Source of the DNA: Bacteroidales bacterium
Lineage (GTDB): Bacteria; Bacteroidota; Bacteroidia; Bacteroidales; WCHB1-69
Direction of reading: 5' to 3'
Assembly: GCA_017540505.1 (NCBI GenBank)
Contig: JAFYAW010000020.1
Coordinates: 1-43,916 of the forward strand
Length of the DNA: 43,916 bases
Part shown: piece by piece, positions 1 through 43,916 of the stretch
Layout of the letters: each line of letters starts with the position of its first letter
How positions within the stretch are numbered: the stretch's first letter is position 1
The notes under the pieces: generated by a model
The model's input: only the letters and a program-made list of their open reading frames with translations
Databases searched by the model: none
What the model was told of the DNA's origin: nothing
Made by a program: the position numbers and the translations under genes

Positions 1-1011
1 GGCGGCGACGCCACCCTGCTCATCCACCTGGGCTACAAGGCGGAAGAAGACCCTACCGTTTTAGACAAAGAGCCCTCTTCCCATGAGGAGGCCGTCATCT
101 TCCAGACTTTGAAAGAGATACTGAAAGAGGACCCGCACAAATGGCATAACATGGTGAAAGAGATCAAGGGCGTGTCGGAGGAGACGACCACGGGTGTGCA
201 CCGTCTGTACCAGATGATGGAGCGCGGCGAGCTGCTCTTCCCGGCCATCAACGTGAATGATTCCGTAACCAAGTCCAAATTCGACAACAAGTACGGCTGT
301 CGCGAGTCGTTAGCCGACGGCATCAAGCGCGCCACCGATGTGATGGTGGCCGGCAAGGTAGTGGTCGTGTGCGGCTACGGCGACGTGGGCAAGGGTTGTG
401 CCCAGTCCATGAAGTCCTACGGCGCACGCGTCATCGTGACGGAAGTGGATCCCATTTGCGCACTGCAGGCCGCCATGGAGGGCTTTGAGGTGAAGACCGT
501 GGAGGATGCCCTCGAAGAAGGCAACATCTACGTCACCTGCACCGGCAACTGCGATGTCATTACGGTTGACCACCTTAACAAGATGAAAGACCAGGCCATC
601 GTGTGCAACATCGGCCATTTCGACAACGAAATCCAGGTGGGTGCTTTCGAGGCGCAGCCCAATATCCGCAAGCGCAACATCAAGCCGCAGGTGGATGAGT
701 ACATCTTCCCCGACGGGCACTCCATCTTCATCCTGGCGGAAGGCCGTCTGGTGAACTTAGGTTGTGCCACAGGACATCCCTCCTTTGTGATGAGCAACTC
801 CTTCACCAACCAGACGATGGCCCAGCTCGACTTGTGGCAGAACGACTACAAAATCGGTGTGTATAACCTTCCGAAGCACTTGGACGAGGAGGTGGCACGT
901 CTGCATTTGAGCAAAATCGGTGTGAAGCTGACGACACTCACCCAGAAGCAGGCCGACTACATCGGCGTGAAGGTAGAAGGACCGTTCAAGACGGACTCGT
1001 ACCGTTACTAA
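1..1011 (+). CDS. ahcY: Adenosylhomocysteinase, 5' end cut off by the window
   Basis: Hydrolyses S-adenosylhomocysteine to adenosine and homocysteine in the cytosol, keeping the methyl cycle running. The open frame runs from base 1 with no start, so the N-terminal part (roughly 130 residues of a usual 470) lies outside; 336 residues are visible. Visible landmarks are the NAD-binding Rossmann glycine motif [10 protein letters not shown], the helix [14 protein letters not shown] before it, the GHFDNEI segment, and the typical C-terminal end DSYRY. An internal ATG at 109 is not the start because the family sequence continues upstream of it in the same frame. The gene is followed by a strong terminator and is separate from the glycan locus. 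Identification is secure. Confidence 0.97.
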
Positions 1012-1045
1012 CGGGTGAATCACCAAGAAAATCAACAGCAAACGG

Positions 1046-1080
1046 AGAGAGGGCTGAAGGCAGTCCTCTCTTTTTTATTT
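1046..1080 (+). terminator. Rho-independent terminator of ahcY
   Basis: AGAGAGG at 1046-1052 pairs with CCTCTCT at 1065-1071, and the pairing continues inward (GCTG with CAGT, including one G-T) around an AAGG loop. A T-rich run follows at 1071-1080. Confidence 0.9.
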
Positions 1081-1116
1081 GGAAACAACGACAAGGCGTA
1101 AATGCCATTTTTTTTG

Positions 1117-1124
1117 TATCTTTG
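1117..1124 (+). promoter_or_regulatory. Bacteroidota -7 box, promoter of the CDP-sugar operon
   Basis: TATCTTTG lies 28 bp before the rfbF start and matches the TAnnTTTG -7 consensus. No clear -33 TTTG is visible at the right distance. This is the only recognisable promoter before 9731, so genes from rfbF to the reductase probably form one transcript. Confidence 0.7.
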
Positions 1125-1152
1125 CACATTCAATAATTAGAGCATTTTTATT

Positions 1153-1929
1153 ATGAAAGTCGTTATTTTGGCCGGAGGTTACGGAACCCGTATCAGTGAG
1201 GAAAGCCACCTCAAACCCAAACCGATGATTGAAATAGGTGACAAGCCTATCTTGTGGCATATCATGAAAATATATTCCCATTATGGGTACAATGACTTCA
1301 TCATCTGCTGCGGATACAAGCATTATGTCATCAAAGAATGGTTTGCAGATTATTATCTCCACAACAGCGACATCATGTTTGACTTTACAGAAGACAACAA
1401 ACTTACCGTTTTAAACACCTCCGCTGTCGAGCCTTGGAAAGTGACCTTGGTGGATACCGGGTTGAACACCATGACGGGCGGGCGCGTGAAACGCATTCAG
1501 AAATATGTTGGCGACGAGCCTTTTATGCTCACATACGGTGACGGTGTGGCTGACATTAATATCAATGAACTCGTGAAATTCCATCAAAGCCATGGTAAAA
1601 TCGCCACCATCACGACCGTGAACGTGGGCCAACGTTTCGGCATCATTGAAATGGATGATTCCGACACCATTAAGGCCTTCCGCGAAAAATCCGATTCCGA
1701 CGGTAGTGTTATTAATGGCGGATTCATGGTCTTTCGCCCCGAAATATTCGATTACATTGATGATGACACCACCGTCTTTGAGAGAAAACCCCTTGAATCC
1801 ATGGCCAAGCTGGGGGAATTGAAAGCATATAAGCACAACGGCTTCTGGCATTGTATGGACACCCAGCGCGACAAAATGAATCTGGAAGAGTTGTGGGCAT
1901 CGGGGAAAGCACCGTGGAAGGTTTGGTAA
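1153..1929 (+). CDS. rfbF: Glucose-1-phosphate cytidylyltransferase
   Basis: Makes CDP-glucose from glucose-1-phosphate and CTP, the entry step to CDP-3,6-dideoxyhexoses. The 258-residue length is normal for RfbF. The N-terminus carries the nucleotidyltransferase signature LAGGYGTR (residues 6-13) followed by KPKPMIEIGDKPI, which binds the nucleotide phosphates. LTYGDGVAD near residue 128 supplies the metal-binding Asp, and the C-terminal WHCMDTQRDKMNLEELW is diagnostic for the cytidylyltransferase branch rather than RmlA or GalU. It is first in the operon behind a TATCTTTG box. A GTAGAGACG-type palindrome lies between it and rfbG. Confidence 0.95.
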   Translation: MKVVILAGGYGTRISEESHLKPKPMIEIGDKPILWHIMKIYSHYGYNDFIICCGYKHYVIKEWFADYYLHNSDIMFDFTEDNKLTVLNTSAVEPWKVTLVDTGLNTMTGGRVKRIQKYVGDEPFMLTYGDGVADININELVKFHQSHGKIATITTVNVGQRFGIIEMDDSDTIKAFREKSDSDGSVINGGFMVFRPEIFDYIDDDTTVFERKPLESMAKLGELKAYKHNGFWHCMDTQRDKMNLEELWASGKAPWKVW

Positions 1930-1938
1930 AATAATTTT

Positions 1939-1966
1939 GTAGAGACGGTACGCACACCGTCTCTTA
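1939..1966 (+). repeat. GTAGAGACG-family palindromic repeat, copy 1 (intergenic)
   Basis: AGAGACGGT (1941-1949) and ACCGTCTCT (1956-1964) form a perfect 9-bp stem with a 6-nt loop between rfbF and rfbG. There is no T-run, so it is unlikely to terminate. The arms match the repeat at 19803-19830 and the half copy at 43759-43777. Confidence 0.75.
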
Positions 1967-1980
1967 TAACAAAAAAGAAT

Positions 1981-3045
1981 ATGCAGACACTTAAAGGCAA
2001 GAAGGTTTTTCTGACCGGGCACACTGGTTTCAAGGGTGCATGGCTGACGTTTATGCTACATCAGATGGGCGCGAAAGTGACAGGATATTCTCTGGAACCT
2101 AACACCAAGCCCAGTCTTTTTGAGGTGCTTCACGGGGAAAGACTTTGCCACTCCATTATCGGAGACATTCGCGATACGGAACATTTGCACAAAAGCATGA
2201 CCGACTTCCAGCCGGACATCGTTTTCCATCTGGCGGCACAGCCTATCGTACGCACTTCGTACAAGATTCCGGCGGAGACTTTCGAGGTCAACGCCATCGG
2301 CACCGCCAACGTGTTGGACGGCATCCGCCTGTTGGAAAAACCCTGCGTGGGTGTGATGATCACCACCGACAAAGTCTATCAGAACAACGAAACGGGGCAA
2401 GCCTATAAGGAAGATGACCGTTTCGGCGGTTACGACCCGTACAGTGCCAGCAAGGCCTGCGCCGAACTGGTCATTGACTCGTATCGGAAGTCGTTTTTCA
2501 ATCCGGCCGATTACGAACAGCATCACAAAGCCATCGCCTCCGCCCGCGCCGGCAACGTCATCGGGGGAGGAGACTGGGCCGCCGACCGGCTGATACCCGA
2601 CATCGTGCGGGCTTTGTCCAAAGGCGAGGCCATACAGATTCGCAATCCCAAGGCCGTACGCCCGTGGCAGCATGTATTGGAACCCCTTTCCGGCTATATT
2701 CTGCTGGCGCAGAAACTGATGGAAGACCCTATCCAATATGCCGAAGGATTCAACTTCGGCCCGAACCCTGACGACACACTGACGGTGGAGGAGATGACGC
2801 AGATGGCCACGGAGATATGGGGCGGCGGCACATTTGTTTTCCCAAGACTCACCAACCAACCGCATGAGGCGGGACTACTCTCGTTGGACATCACCAAAGC
2901 CGGCAAAATGCTGGGCTGGAGGCCCCATTTCAATGCCCGGAAAGCATTGGAGATGACGCTGGAGTGGTATAAGGCTTTTTATAGCAATCCTTCAATCATT
3001 AATGAACTTACGGCAAAACAGATCAGACAATTTGACAAAATGTAA
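1981..3045 (+). CDS. rfbG: CDP-glucose 4,6-dehydratase
   Basis: Converts CDP-glucose to CDP-4-keto-6-deoxyglucose with a tightly bound NAD. It is an extended short-chain dehydrogenase: the dinucleotide motif TGHTGFKGAW is at residues 12-21, ITTDKVYQNN near 127-136 carries the active-site Thr and Asp region, and YSASK (154-158) supplies the catalytic Tyr and Lys. The 354 residues are normal for the family, and the RPWQHVLEPLSGY stretch is typical for RfbG. It starts 51 bp after rfbF in the same direction. Identification is secure from both sequence and neighbours. Confidence 0.95.
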   Translation: MQTLKGKKVFLTGHTGFKGAWLTFMLHQMGAKVTGYSLEPNTKPSLFEVLHGERLCHSIIGDIRDTEHLHKSMTDFQPDIVFHLAAQPIVRTSYKIPAETFEVNAIGTANVLDGIRLLEKPCVGVMITTDKVYQNNETGQAYKEDDRFGGYDPYSASKACAELVIDSYRKSFFNPADYEQHHKAIASARAGNVIGGGDWAADRLIPDIVRALSKGEAIQIRNPKAVRPWQHVLEPLSGYILLAQKLMEDPIQYAEGFNFGPNPDDTLTVEEMTQMATEIWGGGTFVFPRLTNQPHEAGLLSLDITKAGKMLGWRPHFNARKALEMTLEWYKAFYSNPSIINELTAKQIRQFDKM

Positions 3046-3110
3046 CAAGCCGAGAAAAAACACTGCCATAACGAAGAATATATTACATTTGAACAACACA
3101 ACAACATATT

Positions 3111-4424
3111 ATGTTAAACCATAGGGAATTACGCAAACAAATCACGGCATTGACCGCCGAATACTACAAAGCCCGCTTTGAAGAGAAAGAGTTCGTACCC
3201 GGCAAGACCAAAGTAAACTATGCCGGTCGTGTGTTTGACGAGGAGGAATTGCAGAATGCCGTAAACGCCTCTCTGGATTACTGGCTGACGGAAGGAAGAT
3301 TCTCCGAAGAGTTTTCCAGCAAGATCTCCGACTTTTTGGGAGTGGAGAATGTACTGCTCACCAATTCTGGCTCTTCCGCCAACCTGTTGGCGTTTTCTGC
3401 CCTAACGTCCGAAAAACTTGGTGACAAAAGGCTAAAACCTGGCGATGAGGTAATCTCTGTTGCCGCAGGGTTCCCCGCTACCGTAACGCCCATCATCCAA
3501 AACGGACTTGTACCGGTGTTCGTGGATCTCAGCATTCCGACCTATAATATTGATGTCGAAATGCTGAAAAAAGCCATCACCCCAAAAGTGAAGTGCATCT
3601 TCCTGGCACACACCCTTGGCAATCCGTTTGATATTGATGCCATCATGGCCCTTGCCAAGGAACACGATCTTTGGGTGGTGGAGGACAATTGCGACGCCTT
3701 CGGTTCCGAGTACAAGGGTAGGAAGACCGGCACATTTGGCCATCTGTCCACCATCTCGTTCTATCCCGCCCATCACATCACCACCGGCGAGGGCGGTGCC
3801 GTCTGCACCAACGACCCGCAGTTGGCGAGAATCGTGCGCGCGTTCCGCGACTGGGGTCGTGACTGCTACTGCGCAGGCGGCGACAACAACACCTGCGGCA
3901 AACGCTTTTCCCAGCAGTTTGGCACTTTGCCCTTTGGCTTTGACCACAAATATGTCTATTCGGAAATCGGCTACAACTTGAAAATGACCGACATACAAGC
4001 TGCTATCGGAGCCGCCCAGATGGACAAGCTGCCCGATTTCTGCGAAAGTCGCAAAGCGCATTTCCAAGAGTGGAAGCGTATCTTCGGAAAATATCCACAA
4101 TATTTCATCACCCCGGAACCCACCGAAGGAGCAGACCCCGCATGGTTCGCCTTTATCGTTACCTTGAAGGATAACTGCCCGTTCAAACGCGATGATTTGA
4201 CCAAGTATCTGAACGACAACCTTATTGAAACCCGCAATCTCTTTGCCGGCAATATGACCAAGCAGCCTGCCTTCATCGGCAAGAACTGGCGTATTGCCGA
4301 CCATCTGAACCAGACAGACTATATTATGAACAACACTTTCTTCTTAGGCACCTATCCCGGCCTGACAGATGAAATGTTCAAATATGCGGAAGAAAAATTG
4401 GATGAATTCGTGAAACAATATTAA
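3111..4424 (+). CDS. rfbH: CDP-4-keto-6-deoxyglucose 3-dehydrase (E1), PMP and iron-sulfur enzyme
   Basis: Removes the C3 hydroxyl of CDP-4-keto-6-deoxyglucose together with an E3-type reductase. It has the aminotransferase-like fold but uses PMP. The usual PLP lysine is replaced by histidine (HH at 221-222 in YPAHHITTGEGG), the known E1 exception. The unusual [2Fe-2S] ligand pattern of E1, C-X57-C-X1-C-X7-C, can be counted exactly here: Cys194, Cys252, Cys254 and Cys262. The protein is 437 residues, full length for RfbH/AscC. It therefore looks fully functional and should need a one-electron donor, probably the next gene, which starts 4 bp after its stop. Confidence 0.95.
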   Translation: MLNHRELRKQITALTAEYYKARFEEKEFVPGKTKVNYAGRVFDEEELQNAVNASLDYWLTEGRFSEEFSSKISDFLGVENVLLTNSGSSANLLAFSALTSEKLGDKRLKPGDEVISVAAGFPATVTPIIQNGLVPVFVDLSIPTYNIDVEMLKKAITPKVKCIFLAHTLGNPFDIDAIMALAKEHDLWVVEDNCDAFGSEYKGRKTGTFGHLSTISFYPAHHITTGEGGAVCTNDPQLARIVRAFRDWGRDCYCAGGDNNTCGKRFSQQFGTLPFGFDHKYVYSEIGYNLKMTDIQAAIGAAQMDKLPDFCESRKAHFQEWKRIFGKYPQYFITPEPTEGADPAWFAFIVTLKDNCPFKRDDLTKYLNDNLIETRNLFAGNMTKQPAFIGKNWRIADHLNQTDYIMNNTFFLGTYPGLTDEMFKYAEEKLDEFVKQY

Positions 4425-4428
4425 CAAT

Positions 4429-5112
4429 ATGCTGGCTAAGAAGTATTTATCAGAAGTCGTCTCCATAGCGAACCCGTTCAAGGGTATCTATACCGTTGAA
4501 TTCAAGTCGCTGGAACGACCATACAAATATGCCCCGGGGCAGTTCCTCCATATCGCCATTGACGAGGAGTACGACGGTATCGGACAATGGCCGGAATCGC
4601 GCTGCTTCTCCATGCAGAGCGAACCTGCCGAGGATGTCATCCGCATCACCTACGCCGTGAAAGGGAACTTCACCCAGGAGATGGAAAAGACTTTGAAAGT
4701 GGGTAGGGAAGTTTGGCTCAAACTTCCGTTTGGGGAACTTTTCACACAACCGCACAACAAAACCAATACCGTGTTCATCGCCGGCGGCACGGGCGTGACG
4801 CCCTTCCTTTCCCTCTTCACCCACGAATCTTTCAGGGACTATGCGGACCCGAGGATTTACTTGGGTTACAAGAACGAAGACTACTACATCTACCAGAAGG
4901 AGTTCGCCGCCATCAAGAACGACAATGCCCAGATTACCATCTTCTTTGAAAACAAAGATGGCGTAATCGACATTGCTGAAATCCATGAGCAGAACGGTAA
5001 CGACAGCAGCTATTTCATCTCCGGCCCTCCCGTGATGATCAAGATTTTCAAAGAGAAGCTCATCGAACTCGGTGTCCCGAAGGAGAATGTGCTCACCGAT
5101 GATTGGGAATAA
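4429..5112 (+). CDS. E3-type FAD/NAD(P)H reductase lacking the ferredoxin domain
   Basis: Ferredoxin-NAD(P)+ reductase-type flavoprotein, by position the electron supplier (E3, AscD/DdhD role) for RfbH. Visible are an FAD-binding RxxS motif (SRCFSMQS, about residues 58-65), the nucleotide-binding glycine motif AGGTGVTPF near residue 118, and the family C-terminus with SGPPVMI and a final DDW. Known AscD/DdhD proteins are about 330 residues because they start with a plant-type [2Fe-2S] domain of about 90 residues. This one is 227 residues and contains no cysteine cluster for such a centre. The rfbH stop lies 4 bp upstream, so no missing N-terminus can be added. Electrons must pass directly from FAD to RfbH or through a separate ferredoxin. 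Family call firm, role inferred. Confidence 0.8.
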   Translation: MLAKKYLSEVVSIANPFKGIYTVEFKSLERPYKYAPGQFLHIAIDEEYDGIGQWPESRCFSMQSEPAEDVIRITYAVKGNFTQEMEKTLKVGREVWLKLPFGELFTQPHNKTNTVFIAGGTGVTPFLSLFTHESFRDYADPRIYLGYKNEDYYIYQKEFAAIKNDNAQITIFFENKDGVIDIAEIHEQNGNDSSYFISGPPVMIKIFKEKLIELGVPKENVLTDDWE

Positions 5113-5143
5113 TTTGAAACGATAATACAACTTCAAAAATAAA

Positions 5144-5917
5144 ATGAACTTACAAGAACGTCAAATGCTGGACTCCTTACTTGAATTGAAAGAAGTATAT
5201 GGAGTTTATGGAATAAAAGCGGAATTTGAGGCCGAAGGGGCCCGTATGGATGAGCTTATCCGTCTTCGGGAACTGATATTACGTGCCGACTTGAAATTCA
5301 TTACCAAAATCGGCGGATGTGAAGCCGTGCACGATATGCAACAATGCAAGCTGCTTGGTGCTACAGGTGTCATGGCCCCCATGATTGAGACTCCTTTTGC
5401 GCTGAGCAAGTTCGCGGCCGCCGCCAAAAGAGTTTATGGTGACGAAGCCGACACGGTGGAATGGATTATCAATGCCGAGACCAAAACATGTTTTGAGAAT
5501 TATGAAGGTATTTTGAAAACGGGTAAAGGATTTCTGAACGCCGTAACAGTAGGCCGCAGCGACCTTTCCGCTTCAATGGGCATTGAAAGGAAGGACATTG
5601 AGTCCGAACCCGTGTATGATGTGACCCGAAAGCTGCTGCAGATGTCGCGCGAAGCGGGGCACACCACCAACTTCGGCGGTAACATCGGTATTGAAAGCAT
5701 TCCGTTTATTCTTAGGATGGGCGATGTGGCCGACCGTTTTGAAACCCGCAAGGTGGTCATCACAATGGACAAAGACGAAAAGAAAATACGCCAGGCAATC
5801 TATAAAGCCCTACATTTCGAACTCCTATGGCTATTGTACAAACAATCCTATTACAACCAGCTTTCGGCGGAGGATGAAGCCCGGATTGAGCGGATGCGCA
5901 ACCAACTTAACAAATAG
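5144..5917 (+). CDS. HpcH/HpaI (citrate lyase beta-like) aldolase family protein
   Basis: A 257-residue TIM-barrel protein of the class II, metal-dependent 2-oxo-acid aldolase superfamily. The expected metal ligands are visible as Glu112 (in INAETKTCFEN) and Asp140 in the signature GRSDLSASMG. KIGGCEA near 55-61 and APMIETPFA near 78-86 fit the barrel strands lining the active site. Family members make or cleave 2-keto-3-deoxy acids using pyruvate, or act on acyl-CoA-type substrates; the substrate cannot be read from sequence. It lies between the E3-like reductase and the kinase (4 bp before the kinase start), which strongly implies co-transcription. It has no place in the known CDP-dideoxyhexose or yersiniose pathways. 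Confidence 0.8.
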   Translation: MNLQERQMLDSLLELKEVYGVYGIKAEFEAEGARMDELIRLRELILRADLKFITKIGGCEAVHDMQQCKLLGATGVMAPMIETPFALSKFAAAAKRVYGDEADTVEWIINAETKTCFENYEGILKTGKGFLNAVTVGRSDLSASMGIERKDIESEPVYDVTRKLLQMSREAGHTTNFGGNIGIESIPFILRMGDVADRFETRKVVITMDKDEKKIRQAIYKALHFELLWLLYKQSYYNQLSAEDEARIERMRNQLNK

Positions 5918-5921
5918 AGAT

Positions 5922-6944
5922 ATGGGCAAGGTGATAACATTTGGGGAGTTGATGCTGAAATTGTCCCCACCGACATATAAAAGATTAATCCAAGCGCACC
6001 AGCTCAATGTGGAGTACAGCGGGGCAGAAGCCAATGTGGCCGTCTGTTTGGCCAACTTCGGGCTGGCTGTCTCTTTTGTAACAGCCGTACCTGATAATGT
6101 TTTAGGCGATGCCGCGATCAATGCCCTACGACATTATGGGGTTGATGTCTCTAAAATCATTCGGAAAGACGGCCGGATAGGCATCTATTTTTCGGAAAAA
6201 GGCGCAAGCCAACGCCCTTCGAAAGTGATTTACGACCGTAAAGATTCGGCTATCGCCTTGGCAACAGAAGCCGATTTTGATTGGGATTCTATTTTCCACG
6301 ATGCGACTTGGTTCCACTTCACGGGTATCACACCCGCCTTGAGCGACGATGCCGCAACCCTTTGCCTTGCAGCATGCAAAGCGGCAAAAGACAAAGGCTT
6401 GACCATCAGTTGCGACCTTAATTATCGGTCAAAACTATGGAACAAGGAAAAAGCCAACAACGTGATGACCGAACTATGCCAATATGTGGATATTTGCATA
6501 GCCAATGAAGCAGATGCCGCTGACGTATTCGGAATCAAAGCCGAAGAGAGTGATGTGGACAAAGGCATCCTTAATGAACAATCCTACATTTCAGTAGCCC
6601 AGCAGCTACAAAAGAAATTCGGTTTCAAACAAGTGGCCATCACGTTACGGGAATCCATCTCTGCAAGCGACAACAACTGGTCCGCAATCCTATTGGATGA
6701 CAATAGAATCTATACGAGTCACAAGTATCCCATCCATATCGTTGACCGCATTGGCGGCGGCGACTCTTTCGGTGCTGGATTGATTTACGCTATGATGATT
6801 GGATTTGACCCCCAGCACGCTTTGGAATTCGCCGTGGCAGCCAGTTGCCTGAAGCAAACCATCGAAGGGGATTTCAACCTTGTGACAGTAGGTGAGGTGG
6901 AATCTCTTGTTAAGGGGAATCACTCGGGAAGAATTTCAAGATAG
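5922..6944 (+). CDS. PfkB-family sugar kinase, 2-keto-3-deoxygluconate kinase-like
   Basis: Ribokinase/PfkB-fold kinase of 340 residues. The N-terminal MGKVITFGELMLKLSPP and the SGAEANVAVCLA substrate region are typical of KdgK-like enzymes, and the C-terminal anion-hole motif GGGDSFGAG (278-286) contains the catalytic Asp281. KdgK phosphorylates 2-keto-3-deoxygluconate, but no other uronate catabolism gene is present. Here the gene follows a 2-oxo-acid-type aldolase by 4 bp and precedes a thiamine-diphosphate enzyme, so a biosynthetic role on a related 2-keto-3-deoxy acid or aldehyde is possible. The start at 5922 is chosen because the conserved N-terminus begins there; upstream in-frame codons overlap the aldolase. 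True substrate unknown. Confidence 0.8.
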   Translation: MGKVITFGELMLKLSPPTYKRLIQAHQLNVEYSGAEANVAVCLANFGLAVSFVTAVPDNVLGDAAINALRHYGVDVSKIIRKDGRIGIYFSEKGASQRPSKVIYDRKDSAIALATEADFDWDSIFHDATWFHFTGITPALSDDAATLCLAACKAAKDKGLTISCDLNYRSKLWNKEKANNVMTELCQYVDICIANEADAADVFGIKAEESDVDKGILNEQSYISVAQQLQKKFGFKQVAITLRESISASDNNWSAILLDDNRIYTSHKYPIHIVDRIGGGDSFGAGLIYAMMIGFDPQHALEFAVAASCLKQTIEGDFNLVTVGEVESLVKGNHSGRISR

Positions 6945-6963
6945 ACCATATAAATGCCTTTTT

Positions 6964-8778
6964 ATGATTAAAGTTAGTGACTTTATTTTCCAATATTTGG
7001 TTGAAAAATACAACATCCATCATTGTTTTATGGTGACCGGTGGTGGTGCCATGCATCTGAACGATTCCATAGGTCACACCAAAGGTCTGACGTACATCTG
7101 CAACCATCATGAACAAGCCTCTGCCATTGCCGGAGAGGGTTATTATCGGGCTTGCGGCCATCTGGCCGTCACATGTGTCACGACCGGCCCTGGCGGCACC
7201 AATGCCGTTACTGGAGTTTTGGGACAATACCTTGATTCTATTCCCGGATTATATATTTCCGGACAAATTAAGACTTCCACCTACAAGCACACCTATCCGC
7301 ATTTGAATCTGCGTCAACTGGGCGATCAGGAGGCGGATATCGTTTCCATCGTTACACCCATTACAAAGTATGCCAAAACTATTTACAATCCTTTGGATGT
7401 GAAATACGAATTAGACAAGGCTATTGCGATTGCTCTTGACGGCAGACCGGGTCCTGTTTGGCTGGACATCCCCTTGGACGTGCAAGGTGCCACTGTTGAC
7501 GAAACCCAATTCCGGGAGTTTGACGCAACCGCTGAAATAATCGACCCTGTCAAACATGCGCTGGTGGATATTCAAATCAAGCAGCTTATAGAAAAAATAA
7601 AAGGGGCAAAAAGTCCTGTCATATACGTGGGTAATGGCGTTCGTCTGGCCAAACGTGAAAAGGAGTTCATCCGACTGGCAGAAACCCTGAATATTCCCGT
7701 GGTCACGGCCATCAGCGGCTCCGACCTCATTTGGCACGACCACCCGTTGTGTTTCGGAAAACCCGGCATTTGTGGCGATCGCATCGGCAATCTCATGGTA
7801 CAGAATTCCGACTTGCTTATAGTACTCGGCACAAGATTGAGCATCCGGCAAGTGGGCTATGCCTACGATCTTTTGGCCCCAAATGCATATAAAGTCATGG
7901 TAGATATTGATTTGGCTGAAATGCAAAAGCCCACATTGCGTATTGATATGCCCATCCATGCCAATATTTCAGAGTTTGTTGACAAAATGATCACCATACT
8001 TGGAGAAGAGACCGGATTACCTGATTTCAAATCCTGGATTGACTGGGGTAGAACGCTTGAGAGCAAACTCCCGACCCTTTTCGATGACAATCCGGACTGT
8101 GAGGGTTATGCCAACTCGTATAAGTTCGCCGATGAACTTTTCAAACAGCTGAAAGAGGACGATGTGGTAGTCACAGGCAATGGAACCGCTTACACCTGCA
8201 CCTATCAGGCCATGAAGGTCAGCAAAGGGGTACGGGTCTTTGCCAACCAAGGGTGTGCCGCCATGGGATATGGGCTGCCCGCCGCCATTGGTGCCTGTGT
8301 CAGCAACTACAAAGGAAAAACCATTTGCGTGACCGGTGACGGATCCATTCAGATGAACATCCAAGAACTTCAGACCATTGTCACAAACAAGCTGCCGCTG
8401 AAAATCTTTGTGCTGGAGAATGAGAGTTACTTGGCTATCAAAACCACCCAGAAGGCGTTTTTCCAAGGTCATTTTACCGGCAGCAATCCTTCTAGCGGAG
8501 TGGTATGTCCCGACCTGAAACGAATTGCGGAGGCATACGGGATTCCGTTTGTCCGAGTTTCGAGCAATGAGGCTTTGCCATCCACCATCTCGAAGGTGCT
8601 GGAATCCGAAGGTGCCTGCATCTGTGAAATCAAGATGCATCCCGAACAGACATTATTCCCAAAATCCGCATCCTTCATGGATAAGGAAACGGGAAAAATG
8701 ACATCCGCTCCACTTGACAAAATGGCCCCCTTCATGCCTGAAGAGCTACAAGCGCAATGTGTATTCAAAAGCAAATAA
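6964..8778 (+). CDS. Thiamine-diphosphate enzyme, acetolactate synthase-like (YerE-type candidate)
   Basis: A 604-residue member of the acetolactate synthase/pyruvate decarboxylase superfamily in the usual order: pyrimidine-binding domain with activating Glu50 (NHHEQASA) and TTGPGGTNA, central Rossmann-like domain, and pyrophosphate domain with GDGS (458-461) followed 25 residues later by Asn486. Next to rfbFGH, the closest known role is YerE of Yersinia, which transfers the acetyl group of pyruvate to C4 of CDP-4-keto-3,6-dideoxyglucose to make a branched sugar. Acetolactate synthase itself is less likely because there is no regulatory subunit or ilv gene nearby. The acyl donor may differ from pyruvate, given the aldolase and kinase upstream. 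Start at ATG 6964, 19 bp after the kinase stop. Confidence 0.8.
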   Translation: MIKVSDFIFQYLVEKYNIHHCFMVTGGGAMHLNDSIGHTKGLTYICNHHEQASAIAGEGYYRACGHLAVTCVTTGPGGTNAVTGVLGQYLDSIPGLYISGQIKTSTYKHTYPHLNLRQLGDQEADIVSIVTPITKYAKTIYNPLDVKYELDKAIAIALDGRPGPVWLDIPLDVQGATVDETQFREFDATAEIIDPVKHALVDIQIKQLIEKIKGAKSPVIYVGNGVRLAKREKEFIRLAETLNIPVVTAISGSDLIWHDHPLCFGKPGICGDRIGNLMVQNSDLLIVLGTRLSIRQVGYAYDLLAPNAYKVMVDIDLAEMQKPTLRIDMPIHANISEFVDKMITILGEETGLPDFKSWIDWGRTLESKLPTLFDDNPDCEGYANSYKFADELFKQLKEDDVVVTGNGTAYTCTYQAMKVSKGVRVFANQGCAAMGYGLPAAIGACVSNYKGKTICVTGDGSIQMNIQELQTIVTNKLPLKIFVLENESYLAIKTTQKAFFQGHFTGSNPSSGVVCPDLKRIAEAYGIPFVRVSSNEALPSTISKVLESEGACICEIKMHPEQTLFPKSASFMDKETGKMTSAPLDKMAPFMPEELQAQCVFKSK

Positions 8779-8792
8779 CACCTTTTTTCTCT

Positions 8793-9683
8793 ATGCAAAG
8801 CCTCATCGTCACAGGTGCCACCGGATGTGTGGGAAGCGCAGTCGTCAGACAAGCGATTGCACAAGGTATGGATGTGACATGTATCGTCCACAAGGATTCC
8901 AAAAGGGTGTCGAATCTTCCGCAAAGCAATCTTGTACATGTTGTGGAATGTGACCTCTCGGATTATTCTTCTATGGAATTAGCCGGCCAATATGATGCCT
9001 TCATACACCTGTCATGGGAAAAAACCTTCGGAGCCTCCCGTGACGATGCCGAAACCCAAACCCGCAACATCCAATATACCCTCGATGCCGTCAAATTAGC
9101 ACACCGTTGTGGCTGTAATGTCTTTGTAGGTGCTGGGTCGCAGGCGGAATATGGGGTGCAATCGCAAGACCTCACCCCTACCCTTCCCGTCAGCCCCGAA
9201 AGCGGCTATGGTATTGCTAAATATGCCGCAGGGAAGCTGTCGGCCATGCTGTGCAAAAGTCTGGGTATCCGTCACAACTGGGTGCGCATTCTCAGCGTCT
9301 ATGGCCCGAATGACGGAGAGAACACACTCATCAGTTACGCCATTCGGGAGCTGAAAGCCGGACGTTCTCCTGAACTCACGAAATGCGAGCAAATATGGGA
9401 TTACCTCTACGCAGACGATGCCGCAGACGCCATTTTGTTGGTGGCCGCCAAAGGCATTGATGGCAAAACATACCCTTTGGGGTCAGGACAAGGAAGAAAG
9501 TTGTCAGAATACATTGAGGAGATCCGCCAGATCATCAATCCTTCCGTTAAAGTCCAATATGGTGTTAAAGACTATTATCCGCATCAGCCGATGCACTTGG
9601 TGGCTGATATCAGCGAACTGACCAACGACACGGGCTGGCAACCACGAACGTCCTTTGAAGAGGGCATCCGCTCTTTTGTATAA
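8793..9683 (+). CDS. NAD(P)-dependent epimerase/dehydratase family, probable final sugar reductase
   Basis: Extended short-chain dehydrogenase of 296 residues. The Rossmann motif TGATGCVG is at residues 7-14 and the catalytic YGIAK (Tyr139, Lys143) follows a conserved GAGSQAEYG. YGPND and the WDYLYADDAADA stretch resemble nucleotide-sugar enzymes such as CDP-abequose synthase (RfbJ) and the YerF reductase. In a YerE-type pathway it would reduce the keto group of the new side chain; alternatively it could reduce C4 of CDP-4-keto-3,6-dideoxyglucose. The start at ATG 8793 is preferred because the motif begins directly after it; an in-frame ATG at 8757 lies inside the previous gene. Last gene of the first transcript. 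Confidence 0.75.
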   Translation: MQSLIVTGATGCVGSAVVRQAIAQGMDVTCIVHKDSKRVSNLPQSNLVHVVECDLSDYSSMELAGQYDAFIHLSWEKTFGASRDDAETQTRNIQYTLDAVKLAHRCGCNVFVGAGSQAEYGVQSQDLTPTLPVSPESGYGIAKYAAGKLSAMLCKSLGIRHNWVRILSVYGPNDGENTLISYAIRELKAGRSPELTKCEQIWDYLYADDAADAILLVAAKGIDGKTYPLGSGQGRKLSEYIEEIRQIINPSVKVQYGVKDYYPHQPMHLVADISELTNDTGWQPRTSFEEGIRSFV

Positions 9684-9705
9684 AGCCAACAAAATTTTCA
9701 GTTTT

Positions 9706-9738
9706 TTTGATTTGCAATTTGTTTTTTCCGTATTTTTG
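9706..9738 (+). promoter_or_regulatory. Promoter of the first ATPase gene
   Basis: TTTG at 9706-9709 and TATTTTTG at 9731-9738, separated by 21 bp, match the Bacteroidota -33/-7 pattern well. The predicted transcript begins just before the 15-bp tandem repeat, placing the repeat in the 5' leader. Confidence 0.7.
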
Positions 9739-9752
9739 CAGCGTTAACACCA

Positions 9753-9797
9753 TTACGCTTTAAGGCGTTACGCCTCAAGGCATAATAGCGTTGTTGG
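9753..9797 (+). repeat. Degenerate 15-bp tandem repeat in the ATPase leader, copy A
   Basis: TTACGCTTTAAGGCG (9753-9767) and TTACGCCTCAAGGCA (9768-9782) are tandem 15-mers, followed by a weaker third unit to 9797. The 40 bp from 9751 match 12002-12041 at 34 of 40 positions. Both copies lie between the promoter region and the start of, or shortly upstream of, an ATPase gene. Confidence 0.7.
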
Positions 9798-9817
9798 ACT
9801 ACAAAATCATGTTGATT

Positions 9818-10948
9818 ATGAATCCATTCCGATATGGTCGCATCGTTTACGGCGACTATTTTTATGACCGAAAGGAGGAGCTTGCCCACATTACTGCCAC
9901 ACTCAATGGTGGCAATAATGTCGTTTTATTTGCCCCACGCAGATACGGAAAGACCTCCTTGGTGTTCAAGGTGATGGATTCTTTGTCAACGGAAGGGACA
10001 ATCTGCATCTATTTTGATTGCTCGACGGCTTTCTCTCTCGAATCATTTGCTGAACTGTTTGTCCGGGCGGTAGCTGCAAAGCAAAGTAACTGGCAACGTT
10101 TTTTGACAATGCTGTCCGGTTTGGTGAAAACACTACGCCCAACCATTTCCATAGACGAATCCGGATTGCCACAACTCAGTATCGAATTCACGGAACCCAA
10201 AATATCGGTCGGGACATTGGCTGACATTTTCAACCTGCCCGAAAAGCTGTCAGAGGATACGGGGGTACGGGTTGTGGTCGTTTTTGACGAGTTCCAGGAC
10301 ATTCAAAAATTCAGCAAATATGGTCTTGAGAACATACTGCGCAATAAAATCCAACAGCAGAAACATGTCAACTACCTGTTTTTAGGCAGCAAAACCCATA
10401 TTTTGTCGGACATGTTCAACAACAAGAACCGGGCGTTCTACAATTCCTCCTATCATTACCAGCTAAGCAAACTTCCCGAACAGGAGACCATTGCCTTTTT
10501 GAAAGACCGATTCTCTCAATCCGGCATTTTAATTGGAGATGCTGAAGCAAAGCAGATTATTGATGAAACAGATAACGTTCCCTATTACATCCAATTGCTC
10601 GCATCGGAAATATGGCAATGCACCATTACGGAAAAAGCAGTCGTAACACCGGAAATCATCCGGCAATGCGCACAACAAATCATCATTGTCAAGGATGATT
10701 ATTACAATGAGTTGTTCGGGAGATTGTCGGAAACGCAATGCAAATTGCTTATTGCTCTCACTAAAGAGCAGACCGGTATTTTTTCAGCATCGTATATCCG
10801 TAAATATCATCTGCATGCCAGTTCGAGTGTACAAAAGGCATCCTCGGCATTGGTGGAAGACGGGATCATCGACAAAGAATCCGACAAATATCATATTTGT
10901 GATCCGTTTTTCAAACGATATATCCAACAAACATTCTCTCAGAAATAG
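9818..10948 (+). CDS. AAA ATPase of the standalone 'ATP-binding protein' type
   Basis: P-loop ATPase of 376 residues with an archaeal-ATPase-like layout. The N-terminal MNPFRYGRIVYGDYFYDRKEE is typical of this family, Walker A is APRRYGKTSL (39-48), and Walker B is VVVVFDEFQD near residue 150. A winged-helix-like C-terminal region (KEQTGIFSASYIRKYHLHASSSVQKA) probably binds DNA or a partner. Such genes occur in many copies in Bacteroidota genomes and their function is not established. The in-frame TTG at 9791 and ATG at 9809 are possible earlier starts; 9818 is chosen because the conserved N-terminus begins there. It interrupts the glycan locus and has its own promoter. Confidence 0.8.
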   Translation: MNPFRYGRIVYGDYFYDRKEELAHITATLNGGNNVVLFAPRRYGKTSLVFKVMDSLSTEGTICIYFDCSTAFSLESFAELFVRAVAAKQSNWQRFLTMLSGLVKTLRPTISIDESGLPQLSIEFTEPKISVGTLADIFNLPEKLSEDTGVRVVVVFDEFQDIQKFSKYGLENILRNKIQQQKHVNYLFLGSKTHILSDMFNNKNRAFYNSSYHYQLSKLPEQETIAFLKDRFSQSGILIGDAEAKQIIDETDNVPYYIQLLASEIWQCTITEKAVVTPEIIRQCAQQIIIVKDDYYNELFGRLSETQCKLLIALTKEQTGIFSASYIRKYHLHASSSVQKASSALVEDGIIDKESDKYHICDPFFKRYIQQTFSQK

Positions 10949-10975
10949 TTTCACACGTAAAAGTCAACATCATCA

Positions 10976-11947
10976 ATGAAAAAAATCAGCATACTGATTC
11001 CCTGTTATAACGAAGAGGAAAACGTTGTGCCAATGAGCAAAGCCGTGGTAAACGAACTGACCACGAAACTGCCACAATATGACTATGAACTCATTTTCAT
11101 TGACAACGACTCGCAGGACAATACCCGACCGTTGCTCCGCGAGATTTGCAAAAACAACCCGAAAATCAAAGCCATCTTCAATGCCAAGAACTTCGGGCAA
11201 TTTAACAGTCCATACTACGGTATGCTCCAAACCTCCGGCGACTGCACCATTACGATGTGCTGCGACTTTCAGGATCCGGTTGATTTGATTCCCAAGATGG
11301 TAGAAACATGGGAAAAAGGGGCAAAAATCGTCTCCTGCATCAAAACCAAAAGTAAAGAGAATCCCATAATGCGCTTTTTTCGCACCATCTACTACAAAAT
11401 CATCAAGAAAATGTCATCTGTGGACCAGATTGAGCATTTTACCGGTTTTGGCCTCTATGACAAAAGCTTTATCGAGGTGTTGCGCAATCTGAAAGACCCC
11501 ACCCCGTTCATTCGCGGCATTGTGGCTGAGCTGGGTTACAAACGGGTGGACATTGAATACACCCAGGCAAAGCGACGTGCCGGGAAAACACACAATAATT
11601 TCTTCACCCTGTTTGATGCGGCCATGCTCAGCTTCACCAGCTACACCAAGGTAGGCCTGCATCTCGTCACTTTTGCCGGATTGATATTGTCAGGCTTGTC
11701 GATTCTGGCCGCATTGGTTTACCTTGTACTGAAGCTGATTTATTGGGATTCCTTCTCCGCCGGCTTGGCTCCATTGATCATCGGCCTGTTCTTCATCAAT
11801 GCGGTGGAATTGCTCTTTATCGGCTTCGTGGGAGAGTACGTGATGAGCATCAACACGCGGGTGATGAACCGCCCGTTGGTCATTGAGGAGGAGCGGATTA
11901 ATTTTGATACAAAAGATAAAGAAAATCCCTGTTTCGAATCAGAATAA
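10976..11947 (+). CDS. Family 2 glycosyltransferase with two C-terminal membrane segments (GtrB/ArnC-like)
   Basis: Probable inner-membrane enzyme that loads a sugar from a nucleotide donor onto polyprenyl phosphate. It is 323 residues long. The GT-A domain begins with ISILIPCYNEEENV, has FIDNDSQDNT and the acidic pair in CCDFQDPVDL, and RGIVAELGYKR follows near residue 180. Two hydrophobic helices lie at about 229-255 and 262-292, the arrangement of GtrB and ArnC-type transferases. The donor could be the CDP-sugar made upstream, but this is inference. It starts 27 bp after the ATPase stop, so it is probably read from the ATPase promoter or through the whole locus. Confidence 0.85.
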   Translation: MKKISILIPCYNEEENVVPMSKAVVNELTTKLPQYDYELIFIDNDSQDNTRPLLREICKNNPKIKAIFNAKNFGQFNSPYYGMLQTSGDCTITMCCDFQDPVDLIPKMVETWEKGAKIVSCIKTKSKENPIMRFFRTIYYKIIKKMSSVDQIEHFTGFGLYDKSFIEVLRNLKDPTPFIRGIVAELGYKRVDIEYTQAKRRAGKTHNNFFTLFDAAMLSFTSYTKVGLHLVTFAGLILSGLSILAALVYLVLKLIYWDSFSAGLAPLIIGLFFINAVELLFIGFVGEYVMSINTRVMNRPLVIEEERINFDTKDKENPCFESE

Positions 11948-12003
11948 TCTCCAAATGTTCCGATTATGAATAGAATTTTTGTGGTTTTGCAACGCATAAA
12001 TCA

Positions 12004-12048
12004 TTACGCTTTAAAGCATAACGCCACAAAGCATAATAACGGACAGCG
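12004..12048 (+). repeat. Degenerate 15-bp tandem repeat, copy B
   Basis: TTACGCTTTAAAGCA (12004-12018), TAACGCCACAAAGCA (12019-12033) and a weaker third unit. It includes the perfect palindrome GCTTTAAAGC. It is homologous to copy A at 9753-9797 (34 of 40 positions identical) and lies upstream of the second ATPase gene. Confidence 0.7.
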
Positions 12049-12073
12049 ATTTCTGCCAACCCTATCGATACAG

Positions 12074-12134
12074 AATCCATATTGTAAATATGGATTTTTT
12101 TAAAAAAATTTCGATTGTGAATATGGATTTTTTG
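12074..12134 (+). repeat. 33-bp-phased direct repeat with inverted copy at an ATPase promoter
   Basis: Near-identical 21-mers (core AATATGGATTTTTT) start at 12081 and 12114, exactly 33 bp apart, with 19 of 21 positions identical. An inverted AATCCATATT at 12074-12083 forms a perfect 10-bp palindrome arm with 12087-12096. The second direct copy runs into the -7 box at 12135. Confidence 0.75.
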
Positions 12135-12142
12135 TACATTTG
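12135..12142 (+). promoter_or_regulatory. -7 box of the second ATPase gene
   Basis: TACATTTG lies 19 bp before the ATG at 12162 and abuts the second 33-bp-phased repeat, so anything binding the repeats would sit directly on the promoter. Confidence 0.7.
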
Positions 12143-12161
12143 CAACCCGAAAATATGAATT

Positions 12162-13412
12162 ATGGTCACAAAGGATTTGTTACGGCAGGTGATTTACGAG
12201 CAGCGCGAACAACACGAAGACCTCGGTGTGCAGAGGCTATTGCCGCTAACACAAATCTCTAATCCTGAAATACTTGTCATTTCTGGTGTGCGAAGGTGCG
12301 GCAAGTCTGTCCTGATGCAGCAAATCAAGTCCCGCCTATCGGAACAGGACTATTACTTAAGTTTTGACGATGACCGTCTGCTGTATTTCACCGTAGAAGA
12401 TTTCCAAACCCTATATGATGTGTTTGCCGAAGACTTCGGCCTGCAACACACTTTCTACCTTGACGAAGTGCAGTTGATACCCGGCTGGGAACGGTTTGTC
12501 GGCAGACTGTACCGTCAGAACAACAAAGTGTTTGTGACGGGCAGCAATGCCTTTATGCTGAGCAAGGAACTCGGGACACTTCTGACAGGAAGGCATTTGA
12601 AGCAGGAGCTATTCCCGATGTCATTCCCCGAATACATGTCCATGAAAGGTATCGAATGGGGAAGGCCAGACTTCTATACCACAGAAGGTCGCGCCAAAAT
12701 GCTGAACATACAGAACAAATACTTGACAGACGGAGGCTTTCCACAATATCTGTTCACCGGCAATCCACGCTATTTGAAAGAATTATATAACGATATCATT
12801 TATCGGGACATCGTTGTCAGGCACAAACTCCCATCAGACAGGCAACTACGGGAAGTTGCTTATTATTTAGCCAGCAACTATACGCACCGTTTTACCTATA
12901 AATCTGTAAGCAAGGCAACAAATGTGAAAAGTTCAGATACAGTGAGTGACTATATCAGTTATATGGAAGAAGCATATCTGGTTGGCGTACTAACCAAATA
13001 CGACTACAAGGTGGGGGAACAACTCAAAAGTCCCAAAAAGATATATTTCATTGACAATGGGCTCGTGGCCCAAATCGGGTTCGGGTTCAGCGACAACTGG
13101 GGTTCCCGATTAGAAAACGCTGTTTATCTCGAATTGCGCCGAAGAGAACAGGAACCCTATTATTTCAGTGACAAAGGGGAATGTGACTTTATTGTAAAGC
13201 AAGGAGGGAGCATTGTTGCTGCCTATCAAGTTACAACTTCCATGCACACGACAAGTAATCGTGAACGCGAAGAAGCGGGGCTGATGGCCGCGATGAACGC
13301 CTTCAACCTAAAAGAAGGCTTCATTATCACGCAGGAGCAATCAGAAGAAAAAGTGCTGCCAGATGGTAGAAGAATCCATATACTACCCTATTATCGCTGG
13401 ATTCTCGAATGA
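12162..13412 (+). CDS. ATP-binding protein, AAA_14/DUF4143 type
   Basis: Standalone P-loop protein of 416 residues. Walker A is SGVRRCGKSVL (41-51) and Walker B is TFYLDEVQLIPGWE near residue 100, with the VTGSNAFML sensor segment after it. The C-terminal half has the DUF4143 layout with a nuclease-like core reading ECDFIVKQG and then YQVTTS, where many relatives have EVK, so the restriction-nuclease-like site may be altered. Members are abundant in Bacteroidota but have no settled function; mobility or defence roles have been guessed. The gene has its own promoter with phased repeats and stands between two glycan genes. Confidence 0.85.
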   Translation: MVTKDLLRQVIYEQREQHEDLGVQRLLPLTQISNPEILVISGVRRCGKSVLMQQIKSRLSEQDYYLSFDDDRLLYFTVEDFQTLYDVFAEDFGLQHTFYLDEVQLIPGWERFVGRLYRQNNKVFVTGSNAFMLSKELGTLLTGRHLKQELFPMSFPEYMSMKGIEWGRPDFYTTEGRAKMLNIQNKYLTDGGFPQYLFTGNPRYLKELYNDIIYRDIVVRHKLPSDRQLREVAYYLASNYTHRFTYKSVSKATNVKSSDTVSDYISYMEEAYLVGVLTKYDYKVGEQLKSPKKIYFIDNGLVAQIGFGFSDNWGSRLENAVYLELRRREQEPYYFSDKGECDFIVKQGGSIVAAYQVTTSMHTTSNREREEAGLMAAMNAFNLKEGFIITQEQSEEKVLPDGRRIHILPYYRWILE

Positions 13413-13503
13413 TATGTCTCTCCCATTTCAGAATAATCAAACATAAAATAAAGATTACGAAAAAAGTCGTGACAAAAAATGCATAACAAAGAGAATAAAT
13501 ATT

Positions 13504-15687
13504 ATGAGTTCTAAAAAATCAAAAAAGCAGGTTAAAAGCAACAATCCAACAATATGTAAGAGTTCATCTGACGATCTCAACAAATCAGCTACTGAAATTG
13601 AACAGCCTGTTGAATCAAAATGGTGGAAATTTATCTTCGGAGGAGTTGCCGCCATTATTTTACTATTAATGATGCTTAACGCCAATTCCGTCGGTTCTGG
13701 TGGAGATGATTTATGGTATGGTACAAATGGAGAGTTCGTTTTGCGATATTATCTTGATGGAGATACATCCTGTTTGGATTACTCCAAAATTGATTATCAT
13801 AATATGACTCACAACTATGGATTAAAATATTTTGCAGGAGGTGGTTTTGATATTATTCCTGCTGCCATTTCAAGACTGTTTCATATTGATAACACATTAT
13901 TAGTCAAACGATTTTGCCTTGGATTTGTAGGCTTCTTGCTAATACTATTTACGGGTCTTATCTGCAAAGAAATACGTAATTGGAGGCTTGCCACGATTGC
14001 ACTGTTGATGATATCTCTAACGCCCACTATTTTTGGAATGTCCTTTTGCGGTGGTCAAGATATCCCAATGGCAATGGGTTTTGCAATGACCATTTATGGC
14101 TTAATTATTTTGACAAAAAAACTTCCTGCCATTAGTATAAAGGGATATATCTTCACTTTTCTTGGCATCATGTTTGCCATTAGCGTGCGCATTGGCGGAC
14201 TGATGACCTTGCTGTATTTCTTTGTCGCTGTAATGTTAGAATTAATTGCAAGGAAGGATTTGCGACAACTATTTGTCAACAAAAATATCCTTCAAATTGT
14301 AAAAATTCTTGGAATCTCATTAGTAATAGGAATTGTTGCTGCTTTATTGGGATTATGTGCCTATCCTAATATCTTTCACGAAGGAATTGTCACTCATATT
14401 TCCAAGGCTTTTGAAATGGTTAGTAAATTCTCAGTCCGCATCCCCTTCATCTACGACGGGAAAATGGCGGAATCCACCAACCCGCCGGAGCATTATCTAC
14501 TATTCTCTTTGTTAAGGACACTACCTTATTATATTCTCATCGGAGCGACTTTGTTTTTAGCATTCATTATCAGGGTCTTCAAAAAATATCGGAAAACTGT
14601 CATCCTTTTCTTGCTGTTCACAGCATTGTTCCCGCCCATCTACATCGTGGCATCCCATGCCAACATCTATAACGGATGGCGGCACCTCCTTTTCTTCTAT
14701 GCACCTTTCGCCGTGCTGGTCTCCATCGGATGGTACGAACTTATTGAATGGGTCAAACCCAAAAAACTGAAAGAGACCATTTACTATCCGATTGTGGCAG
14801 GTGTTATGCTCCTCATAGTCTCACCCACTCTGATATGGATGGTGAAAAACCACAACTACATTTATTGTTATTACAACAAGTCTGTTGGTAACCCCTATTT
14901 GAGATTTGAACTGGATTTCTATGAGACATCCGCGACAAAGGCTTATGACTGGCTGCGCGAAAACGAGCTGAACAAAACCGATTCCCTCGTGACTGTCTCC
15001 ACCAAAATCTTCACCCCGGTTTATTATGCGGAAATGCTGGGCGACACTGACCATGTGAAAGTCTTTACCACTTCTTACATGGGATTTGCCGAAACGGACT
15101 GCGATTACTCCATCATCAACTACCACGTGATCCAACCCAAGGCAATCAAAAGTTTCTTCCCACCCAAGGGAACTATCCATGTGGAAAAAGTGGATGGAAA
15201 TCCCATCTGTGCCGTGGTTAAGCGCAACAAGCTCGACTCCAAAGGTGTAAAACTCTGTAAAGAGGGGAAATACGCTGAGGCTGTCACTCTACTGGATTCG
15301 GCATATAAATACGACCCCGACAATTTCGGCATCTGGTTCTGGCTGGGATTAGCCCATTATCAAACGAAAAACTACGAAAAGTCCATCGAATTTTTCAACA
15401 AAGATATTAATTTCATTCCGACAGAACAAAAAATGGCATTAGCAGAGATGTATAACGGGGCTTCTCTTTATGAGCTAAAACGCTATGATGAAGCAATTAA
15501 AACATTACATAATGCTGAAAGACGGTGCACAGAGAAAAACAATCTGCCGTTTATTCAAGCCCATATCGGACTTGCCTATTTCGCCAAAAAAGAATACGCA
15601 AATGCTATCCCATACTTTAAGAGCGCCATGCCTACCTACCCATTCCTCGCAAACTACATCAACATTTGTATGATGAACTCCAAATAA
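13504..15687 (+). CDS. Multi-pass membrane protein with GT-C-like core and C-terminal TPRs (paralogue 1)
   Basis: A 727-residue protein with a short Lys/Ser-rich cytoplasmic N-terminus, about ten membrane helices between residues 45 and 445, and a soluble C-terminal part. The first extracytoplasmic loop has the acidic GSGGDDLWYG, the position expected for the catalytic Asp of GT-C enzymes that use polyprenyl-phosphate sugars. GGQDIP, the SVRIGG segment and NIYNGWRHLLFFYAPF are shared with the paralogue at 18581. From about residue 590 at least three TPR units follow (for example EGKYAEAVTLLDSAYKYDPD). Probably a periplasm-facing sugar transferase; acceptor unknown. Base composition is visibly AT-rich up to about 14430 and again after 15240, unlike the paralogue. 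Confidence 0.65.
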   Translation: MSSKKSKKQVKSNNPTICKSSSDDLNKSATEIEQPVESKWWKFIFGGVAAIILLLMMLNANSVGSGGDDLWYGTNGEFVLRYYLDGDTSCLDYSKIDYHNMTHNYGLKYFAGGGFDIIPAAISRLFHIDNTLLVKRFCLGFVGFLLILFTGLICKEIRNWRLATIALLMISLTPTIFGMSFCGGQDIPMAMGFAMTIYGLIILTKKLPAISIKGYIFTFLGIMFAISVRIGGLMTLLYFFVAVMLELIARKDLRQLFVNKNILQIVKILGISLVIGIVAALLGLCAYPNIFHEGIVTHISKAFEMVSKFSVRIPFIYDGKMAESTNPPEHYLLFSLLRTLPYYILIGATLFLAFIIRVFKKYRKTVILFLLFTALFPPIYIVASHANIYNGWRHLLFFYAPFAVLVSIGWYELIEWVKPKKLKETIYYPIVAGVMLLIVSPTLIWMVKNHNYIYCYYNKSVGNPYLRFELDFYETSATKAYDWLRENELNKTDSLVTVSTKIFTPVYYAEMLGDTDHVKVFTTSYMGFAETDCDYSIINYHVIQPKAIKSFFPPKGTIHVEKVDGNPICAVVKRNKLDSKGVKLCKEGKYAEAVTLLDSAYKYDPDNFGIWFWLGLAHYQTKNYEKSIEFFNKDINFIPTEQKMALAEMYNGASLYELKRYDEAIKTLHNAERRCTEKNNLPFIQAHIGLAYFAKKEYANAIPYFKSAMPTYPFLANYINICMMNSK

Positions 15688-15726
15688 CAGAAATTCCACC
15701 TCCAATAGTACAAATACATTTTTTCG

Positions 15727-15734
15727 TATCTTTG
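15727..15734 (+). promoter_or_regulatory. -7 box of the third ATPase gene
   Basis: TATCTTTG lies 26 bp before the ATG at 15761. No phased repeat is present here, unlike at 12.1 and 43.5 kb. Because gtrA follows the ATPase by 4 bp, this promoter probably also drives gtrA and the next GT2. Confidence 0.7.
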
Positions 15735-15760
15735 CCGCTGATTCTTAATCATACGTGAAC

Positions 15761-17365
15761 ATGTGGAATTTTCCTATACGCAGGTACCCCGTCGGCATAC
15801 AGACCTTCTCCCGGTTGAGAGAGGAGGGCTATCTGTATATTGACAAGACCGATCTCATCTGGAAGATGACGCACCTCAGCACCTTTATCTTCCTCAGCCG
15901 CCCGCGCTGGTTCGGCAAAAGCCTGCTCACCACTACGCTTGATTCGTATTTCAAGGGAAAAAAAGAACTCTTTGAAGGACTGAAAATCATGGACTTGGAA
16001 ACGGAATGGATACAGTATCCGGTCATCCATGTGGACTTGAGCGTGGCAAAACGGCAGTCCTCGGCAGAAGAACTCAAGCATACATTAATGTGGCTGTTGA
16101 CTCCTTTGTGCCAAACATACGGACGAAGTGAATTGGAAACTTCCCCAGGGAAAATGTTGAACGGCCTTATCCATCGAGCCTACGAGAAGACGGGCAGACA
16201 GGTGGCCGTCATCATCGACGAATATGACGCTCCCCTGTTAGATGTGTTACACGAAGATGAATTGCTGAATGACTTCCGCAATGTGATGCAGGAGTTTTAT
16301 GTGCAGTTGAAAGCCAATGAAGCCCTAATCCGCTTCTGCTTCATCACGGGCATCACCAAATTTTCGCAGATCAGCATCTTCTCCACCATCAACAACTTGA
16401 CCAACATCTCCATGCAACCGGAGTTCTCCACCATCTGTGGCATCACGGAAGAGGAACTTACCACCGCTATGGCAGAAGATATCCGAATGCTCTCCTTGGA
16501 GTATGAATGTTCCCCTGAAGAAATGCACGACAAATTGAAACTGATGTACGACGGCTACCGGTTCGCAAGAAAATCACCCGAGGTGTACAATCCATTCAGC
16601 CTCCTGAAGTGCTTCTTGCAGAAAAATCTGGACAACTACTGGTTCGAGAGCGGTACACCCACCTTCCTCATCCGACAGATGCAACACTTCCGCACCGACA
16701 TCACCGGCATAGAGCATATCGAAGCTTCCGCCACGGCCTTTGACCGACCCACCGAAGCGATGGAAAATGCCCTACCCCTGCTTTACCAAAGCGGATACAT
16801 CACTATCAAGGACTACGACAAGGATACGCTGATGTACACACTAGGCATTCCTAACAAGGAGGTTCGTGTTGGCTTCATCGAAGGTTTGCTCCCAACATAC
16901 GTGGGTATATCGGGAAGCGATGTTCAAGTAGGTTTTGCTGTAAAGTTCTGGAAAGCATTAAAGAAAAACGACATCAACACCGCCATGCAAGAGATGAAGG
17001 CGTTTTTGGCGGGTGTCCCCTACGTGGAAGGATTTCAGGAAAAACTGAAAGATGTGAAGAATTATGAAGGGTTTTATGAATATACTTTTTGGCTGATTTT
17101 CAATATGCTGAATGTCTATGCCCGCACGCAGGTGAAATGCGTCGGCGGTCGCATCGACTTCGTGGTGCTGATGCCGGATACCACATACGTTTTCGAACTA
17201 AAAGTGAACGGGACCGCACAGCAGGCATTGGATCAGATCAACAGCAAGGGTTATTTCTTGCCATACCAAACCGAAGGCCGCAAGGTGGTAAAAGTGGGCG
17301 TGCCGTTCGACCGCGACACCATGACCATAGGAGAGTGGCTGATTGAAAATACCAACGTAAACTAA
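15761..17365 (+). CDS. AAA-ATPase-like protein with C-terminal PD-(D/E)XK nuclease-like domain
   Basis: A 534-residue protein of the AAA-ATPase_like plus PDDEXK_9 architecture. The N-terminus has FPIRRYPVGIQTFSRLREEG and YIDKTDLIW, Walker A is SRPRWFGKSLL near residue 47, and Walker B is VIIDEYDAPLLD near 150. The C-terminal nuclease-like core reads RIDFVVLMPD, then FELKVNG, so the D...ExK triad is intact. Such proteins are very numerous in some Bacteroidota and function is unproven. The in-frame GTG at 15755 is an alternative start. Its stop is only 4 bp before gtrA, so this cassette is transcriptionally joined to the glycan genes downstream. Confidence 0.85.
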   Translation: MWNFPIRRYPVGIQTFSRLREEGYLYIDKTDLIWKMTHLSTFIFLSRPRWFGKSLLTTTLDSYFKGKKELFEGLKIMDLETEWIQYPVIHVDLSVAKRQSSAEELKHTLMWLLTPLCQTYGRSELETSPGKMLNGLIHRAYEKTGRQVAVIIDEYDAPLLDVLHEDELLNDFRNVMQEFYVQLKANEALIRFCFITGITKFSQISIFSTINNLTNISMQPEFSTICGITEEELTTAMAEDIRMLSLEYECSPEEMHDKLKLMYDGYRFARKSPEVYNPFSLLKCFLQKNLDNYWFESGTPTFLIRQMQHFRTDITGIEHIEASATAFDRPTEAMENALPLLYQSGYITIKDYDKDTLMYTLGIPNKEVRVGFIEGLLPTYVGISGSDVQVGFAVKFWKALKKNDINTAMQEMKAFLAGVPYVEGFQEKLKDVKNYEGFYEYTFWLIFNMLNVYARTQVKCVGGRIDFVVLMPDTTYVFELKVNGTAQQALDQINSKGYFLPYQTEGRKVVKVGVPFDRDTMTIGEWLIENTNVN

Positions 17366-17369
17366 AGCA

Positions 17370-17777
17370 ATGGACAAACTGATGCAACTGATAAAAACAC
17401 TTTACGCCAAATACCGCAACTTCATCCTCTATTGCGTTATTGGCGTGATTAACACGGGAGTGGATCTGGGCGTGTATTCACTGCTCTGCCACTGGGGTGT
17501 GCATTATCTGGTTGCCAACATCATCAGCTACCACTGCGGCATCGTGTGCAGTTTCCTCCTCAACCGGAAAGTCAACTTCAAAGTCAAAGACAAGGTTTTC
17601 CTCCGCTTCCTCTCTTTCTACGGCATCAGTTTGGTGGCCGTGGCCGCCAGCGAAGTCATGCTATACCTGTTTGTATCCGTCATGGGGCTCCACAGCATTG
17701 TGGCCAAGCTCATTTCCATGGTCATCATTGCCATCTGCCAGTTTCTATTTGTCAAACGCTTTACTTTCAGAAAATAA
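17370..17777 (+). CDS. GtrA-family membrane protein, probable polyprenyl-phosphate-sugar flippase
   Basis: Small inner-membrane protein of 135 residues with four predicted helices and the GtrA signature pattern: FILYCVIGVINTGVDLGVYSLL at the first helix, CSFLLNRKVNFK in the loop after the second, and a C-terminal FLFVKRFTFRK. GtrA proteins help move polyprenyl-phosphate-linked sugars to the periplasmic side. It is followed after 6 bp by a Dpm1-like GT2 that could make the lipid-linked sugar, and then by a GT-C-like protein that could use it. Confidence 0.85.
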   Translation: MDKLMQLIKTLYAKYRNFILYCVIGVINTGVDLGVYSLLCHWGVHYLVANIISYHCGIVCSFLLNRKVNFKVKDKVFLRFLSFYGISLVAVAASEVMLYLFVSVMGLHSIVAKLISMVIIAICQFLFVKRFTFRK

Positions 17778-17783
17778 TCGCCT

Positions 17784-18512
17784 ATGCAAACCACCATCAT
17801 AATTCCCTGTTACAACGAAGCCAACCGCCTGAACAAGGAGGCTTTTCTGCAATTCCTCGGCAATCACGAAGATGTGTCCTTCCTCTTTGTCAATGATGGT
17901 AGCAAGGACAACACCTTAGAGATGCTCACGGCCTTCGCGAACGAGCACCAACGCATCCATTATCTGGACGTGCAGCCCAATGGCGGCAAGGCAGAGGCCG
18001 TGCGCCGAGGCATGCTTCACGCTGCAGAACACATCCCCAGCGATTATATCGGCTTCTGGGATGCGGATCTGGCAACGCCGCTATGGGAAATCGACAACTT
18101 CCTCACACAAATACAACGCGGTGATTTTGAAATGGTTACCGGATTACGTCTCATGCGCTTGGGTGCTGGCGTGAAACGCAAACAACTGCGCCATTATTTA
18201 GGACGCTGCTTTGCCACCACGGCCTCCATCCTGCTGAAACTGCCCGTTTATGACACCCAATGTGGGGCCAAACTATACAAGACCTCCATTGTACCGACGC
18301 TCTTCTCCGATTCCTTCGTCACCCGCTGGCTGTTTGACGTGGAACTGCTGGCCCGCTTTATAAACGCCTACGGACGCGACAAAGCCATCCAGAACATTTA
18401 CGAATACCCGCTCCTCGAATGGGTGGACGTAGGTGGCTCACAACTGAAATTCAAGGACTTCTTCAAAGCCCCCTACGAACTCTGGCAGATTAAAAGACGC
18501 TACAAATTGTAG
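17784..18512 (+). CDS. Family 2 glycosyltransferase, dolichyl/polyprenyl-phosphate sugar synthase-like
   Basis: A 242-residue single-domain GT2 without membrane helices, resembling Dpm1/DPG-synthase enzymes. Visible are TTIIIPCYNEANRL at the N-terminus, FVNDGSKDNT near residue 37, the donor-metal motif FWDADLATP near residue 90, and the product-site segment YDTQCGAKLYK near 155. RWLFDVELLAR near residue 182 is also typical. It likely transfers a sugar from a nucleotide donor to polyprenyl phosphate at the cytoplasmic face. Together with the GtrA homologue upstream and the GT-C-like gene 68 bp downstream it forms a Gtr-like module. Confidence 0.85.
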   Translation: MQTTIIIPCYNEANRLNKEAFLQFLGNHEDVSFLFVNDGSKDNTLEMLTAFANEHQRIHYLDVQPNGGKAEAVRRGMLHAAEHIPSDYIGFWDADLATPLWEIDNFLTQIQRGDFEMVTGLRLMRLGAGVKRKQLRHYLGRCFATTASILLKLPVYDTQCGAKLYKTSIVPTLFSDSFVTRWLFDVELLARFINAYGRDKAIQNIYEYPLLEWVDVGGSQLKFKDFFKAPYELWQIKRRYKL

Positions 18513-18580
18513 GCATCCTTTTAAAGTCTCATAACAATCTAAAATCATTTTTCACACTGATTATAACATAAAACCATTAT

Positions 18581-20866
18581 ATGAAAGAATTTTGGACAAA
18601 AAACAAGAAAAACGCCTGGTTTTGGGCCTTTATCATCATAGCGGCGGCACTGCTTTTCATCATGCCCCTTTTAAGTCTGGACGCTGGCAACACGGGGGAT
18701 GAAGACGGTTTTCAGATTCCTCAAGGACAGAATGTCGTCAACTACTATAAAACCCATGGGGAAGACACCACCTGTCTCAACTTCAAAGACAACCTCCAAT
18801 ACTACGGTTCTTCTTTCGATGTCATTACAGAATACATCAATCAAACATTTCATATAAAGGACATAAATATCTCACGCCACATCTGCAATTCCCTTCTGGG
18901 GTGGCTGGCTATCCTTATGGTGGGACTGATAGCCTACCAGTTTGGAGGCTTCCGTGCCAGCGCGATTGCCATGATCCTGCTGTTCTTGTCGCCAAGATTC
19001 CTCGGCCATTCGTTCAACAACCCTAAAGACTTGCCATTCGCCACGGCGGTCATATCTGCCATTTTCGGCATGGTGCTCTTTTTCAAGCAATTCCCGAAAG
19101 TAAAATGGTACACCTTTGTCATCCTCATTCTCTCCATCGCCTTCTCTATCAGCGTCCGTATCGGCGGATTGATACTCTTCGGCTACTTCGGGCTTCTGGG
19201 ACTGATCTACCTTTTCTTCCATCTTTCCAACAATAAGAAAAAAGGCAACAAACTTCAGAGTAACGGGTCCGCAGACACATATCATATTACCCTCAAGGAT
19301 TTCTTCAAGTTGCTGGTTATGGGCCTGCTCATCTGCATCGTCGGGTATTTTGCCGGGCTTCTGTTGTGGCCGTTCGCGCTACAGGCACCGATCAAGAATC
19401 CCATGGAAGCGTTCAAACTGATGTCCTCCTTTGACATCTCGCTCCGCCAGCTCTTCGAGGGCACGATGCAGTGGTCTGACCGGCTGCCATGGTACTATAC
19501 GCCCAAATACATCCTTATCTCAATTCCCATCGCCGTCATCATCGGCATGATTCTCTTCTTCATCTTCTGCTGGCGGAAAAAAGAGGACCGCTTCTGGGCA
19601 TTCTTCGTCTTCTTCACCTTCTTCTTCCCCGTATTCTGGATTGTCTATACCCGCGCCAATGTGTATGGCGGCTGGCGTCACGCCATGTTCGCCTACCCGC
19701 CTATGGTAGTCGCTGCCGGATGGGGATTTGATGGTCTCGTACGGTGGGTGGAATCGAAATTGGGAATTAACAATGAAAAATTAAAAATGGATAATGATTG
19801 TAGTAGAGAAGCAAGGCCCTGCGTCTCTACGAAGGGGGTTATCGTGAACGTGGCCAGCGTGGTGATTCTGTTGGCGCTGCTCATCGGGCCCATCCGCCAT
19901 ATTGTGGCCAACCATCCGTACGAATATGTCTATTTCAACGAGTTGGCCGGTGGGGCCAAGAAAGCCTTCGGCAACTACGAGATGGACTACTACTATCACT
20001 CCACCCGCGAGGCTTCCGAATGGATCATCGCCAACGCCGAGCCCAAACCCGACGGGTCCAAAATCCGCGTGGGCACCTGGCATACCGCCTCGGTGAGCTA
20101 CTTCTTCCGCAACGACACTGCCCGCTTCCAGCCTACGTTCATCCGCTGGTACGAAAAGGAGAACAGCGATTGGGACTACGCCATCTTCACCGTTACGGGC
20201 ATCAACCCGGAATACCTCCGCAGCCCGAAGTTCCCGCCCAAAAACACCGTCAAGACCATTGAAGTGGACGGCAAGCCCATCTGCATCGTCCTCAAACGGG
20301 ACGACAAGTCCGACTGCCAGGCTTTCAAATACAAGAACGAGGGACGGCTCGACTCCGCCTTCATCCTCTATCATCAAGCCCTGCAAAAGGATCCCGAGAA
20401 CCTTGGTGCCCTGCTCAACCTTGGCGAGCTCTATGTGCGCACCAACCGCCCCGACAGTGCCCTGCTCTTCCTCAACCGCTACACCGCCATCGACCCGATG
20501 GCCGAAGTGGCCAATTATATGACAGCCTACGCCTACATCTACAAAGGCGATAACGACAAGGCTCTTGACATTGTTCGCAAAATCCAGAAACACAACATCA
20601 AATACACGGGTGCCTACTATCTGGCCATCCAGATATACATGCAGAAACACGACTTCGTAGCCGCCAACAAAGAGTTTATGAAACTGATTGACATTGACCG
20701 CGTGGACGACCAGTTCGTGCAGGTATGGTTACAATTCAACCAGATGCAGAACATTGACGCTCAGCATGCCTACATCAAGCTCTACAAGGCGATGGCCAAG
20801 AGCTTCGAAAAACGGGGCAAGAAAAAAGAGGCCGAACAATACCGCAAACTGGCCACCGGCAGATAA
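18581..20866 (+). CDS. Multi-pass membrane protein with GT-C-like core and C-terminal TPRs (paralogue 2)
   Basis: A 761-residue paralogue of the protein at 13504. The first loop has the acidic NTGDEDGFQ, then NPKDLPFA, SVRIGGLILFGY and NVYGGWRHAMFAYPPM, all matching paralogue 1 in order. About ten helices lie between residues 15 and 450; from about 575 several TPR units follow (EGRLDSAFILYHQALQKDPEN, and others), probably in the periplasm. Residues about 394-419 are translated from intergenic-type repeat DNA, including a GTAGAGACG-family palindrome, and paralogue 1 is roughly 17 residues shorter at this place. The insert is in frame and lies in a loop before a membrane helix. Likely a sugar transferase using a lipid-linked donor; acceptor unknown. 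Confidence 0.65.
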   Translation: MKEFWTKNKKNAWFWAFIIIAAALLFIMPLLSLDAGNTGDEDGFQIPQGQNVVNYYKTHGEDTTCLNFKDNLQYYGSSFDVITEYINQTFHIKDINISRHICNSLLGWLAILMVGLIAYQFGGFRASAIAMILLFLSPRFLGHSFNNPKDLPFATAVISAIFGMVLFFKQFPKVKWYTFVILILSIAFSISVRIGGLILFGYFGLLGLIYLFFHLSNNKKKGNKLQSNGSADTYHITLKDFFKLLVMGLLICIVGYFAGLLLWPFALQAPIKNPMEAFKLMSSFDISLRQLFEGTMQWSDRLPWYYTPKYILISIPIAVIIGMILFFIFCWRKKEDRFWAFFVFFTFFFPVFWIVYTRANVYGGWRHAMFAYPPMVVAAGWGFDGLVRWVESKLGINNEKLKMDNDCSREARPCVSTKGVIVNVASVVILLALLIGPIRHIVANHPYEYVYFNELAGGAKKAFGNYEMDYYYHSTREASEWIIANAEPKPDGSKIRVGTWHTASVSYFFRNDTARFQPTFIRWYEKENSDWDYAIFTVTGINPEYLRSPKFPPKNTVKTIEVDGKPICIVLKRDDKSDCQAFKYKNEGRLDSAFILYHQALQKDPENLGALLNLGELYVRTNRPDSALLFLNRYTAIDPMAEVANYMTAYAYIYKGDNDKALDIVRKIQKHNIKYTGAYYLAIQIYMQKHDFVAANKEFMKLIDIDRVDDQFVQVWLQFNQMQNIDAQHAYIKLYKAMAKSFEKRGKKKEAEQYRKLATGR
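19764..19830 (+). repeat. Intergenic-type repeat inserted in frame inside a gene
   Basis: An AT-rich stretch with TTAACAATGAAAAATTAAA (from about 19767) is followed by a 28-bp imperfect palindrome at 19803-19830 whose arms are GTAGAGA and TCTCTAC. The palindrome matches the copies at 1939-1966 and 43759-43777, and the AT-rich part resembles 24756-24806. Confidence 0.75.
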
Positions 20867-20877
20867 TCGCTTCCGGC

Positions 20878-21642
20878 CTACTTGCGGAACAATCCATACA
20901 CAGCGGTGCCACTTCCCGACATAGAGACGTAGGTGGCACCGTTTTCATAGAACGAGCGCTTGATTTCCGCCAATTCGGGATGCTGCTCGAAGATACTGTC
21001 CTCGAAATCATTATGCAGAAGGTCGCGCCATTGTGTCACCGGGGTTCGGATGATGTCGCACACATGTACGGCGGGCAGCTTGGGCGTCACGCCTGCATAC
21101 GCCTCGCGCGTGGAAACCGACACGTCAGGCTTTTCAATGCGTATTTCGTAGTCTGACAGGTCTAATGGAATGGGCTGCAGAATCTCACCCCGTCCTGTGG
21201 CATACGCAGGGGTGTTGAGGATAAAAAAGGGTACATCGCTACCCAATTGCGCCGCGTATGAGAGCAATGCCGCGTTATCCAACGGCAGATTGAAATAGTC
21301 GGCCAGCATTTTCAGGGTGAAGGCTGCATCGGCGGAGCCGCCGCCAAGTCCCGCACCCGTGGGGATGTGCTTCTCCAAACGCAGTCGCGCACCCCTGATG
21401 CCGAAATCGCGCTGCAACAACCGGAAAGCTTTCACACAAAGGTTTTTATCATCCGGACCAATATCCTGAACACTCTCACAAATAAACTCAAAATCTCTGT
21501 CCGACTTCTCCAAAGTAAGCCTGTCCGTATAATAATCCGTAGGGTAAAACACCGTTTCCAAATCGTGGTACCCGTCCGGACGTTTGCGCACAATGTTCAG
21601 ACCGAGGTTGATTTTGCAATTGACTGGCATCATATGTTTCAT
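20878..21642 (-). CDS. ispE: 4-diphosphocytidyl-2-C-methyl-D-erythritol kinase
   Basis: GHMP-family kinase of the non-mevalonate isoprenoid pathway; phosphorylates the 2-hydroxyl of CDP-ME. Visible are CKINLGLNIVRKRPDGYHDLETVF at the N-terminus (the Lys and the DGYH motif bind substrate), the ATP-binding PTGAGLGGGSADAAF near residue 90, and SMSGSGTAVYG near the C-terminus. The 254 residues are slightly short, as in other Bacteroidota. ATG 21642 is preferred: the in-frame GTG at 21660 would overlap the predicted transcription start. ATGs at 21633 and 21630 are alternatives. It is convergent with the TPR membrane protein, with only 11 bp between the stops. Confidence 0.93.
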   Translation of the reverse strand: MKHMMPVNCKINLGLNIVRKRPDGYHDLETVFYPTDYYTDRLTLEKSDRDFEFICESVQDIGPDDKNLCVKAFRLLQRDFGIRGARLRLEKHIPTGAGLGGGSADAAFTLKMLADYFNLPLDNAALLSYAAQLGSDVPFFILNTPAYATGRGEILQPIPLDLSDYEIRIEKPDVSVSTREAYAGVTPKLPAVHVCDIIRTPVTQWRDLLHNDFEDSIFEQHPELAEIKRSFYENGATYVSMSGSGTAVYGLFRK

Positions 21643-21662
21643 AAAAGTTGTTATCAGCACTG

Positions 21663-21670
21663 CAAAGGTA
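21663..21670 (-). promoter_or_regulatory. -7 box of ispE
   Basis: On the minus strand this reads TACCTTTG, 20 bp before the preferred ispE start. It argues against using the GTG at 21660. Confidence 0.65.
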
Positions 21671-21787
21671 TGATTTTTTTCGGACTATAGGAGAGTATCC
21701 CTGTATTTTAAAACAGGAAGCTCCTTATTGTAAAAGATTGCGGCGCAATACGCGAGATTGGATTCTGCCGTGTGTGCAAAAAAGTCG

Positions 21788-21795
21788 TACTTTTG
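21788..21795 (+). promoter_or_regulatory. -7 box of era
   Basis: TACTTTTG lies 33 bp before the era ATG. Confidence 0.65.
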
Positions 21796-21828
21796 CGGCT
21801 GTAATAATAATCTACGAATCATCTTAAT

Positions 21829-22749
21829 ATGAATACATTTACGGACACGCTTACTGGCACTCCGGACCATCGCGCCGGCTTTGTCAACATCATTGGGAAC
21901 CCCAATGTGGGCAAAAGTACGCTTATGAACCAGCTGGTGGGCGAGAAAATCTCCATTATGACCTCGAAGGCGCAGACCACGCGCCACCGCATCAAGGGCA
22001 TCGTGAACGGCGACAACTACCAGATCGTCTATTCCGACCTCCCCGGCGTGCTCGAACCCGCCTACATGATGCAGAAAATGATGATGCGCTTCGTGGTGGA
22101 CTCGCTGCAGGACGCTGACATCATCCTTTATATGGTGGATTGCGGGGAAATGAAGTACCATGCGGAACTTGTAGAGAAAATCAAATCCTTGGCAAGGCCT
22201 ATTGTTTTAACTATTAATAAAATAGACAAATACACCGAAGAGCAGGTCGCGGAAACGGAGCAATTCTGGAAACAGCTGTTCCCAGATGCCGACGTGCTGA
22301 CAGTATCCGCCCTCAAAGGCGTGCATATTGACGAATTGAGGGAGAAAATCATCGAGTTACTGCCGCTTTGTCCACCCTATTTCCCAAAGGATGCCCTGAC
22401 CGACCGCCCGATGCGCTTTTTCGTGTCGGAGCTGATCCGCGAGCAGATTCTGCTGCAATACAAGAAGGAAATACCCTATAGCGTGGAGGTGGTGGTGGAC
22501 AGCTACAAGGAGGAAGAAGACATTATCCGCATCGGGGCCATCCTGTATGTGGAACGCGACACCCAAAAGGCCATCATCATCGGCAGCAAGGGTGCGGCCA
22601 TCAAGAAACTCGGCTCCGACGCACGCCTATCCATCGAGGATTTCCTCCAAAAGCATGTCTATTTGGATCTGTCGGTAAAAGTACTTAAAGACTGGCGCAA
22701 CAGCGAACTGCTGATGAGACGCTTCGGGTACGATGAGGGGGAAAGGTGA
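21829..22749 (+). CDS. era: GTPase Era
   Basis: Ribosome-associated GTPase needed for 30S maturation. The G1 motif GNPNVGKST is at residues 23-31, G4 reads NKID near 125, and G5 is SALKG near 159. The C-terminal KH domain has the expected GSKGAAIKKLG near residue 250. At 306 residues it is full length. G3 reads DLPG instead of the more common DTPG, a mild oddity. It has its own promoter and is convergent with the toxin-antitoxin pair, the stops being 16 bp apart. Confidence 0.95.
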   Translation: MNTFTDTLTGTPDHRAGFVNIIGNPNVGKSTLMNQLVGEKISIMTSKAQTTRHRIKGIVNGDNYQIVYSDLPGVLEPAYMMQKMMMRFVVDSLQDADIILYMVDCGEMKYHAELVEKIKSLARPIVLTINKIDKYTEEQVAETEQFWKQLFPDADVLTVSALKGVHIDELREKIIELLPLCPPYFPKDALTDRPMRFFVSELIREQILLQYKKEIPYSVEVVVDSYKEEEDIIRIGAILYVERDTQKAIIIGSKGAAIKKLGSDARLSIEDFLQKHVYLDLSVKVLKDWRNSELLMRRFGYDEGER

Positions 22750-22765
22750 TAGGGGGAACGTAAAA

Positions 22766-23047
22766 TTATTTGTCTCCGTAATGCCCATAAGCAGCCAAAA
22801 CGTCAACATGGACTTCTGTCTCAAATATGCGATAAACAAGTCGATGTTTTCGTGTGATTTCCCTACTCCAACGTCCTTCAGGTTTCCCTTTTAGCGGCTC
22901 GGGATGGCCAGTTCCTGTTTTCGGATGATCCTCAAGTTCCCTAATAAACCGATTGGCCTTGGCAAAGGCTTTGGGTTCATATTTGGCAAGACGCTGTAAA
23001 TCGCGTGCAGCTTCAGGCATAATTATAACTTTATATTTCATATCCAT
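22766..23047 (-). CDS. YoeB/RelE-type mRNA interferase toxin
   Basis: Small basic RelE-fold toxin of 93 residues, expected to cleave mRNA on the ribosome when its antitoxin is lost. The YoeB hallmarks are present: EAARDLQRL in the first helix, EPLKGKPEGRWSREI, RLVYRI, and the C-terminal catalytic GHYGDK with the His-Tyr pair. Its start overlaps the end of the antitoxin by 17 bp (11 bp if ATG 23041 is used), typical of coupled translation. Confidence 0.88.
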   Translation of the reverse strand: MDMKYKVIIMPEAARDLQRLAKYEPKAFAKANRFIRELEDHPKTGTGHPEPLKGKPEGRWSREITRKHRLVYRIFETEVHVDVLAAYGHYGDK

Positions 23048-23297
23048 TTCTTTTCAAGAAAGTTGTCAAGTCCTCACCGGGAAGCAATTCCATACCTTCC
23101 CCACGCTCCATTTGCTGTTCTGCTCGTTCAATCTTAGCGAAAAATTCCTCCTCTGTCATCAATGTGGGATCTTGTTTCTCTTTCACTAACTTTTTAGCAT
23201 AATTGGTCAACCGTCGCATCAGCGGTTCGCTGTCTGCAATGGCACCAATACTCTGCCAAAGTTCCGTATTCATTCTGTTTAATTGCACTGCTGTCAT
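23031..23297 (-). CDS. Probable cognate antitoxin of the YoeB-type toxin
   Basis: An 88-residue protein directly upstream of and overlapping the toxin, the usual antitoxin-toxin order. The N-terminal part (MTAVQLNRMNTELWQSIGAI) may form the DNA-binding or dimer part; the Glu-rich second half (TEEEFFAKIERAEQQMERGEG) is predicted to be helical and would wrap the toxin. I do not see a clear RelB or Phd signature, so the family is left open. The start at 23297 follows a TACATTTG box by 23 bp; the longer open frame upstream is rejected for that reason. The pair probably autoregulates, which I cannot see directly. Confidence 0.8.
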   Translation of the reverse strand: MTAVQLNRMNTELWQSIGAIADSEPLMRRLTNYAKKLVKEKQDPTLMTEEEFFAKIERAEQQMERGEGMELLPGEDLTTFLKRNGYEI

Positions 23298-23320
23298 AAT
23301 CACATGATTTTCAAAACCTG

Positions 23321-23328
23321 CAAATGTA
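23321..23328 (-). promoter_or_regulatory. -7 box of the toxin-antitoxin operon
   Basis: Minus strand TACATTTG, 23 bp upstream of the antitoxin ATG. It decides the start at 23297. Confidence 0.65.
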
Positions 23329-23405
23329 CAAAAATTAATCATAAATAGAATAAGAATATAGATAATAGAATCTTTTTTCACCTCCCATCGTTCCCAAAAA
23401 ATTGC

Positions 23406-23413
23406 TACTTTTG
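23406..23413 (+). promoter_or_regulatory. -7 box of hutI
   Basis: TACTTTTG lies 81 bp before the hutI ATG at 23495, giving a longer leader than other genes here. No riboswitch-like fold was recognised in the leader. Confidence 0.6.
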
Positions 23414-23494
23414 CCCCTCATTATAAAAGCAATTGCGGCCTTTCTATGGTATATGACATTATAATCATTGTTGATTTTTAATAAAAATTTTAAT

Positions 23495-24748
23495 ATGGCA
23501 ATATTAGTAAAAAACATCAAACAGCTGGTTCAAGCTGAACCGAAAAAAATAAAATTCCGCGCAGGGAAAGAGATGCAGCACCTTCCTGTTATCGACAACG
23601 CTTATCTTTTGACGGTGGGCGACAAAATCAAGGATTTCGGTCCTATGGAGGAGCTTTCCAAGATTGACCTGAACAAGATCAAGGAACCGATAGAGGTTAT
23701 TGACGCCTCCGGGCGTATGGTTTTCCCGTCTTTTTGTGACTCGCACACGCATATCGTCTATGCCGGCAGTCGTGAAGTGGAATATATAGATAAAATCAAA
23801 GGTCTCAGTTATGAGGAAATTGCCAAGCGGGGCGGCGGAATTCTCAACTCAGCCAAGCGTTTGCACGAAACTTCCGAAGAGGCGTTGTACGAGCAGGCTT
23901 GGCAACGGCTGGAAGAGATGGCCTCTTACGGCACAGGTGCGGTGGAAATCAAGAGCGGTTACGGCCTCTCTACGGAGGATGAGCTGAAGATGCTCCGCGT
24001 GATACGCCGCCTCAAGGAGACCTCCCCGTTGACCATCAAGGCCAACTTCCTCGGCGCACATGCGGTGCCATTGGCCTATAAAAACAATCCCGACGAGTAT
24101 GTGGATTTGATTATCAATGAGATGATTCCGATGGTAGCCGCGGAAGATCTGGCCGATTATATCGATGTATTCTGTGACAAGGGCTTCTTCACCTGCGAGC
24201 AGACGGAACGGATGCTGATGCAGGGTATCAAATACGGGCTGCGGCCCAAGATCCATGCCAACGAGATGGCCTGCTCGGGCGGCATCCAGGTGGGCGTAAA
24301 GTACAACGCCCTCTCTGTGGACCATCTGGAATACACTGGCGACGAAGAGATTGCTGTTCTTAGAGGCAGCGAGACCATGCCCACCATCCTGCCGGGAGCC
24401 GCCTTCTTCTTAGGCATGGTGTGCGCCCCCGCACGCAAGATGATGAAAGGCGGACTGCCCGTGGCCCTAGCCTCCGACTATAATCCGGGCTCCTGCCCGT
24501 CGGGCAACATGCAGTTGGTGTTAGCGATGGGATCCATCATGTACAAGATGCTCACAGAAGAGGCCATCAATGCCACCACCATCAACACAGCGTATGCGTT
24601 GGGCGAGCATGAAACCGTGGGCTCCATCACCAAGGGCAAGAGAGCCAACTTCTTCATCACCAAGCCAATGGATACCATCTACTATATGAGTTACGGCTTC
24701 GGCAGTAACAAAGTGGAGCAATATTTCCTCAATGGGAAACGACAGTGA
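23495..24748 (+). CDS. hutI: Imidazolonepropionase
   Basis: Amidohydrolase of histidine degradation; hydrolyses imidazolone-propionate to N-formimino-glutamate. The metal-binding SHTHIVYAGSRE lies near residue 83, the substrate segment EIKSGYGL near 151, LGAHAVP near 188, HANEMACSGG near 256, and ASDYNPGSCPS near 330. The 417 residues match the family. ATG 23495 is chosen; an in-frame TTG at 23468 is a weaker alternative. No hutH, hutU or formiminotransferase gene is adjacent, so the rest of the pathway must be elsewhere. Confidence 0.95.
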   Translation: MAILVKNIKQLVQAEPKKIKFRAGKEMQHLPVIDNAYLLTVGDKIKDFGPMEELSKIDLNKIKEPIEVIDASGRMVFPSFCDSHTHIVYAGSREVEYIDKIKGLSYEEIAKRGGGILNSAKRLHETSEEALYEQAWQRLEEMASYGTGAVEIKSGYGLSTEDELKMLRVIRRLKETSPLTIKANFLGAHAVPLAYKNNPDEYVDLIINEMIPMVAAEDLADYIDVFCDKGFFTCEQTERMLMQGIKYGLRPKIHANEMACSGGIQVGVKYNALSVDHLEYTGDEEIAVLRGSETMPTILPGAAFFLGMVCAPARKMMKGGLPVALASDYNPGSCPSGNMQLVLAMGSIMYKMLTEEAINATTINTAYALGEHETVGSITKGKRANFFITKPMDTIYYMSYGFGSNKVEQYFLNGKRQ

Positions 24749-24755
24749 ACAGTGG

Positions 24756-24806
24756 ACAATTAACAATTAATAATTAACAATTAATAATTAATAGTGAATA
24801 GTGAAC
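24756..24806. repeat. AT-rich microrepeat downstream of hutI
   Basis: Repeated TTAACAATTAATAA-type units, then a doubled GTGAATAGTGAAC segment. The rest of the 193-bp gap between hutI and the giant gene holds only the terminator at 24882. Confidence 0.6.
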
Positions 24807-24881
24807 TTGGGGCGATGACATGGAACTTTTCTTAGTTTCTTAATTTCTTAGTTCCCCCACCTCAACAATTCAACAACGAAA

Positions 24882-24920
24882 AAAGGAGACGACCCCTTCC
24901 GGCATCGTCTCCTTTGATTT
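24882..24920 (-). terminator. Terminator of the giant surface-protein gene (possibly bidirectional)
   Basis: AAAGGAGACGA (24882-24892) pairs perfectly with TCGTCTCCTTT (24905-24915). The minus-strand transcript has an uninterrupted U-run after the stem; the plus side has a weaker GATTTTT and may also stop hutI. Confidence 0.85.
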
Positions 24921-24941
24921 TTCCGAATAACGTGTGTGCGC

Positions 24942-27900
24942 TTACTTCTTCACAAAGCTCTTCGTCACCACGCCCTTCTCGGTGCTGATGCGCACGAAGT
25001 ACATGCCGACAGAGAGCTCTCTCACATCCAGTTCAACCATGTTGGCATTTGCCTCCACCGTTTTCAGCAATTTACCATACACATCGTAAATCTGCACCCT
25101 ATTCACTGTACCCTGTTCACTAGCTACTGTAAACTGTCCATTGTTCGGATTCGGGTAGAGACTGGTAACCAATTCATAGTCAGTGATGCCGTCAGCCAGC
25201 GTCGTGAAGTTGATCAGGCCGGAAGTTGCTGTTACGCCGTCATCACAGAGTGCCACCACATACACGGAGTAGGTCGTTTGCGGTTGCAGGCCCGTAAGCA
25301 CATACGGGTGCTCGCTTACCTGTACGGTAGTAACCTGAGTTTCACCATCCGGCTTGTAATTGATGGTCCACGAAGTGGCAGCACCATTCTCCGTCCAGTT
25401 AATTTTGGCACTGTTCATCGTCAGTTCCGTAGCTGTCAGGTTGGTGGGTTCCTGGCATCCGATGATAGGAAATGTTCCCGTAGTAACGGTCAGTTCGGCG
25501 GACCAGTCGCTGCTTGCATTGTCACCACATACCGCCTTGACTGCCACCTTGTACTCGGTTTCCGAATCAAGATTGTCTAATCTATATTGATTCGTGGCAA
25601 CCGGTTGCTGGGTCCAGTTCGTCTCGGAGGTTTTCTTGTACTGTAAAATCCAGGAAACAGCGTTGTTGGCATCCCAAGTCAAATCCACATACTCATAGGA
25701 GATATTCTGAGCAGTCAACCCGGTGGGCACCAAGCAAGCGTCTGCCTGCGGTGTAGTGAAAGTGAGTGTGTTGCTCCATGCACTGTTCATATTGCCACCG
25801 CAGAGGGCACGTACGCGAACCTCGTAGTTGGTTTCTGCCGTCAGAGTGGACAATACACATGTCGGTGCGCTGACATTCATCGTCTGCCACGAGGCATCCG
25901 TTGCTTTCTTATAGTTCACCTCCCACTGGCTGGCTCCATTGGGGTTCCAATTGATGACGACACTGTTGGCTGTCAGATTGGAGTATGCCAAGTTGGTGGG
26001 CTCATCGCACACCACGATCGGGCGTACGGCAATATCATCGATACAGCAACGATATGCCAGCGTGGTGGATGTGGGATAAGTGTTCACCCACTTGAAGGCG
26101 ATGCGGGCACCCGCCGGCACATTGGTGACATTCTGGAACGTGACAGAATCTCTGGTTATCGCCGTGACGGGTACAATATTGGCCACCGGTACGAACGTGC
26201 CGATATTGTATGGATCTGTCGTGTATCCGACTTCCAAACGCACGTATGAAGCATCGGCCGTACCCATACGTTTGGCAAAGGCAATACTGATGTTGGACAA
26301 CGGCTCGTTGAATTCCGGCAACACCACTAAGGTGGAGTCCGTCGGATAAGCCTGCATCAGCAACGTGTTAGGCTCAGAGCTTGCGAATGCGTATGAGGTG
26401 GAGGCAAGGCGCGAAATCACGTGCGGCTGCCATGCCGCAGGAGCAAATGTGCTGTATCCGTGCCAGCAGTCCGGAAGCACGCCTTCGGTCTGATAGGTGG
26501 CATTTGTCGTAATGGCATCAAAGTTCTCAAGATAAGGCAATGTCTGCGGGGCGCACACTGTTTGGGCAGTGACAGATGCCGAATACGCACTACCCTCGTT
26601 GGCGGTGCAGTTTGCCATCACGGCAAACTCGTATGCCGTACCCGCCTGCAGACCTGTAACCACGTACGGATGACTCGTCACATTCGGGAGATAAGAGTAA
26701 GTGCTTGTACCCGCTTCGGCGTAACGCACCGTATAGCCCGCAGGAGAGGCGTTCCACGGATCACTCCAATCCAAGGTCACCGTATTGCCGGTAATCTGAG
26801 TCACCGTCAACCCTTCCGGATCGAAGCAGGCAGGGATTTCAGACACCACTATATTGTCAATATATACATAGTTGTATGCTGGTGTACGTGAGAGGAACGC
26901 TATATGTTTTCCATTGCCACTATACTGGCTGAACACCACCCGCTGCGGATCAAAAATGCTGGGTAATGCCGAAGAAACCGTGTCCACCGGCACAAAGGTG
27001 GAAAGATCGTACGGATCCGTCATCACACCCACTATCAAAGAATAGTCGGCAGAGGAGGCCTTGTAGTCGAACTGCATCTGCAACGTATTGATGTTGCGGT
27101 TGAATGGCGGTGTCGTCGCCAAGGTATAGCTGGTGCTTCCAGAATAGAAATACAACGATCCCGAGGTGATATACGGATAGCTCGTAGTGGCAGAATAGGT
27201 GGTCACTCTCTCCCAGCAGTGCGGGAAAGCGGACGTTCCGGATCCCTGATTCTCGAAGTCTTGCACAAACGGCAACGAATCAATGGGCGTACAGTCTGTG
27301 CGGAACGAATAGACCTGACTCCAGTCGCTATGTTCCGTAGGACCACAAATCGAGCGTACATAGACATCGTAATAGGTGCCAGGGGTGAGACCCGTGATGG
27401 TGATGGAATCCTCGTAGGCATCCACTGAGACAGCACCGCCCACCAACACATCGGGACTGAAGCCTGCGGGACCGTAGGCCACCTCCCATTGGCTCTCGTC
27501 GCTGCCATTACGCCACTTCAGGGAAACAGAGGTCATCTCAATATCCGTAGCCGTGAGGTTAGCCGGCTTCACGCAACCCGGCGCGTAAGTCACCGACAAA
27601 TTGTCGATATACAACGTGGCAGCGTTCTGGGTGGAACGGATGGCGATGAACTTGCCTGTACCCACATACGAGGTGAACGGAATGTGGAACTCATTCCACA
27701 CCGTGGTGCGGGCATTGACCGTCTCCACCAGCTCAAAGGTGCTCATATCCGTCGGATTACTCATCACACCGACCTCCACAAAATAGTTGAGGTTGGTGAA
27801 TTTTCCGAAGAAATTCAACTGCAGAATATTGACATCGGCATCTATTTCAGGCAATGCCAAACAAGAAGAAGTTGTTGATGATGTATAAAGATAAAGGTAA

Positions 27901-30900
27901 TTGCCTATATATCCAGCCGTTCCGCTATTAACATAGCCTGAACCGTTACCCGTTTTCGTCCAACAATCCGGAACAATGCTCGATCCTGTGGAGAGATGGT
28001 CGAAGTTGTTCGTGTAAGGCACCGGGAACGGTGAACAGGTGGTCGTGAAATTGCAGGCGAAGGACCAGGAAGTCGGAATTCCGCTGGGGCAGATGTTGCG
28101 CACGTAGAACGTATAGGCCGTATTGGGTTGCAAGTTATCCAGATTGAACAAACCTCCTGGATTGGAGATGGTGACAGGCGTGGCGGTGTCGGGCAGGAAG
28201 CCGGGCTCACCATAGACATATTCGCAACTGCTGATACTTGATGGTGAATACCAGCTAATATCCACATTGTCAGAAGAAATGTTCCGAACCGTAACATCCA
28301 ACGGCATGAAACAGCTTTCGGCAGTGTCAATCACAATATCATCAATTCTGACCGTGTTGGTACGTTCCGCATCCCCGCACTTGATGGCGATAAAGCGGCC
28401 CGCGCCGGTATAGTTGGCGAAATAGACACTCATATCCTCCCAAACAGACAATGTGGACGGACAAAGGATCTGAACCGGTTCGAATGAGTTGGGATTCGCC
28501 GGATTATCCATCACACCCACCACCACTTTGTTTTCGGCGGTTGTGATTTTAGCCTTGAATGACATCTTCAACGTGGTGAGGTCGATAGAGGCATCCAACT
28601 CCGGCAGAATGGCTATATCAAAATAGGTGGTCGTTGCGTATAAATAGAGGGCTCCGGGAAGTGTGTTCACATTGCCAACCGCCGTATTGACATACGGATA
28701 GGTGGTCGTGGTGCCACTGTAATATTTGCTCCAACAGTCAGGCAGATTTGTGTAACGGCTGACACTTCCATCGAAATTCTCTGTATAAGGGATGGTCGTA
28801 ATGGCATTGCAAAGAGTGGTGGTCGTAATCTCATCCGTATAGGCGCTTTCATCACCATAGCCACACACAGATTTGATTTTGAACTGATAGATGGTACCGG
28901 CATTCAGCCCATGAAGCGTGTAAACCGTATCCGTAATACCTGGAACAGACGTCCACTGAGAAACAGTATCTTCTTTATATACGATTTCCCATTCCGTCTC
29001 CATAGCACCCGGACTCCAAGAAAGCGTGATGGATGTCTGGGTCTGTTCTTCTACCGACACATTCACCGGTTTATAACAAGTGTATATTTGGTCCAATGTA
29101 AAATTATCCAAATATATATTTGATAATATATTCGTGCCGCCAAACTTGAAAGCGAGGAAACGGCCCGTGCCGGTATAGTTAGTGAATTCCACCAGTTTCT
29201 CTTCCCACGTGTTCGTGGTGTTTACCTGAATTGTATCATACGGAACAAAAGTGTTGATGTTCATAGAATCCGTCATGAATCCAATCATCAACATATAAGA
29301 TGTGCTACTGCTTCTTACACGGAAAGTGGCAGCCAAACTCGATATGTTGAAAGAATCGTCGATTCTGGGCGTGGCAAGAAAGTTCGAGTAATACGTGTAA
29401 TCGTATTGGCCACTCTGCGTACCACTGCTGAAATACACGGAAGCGGGTGCGGAGAAGTTTGTGGTAGTCAAATACGGATAGTAATTGTACGTGCCCGTAT
29501 TGGTGCAGCCATGCGTCCAACAGGTGGGATGCGCATTGGAGCCAGTGCCATACGTATCGAAATTGTCGGTGAATGGCAGCGTGGAGATGATACCGCACTC
29601 TGTCATAAACGAATATTCCAACGACCAGGGACTCGCACTGCCCATACCGCAGTCGGCCTGTACCTGGACAGTGTAATTCGTAGAGGGTATCAGGTTGGCA
29701 ACCGGACAGTTGCTCGTGGTCAGTCCACTATATTCCGTCCAAGCCGCATCATCATCGTTTGTAGGCTTTATGCGCAGGTTCCAAGCACTCGCACTGGTAC
29801 CCGCTGACCAAGTAACCTCTGCACTCGTGGTCGTGATATTGCTGAAGCGGATACTGTCGGGACGGGAACAATCATTGGTGTAATCCAAATTCAGCTCGTC
29901 AATATAATACATGCCAGTACCCGTTGTATTCAGGCGGAAGACTATATGGCGGTTGTAACCCGTGGTCTGCACACTGTCGAAACGGACTTCCACAAACTGA
30001 TGACCACCCACCAATGTAGGAACCGTGTGAACCAGCTCAAACGTGGAGGTGTCGAACGGATTGCTCATGACACCAATCTCCAAGTTACCGGAGGTGGTGG
30101 CCACCTGATATGCCCAGAAGTTGAGAGTCAAGCCCTCAATGTTGGCATTGATTGGTGGGGTGGCTGCCCAGGCGTTTTTACTGCTGAAACGCAAGGCCAC
30201 ACTACCGTCGTGTGCATACGAGGTGGAACTATAAACGGACGGGTAGGTCAAGGTGGCAGAGGAAGCATACGCCACCGGACGGGTCCAGCATTCCATATAG
30301 CTGTTGTTAGCCATAGTGTTGAAATCCTGCGTGTACGGCACATCTATCACATCAGTACAGATGGTGATGAATTTCTCATCAAAGGTGTAGGGACTTTCCC
30401 CACCGGAACATACCATCTTCACCTTGAAGGTGTATGTGGTGTTTTCTTCGAGACCAGTCGCCGTATAAGTGGTGTCGGTGATACCGGGCACTTCCGTCCA
30501 TGCAGCAGTCGGATCGTCCGTCTTGATGTATGACAGCGTATAGGAGAGAGGCGTGCTGCCGGCAGGCGCGTTCCAGGAACAGGAGATACTGTTGTCGGTA
30601 CCATTTGTCTGCACCAGATTCTCCGGCATGGAACATCCAGGCACGGCAACCATCAAGTTGTCAATAAAAACCCCATTGTACCCATACGATGACCCCGTAG
30701 GTGGCTTGGATACTATCATGGCAATGTAGCCAGCCGGGCCATTGTAATTGGCCAACGACAAGGTGTACGGTTCATAATTCGTGGTCGTGTTTTCAAGAGA
30801 ATCCAATGTAATAAAAGTATTAAAGTCCACGGGATCTGTCACGATACCGATGAGGACCTTGCTCTGATAGGTCGCACTGGTGGAAGATTTTCGTGACATA

Positions 30901-32894
30901 AAGCTGAGTTCCAACGTATTCAGCGGATTGGTAAAAGCAGGTAAAACCACATAATTGATGCCGCTAGATGTAGCCGAATAGGAATACATGTACAGATAAT
31001 TGTTCCCAGAGTAGGCATTCGTGGTGGAAGAGTTGACGTATGGGAAATTCTGGTTGGGCAGCGAATTGTCCTTACGCCAGCAATTCGGTACCGGATAGCC
31101 GCCGGCGGAGCCGCCAGTGAAGCTTTCAAAGTCTTCCACGTATGGGGCGGTTTTAGGCATACAAACCGTCACAAAGGAAAGCGACGTGGCATAGTAATAG
31201 TCGCTGCCACAGTTCGGACGCACACGAACATCCACAGTATAGGAGGTGGCATCGTCCAATCCGGTAATCGTGTAGAAGGTATCCGTAACGCCGGTCACAT
31301 CCGTCCAGGTGGCATCACCCGGCATCTTATAACTGAAATCGTAGGAAGACACTCCCGTGGAACTCCAAGAGATCTGCACCGAATTGGTGGTCATACCCGA
31401 AACCTCCATCGTGGAAGGATACATACAATCCGACCAATACATGCCGAAGTCGTCCAAATAGGAGGTGGCCCCTGTGGATCTAAGCGTGATGTACCGACCT
31501 TGGGCCGTGGTGCCTGCCAGATTTATTATGGCTTGCTGCCAGTCGGTATTTGCTGCCGGGGTAAACGTTTGGATGGAGGTAAACGTATTAATATCCGTGG
31601 GATCGCTCATCACACCCACCTGGATGGCCGCCGCCGATGTGGCTGACGACTTTTTCAACCAAAACTGAACCGTCACATTTCTTGCCAGCGTGTCTGACAA
31701 CAACGGTGGTGCGATGATATAAGAGCTGAGCGTTGATGACGCGTACATATACACACTCGCGTTACCAGAATAATGGTACGTAGTGTACAAATAGGGATAA
31801 GACGTAGCTGTTGTGGTATATTTCCGGTTCCAACAGGGCACTGCAAAGTTTCCAGAGCCAGTTGTATAACCATCAAATTGCTCAATCAATGGAAGTTGGG
31901 CTGCAACACAAGGATCAATGGGGGCAAGAGGTGTGGCTTCGCACTCCGAACCGGACATAGCCGGACTGCCCGTGCTATAGACAGCTTCCACCGTATAGCA
32001 GTAGAGCGTGTTTTCCAAAAGACCTGTATCGATATATGAGAAACCCTCTTCCAAGGTGGTGTTCAGCAAATTGTAATCGCGATAGACACGAAAACCGGAA
32101 AGGTTTTCGGAGACGAACTCGCCCCGCACCACTAATGGGATACCCATCTGTTCCAAGGAGGTTCCGTCCCTCAAGGCATTCCAATGACCATCGCTAGTAT
32201 TATATTGTATAGCATTACCAGTACTCAACTGGGACAAGTCAGCTCTGGGATTCATCCAAGGGGTGTTGCTGGCCGTGAAACATACAGCCACCCAGTAGGT
32301 TCCAGCAGATAGTGATGTGTTGATGTTGGCTGTAATCTTCATGATCGGCCTGTCGGTATTCGTAAAGGCTGTAGCCGTTGTGCGGTAAATGCCTGTCCAC
32401 TCCTGGGAGGCCATACAGCTAACGGCACCACTGGTCCACACGGGCACGGCGGTGGAGTCCACCGGCTGCACATCGTAAATCTTGACATAGCAACCCGTAA
32501 ACGGCGAGGATGTCGGTGTGGAACCCGTCACGTAGGCGAAGAAATCGATTTGCGAAACCACCGCCGACGCATTCAGGGTGAAATCATCGGCAATCCAGAA
32601 CGAATGGTCCAAGTCGCCAACCGTGGCATGGGCATTGTAACCATAGTTGCCCTGGCCGCCATAAAATGCGCTGACATCCGCACCATCCACGCCCGCTCCC
32701 GGGTGGGTGACCATGTCGGCCGAGTTGAAAAGATTCAGTCGTGAGGGATGCGTAGTCCCATAGGGAACATCCCAGGTGATTTTCATTTGGGAATCGGATA
32801 ACGGGGTAACCGTCACATTTTCAGGAGGATTTGTCTGGGCAAATCCTAAAACACTCACACAAAGTGTTAAACATAATACAAACAGTTTTTTCAT
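24942..32894 (-). CDS. Giant repetitive surface protein with T9SS type A sorting domain
   Basis: A 2650-residue exported protein. A signal peptide (MKKLFVLCLTLCVSVLGFAQ, 1-20) is followed by an FN3-like segment interrupted by a beta-rich insert. Then come eight repeats of a cleaved-adhesin/choice-of-anchor-J-like domain plus FN3. Each J domain opens with a variant of LPYxxDFD (for example LPFTDNFDTYGTGS, IPYTENFDGS, VPYTNNFDHLSTGS). Two more FN3 units follow, then a C-terminal T9SS sorting domain with LYPNPNNGQFTV, VQIYDVYGKLL, GMYFVRIST and the final KSFVKK. The protein should cross the outer membrane by the type IX system and be cut and anchored or released. J-like domains occur in gingipain haemagglutinin regions, so binding to host or polymer surfaces is plausible. 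No enzyme domain recognised. It has its own promoter and terminator. Confidence 0.88.
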   Translation of the reverse strand: MKKLFVLCLTLCVSVLGFAQTNPPENVTVTPLSDSQMKITWDVPYGTTHPSRLNLFNSADMVTHPGAGVDGADVSAFYGGQGNYGYNAHATVGDLDHSFWIADDFTLNASAVVSQIDFFAYVTGSTPTSSPFTGCYVKIYDVQPVDSTAVPVWTSGAVSCMASQEWTGIYRTTATAFTNTDRPIMKITANINTSLSAGTYWVAVCFTASNTPWMNPRADLSQLSTGNAIQYNTSDGHWNALRDGTSLEQMGIPLVVRGEFVSENLSGFRVYRDYNLLNTTLEEGFSYIDTGLLENTLYCYTVEAVYSTGSPAMSGSECEATPLAPIDPCVAAQLPLIEQFDGYTTGSGNFAVPCWNRKYTTTATSYPYLYTTYHYSGNASVYMYASSTLSSYIIAPPLLSDTLARNVTVQFWLKKSSATSAAAIQVGVMSDPTDINTFTSIQTFTPAANTDWQQAIINLAGTTAQGRYITLRSTGATSYLDDFGMYWSDCMYPSTMEVSGMTTNSVQISWSSTGVSSYDFSYKMPGDATWTDVTGVTDTFYTITGLDDATSYTVDVRVRPNCGSDYYYATSLSFVTVCMPKTAPYVEDFESFTGGSAGGYPVPNCWRKDNSLPNQNFPYVNSSTTNAYSGNNYLYMYSYSATSSGINYVVLPAFTNPLNTLELSFMSRKSSTSATYQSKVLIGIVTDPVDFNTFITLDSLENTTTNYEPYTLSLANYNGPAGYIAMIVSKPPTGSSYGYNGVFIDNLMVAVPGCSMPENLVQTNGTDNSISCSWNAPAGSTPLSYTLSYIKTDDPTAAWTEVPGITDTTYTATGLEENTTYTFKVKMVCSGGESPYTFDEKFITICTDVIDVPYTQDFNTMANNSYMECWTRPVAYASSATLTYPSVYSSTSYAHDGSVALRFSSKNAWAATPPINANIEGLTLNFWAYQVATTSGNLEIGVMSNPFDTSTFELVHTVPTLVGGHQFVEVRFDSVQTTGYNRHIVFRLNTTGTGMYYIDELNLDYTNDCSRPDSIRFSNITTTSAEVTWSAGTSASAWNLRIKPTNDDDAAWTEYSGLTTSNCPVANLIPSTNYTVQVQADCGMGSASPWSLEYSFMTECGIISTLPFTDNFDTYGTGSNAHPTCWTHGCTNTGTYNYYPYLTTTNFSAPASVYFSSGTQSGQYDYTYYSNFLATPRIDDSFNISSLAATFRVRSSSTSYMLMIGFMTDSMNINTFVPYDTIQVNTTNTWEEKLVEFTNYTGTGRFLAFKFGGTNILSNIYLDNFTLDQIYTCYKPVNVSVEEQTQTSITLSWSPGAMETEWEIVYKEDTVSQWTSVPGITDTVYTLHGLNAGTIYQFKIKSVCGYGDESAYTDEITTTTLCNAITTIPYTENFDGSVSRYTNLPDCWSKYYSGTTTTYPYVNTAVGNVNTLPGALYLYATTTYFDIAILPELDASIDLTTLKMSFKAKITTAENKVVVGVMDNPANPNSFEPVQILCPSTLSVWEDMSVYFANYTGAGRFIAIKCGDAERTNTVRIDDIVIDTAESCFMPLDVTVRNISSDNVDISWYSPSSISSCEYVYGEPGFLPDTATPVTISNPGGLFNLDNLQPNTAYTFYVRNICPSGIPTSWSFACNFTTTCSPFPVPYTNNFDHLSTGSSIVPDCWTKTGNGSGYVNSGTAGYIGNYLYLYTSSTTSSCLALPEIDADVNILQLNFFGKFTNLNYFVEVGVMSNPTDMSTFELVETVNARTTVWNEFHIPFTSYVGTGKFIAIRSTQNAATLYIDNLSVTYAPGCVKPANLTATDIEMTSVSLKWRNGSDESQWEVAYGPAGFSPDVLVGGAVSVDAYEDSITITGLTPGTYYDVYVRSICGPTEHSDWSQVYSFRTDCTPIDSLPFVQDFENQGSGTSAFPHCWERVTTYSATTSYPYITSGSLYFYSGSTSYTLATTPPFNRNINTLQMQFDYKASSADYSLIVGVMTDPYDLSTFVPVDTVSSALPSIFDPQRVVFSQYSGNGKHIAFLSRTPAYNYVYIDNIVVSEIPACFDPEGLTVTQITGNTVTLDWSDPWNASPAGYTVRYAEAGTSTYSYLPNVTSHPYVVTGLQAGTAYEFAVMANCTANEGSAYSASVTAQTVCAPQTLPYLENFDAITTNATYQTEGVLPDCWHGYSTFAPAAWQPHVISRLASTSYAFASSEPNTLLMQAYPTDSTLVVLPEFNEPLSNISIAFAKRMGTADASYVRLEVGYTTDPYNIGTFVPVANIVPVTAITRDSVTFQNVTNVPAGARIAFKWVNTYPTSTTLAYRCCIDDIAVRPIVVCDEPTNLAYSNLTANSVVINWNPNGASQWEVNYKKATDASWQTMNVSAPTCVLSTLTAETNYEVRVRALCGGNMNSAWSNTLTFTTPQADACLVPTGLTAQNISYEYVDLTWDANNAVSWILQYKKTSETNWTQQPVATNQYRLDNLDSETEYKVAVKAVCGDNASSDWSAELTVTTGTFPIIGCQEPTNLTATELTMNSAKINWTENGAATSWTINYKPDGETQVTTVQVSEHPYVLTGLQPQTTYSVYVVALCDDGVTATSGLINFTTLADGITDYELVTSLYPNPNNGQFTVASEQGTVNRVQIYDVYGKLLKTVEANANMVELDVRELSVGMYFVRISTEKGVVTKSFVKK

Positions 32895-32961
32895 AATGGT
32901 TTGTTTTTTGTAATTATCTTTTTGTTACTCTTTTTCCCTTTTTGTTACAAGAATTAAAAAA

Positions 32962-32969
32962 CAAAAATA
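32962..32969 (-). promoter_or_regulatory. -7 box of the giant surface-protein gene
   Basis: Minus strand TATTTTTG, 67 bp before the ATG. The leader contains repeated TTGTTAC/TTTTTGTTAC elements of unclear meaning. Confidence 0.6.
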
Positions 32970-32973
32970 CAAA

Positions 32974-33003
32974 AAAAAACGGCATCAGAAGATACCGTTT
33001 TTT
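32974..33003 (-). terminator. Terminator of the S46 peptidase gene
   Basis: AAAAAACGG (32974-32982) pairs with CCGTTTTTT (32995-33003), with an inner ATC/GAT pairing around AGAA. The minus transcript ends in a long U-run. Confidence 0.85.
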
Positions 33004-33032
33004 GTTTCTAACAAATATTAAGGATATATCCC

Positions 33033-35177
33033 CTATTGCACAATCTTTATTTCCTGCATCAAGTTTTGGGCATTGGCCATCTTGTCGATGATGAAGAGCA
33101 GGTAACGCATATCCATGCAGATGGTGCGCTGCACCTCGTTCTCAAACGCGATATCGCCGCTCATGGCCTCCCAGTTGCCATCGAAAGCCAGACCGATGAG
33201 GTTGCCGTTGGCATCAATGACCGGACTGCCGGAGTTGCCACCCGTGATGTCATTGGTGGTGATGAAGTTGACCACGAGGTCGCCGTTCTCGTTGGCATAA
33301 CGGCCGTAGTCGTGGTTCTCCCACAATCTGATGAGGTCTTTGGGCACGTCAAACTCCCAGTCGCCAGGCTTGTACTTAGCCATCACACCGTCCAACGTGG
33401 TGATGTAGTTGTACGTGACCGCATCCGCCGGCTGACAATCCTGTACGCTTCCGTAGGTAAGACGCATGGTGAAGTTGGCATCCGGATAGAAATTGCGGTC
33501 CTTCTGCATCTCCATCAAGCCCTGCATGTACAAACGGTTGGCACGATCGCACTTCACCTCGTCGGCCTCATCGCCTAACTTCCAGTACGATTGCAAGATA
33601 TCGTACATCAAAGCGTAAATGGGATCCTTCGCCAGTGACTTGGGCTTTTCAATCCACGCATTCAACTTATCGGGATCCACCAAAACGGATTTGGCGAAAG
33701 CGTTATCCACAAACGCCGTGAAATCACCGCCGGACTTGTCACCCACCTTCCGGATGGTAGCCGGCAACTGGTCGTGGTTCACATCTTTATAGAAAAGATT
33801 CAAAAGGGCGATGGTGACATCGCGGTCCAGTGCCTTGTTATAATCCTTGAAGAAATTATCGTATTCCGGTTTCAGCTTTTTCGCATACGCGATGATTTTG
33901 TCCTGCGGAGCCGCTTTTGTCTCGATTGCGTTATTCAATGAACGGAATTTCAAGGCAAACGTTACGGCCTCACCGCCACGCCAACCGGCCTCGCGGTGAT
34001 AGATGAGTGCCTTGGTGTAGCTCTTCTGATGTTTCCAATATTTGTCTAATTCATCCAAGACATTGATATACTTCTTCATCCGATCCTCACTGCGGTACAT
34101 CCAGTTACGGAAATCCTGTTCCTGGGTCACCCGCTTGTCATACACCTTGTTCTGTTTGAGCTGTTTCACCTGACCGATATAATATTTCCAGTAGTTGCTC
34201 ACACTGGCCTGCTTGGAGGCGTATTGGATGAAGACGGCGGGGTCGGCATCCATGTGCTTGCGGTACTGCTCCAGCTTGGTGGTGCGGCAGTCCACAATGG
34301 CGGGGCCTTCCAGCTCGATGATGTTCTTCACGGCACCGGAATAGGAGTAGCGGTCTGTGGAACCGGGATATCCCAAAATCATAGTGTAATCGCCTGGTTG
34401 AACGCCTTTTAACGAAATCGGCAGATAATGCTTCGACTTCATGGGCACGTTATCCTTGCTGTAGGCGGCAGGTTTGCCGTCGGGGGACGTATAAACGCGG
34501 AAGATGCAGAAGTCGCCCTTATGGCGCGGCCATGTCCAGTTGTCGGTGTCGGCACCATACTTGCCGATACCCCAAGGCGGACAAGCTACGAGGCGCACAT
34601 CCTTATACACGTCGTACTCAAACAGGATGTACTGGTTACCGTGGTAGAAGGGGACGATTTCCACCGTCACGTCGCGCTTGCCCTTGCGCTCGCTAGCGAG
34701 CATCTTGCCGTTCTCCTCAATTTTCTTAGCTCGCTCGTCTTCCGACATATTGTCGGTAACACCCTTCAGCACGATTGCCGTAACGTCTTCAATATAAGAA
34801 AGGAACGATACGGTAAGGCCTTCGTTGGGCAGTTCCTCGTCTTTGCTGCGGGCCCAGAAGCCGTCCTGCAGGTAGTCGTGTTCCACGGAGGCGTGCGCCT
34901 GCACGTAGGAGAGACCGCAGTGGTGGTTGGTGAGTAACAGGCCTTCAGGGGAGATCAGCTCGCCGGTACAGCCGCCGCCGAATTGCACAATGGCGTCCTT
35001 GAGGCTGGGCTGGTTGAAGCTGAAGATCTGCTCGGCGGTGAGCTTGCAGCCAAGTCGCTGCATGTCAGCCAGATTCTGTCCGTTGATGGAATACGGGAGC
35101 CACATGCCCTCGTCAGCGCGGGCACCCAACACAAGCATCATCAAAGCGATGCACAACAGGTTGATTCTATGTTTCAT
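33033..35177 (-). CDS. Family S46 dipeptidyl-peptidase, DPP7-type specificity
   Basis: Exported serine exopeptidase that removes dipeptides in the periplasm for amino-acid nutrition. 714 residues with a signal peptide (about 1-22, ending ALMMLVLGARA). The trypsin-like fold shows the His motif TNHHCG (83-88) and the Ser motif GGNSGSPV with Ser649. Gly667, 18 residues after Ser649 in FDGNWE, occupies the position that is Gly in DPP7 and Arg in DPP11, so preference for hydrophobic rather than acidic P1 residues is expected. ATG 35177 is chosen because the signal peptide starts there; the open frame further upstream would include the promoter. Confidence 0.93.
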   Translation of the reverse strand: MKHRINLLCIALMMLVLGARADEGMWLPYSINGQNLADMQRLGCKLTAEQIFSFNQPSLKDAIVQFGGGCTGELISPEGLLLTNHHCGLSYVQAHASVEHDYLQDGFWARSKDEELPNEGLTVSFLSYIEDVTAIVLKGVTDNMSEDERAKKIEENGKMLASERKGKRDVTVEIVPFYHGNQYILFEYDVYKDVRLVACPPWGIGKYGADTDNWTWPRHKGDFCIFRVYTSPDGKPAAYSKDNVPMKSKHYLPISLKGVQPGDYTMILGYPGSTDRYSYSGAVKNIIELEGPAIVDCRTTKLEQYRKHMDADPAVFIQYASKQASVSNYWKYYIGQVKQLKQNKVYDKRVTQEQDFRNWMYRSEDRMKKYINVLDELDKYWKHQKSYTKALIYHREAGWRGGEAVTFALKFRSLNNAIETKAAPQDKIIAYAKKLKPEYDNFFKDYNKALDRDVTIALLNLFYKDVNHDQLPATIRKVGDKSGGDFTAFVDNAFAKSVLVDPDKLNAWIEKPKSLAKDPIYALMYDILQSYWKLGDEADEVKCDRANRLYMQGLMEMQKDRNFYPDANFTMRLTYGSVQDCQPADAVTYNYITTLDGVMAKYKPGDWEFDVPKDLIRLWENHDYGRYANENGDLVVNFITTNDITGGNSGSPVIDANGNLIGLAFDGNWEAMSGDIAFENEVQRTICMDMRYLLFIIDKMANAQNLMQEIKIVQ

Positions 35178-35198
35178 CTTGTCTGTAATTTGAAAGTG

Positions 35199-35206
35199 CA
35201 AAGGTA
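35199..35206 (-). promoter_or_regulatory. -7 box of the S46 peptidase gene
   Basis: Minus strand TACCTTTG, 21 bp upstream of the ATG at 35177. It decides the start. Confidence 0.65.
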
Positions 35207-35261
35207 GGAAAAATTTGGCAAATCCTGCCCGGAATCCAATGGTTTGATTATCGGACATAAA

Positions 35262-35291
35262 AAAAAACTCTCCCCTTGCGGAGAGAGTTTC
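35262..35291 (-). terminator. Terminator of the rpsF-rpsR-rplI operon
   Basis: AAACTCTC (35265-35272) pairs with GAGAGTTT (35283-35290); the minus transcript continues into a U-run of at least eight. Confidence 0.85.
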
Positions 35292-35312
35292 GTATAGGTA
35301 AGAGCGTAAACA

Positions 35313-35771
35313 CTACTCTTGCTCGGCCACCACGTGAAGCTTGAGGCTCACCTTGTTGAAATCCTTGTGCAGGTTGACCATGGCGGTATATTCGCCCAGT
35401 TCTTTGATATGGTCTTCGTGCATGATGATTTTTCTGCGGTCGATGTCGATGTCGTGCTGCTCTTTCAGTGCGTTGGCCACGGCGATGGACGTGACGGAGC
35501 CGAAGATGGTGCCCTTTTCGGAAGCCTTGGTCGGAATCGTGACCTCAAGACCCTCGATTCTACCAGCGAGGAATTCGGCCTCTTTTCTGATCTTTTCGGC
35601 TTTGAAAGCGCGCTGTTTCAGCGTCTCTGCCAGCATTTTCTTCTTCGCGGGGGTGGCAAGCTCGGCCAGACCGTTCGGAATGAGATAATTACGAGCATAA
35701 CCGTCTTTAACCTTTACGAGGTCATCGGCATAGCCTAAATTCTGTACGTCTTGTTTTAATATAATTTCCAT
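35313..35771 (-). CDS. rplI: 50S ribosomal protein L9
   Basis: The N-terminal RNA-binding domain begins MEIILKQDVQNLGYADDLV and contains the L9 signature GYARNYLIPNGLA. A long connecting helix and a C-terminal domain (IFGSVTSIAVANAL) follow. 152 residues, full length. Last gene of the rpsF-rpsR-rplI operon, 14 bp after rpsR. Confidence 0.97.
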   Translation of the reverse strand: MEIILKQDVQNLGYADDLVKVKDGYARNYLIPNGLAELATPAKKKMLAETLKQRAFKAEKIRKEAEFLAGRIEGLEVTIPTKASEKGTIFGSVTSIAVANALKEQHDIDIDRRKIIMHEDHIKELGEYTAMVNLHKDFNKVSLKLHVVAEQE

Positions 35772-35785
35772 GTCAATTCCTCCTA

Positions 35786-36058
35786 TTAGTTAGATTTTAA
35801 ATTGTCGGTTACGAACGGCAGAAGGGCCAAGTGACGGGCTCTTTTGACAGCCTGGGCCACTTTCTTCTGGTATTTCAGGGAAGTACCGGTGAGACGGCGA
35901 GGCAGAATCTTGCCCTGCTCGTTCACGAACTTCTTGAGAAATTCGCCATCCTTGTAGTCAATGTACTTGATACCGCTCTTTTTGAAACGGCAGTATTTTT
36001 TCTTCTTAATATCAACTGCTACAGGAGCAATGTATTTGATGTCGGATTGTTGTGCCAT
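35786..36058 (-). CDS. rpsR: 30S ribosomal protein S18
   Basis: 90 residues. The S18 core is clear: [19 protein letters not shown], then [38 protein letters not shown]. It follows rpsF by 2 bp. S18 binds next to S6 on the 30S platform, which fits their joint expression. Confidence 0.97.
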
Positions 36059-36060
36059 AA

Positions 36061-36507
36061 TTATTCTGCTTGTTCTGTTTGATTAGACTCGTTGTTAACT
36101 TCCTGAGGTTGTTCGGCTACGGGAGCTTCCTCTTTCACCTCTTCCTTCACTTCCTCGGCAGCGGCTGCCTTGGCGTTGCGGTTCGCACGTCTTTTCTCCG
36201 CGTAAGCGATAGCGTACTTGTCCATGCTCACGGTGAGGAAACGCATGATGCGCTCGTCACGACGGTATTGCAGTTCCAATGCCTCTACGACGGCGCCGTC
36301 TTCTGCCTTGAATTCGAAAAGATGGTAGAATCCGGAGGATTTCTTCTGGATGGGATACTCCAACTTGCGGAGGCCCCAGTTCTCCTGATGGACGATCTCA
36401 GCACCGTTGTCGGTGAGGATCTTCTCAAACTTTTGTACCGTTTCCTTCATCTGATCTTCAGACAAAACGGGCGTCATAATGAAAACGGTTTCATACTGAT
36501 TTGCCAT
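36061..36507 (-). CDS. rpsF: 30S ribosomal protein S6 with acidic C-terminal tail
   Basis: Begins [19 protein letters not shown] and has the S6 segments [19 protein letters not shown] and [12 protein letters not shown]. The core ends near residue 110 and is followed by about 35 residues rich in Ala, Glu, Asn and Gln, extending it to 148. Such low-complexity tails are found in other Bacteroidota S6 proteins. First gene of the operon behind a TACTTTTG box. Confidence 0.96.
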
Positions 36508-36556
36508 AATTTGTTAAAGTTTGTTTGTTAAAAAATGTGTTTAAAATTTTGGGCGG

Positions 36557-36564
36557 CAAAAGTA
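36557..36564 (-). promoter_or_regulatory. -7 box of the rpsF operon
   Basis: Minus strand TACTTTTG, 49 bp before the rpsF ATG. Confidence 0.65.
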
Positions 36565-36641
36565 CAAAAATTTTCTTATCTTCCAACAGGTTAGGAAGAT
36601 TTATTTTCAACAGGCACAAAAAACGCAGATTATCCTCTGAA

Positions 36642-38675
36642 TCAGTACTCGCTAATACGCTGGTCTATCTCCTTTATCTGATCGCGGAGCAGAATTGCCG
36701 TGTCAAAATCCAAATCTTTGACAGCCTTGTCCATCTCTTTTCGGAGTTTTTTCTTCTTTTGCTCCAATTGTTCGATGTTGAGCAGATGGATGTCCGGCTC
36801 GGCAGCCAGCAGCTTCGGAGCCTCCACAGCCTTGTACTCCCTGACCTTTTTGTCGCCCGATTGCGTGACGGCGTCGTTGATATTGCCAGCTAAATAGACC
36901 TCTTCCGACTTGATCACTCCCTTGGGCGTGATGTGATGGGCTTCGTTGTAGGCCATCTGCTTGGCCCGGCGGCGCGCGGTCTCGTCCATCGTGGCCTGCA
37001 TGGACTTGGTGATCTTGTTGGCGTAGAAGATGACGCGTCCGTTCACGTGGCGCGCCGCACGACCCGCCGTCTGCGTGAGCGACCGCTCGTTGCGCAGGAA
37101 GCCCTCCTTATCGGCATCCATGATAGCCACCAACGACACTTCCGGCAGGTCAAGGCCCTCACGCAGCAGATTCACCCCCACCAGCACATCGATGGCTCCG
37201 AAGCGGAGGTCCTTGAGAATCTCCACGCGGTCCAAGGTCTCCACATCCGAATGTATGTAGCAGGATTTTATCCCGATATTGATCAGATAGGTGTTCAGCT
37301 CCTCGGCCATACGCTTGGTCAGCGTGGTCACCAGCACCCGCTCGCCCCTGTCAACGGTGTCTTCAATCTCGTTCAACAGGTCGTCCACCTGGTTGGTGGC
37401 GGGACGCACCTCGATGGGCGGGTCCAACAGACCCGTGGGACGCACCACCTGCTCCACCACCACCCCACCGGAGCGCTGCAACTCAAAATCGGCCGGCGTA
37501 GCGCTCATGAAGATGGTCTGCCCGATCAGGCTCTCAAACTCAGCGAATTTCAACGGCCGGTTGTCCAACGCCGCCGGCAAGCGGAAACCATAGTCCACCA
37601 GATTGATCTTCCGCGAACGGTCGCCCCCGTACATGGCCCCGATTTGCGGCACCGTGACGTGGCTCTCGTCAATCACCAGCACAAAATCATCCGGAAAAAA
37701 GTCCAAGATACAGAAGGGTCGTTCACCAGGCTTGCGTTTGTCGAAATAACGCGAATAATTCTCAATGCCGGAACAATAGCCCAGCTCCTTCATCATCTCC
37801 ACATCATAATTCACACGGTCATCCAACCGCTTGGCCTCCAAATGCTTGCCAATGGATTTCAGATAGTCGATTTGCTCACCGAGGTCTAATTTGATCTGAT
37901 CAATGGCCTCATTCATCGACTGTTGGGTGGTAACAAAGATGCTGGCCGGATAAATGGTAACCTTTTCCACTTTGCTGATCACCCCGCCGGTGGCAGCCTC
38001 CAACTCGGCGATGGACTCTATTTCATCGTCGAAAAAGACGATGCGGTAGGCGCAATCGCTGTATGGAGGATAGATGTCCACCGTGTCGCCCTTCACGCGG
38101 AATTGCGACGGCTGCAGATCCAACTCCGTGCGCGAATAGAGGCTGTTGACGAACGTGAGCAGCAACTTGTTACGGTCAATCAGCATTCCCGTATGCAGAT
38201 GGATGACGTTCTTGGCAAAATCATCGGGATTGCCAATGCCGTATATGCAGGACACCGAAGCGACGACAATCACATCGCGGCGCCCCGACAGCAACGAGGC
38301 CGTCGTGTGCAAGCGCAACTTCTCGATCTCATCGTTGATAGCCAAATCCTTTTCTATGTACGTGTTCGTCGTCGGGATGTAGGCCTCCGGCTGATAATAG
38401 TCGTAGTAGGAAACGTAATATTCCACCGCGTTGTCGGGGAAAAACTGCTTGAACTCGCTATACAGCTGGGCGGCCAAGGTCTTGTTGTGGCTGAGCACCA
38501 AGGCGGGACGGTTCACCTGCTGGAGGACGTTGGCAATGGTAAAGGTCTTGCCGGAGCCGGTCACGCCCAGCAGTGTCTGTGCCTGATCACCACGGTTAAG
38601 GCCGTCCACCAACTGCCGGATGGCAGTGGGCTGGTCGCCAGAGGGTTTATATGAGGAAGAGAGTTTGAAATCCAT
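36642..38675 (-). CDS. uvrB: Excinuclease ABC subunit B
   Basis: DNA helicase-like damage verifier of nucleotide excision repair. 677 residues, full length. Walker A is LLGVTGSGKTF near residue 36; the beta-hairpin region YYDYYQPEAYIP near 90 clamps the DNA strand. DEF/DESH-type motif II appears as VIDESHVTVPQIGAMY near 335, and helicase motif VI includes QTAGRAARH near 545. The C-terminal UVR domain (KEMDKAVKDLDFDTAILLRDQI) binds UvrC. Divergent from the M16 peptidase gene, with separate -7 boxes in the 95-bp gap. Confidence 0.97.
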   Translation of the reverse strand: MDFKLSSSYKPSGDQPTAIRQLVDGLNRGDQAQTLLGVTGSGKTFTIANVLQQVNRPALVLSHNKTLAAQLYSEFKQFFPDNAVEYYVSYYDYYQPEAYIPTTNTYIEKDLAINDEIEKLRLHTTASLLSGRRDVIVVASVSCIYGIGNPDDFAKNVIHLHTGMLIDRNKLLLTFVNSLYSRTELDLQPSQFRVKGDTVDIYPPYSDCAYRIVFFDDEIESIAELEAATGGVISKVEKVTIYPASIFVTTQQSMNEAIDQIKLDLGEQIDYLKSIGKHLEAKRLDDRVNYDVEMMKELGYCSGIENYSRYFDKRKPGERPFCILDFFPDDFVLVIDESHVTVPQIGAMYGGDRSRKINLVDYGFRLPAALDNRPLKFAEFESLIGQTIFMSATPADFELQRSGGVVVEQVVRPTGLLDPPIEVRPATNQVDDLLNEIEDTVDRGERVLVTTLTKRMAEELNTYLINIGIKSCYIHSDVETLDRVEILKDLRFGAIDVLVGVNLLREGLDLPEVSLVAIMDADKEGFLRNERSLTQTAGRAARHVNGRVIFYANKITKSMQATMDETARRRAKQMAYNEAHHITPKGVIKSEEVYLAGNINDAVTQSGDKKVREYKAVEAPKLLAAEPDIHLLNIEQLEQKKKKLRKEMDKAVKDLDFDTAILLRDQIKEIDQRISEY

Positions 38676-38693
38676 GTTGTTTCAAAAAGGCGG

Positions 38694-38701
38694 CAAAAGT
38701 A
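38694..38701 (-). promoter_or_regulatory. -7 box of uvrB
   Basis: Minus strand TACTTTTG, 18 bp upstream of the uvrB ATG. Confidence 0.65.
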
Positions 38702-38749
38702 CGATTAAATTCCCGAATCTGAAAGCTGTTTGTTTTATAGAAAATGATG

Positions 38750-38757
38750 TATCTTTG
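38750..38757 (+). promoter_or_regulatory. -7 box of the M16 peptidase gene
   Basis: TATCTTTG, 13 bp before the ATG at 38771, with a possible -33 TTTG at 38729-38732. Confidence 0.65.
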
Positions 38758-38770
38758 CAAATTTTAAAAA

Positions 38771-40021
38771 ATGGAGAAAATAAAGCGCAAAATATTGGAC
38801 AACGGCCTGCGTGTGCTGGTTCACGAAGACCACACCACGCCGCTGGCAACGTGCAACATAGTGTATAATGTAGGCTCCCGCGACGAGCATCCCGACCACA
38901 CCGGACTGGCCCATCTGATGGAGCATTTCATGTTCACCGGCTCCGTCCATGTGCCGAACTACGACGAAGCCCTGCAGAAGGTCGGGGCCATCAACAACGC
39001 CTACACCTCGCAGGACATCACCCATTATTATATTGTACTGCCCGCCAACAACATCGAAACCGCCCTTTGGATTGAGTCCGACAGGATGCTTGAACTGGCC
39101 TTCCGACAGCAGTCGCTTGACATCCAGAAACAGGTGGTGATTGAGGAGTTCAAAGAGAATTACCTCAACCGGCCATACGGTGACCTGATGATGCTGTTCA
39201 ACCGGATGGCCTACCAAAGACACCCGTACCAGTGGCTGCCCATCGGGAAGAAAACCGAGCATATCGCCGAAGTCGATATGGCAATCATCAAGGATTTCTA
39301 CTACCGTTTCTACCGTCCGGACAATGCCGTGTTAGTGGTGGCTGGCAATGTGCGTTATGAGGAGGTTATCCCATTGGTGGAAAAGTGGTTTGGTGACATC
39401 CCGCCCGGCAATGCGCTTGAGAAGAGCTATCCTAAAGAGTTGCCGCAAAAGGAGTTGCGATTCCAAATGGTGGAACGTCCTGTTTCCTCGGATATTTTGG
39501 TAAAGGGGTGGCACATGTGCGACCGTATGCACCCCGACTATTATGCTTGGGACCTGCTGTCTGACATGTTCGGCACGGGCCAGTCTTCGTATCTGTACCA
39601 GCATTTAGTGACGGAAAAGAAGCTCTTCACCGACATCTCCGCCTCCATCATGGGGACCACGGACGAAGGGCTGTTTCTCATCAGCGGACGGCCTGTGGAG
39701 GGCGTATCCATTGAGGATGCGGATGCCGCCTTGTGTGCGTATCTGTATGGTTTCAAACCGGATAAGAACTTCTCGCACGATTTGCGGAAAGTGCAGAACC
39801 GCGCCGAGGCCGTGTTATTGCATAACGACATCAAAATCGACGACCGGGCATCCAACTTGGCCGTGGGTGAGACCATCTCCAACGTGGAGTATTTCCTCAA
39901 CGAGCGCCAGCACTATTTCGACGTGACGGAAGAACAGATGAGCCGCCTGATTTCAGGAATGTTGACAGAAAAAGAGAGTAACACATTGTATTACAAGGCA
40001 ATAAAAGCTAATAACTGCTGA
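38771..40021 (+). CDS. M16 (pitrilysin) family zinc peptidase
   Basis: 416 residues with the inverted zinc motif HLMEH (48-52: His48, catalytic Glu51, His52) and a distal Glu in IEEFKENYLNRPYGD near residue 129. An M16C-like second half follows, including RFYRPDNAVLVVAGNV and GTGQSSYLYQHLV. No signal peptide is visible, unlike many Bacteroidota M16 paralogues, so a cytoplasmic location is likely. Single-unit M16 proteins often act as dimers or with an inactive partner; no second M16 gene is adjacent. Substrate unknown. Confidence 0.9.
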   Translation: MEKIKRKILDNGLRVLVHEDHTTPLATCNIVYNVGSRDEHPDHTGLAHLMEHFMFTGSVHVPNYDEALQKVGAINNAYTSQDITHYYIVLPANNIETALWIESDRMLELAFRQQSLDIQKQVVIEEFKENYLNRPYGDLMMLFNRMAYQRHPYQWLPIGKKTEHIAEVDMAIIKDFYYRFYRPDNAVLVVAGNVRYEEVIPLVEKWFGDIPPGNALEKSYPKELPQKELRFQMVERPVSSDILVKGWHMCDRMHPDYYAWDLLSDMFGTGQSSYLYQHLVTEKKLFTDISASIMGTTDEGLFLISGRPVEGVSIEDADAALCAYLYGFKPDKNFSHDLRKVQNRAEAVLLHNDIKIDDRASNLAVGETISNVEYFLNERQHYFDVTEEQMSRLISGMLTEKESNTLYYKAIKANNC

Positions 40022-40075
40022 TTATTATCGCGGCAAAATAAAATATTCGCAGAAAGAAAAGAGTTGACAATCCTA

Positions 40076-40834
40076 TCATTTATGGTCTCCGTCCATAGCT
40101 AAACGGAATCCGACATAATTGAATTTGGCGTTTGGGATACTTTGGCTGCGAGCGGAAACGCGGCAAACATCCGAATAGCTGGTCATACAGCCGCCTCGAT
40201 AGACTTTGGTTTCGCTCAAATTATACCCGGTAGGATTCTCAAGAATCTTGCTTGAGTTCCATTCATACATATCAAAACCGTCAAAACACCATTCATACAC
40301 ATTGCCAGACATATCATAGACGCCCACCTCGTTAGGCTGTTTTGTGCCAACGGAGTGGATTGTTTTCCCACTGTTTTTCTTGCACCAGGCCACCTCCTCC
40401 AAATTATCGGAACCGCTAAATTTGTAGTTTCTGGAAAGTTGGCCTCCGCGGGCGGCATATTCCCATTCGGCCTCTGTGGGCAGGCGGTATTTCTTCCCCG
40501 TAAGCTCATTTAGCTTGGCAATGAAGGTCTGGGCGTCATACCAACTGACACGTGTGACCGGCAAACTGTCACCGATGACCTTGGACGGGTTCTTGCCACC
40601 CATCACCGCCATCCAAAGTCCTTGAGTTACTTCGTATTTGGCAATATAAAAACCGTCAAGTTTTACCGGATGGGCAGGAGCCTCATTCACGGAACAGTCG
40701 GAATGCTTGCCTGTGCACCCCATCATAAACTCGCCGCCTTGTACATAAACCATTTCAATGGTGGGAATCTGGGCATAAACCGAAGACGTCAGAATGACGG
40801 CGATTATGGCGATGAAGAGGGATTTGTTTTTCAT
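40076..40834 (-). CDS. Secreted formylglycine-generating-enzyme-like (SUMF1 fold) protein
   Basis: 252 residues with a signal peptide (MKNKSLFIAIIAVILTSSVYAQ) lacking a lipobox. The FGE-sulfatase fold is clear from MVYVQGGEFMMGC, FYIAKYEVTQGLW, PVTRVSWYDAQTFIAKLN, YRLPTEAEWEYAARGG, GVYDMSGNVYEWCFDG and a C-terminal YVGFRLA. Whether it oxidises sulfatase cysteines is doubtful: no sulfatase gene is nearby, and the Cys pair in RGGCMTSYSDVCRV does not sit exactly like the catalytic pair of true FGE. Many Bacteroidota members are non-enzymatic, including GldJ/GldK of the T9SS, but this one is shorter. ATG 40834 is chosen; the open frame continues through an inverted repeat and is not coding there. 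Confidence 0.85.
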   Translation of the reverse strand: MKNKSLFIAIIAVILTSSVYAQIPTIEMVYVQGGEFMMGCTGKHSDCSVNEAPAHPVKLDGFYIAKYEVTQGLWMAVMGGKNPSKVIGDSLPVTRVSWYDAQTFIAKLNELTGKKYRLPTEAEWEYAARGGQLSRNYKFSGSDNLEEVAWCKKNSGKTIHSVGTKQPNEVGVYDMSGNVYEWCFDGFDMYEWNSSKILENPTGYNLSETKVYRGGCMTSYSDVCRVSARSQSIPNAKFNYVGFRLAMDGDHK

Positions 40835-40857
40835 ATTTCCGTGTTTTATTAAACTCG

Positions 40858-40865
40858 CAAAAGTA
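40858..40865 (-). promoter_or_regulatory. -7 box of the FGE-like gene
   Basis: Minus strand TACTTTTG, 23 bp before the ATG at 40834, confirming that the frame upstream is not translated. Confidence 0.65.
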
Positions 40866-40888
40866 CATTTTTTCTGATTATAACGGAA

Positions 40889-41075
40889 GAGATTCCGCCA
40901 GCTCCTATCGTCGCAGGCGGAATGGTGTAAAGTGTTTGGGGAGCAAAAAGGGTAAAAAGAAGGGCGGCGGTAAGTTCTCGGATTACGGTGTTTTTTTCCG
41001 CCGCCCTTCTTTTTACCCTCTCTCGCCCGCAGCGTGCACCATTCCGCCGCGAACGCAGTGAGCGAGCGGAATCTC
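40889..41075. repeat. 187-bp nested inverted-repeat element
   Basis: Terminal inverted repeats of 39 bp (40889-40927 and 41037-41075) match at about 29 positions, beginning GAGATTCCGC. Inside, a perfect 22-bp stem (40949-40970 with 40998-41019) surrounds a 27-nt loop. Each terminal arm can also fold on itself (ATTCCGCC with GGCGGAAT). It fills most of the 308-bp gap between the FGE-like gene and the lipoprotein gene. No coding potential; no clear target-site duplication seen. Confidence 0.8.
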
Positions 41076-41130
41076 CAACATAAAGTCATGAATAAAAGAC
41101 AATGCAACGCTTGCAAAACTTGAAAAAATG

Positions 41131-41138
41131 TACTTTTG
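41131..41138 (+). promoter_or_regulatory. -7 box of the GH114-like lipoprotein gene
   Basis: TACTTTTG only 4 bp upstream of ATG 41143. The transcript would be almost leaderless unless translation begins at ATG 41182. Confidence 0.55.
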
Positions 41139-41142
41139 CCGC

Positions 41143-42132
41143 ATGTTATCGAATAACTTATATGAAAGAAAATACGGTTTGATGCTCATTTTGACGGTTC
41201 TGCTAACCACCTCCTGCAACCGTCCGGAGGTGGTCCCCTGCGATGACTACCGACAGGCGATGCGCGACTTTGTGGTGCGCATTAGCGAAACAGCGCGGAT
41301 GCAACATCCTGATTTTATTGTAATTCCGCAAAACGGCATCGAGTTAGTGACCCTGGGCGAGAATGCCAATGCAGACCTTGCTGCGGGCTATCTGGCCGCC
41401 ATTGACGGGCTCGGACAGGAGGACCTTTTCTACGGGTACGTGCGCGATGACGAGCCCACGCCCGCGGACGCGACGGAGTATCTGCTGTCGTATCTCCGCC
41501 GCTCGAAGCAGGCGGGGAAGTGTATTCTCGTGACCGACTACTGCTCCCGCCCTGAGTATGTGTCCGCTGCCCGCAGCCGTTGCGATGCGGAGGATTTTGT
41601 CTCCTTCGCCGCCCCGAGCCGCGAATTGGATGTGATTCCTGCAGGCGCGCCCACGCACGAGAACGCGCAGAACATCGTCCGCCTTAGCGATGCCCAAAAC
41701 TTTTTGTATCTCCTTAACAACGAACATTTTGAAAGTAAATCTACATTCATAGACGCAATTGCTAACACCAACTACGATATCCTCATCACAGATCTGTTTT
41801 TCAACGACGGCACAGCCTTCACCACAGCTGAGGTGGAGCGGTTAAAGCATAAAGCCAACGGCGGCAAAAGGCTGGTGATCTGCTACATGTCCATTGGCGA
41901 GGCGGAGGATTACCGTTACTATTGGCAGTCGGAGTGGAAGCGTCACAAACCGGCGTGGCTAGCCCGCGAGAACCCCTCCTGGCCGGGCAACTACAAGGTC
42001 CGCTACTGGGATCCTGCCTGGCAGGAGATCATCTGCGGTTCTGGTGACAGCTACCTCAACCGCATCCTCGCCGCCGGCTTCGACGGGGTATATTTGGATA
42101 TTATTGATGCGTTCGAATATTTTGAGAGGTGA
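41143..42132 (+). CDS. Lipoprotein of the MJ1477/TM1410 (GH114-like) family
   Basis: 329 residues with a lipoprotein signal (MLILTVLLTTSC; Cys25 as the lipidated residue if translation starts at 41143). The C-terminal half is a TIM-barrel-like domain with DILITDLFFNDG, LVICYMSIGEAEDYR, RYWDPAWQEII and FDGVYLDIIDAFEYF, the pattern of endo-alpha-1,4-polygalactosaminidase-related proteins; the acidic residues near the strands would be catalytic. Substrate unknown, but a galactosaminoglycan exopolymer would fit the family. An upstream ATG at 41128 precedes the promoter box and is rejected; 41182 is a shorter alternative. Its TGA ends exactly where the stop codon of the opposite gene ends. Confidence 0.75.
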   Translation: MLSNNLYERKYGLMLILTVLLTTSCNRPEVVPCDDYRQAMRDFVVRISETARMQHPDFIVIPQNGIELVTLGENANADLAAGYLAAIDGLGQEDLFYGYVRDDEPTPADATEYLLSYLRRSKQAGKCILVTDYCSRPEYVSAARSRCDAEDFVSFAAPSRELDVIPAGAPTHENAQNIVRLSDAQNFLYLLNNEHFESKSTFIDAIANTNYDILITDLFFNDGTAFTTAEVERLKHKANGGKRLVICYMSIGEAEDYRYYWQSEWKRHKPAWLARENPSWPGNYKVRYWDPAWQEIICGSGDSYLNRILAAGFDGVYLDIIDAFEYFER

Positions 42133-43482
42133 TTATATTAACGGCACCATATAAATCGGCAAAAAGACAATGCCGTTCTCTTCCTTGTAATCTTGATAAT
42201 GAACAATGTATGGTGTAGCGGTTTGGTCGGCGAATTTTCTGCGGAATTTGTTCAAGGAGGAAAAAGTGTAGTTTTTTCCCGATTTAACCTCTACAGGGCA
42301 AATGTTGTGGGCATTCGTTAGCGTGGGCTTTTCAATCAGGAAATCGATTTCCATACGGTCTTCAGCATTTTCTCTTGTGTTTTTGCTATAAAAATAGAGC
42401 TTGTGACCAGATGCCACAAACATTTGTGCCACAACATTCTCCACCAACATCCCGGCATTGATTTCCAATTTATTGAGAAGCAATTTTTGGTACAGTTCTT
42501 CGCCCTGGATGGTCTTCTCGTCAAAAGCGTGCGAGATAAGCAGCCCCGTGTCCGACATATAGCATTTGAAAGTCTGTCCATCCCGTTTCAACCGCATACC
42601 CACTTGAGGTTCTGTGACACCATAGCACATGTTGGTAATCATCGCTTCCTGTAGCCAGATGAAAGAGCTTTCGTATGACCGATAACGCGCATCGGAGGAA
42701 AGATCCGATAACCGGAAGCGTTTCTCATGTTTTTGCAACTCTCCAGGCAGCTGGTCAAACACCGCCTTGACCTTTTCCTTGTAACCTTTGGCATATTTGT
42801 CTATACTTCGGCGATAGAGGGCAAGAATGTCTCTCTTCACATTGTCAACTCGGAGGAAATTGTGTGAAGCCAGGTACTCAAGCACCGCCTGAGGCATTCC
42901 CCCAACAATCATATATTGTCGAAATAACGTTAGCGTTTTTTGATGCATGGGACCCAATGGCATTCGATCTGTCAAGCATTGGCGCAAGAACGGCATAGTC
43001 ATCTCATCTCCCATAGCCCACAAAAACTCCTCAAAATCCATTGGATACATGGCTAGAGAACGCTCTTCGGAGGGTAGCAATATATCCTTGGTGTTTTCAT
43101 GAATGCTGACTAATGAGCCTGTTTCAATGTAGTCATAACGCCCATCCGCGACAAGATGTTTGATGGCTTGCCGGGCCTGCGGATATTTTTGCACTTCATC
43201 AAAAATGATCAGTGAATTGCGAGGATACAGTGTTACCCCCGTCACGTTTTGCAAAAACATCAGGAATGTCTCAGTCTCATTCAAATAATTGTCGAATACA
43301 GCTTTTACATTGTTGCTGATATGCGAAAAATCAACCAAAATGTAGGAACGATACTCGTTTTTTGCGAACTCTTCCACAATATAACTTTTCCCCACGCGCC
43401 TTGCCCCTTCAATCAATAAGGCAACTCTGCCATTTTCTTGCTTCTTCCATTCAAGTAACTGACTGTAAATCTTACGTTTCAT
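42133..43482 (-). CDS. ATP-binding protein, AAA_14/DUF4143 type (fourth ATPase)
   Basis: 449-residue P-loop protein. Walker A is EGARRVGKSYI near residue 26, Walker B LIIFDEVQKYPQA near 91, sensor segment IETGSLVSI near 119. The C-terminal DUF4143 domain keeps an intact nuclease-like core: RMEIDFLIEKP, then CPVEVKSG. Of the same broad type as the protein at 12162, but with different details. ATG 43482 is chosen because the conserved MKRKIYSQLLEWKK begins there. The open frame continues 38 codons upstream, but those codons are translated 33-bp repeats lying beyond the promoter. Function unproven. Confidence 0.87.
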   Translation of the reverse strand: MKRKIYSQLLEWKKQENGRVALLIEGARRVGKSYIVEEFAKNEYRSYILVDFSHISNNVKAVFDNYLNETETFLMFLQNVTGVTLYPRNSLIIFDEVQKYPQARQAIKHLVADGRYDYIETGSLVSIHENTKDILLPSEERSLAMYPMDFEEFLWAMGDEMTMPFLRQCLTDRMPLGPMHQKTLTLFRQYMIVGGMPQAVLEYLASHNFLRVDNVKRDILALYRRSIDKYAKGYKEKVKAVFDQLPGELQKHEKRFRLSDLSSDARYRSYESSFIWLQEAMITNMCYGVTEPQVGMRLKRDGQTFKCYMSDTGLLISHAFDEKTIQGEELYQKLLLNKLEINAGMLVENVVAQMFVASGHKLYFYSKNTRENAEDRMEIDFLIEKPTLTNAHNICPVEVKSGKNYTFSSLNKFRRKFADQTATPYIVHYQDYKEENGIVFLPIYMVPLI

Positions 43483-43511
43483 ATTATTCAATCCGTTAAT
43501 TATTGTATCTG

Positions 43512-43519
43512 CAAAAATA
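43512..43519 (-). promoter_or_regulatory. -7 box of the fourth ATPase gene
   Basis: Minus strand TATTTTTG, 29 bp before the ATG at 43482 and 8 bp from the first 33-bp-phased repeat. Confidence 0.7.
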
Positions 43520-43527
43520 CACTTTTT

Positions 43528-43613
43528 CACGAAATGCAGATTTTTGTCAGATAGATATTGCACGAAATGCGGATTTTTATTCGGTGTATTTTTCACGAAA
43601 TGCAGATTTTTGT
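43528..43613. repeat. Three direct repeats with exact 33-bp period upstream of an ATPase
   Basis: CACGAAATGCAGATTTTTGT occurs at 43528 and 43594, with an 18-of-20 copy at 43561. The 13-bp gaps between copies are unrelated to one another. They lie directly upstream of the -7 box of the fourth ATPase gene. Confidence 0.85.
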
Positions 43614-43636
43614 AAGTAGCGAAAAATATTTCGATG

Positions 43637-43708
43637 AATCCCCTGACGGGGATTTTGGAACACGTACGGGCATCCCTTTTCTACAGATATGTGTCCCCTA
43701 ACGGGGAC
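43637..43708. repeat. Pair of CCCCTRACGGGG hairpins
   Basis: AATCCCC-TGAC-GGGGATT (43637-43654) and GTCCCC-TAAC-GGGGAC (43693-43708) share the core CCCC-TRAC-GGGG. No gene is visible between them; neither is followed by a T-run. Confidence 0.65.
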
Positions 43709-43758
43709 GGGAGGAACAATCTCGGGTTACGTGCATTTTTGTTAGAAGATATGTGAAT

Positions 43759-43777
43759 GTAGAGACGCAATGCATTG
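43759..43777 (+). repeat. GTAGAGACG-family repeat, half copy
   Basis: GTAGAGACGCAATGCATTG matches one arm and centre of the palindromic family at 1939 and 19803; the second arm is missing. Confidence 0.65.
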
Positions 43778-43916
43778 AACCTGCTGAAGAACTCCCACAT
43801 TTTCAGACGACAGGCTTTAAAAGAGCGACCTTTTGGGCGGGACTGACAGGGCTGCGAACGTTTTTTCTGGCTTTGCCTGTCAGGTCACGCCAGCGCTGAT
43901 ACCGTCTCACGAACAC
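43778..43916. other. Right-edge segment without a convincing gene
   Basis: Together with the repeats from 43483 this completes a stretch of more than 400 bp without a gene. A 37-codon minus-strand frame (43804-43916) enters from the edge, rich in Arg and Lys (RYQRWRDLTGKARK); it may be the end of a gene outside the window or chance. TGACAGG near 43845 and CCTGTCA near 43876 are an inverted pair. Confidence 0.3.

What the first reader, a model, noticed from the sequence alone, without database searches (positions are those of the whole stretch)
1153..9683. Possible new branched-sugar pathway: rfbFGH plus aldolase, KDG-like kinase and a YerE-like thiamine enzyme
Seen: eight same-strand genes with gaps of 4-65 bp, encoding RfbF, RfbG, RfbH, an E3-like reductase, an HpcH/HpaI aldolase, a PfkB kinase, a thiamine-diphosphate enzyme with intact Glu50 and GDGS motif, and an SDR reductase. 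Known: in Yersinia, YerE moves the acetyl group of pyruvate to C4 of CDP-4-keto-3,6-dideoxyglucose and YerF reduces it to yersiniose; no aldolase or kinase is needed. Inference: the aldolase could join pyruvate to an aldehyde, giving a 2-keto-3-deoxy acid, with the kinase adding or tuning a phosphate. The thiamine enzyme would then decarboxylate this longer acid and transfer its acyl chain to C4, giving a branched dideoxy sugar with a longer side chain than yersiniose.
Basis: partly seen in the sequence, partly recalled or inferred. Interest (0 to 1): 0.78.

Follow-up and report, generated by a model that had tools for sequence, protein, structure and literature searches.

The report
Long-branched sugar pathway gene cluster
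A row of eight genes in a rumen-type bacterium looks like the assembly line for an unusual surface sugar carrying a long extra carbon arm, and its core gene pair, with swappable helper genes, turns up in many bacteria and some methane-producing archaea.

Summary
The eight genes are real, intact and in the stated order. The cluster most likely makes a 3,6-dideoxyhexose with a long C4 branch: a class II aldolase builds a 2-keto-3-deoxy acid, a KDG-kinase-like PfkB phosphorylates it, and a YerE-like thiamine enzyme transfers its acyl chain to CDP-4-keto-3,6-dideoxyglucose. In the 80 nearest aldolase loci the thiamine enzyme lies within 7 kb in 69, RfbF/G/H in 47; all 7 loci with aldolase, kinase and thiamine enzyme, five of them archaeal, also have Rfb genes. 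Linked kinases form one clade apart from 29 unlinked ones. The genome shows no KDPG aldolase, UxuA or KARI. The thiamine enzyme has Asp where PpYerE and AHAS have Phe. Long 2-keto acid donors are not a new idea: PMC12247030 reports them for ErwE and MMAR_2332. New is the architecture: the slot beside the aldolase holds a kinase, a phosphatase, or an SDR plus dehydroquinate-synthase-like cyclase, never two of these in 80 loci (p about 0.03 after thinning). Substrates, product and phosphate fate are inferred; no structure model could be run.

The parts
1153..1929 (+). RfbF, glucose-1-phosphate cytidylyltransferase
   Evidence: TIGR02623 401.7 bits, cut-off 300.25
1981..3045 (+). RfbG, CDP-glucose 4,6-dehydratase
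   Evidence: TIGR02622 494.3 bits, cut-off 278.45
3111..4424 (+). RfbH, CDP-4-keto-6-deoxyglucose 3-dehydrase (PLP)
   Evidence: NF011936 676.8 bits, cut-off 423
4429..5112 (+). E3-like FAD/NAD reductase, likely partner of RfbH (227 aa, no ferredoxin domain hit)
   Evidence: PF00175, PF08022; a homologue of this gene was found in only 2 of the 80 loci, L020 and L091
5144..5917 (+). Divergent HpcH/HpaI class II pyruvate aldolase; proposed maker of a 2-keto-3-deoxy acid
   Evidence: PF03328 39.5 bits; profile match to HpcH/HpaI structures, best YfaU 2vws E 5.5e-5; E112 and D140 invariant in 67 rows
5922..6944 (+). PfkB kinase of the KDG-kinase type; proposed kinase of the aldol product
   Evidence: 2afb 386 bits; 52.7% identity to it; own clade with other cluster-linked kinases; only match of its kind in the genome at E 1e-50
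6964..8778 (+). YerE-like ThDP enzyme; proposed transfer of the long acyl chain to C4 of CDP-4-keto-3,6-dideoxyglucose
   Evidence: PF02775/PF00205/PF02776; best structure 8rph JanthE 424 bits; Glu50, GDG; D121
8757..9683 (+). Extended SDR; proposed YerF-like reductase of the branch ketone
   Evidence: PF01370 133.4 bits; a homologue lies near the ThDP enzyme in 21 of 69 loci, including all five archaeal ones
10976..11947 (+). GtrB-like GT2 glycosyltransferase with two predicted C-terminal TM segments; frequent neighbour
   Evidence: PF00535, TM count, homologues near 48 of the 80 loci
13504..15687 (+). Membrane protein, 9 predicted TM segments plus TPR; possible GT-C transferase
   Evidence: GT-C assignment is inference
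17370..17777 (+). GtrA-like flippase
   Evidence: PF04138 90.7 bits

Best explanation
This is a dedicated biosynthetic cluster for a nucleotide-activated, long-branched 3,6-dideoxyhexose that is put on a surface glycan. RfbF, RfbG, RfbH and the E3-like reductase make CDP-4-keto-3,6-dideoxyglucose (by family). The class II aldolase adds pyruvate to an aldehyde, probably glyceraldehyde, giving a KDG-like 2-keto-3-deoxy acid; the PfkB kinase phosphorylates it, which would pull the reversible aldol reaction forward. The ThDP enzyme decarboxylates this acid and adds the acyl chain to the C4 ketone, and the SDR reduces the new ketone. If the acid is C6 the product is a C11 sugar with a 2'-deoxy branch, perhaps with a terminal phosphate. 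A GtrB-like GT2 and a GtrA-like flippase would then deliver it. Shown: gene families, conserved linkage, a separate kinase clade, altered pocket residues. Inferred: substrates, product, order of kinase and ThDP steps, fate of the phosphate, delivery.
For: Linkage: of the 80 nearest aldolase loci, ThDP enzyme within 7 kb in 69, RfbF/G/H in 47; 47 of the 69 lie within 300 bp. ThDP-first sample: 12 of 395 Bacteroidota genomes (own included) have a JanthE-like enzyme (E<=1e-110), 8 of 12 with the aldolase within 4 kb. Same order RfbFGH-Ald-PfkB-TPP-SDR in Methanobacteriaceae L056, L057, L058 and L060; in L059 the Rfb genes lie on the other strand. Kinase: 12 linked kinases form one clade against 29 unlinked (96/93); 10 of 10 tested unlinked ones adjoin a KDPG aldolase (chosen as told under rejected items); residues recalled as the KDG site kept. 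Own genome: no PF01081, PF03786 or PF01450 match. ThDP active site: position 121, one of five picked by docking in JanthE and where V121A lowers and V121M doubles activity (PMC12188165 section 2.2), is F in PpYerE and AHAS, V in JanthE, D in the window and in 54 of 68 aldolase-locus enzymes including all 8 with PfkB. Second user: in L023, L025 and L026 the aldolase-kinase pair adjoins a class I aminotransferase and an ATP-grasp ligase, an independent hint that its output is a 2-keto acid. Literature: ErwE and MMAR_2332 use hydroxylated 2-keto acids (PMC12247030 passages); caryophyllose's branch is 1,3,4,5-tetrahydroxyhexyl, i.e. 2'-deoxy (PMC5706390 passage).
Against: No enzyme assay or product structure exists. 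The aldolase's profile match to known structures is weak and covers mainly its middle to C-terminal part; the N-terminal catalytic residues of HpaI could not be mapped, and no structure model could be run. A kinase here and a phosphatase in the same slot elsewhere give opposite end states, which the model does not fully explain. Fourteen of 68 aldolase-locus ThDP enzymes lack D121, and L159, with no aldolase on its short contig, has it. The window enzyme differs from JanthE at 3 of the 5 docked positions (D121, C270, R295); that position 121 faces the donor is recalled from acetolactate synthases, not shown by the paper, which docked acceptor and product. Four of 12 in the ThDP-first sample show no aldolase: L153 and L160 in 19-20 kb stretches, L158 with 2.3 kb of contig left, L159 on a 5.3-kb contig. 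In Novosphingobium (L009) the aldolase follows RfbF and RfbG but no ThDP gene was hit in 28.8 kb. A 35% aldolase homologue sits in a catabolic-looking Ilyobacter locus. The window-type SDR is near only 21 of 69 ThDP loci.
Confidence: 0.66

Rival explanations
1. A yersiniose-type pathway: the ThDP enzyme transfers only acetyl from pyruvate, and aldolase and kinase merely supply pyruvate locally or are passengers.
For: YerE prefers pyruvate (PMC12247030); RfbFGH, ThDP enzyme and SDR are the yersiniose set.
Against: D121 replaces the Phe seen in PpYerE and AHAS; nearest solved relative is the donor-promiscuous JanthE; the aldolase-ThDP pairing is too widespread for passengers; no UxuA in the genome to make KDG.
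Confidence: 0.13
2. The aldolase and kinase form a uronate/KDG catabolic route that happens to lie here.
For: The kinase is 52.7% identical to T. maritima KDG kinase, a catabolic enzyme by its name.
Against: No KDPG aldolase and no UxuA found in the genome, 91% complete (other KDG-forming enzymes were not searched for); linked kinases are a separate clade and partner a different aldolase from the unlinked ones tested.
Confidence: 0.05
3. The ThDP enzyme is the genome's acetolactate synthase for valine/isoleucine.
For: Best NCBIfam models are acetolactate synthases; the other three PF02775 hits in the genome are in ORFs of 354 aa or less.
Against: The 25 models shown of 54 all fall below their cut-offs; no KARI (PF01450) in the genome; embedded in a sugar operon.
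Confidence: 0.03
4. The aldolase-kinase pair makes a 2-keto acid, but it is used unphosphorylated or on a sugar other than CDP-4-keto-3,6-dideoxyglucose, so the product is outside the caryophyllose/erwiniose type.
For: Of the 69 ThDP-containing loci, 24 show no RfbF/G/H within 7 kb, some on short contigs; the aldolase also serves aminotransferase-ligase clusters.
Against: In the window and L020 RfbFGH and E3 are directly upstream.
Confidence: 0.13

Closest known systems
Erwiniose pathway, ErwE of Pectobacterium atrosepticum
   Same: ThDP enzyme coupling a hydroxylated 2-keto acid to CDP-4-keto-3,6-dideoxyglucose, shown in vitro with an acceptor analogue, per PMC12247030 (passages)
   Different: Whether its cluster holds this aldolase or a kinase could not be checked (primary papers not held); erwiniose's donor would be a C5 acid (recalled structure)
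Caryophyllose pathway, MMAR_2332 of Mycobacterium marinum
   Same: Long 2'-deoxy polyhydroxy branch at C4 of a 3,6-dideoxyhexose (PMC5706390)
   Different: Gene content of that cluster not tested here; no sequence compared
Yersiniose A pathway, YerE/YerF
   Same: RfbFGH-type precursor, ThDP transfer to C4, SDR reduction
JanthE (PDB 8RPH)
   Same: Best solved relative of the ThDP enzyme, 424 bits; shares Y297, K567 and the C-terminal extension
   Different: Differs at V121, Y268 and P293 and has a CDG motif; a JanthE-like gene with V121 and CD in place of GD (L160) showed no aldolase nearby
KDG kinase / KDPG aldolase pair (Entner-Doudoroff branch)
   Same: Kinase family and active-site residues
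   Different: Partner aldolase is HpcH/HpaI-type, not PF01081; separate kinase clade

Membership tests
YerE-like ThDP enzymes (C4 branching of keto-deoxy sugars) | Three-domain ThDP fold with catalytic Glu and GDG motif | tested here: met
   E50 and GDGS intact
YerE-like ThDP enzymes (C4 branching of keto-deoxy sugars) | Genes for CDP-4-keto-3,6-dideoxyglucose alongside | tested here: met
   RfbF, RfbG, RfbH above curated cut-offs, same strand, upstream
YerE-like ThDP enzymes (C4 branching of keto-deoxy sugars) | Closest sequence among solved structures is a YerE-like enzyme | tested here: met
   8rph = JanthE, 424 bits, next best 255 (identity of 8rph from PMC12188165)
YerE-like ThDP enzymes (C4 branching of keto-deoxy sugars) | Carboligation to a ketone acceptor | not testable with these tools
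   needs enzyme assay
Pyruvate-type YerE (yersiniose) | Bulky Phe at JanthE position 121, as in PpYerE and AHAS | tested here: not met
   Asp121 in the window. One YerE and one AHAS reference only; role of this Phe in the donor pocket is recalled
Long-donor ThDP enzymes (ErwE, MMAR_2332) | Uses hydroxylated 2-keto acids longer than pyruvate | not testable with these tools
   indirect support only: linked aldolase, D121
HpcH/HpaI class II pyruvate aldolases | Pfam PF03328 above gathering score | tested here: met
   39.5 bits, cut-off 25, over residues 70-173
HpcH/HpaI class II pyruvate aldolases | Metal-binding Glu and Asp | tested here: met
   E112 and D140 invariant in 67 rows and aligned with Glu/Asp of YfaU; role of those residues recalled
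HpcH/HpaI class II pyruvate aldolases | N-terminal His/Arg catalytic residues and TIM-barrel fold | tested here: inconclusive
   N-terminal part not aligned with confidence to known structures; structure prediction queue full in 14 attempts
KDG kinase (PfkB) | NCBIfam equivalog cut-off (NF041332, NF040938) | tested here: not met
   263 bits, cut-off 440; 134 bits, cut-off 400
KDG kinase (PfkB) | Substrate-site residues of KDG kinases | tested here: met
   G34, Y89, Y104, R106, R169, D281 invariant in the 12 linked and in at least 28 of 29 unlinked kinases; assignment as KDG site recalled
Acetolactate synthase | NCBIfam equivalog cut-offs; ilv pathway present | tested here: not met
   338 bits, cut-off 538 for the best model; no KARI in the genome
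Uronate/KDG catabolism | KDPG aldolase or mannonate dehydratase in the genome | tested here: not met
   0 matches to PF01081 and PF03786; genome 91% complete

The most novel reading that the evidence does not exclude
The window is one member of a widespread combinatorial system for higher-carbon sugars in bacteria and archaea. Its core is a divergent pyruvate aldolase plus a YerE-like enzyme, mostly of a D121 type. A single swappable slot decides the fate of the branch phosphate: a kinase adds it, a HAD phosphatase removes it, or an SDR plus dehydroquinate-synthase-like cyclase uses it to close the branch into a carbocycle. The cyclase version would be a route to carbocyclic branched sugars, a class whose known member bradyrhizose had no identified genes in 2016 (PMC4743980).
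Probability: 0.43. Interest if true: 0.78.

Novelty: new variant of a known kind. Interest (0 to 1): 0.62.

Why it matters
Long-branched and carbocyclic surface sugars (caryophyllose, erwiniose, bradyrhizose) are structurally known, while the source of the branch is documented for few enzymes. This cluster pairs the branching enzyme with a likely maker of its donor and with a kinase, so substrate, order and product become directly testable in vitro. The swap of kinase, phosphatase and cyclase in one slot gives a simple genomic rule for predicting branch type, and its presence in Methanobacteriaceae suggests some archaea make such sugars too. ThDP enzymes with new donor ranges are also sought as biocatalysts for tertiary alcohols (PMC12247030).

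Tried and rejected
Considered and rejected: uronate catabolism; acetolactate synthase; passenger genes. A scan of viral contigs with the window aldolase gave no relative. A plasmid search with the ThDP enzyme at E 1e-60 gave 31 records at 32.5% identity or less; those with a named gene are acetolactate synthases, others carry no annotation. The E. coli and phage collections were not searched.

Weak points found: exclusivity of kinase, phosphatase and cyclase is 0 of 80 against a shuffled mean of 11.4, but after thinning to 29 loci at 65% identity it is 0 against 2.3, with 674 of 20000 shuffles as low (p about 0.03). The seeds for phosphatase, SDR and cyclase came from these same loci. The 7 further aldolase loci each hold exactly one of the three (2 phosphatase, 5 cyclase). 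Of the 80 loci, 5 have neither ThDP enzyme nor aminotransferase/ligase within 7 kb (L022, L047, L064, L086, L098); L086 has a ThDP gene about 7 kb off. The ThDP tree is a quick tree with long reference branches and a warning about them. Rows dropped: of 70 ThDP rows listed (L031, L071, L088) were left out; of 83 aldolase rows, 66 plus the window went into A2. L020, L021 and L023 are the same contigs as G018, G035 and G027 by length. The kinase of L022 was grouped as aminotransferase-type because of its neighbour only. The 10 kinase neighbours were chosen for having a ~222-aa ORF downstream, out of 29 loci.

Errors of mine: the kinase query was in the wrong frame; its kinase rows are void and were replaced from then on.

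Full report
Observation. The eight genes are where the finding puts them, intact and on one strand. RfbF, RfbG and RfbH pass curated NCBIfam cut-offs. The aldolase is a divergent HpcH/HpaI protein (PF03328, 39.5 bits). The PfkB protein matches T. maritima KDG kinase 2afb at 386 bits. The ThDP enzyme matches JanthE (8rph) at 424 bits, with the next structure at 255 bits; that 8rph is JanthE comes from PMC12188165 (passages). Its Glu50 and GDGS motif are intact. The window lies in a 2.5-Mb, 51-contig, 91% complete genome; its nearest named aldolase relatives are rumen or reticulum Bacteroidales MAGs.

Comparative linkage. In a set of 100 genomes including the window's own, the aldolase occurs in 7 and a JanthE-like ThDP enzyme (47% identity or more) in 6, with a gap from 572 to 231 bits below them. 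In 5 of those 6 the two are adjacent or one gene apart; in the sixth (G056, L104) the contig ends at the ThDP gene. The other 2 aldolase genomes (G027, G052) carry it beside a kinase, a class I aminotransferase and an ATP-grasp ligase. Within 7 kb of the aldolase, 69 of 80 have the ThDP enzyme and 47 of 80 at least one of RfbF/G/H; 47 of the 69 ThDP genes lie within 300 bp. Starting from the ThDP enzyme instead, 12 of 395 Bacteroidota genomes (own included) have it at E 1e-110, and 8 of the 12 have the aldolase within 4 kb.

The slot beside the aldolase. In the 80 loci a PfkB kinase occurs in 11, a HAD phosphatase in 22 and a dehydroquinate-synthase-like cyclase in 25, the last always with a classical SDR (25 of 25); no locus has two of the three. 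Shuffling gives a mean of 11.4 loci with two or more and never zero in 20000; after thinning to 29 loci the expectation is 2.3 and zero occurs in 674 of 20000. The labels change often on the aldolase tree (22 changes for four labels), so the swap is repeated. All 7 further aldolase loci hold exactly one module. Families were assigned with Pfam on representatives. Nineteen ThDP loci have none of the three, one of which (L037) has a transaldolase-family gene.

The kinase. The 11 linked kinases of the 80 loci plus the window's form one clade (96/93) against 29 unlinked Bacteroidales homologues, none of which has this aldolase, ThDP enzyme or RfbH in the roughly 1.5 kb held on each side. Ten unlinked ones tested adjoin a PF01081 KDPG aldolase, 10 of 10 (chosen as told under rejected items). 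Residues recalled as the KDG site are kept in both groups; Lys93 marks the linked group (12 of 12; Thr in 28 of 29 unlinked). The window genome has no PF01081 and no PF03786 match and no second kinase of this type at E 1e-50. A biosynthetic role is therefore much more likely than catabolism.

The ThDP active site. PMC12188165 (passages, and section 2.2 read) picked V121, Y268, P293, Y297 and K567 of JanthE by docking acceptor and product; V121A lowers and V121M doubles activity, Y268 and P293 are linked to FAD, and Y297 may touch the donor. Mapped onto the alignment, all five JanthE letters agree. The window has D, C, R, Y and K there. Position 121 is Phe in PpYerE and AHAS, Val in JanthE and Asp in the window; Asp in 54 of 68 aldolase-locus enzymes and in all 8 with a kinase. 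The 14 exceptions are I 8, V 4, Q 2. In the ThDP-first sample, enzymes with RfbFGH but no aldolase or cyclase seen have Tyr (L158, contig ends 2.3 kb on) or Val (L160), while L153 (cyclase, no aldolase) and L159 (short contig) have Asp. An acidic residue where acetyl-transferring enzymes have Phe suits a polyhydroxylated donor; this is inference, and that the position faces the donor is recalled.

Mechanism. By family, RfbFGH and the reductase give CDP-4-keto-3,6-dideoxyglucose. The aldolase makes a 2-keto-3-deoxy acid, the kinase phosphorylates it, the ThDP enzyme transfers its acyl chain to C4, and the SDR reduces the ketone. The predicted branch is 2'-deoxy, as in caryophyllose, described as 3,6-dideoxy-4-C-(D-altro-1,3,4,5-tetrahydroxyhexyl)-D-xylo-hexopyranose (PMC5706390 passage). 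Aldol addition of pyruvate is reversible, so phosphorylation here and dephosphorylation elsewhere could both serve to drive it. In the cyclase loci a retained phosphate could be the leaving group for ring closure, by analogy with dehydroquinate synthase. These last points are inference. Downstream, a GtrB-like GT2, a GtrA-like protein and two large membrane proteins with TPR domains suggest polyprenyl-linked delivery; a GtrA-type gene also lies near other loci (19 of 73; two representatives confirmed).

Relation to the literature. The review PMC12247030 (passages, outline and part 1 of 2 of the reference list; [quoted passage not shown] The primary papers are not held, so prior description of aldolase-linked clusters cannot be excluded. 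Searches listed no other paper whose title or abstract start describes such clusters; some searches listed only part of their hits (15 of 18, 12 of 8,818, 10 of 192, 20 of 33). PMC4743980 states that bradyrhizose genes were unknown in 2016 and proposes an 11-gene cluster (passages).

Verdict. It is a new variant of the YerE/ErwE kind. The swappable slot and its reach into archaea are the most interesting part.

Noticed in passing
L044, L046, L050, L054, L063, L067, L069, L071, L073-L075, L077, L079, L082, L084, L085, L088-L091, L095-L099 (25 of 80 loci): A dehydroquinate-synthase-like cyclase with a classical SDR lies near the aldolase, 24 of 25 times with the ThDP enzyme: a candidate route to carbocyclic branched sugars.
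   Followed up: partly
L014 (same contig as L023), L015, L024, L025, L026, L036, L066: The same aldolase beside a kinase or a phosphatase with an aminotransferase and/or an ATP-grasp ligase and no ThDP enzyme: possibly a keto acid turned into an amino acid and amide-linked to an amino sugar.
   Followed up: partly
L056-L060: Methanobacteriaceae (Methanosphaera, Methanobrevibacter and unnamed) carry RfbFGH (L059: RfbG and RfbH within 7 kb), aldolase, kinase, ThDP enzyme and SDR, four of five in the window's order, no E3 detected; implies dideoxy branched sugars in archaea.
   Followed up: partly
L037:10821-11516, L077: Transaldolase/fructose-6-phosphate-aldolase family gene next to (L037) or near (L077) the aldolase; may supply the aldehyde.
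   Followed up: no
L153: RfbFGH, E3, ThDP enzyme (D121), SDR and cyclase but no aldolase in 20 kb; may draw its donor from central metabolism.
   Followed up: no
window:4429-5112: E3-like reductase is 227 aa with no ferredoxin domain hit, unlike classical E3 (recalled), so its electron path to RfbH may differ.
   Followed up: no
window:9791-10948 and L011:7772-8878: An AAA ATPase gene sits after the SDR here, but a distant one (29%) sits between RfbG and RfbH in the close relative L011.
   Followed up: no
window:24942-32894 (-): 2650-aa protein with many fibronectin III domains, a purple acid phosphatase N-domain and a Por_Secre_tail (type 9 secretion) signal.
   Followed up: no
L015:3868-4632: The aldolase of G052 has one in-frame TAA; sequencing error or a broken gene.
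   Followed up: no
L010:13989-14762 (Ilyobacter plasmid): A 35% aldolase homologue beside an aconitase, a 2-hydroxyacid dehydrogenase and a carboxylate transporter: the family has a catabolic-looking branch.
   Followed up: no
L009:11992-14804 (Novosphingobium humi plasmid): RfbF and RfbG homologues directly before the aldolase with no ThDP gene hit in the 28.8 kb held.
   Followed up: no
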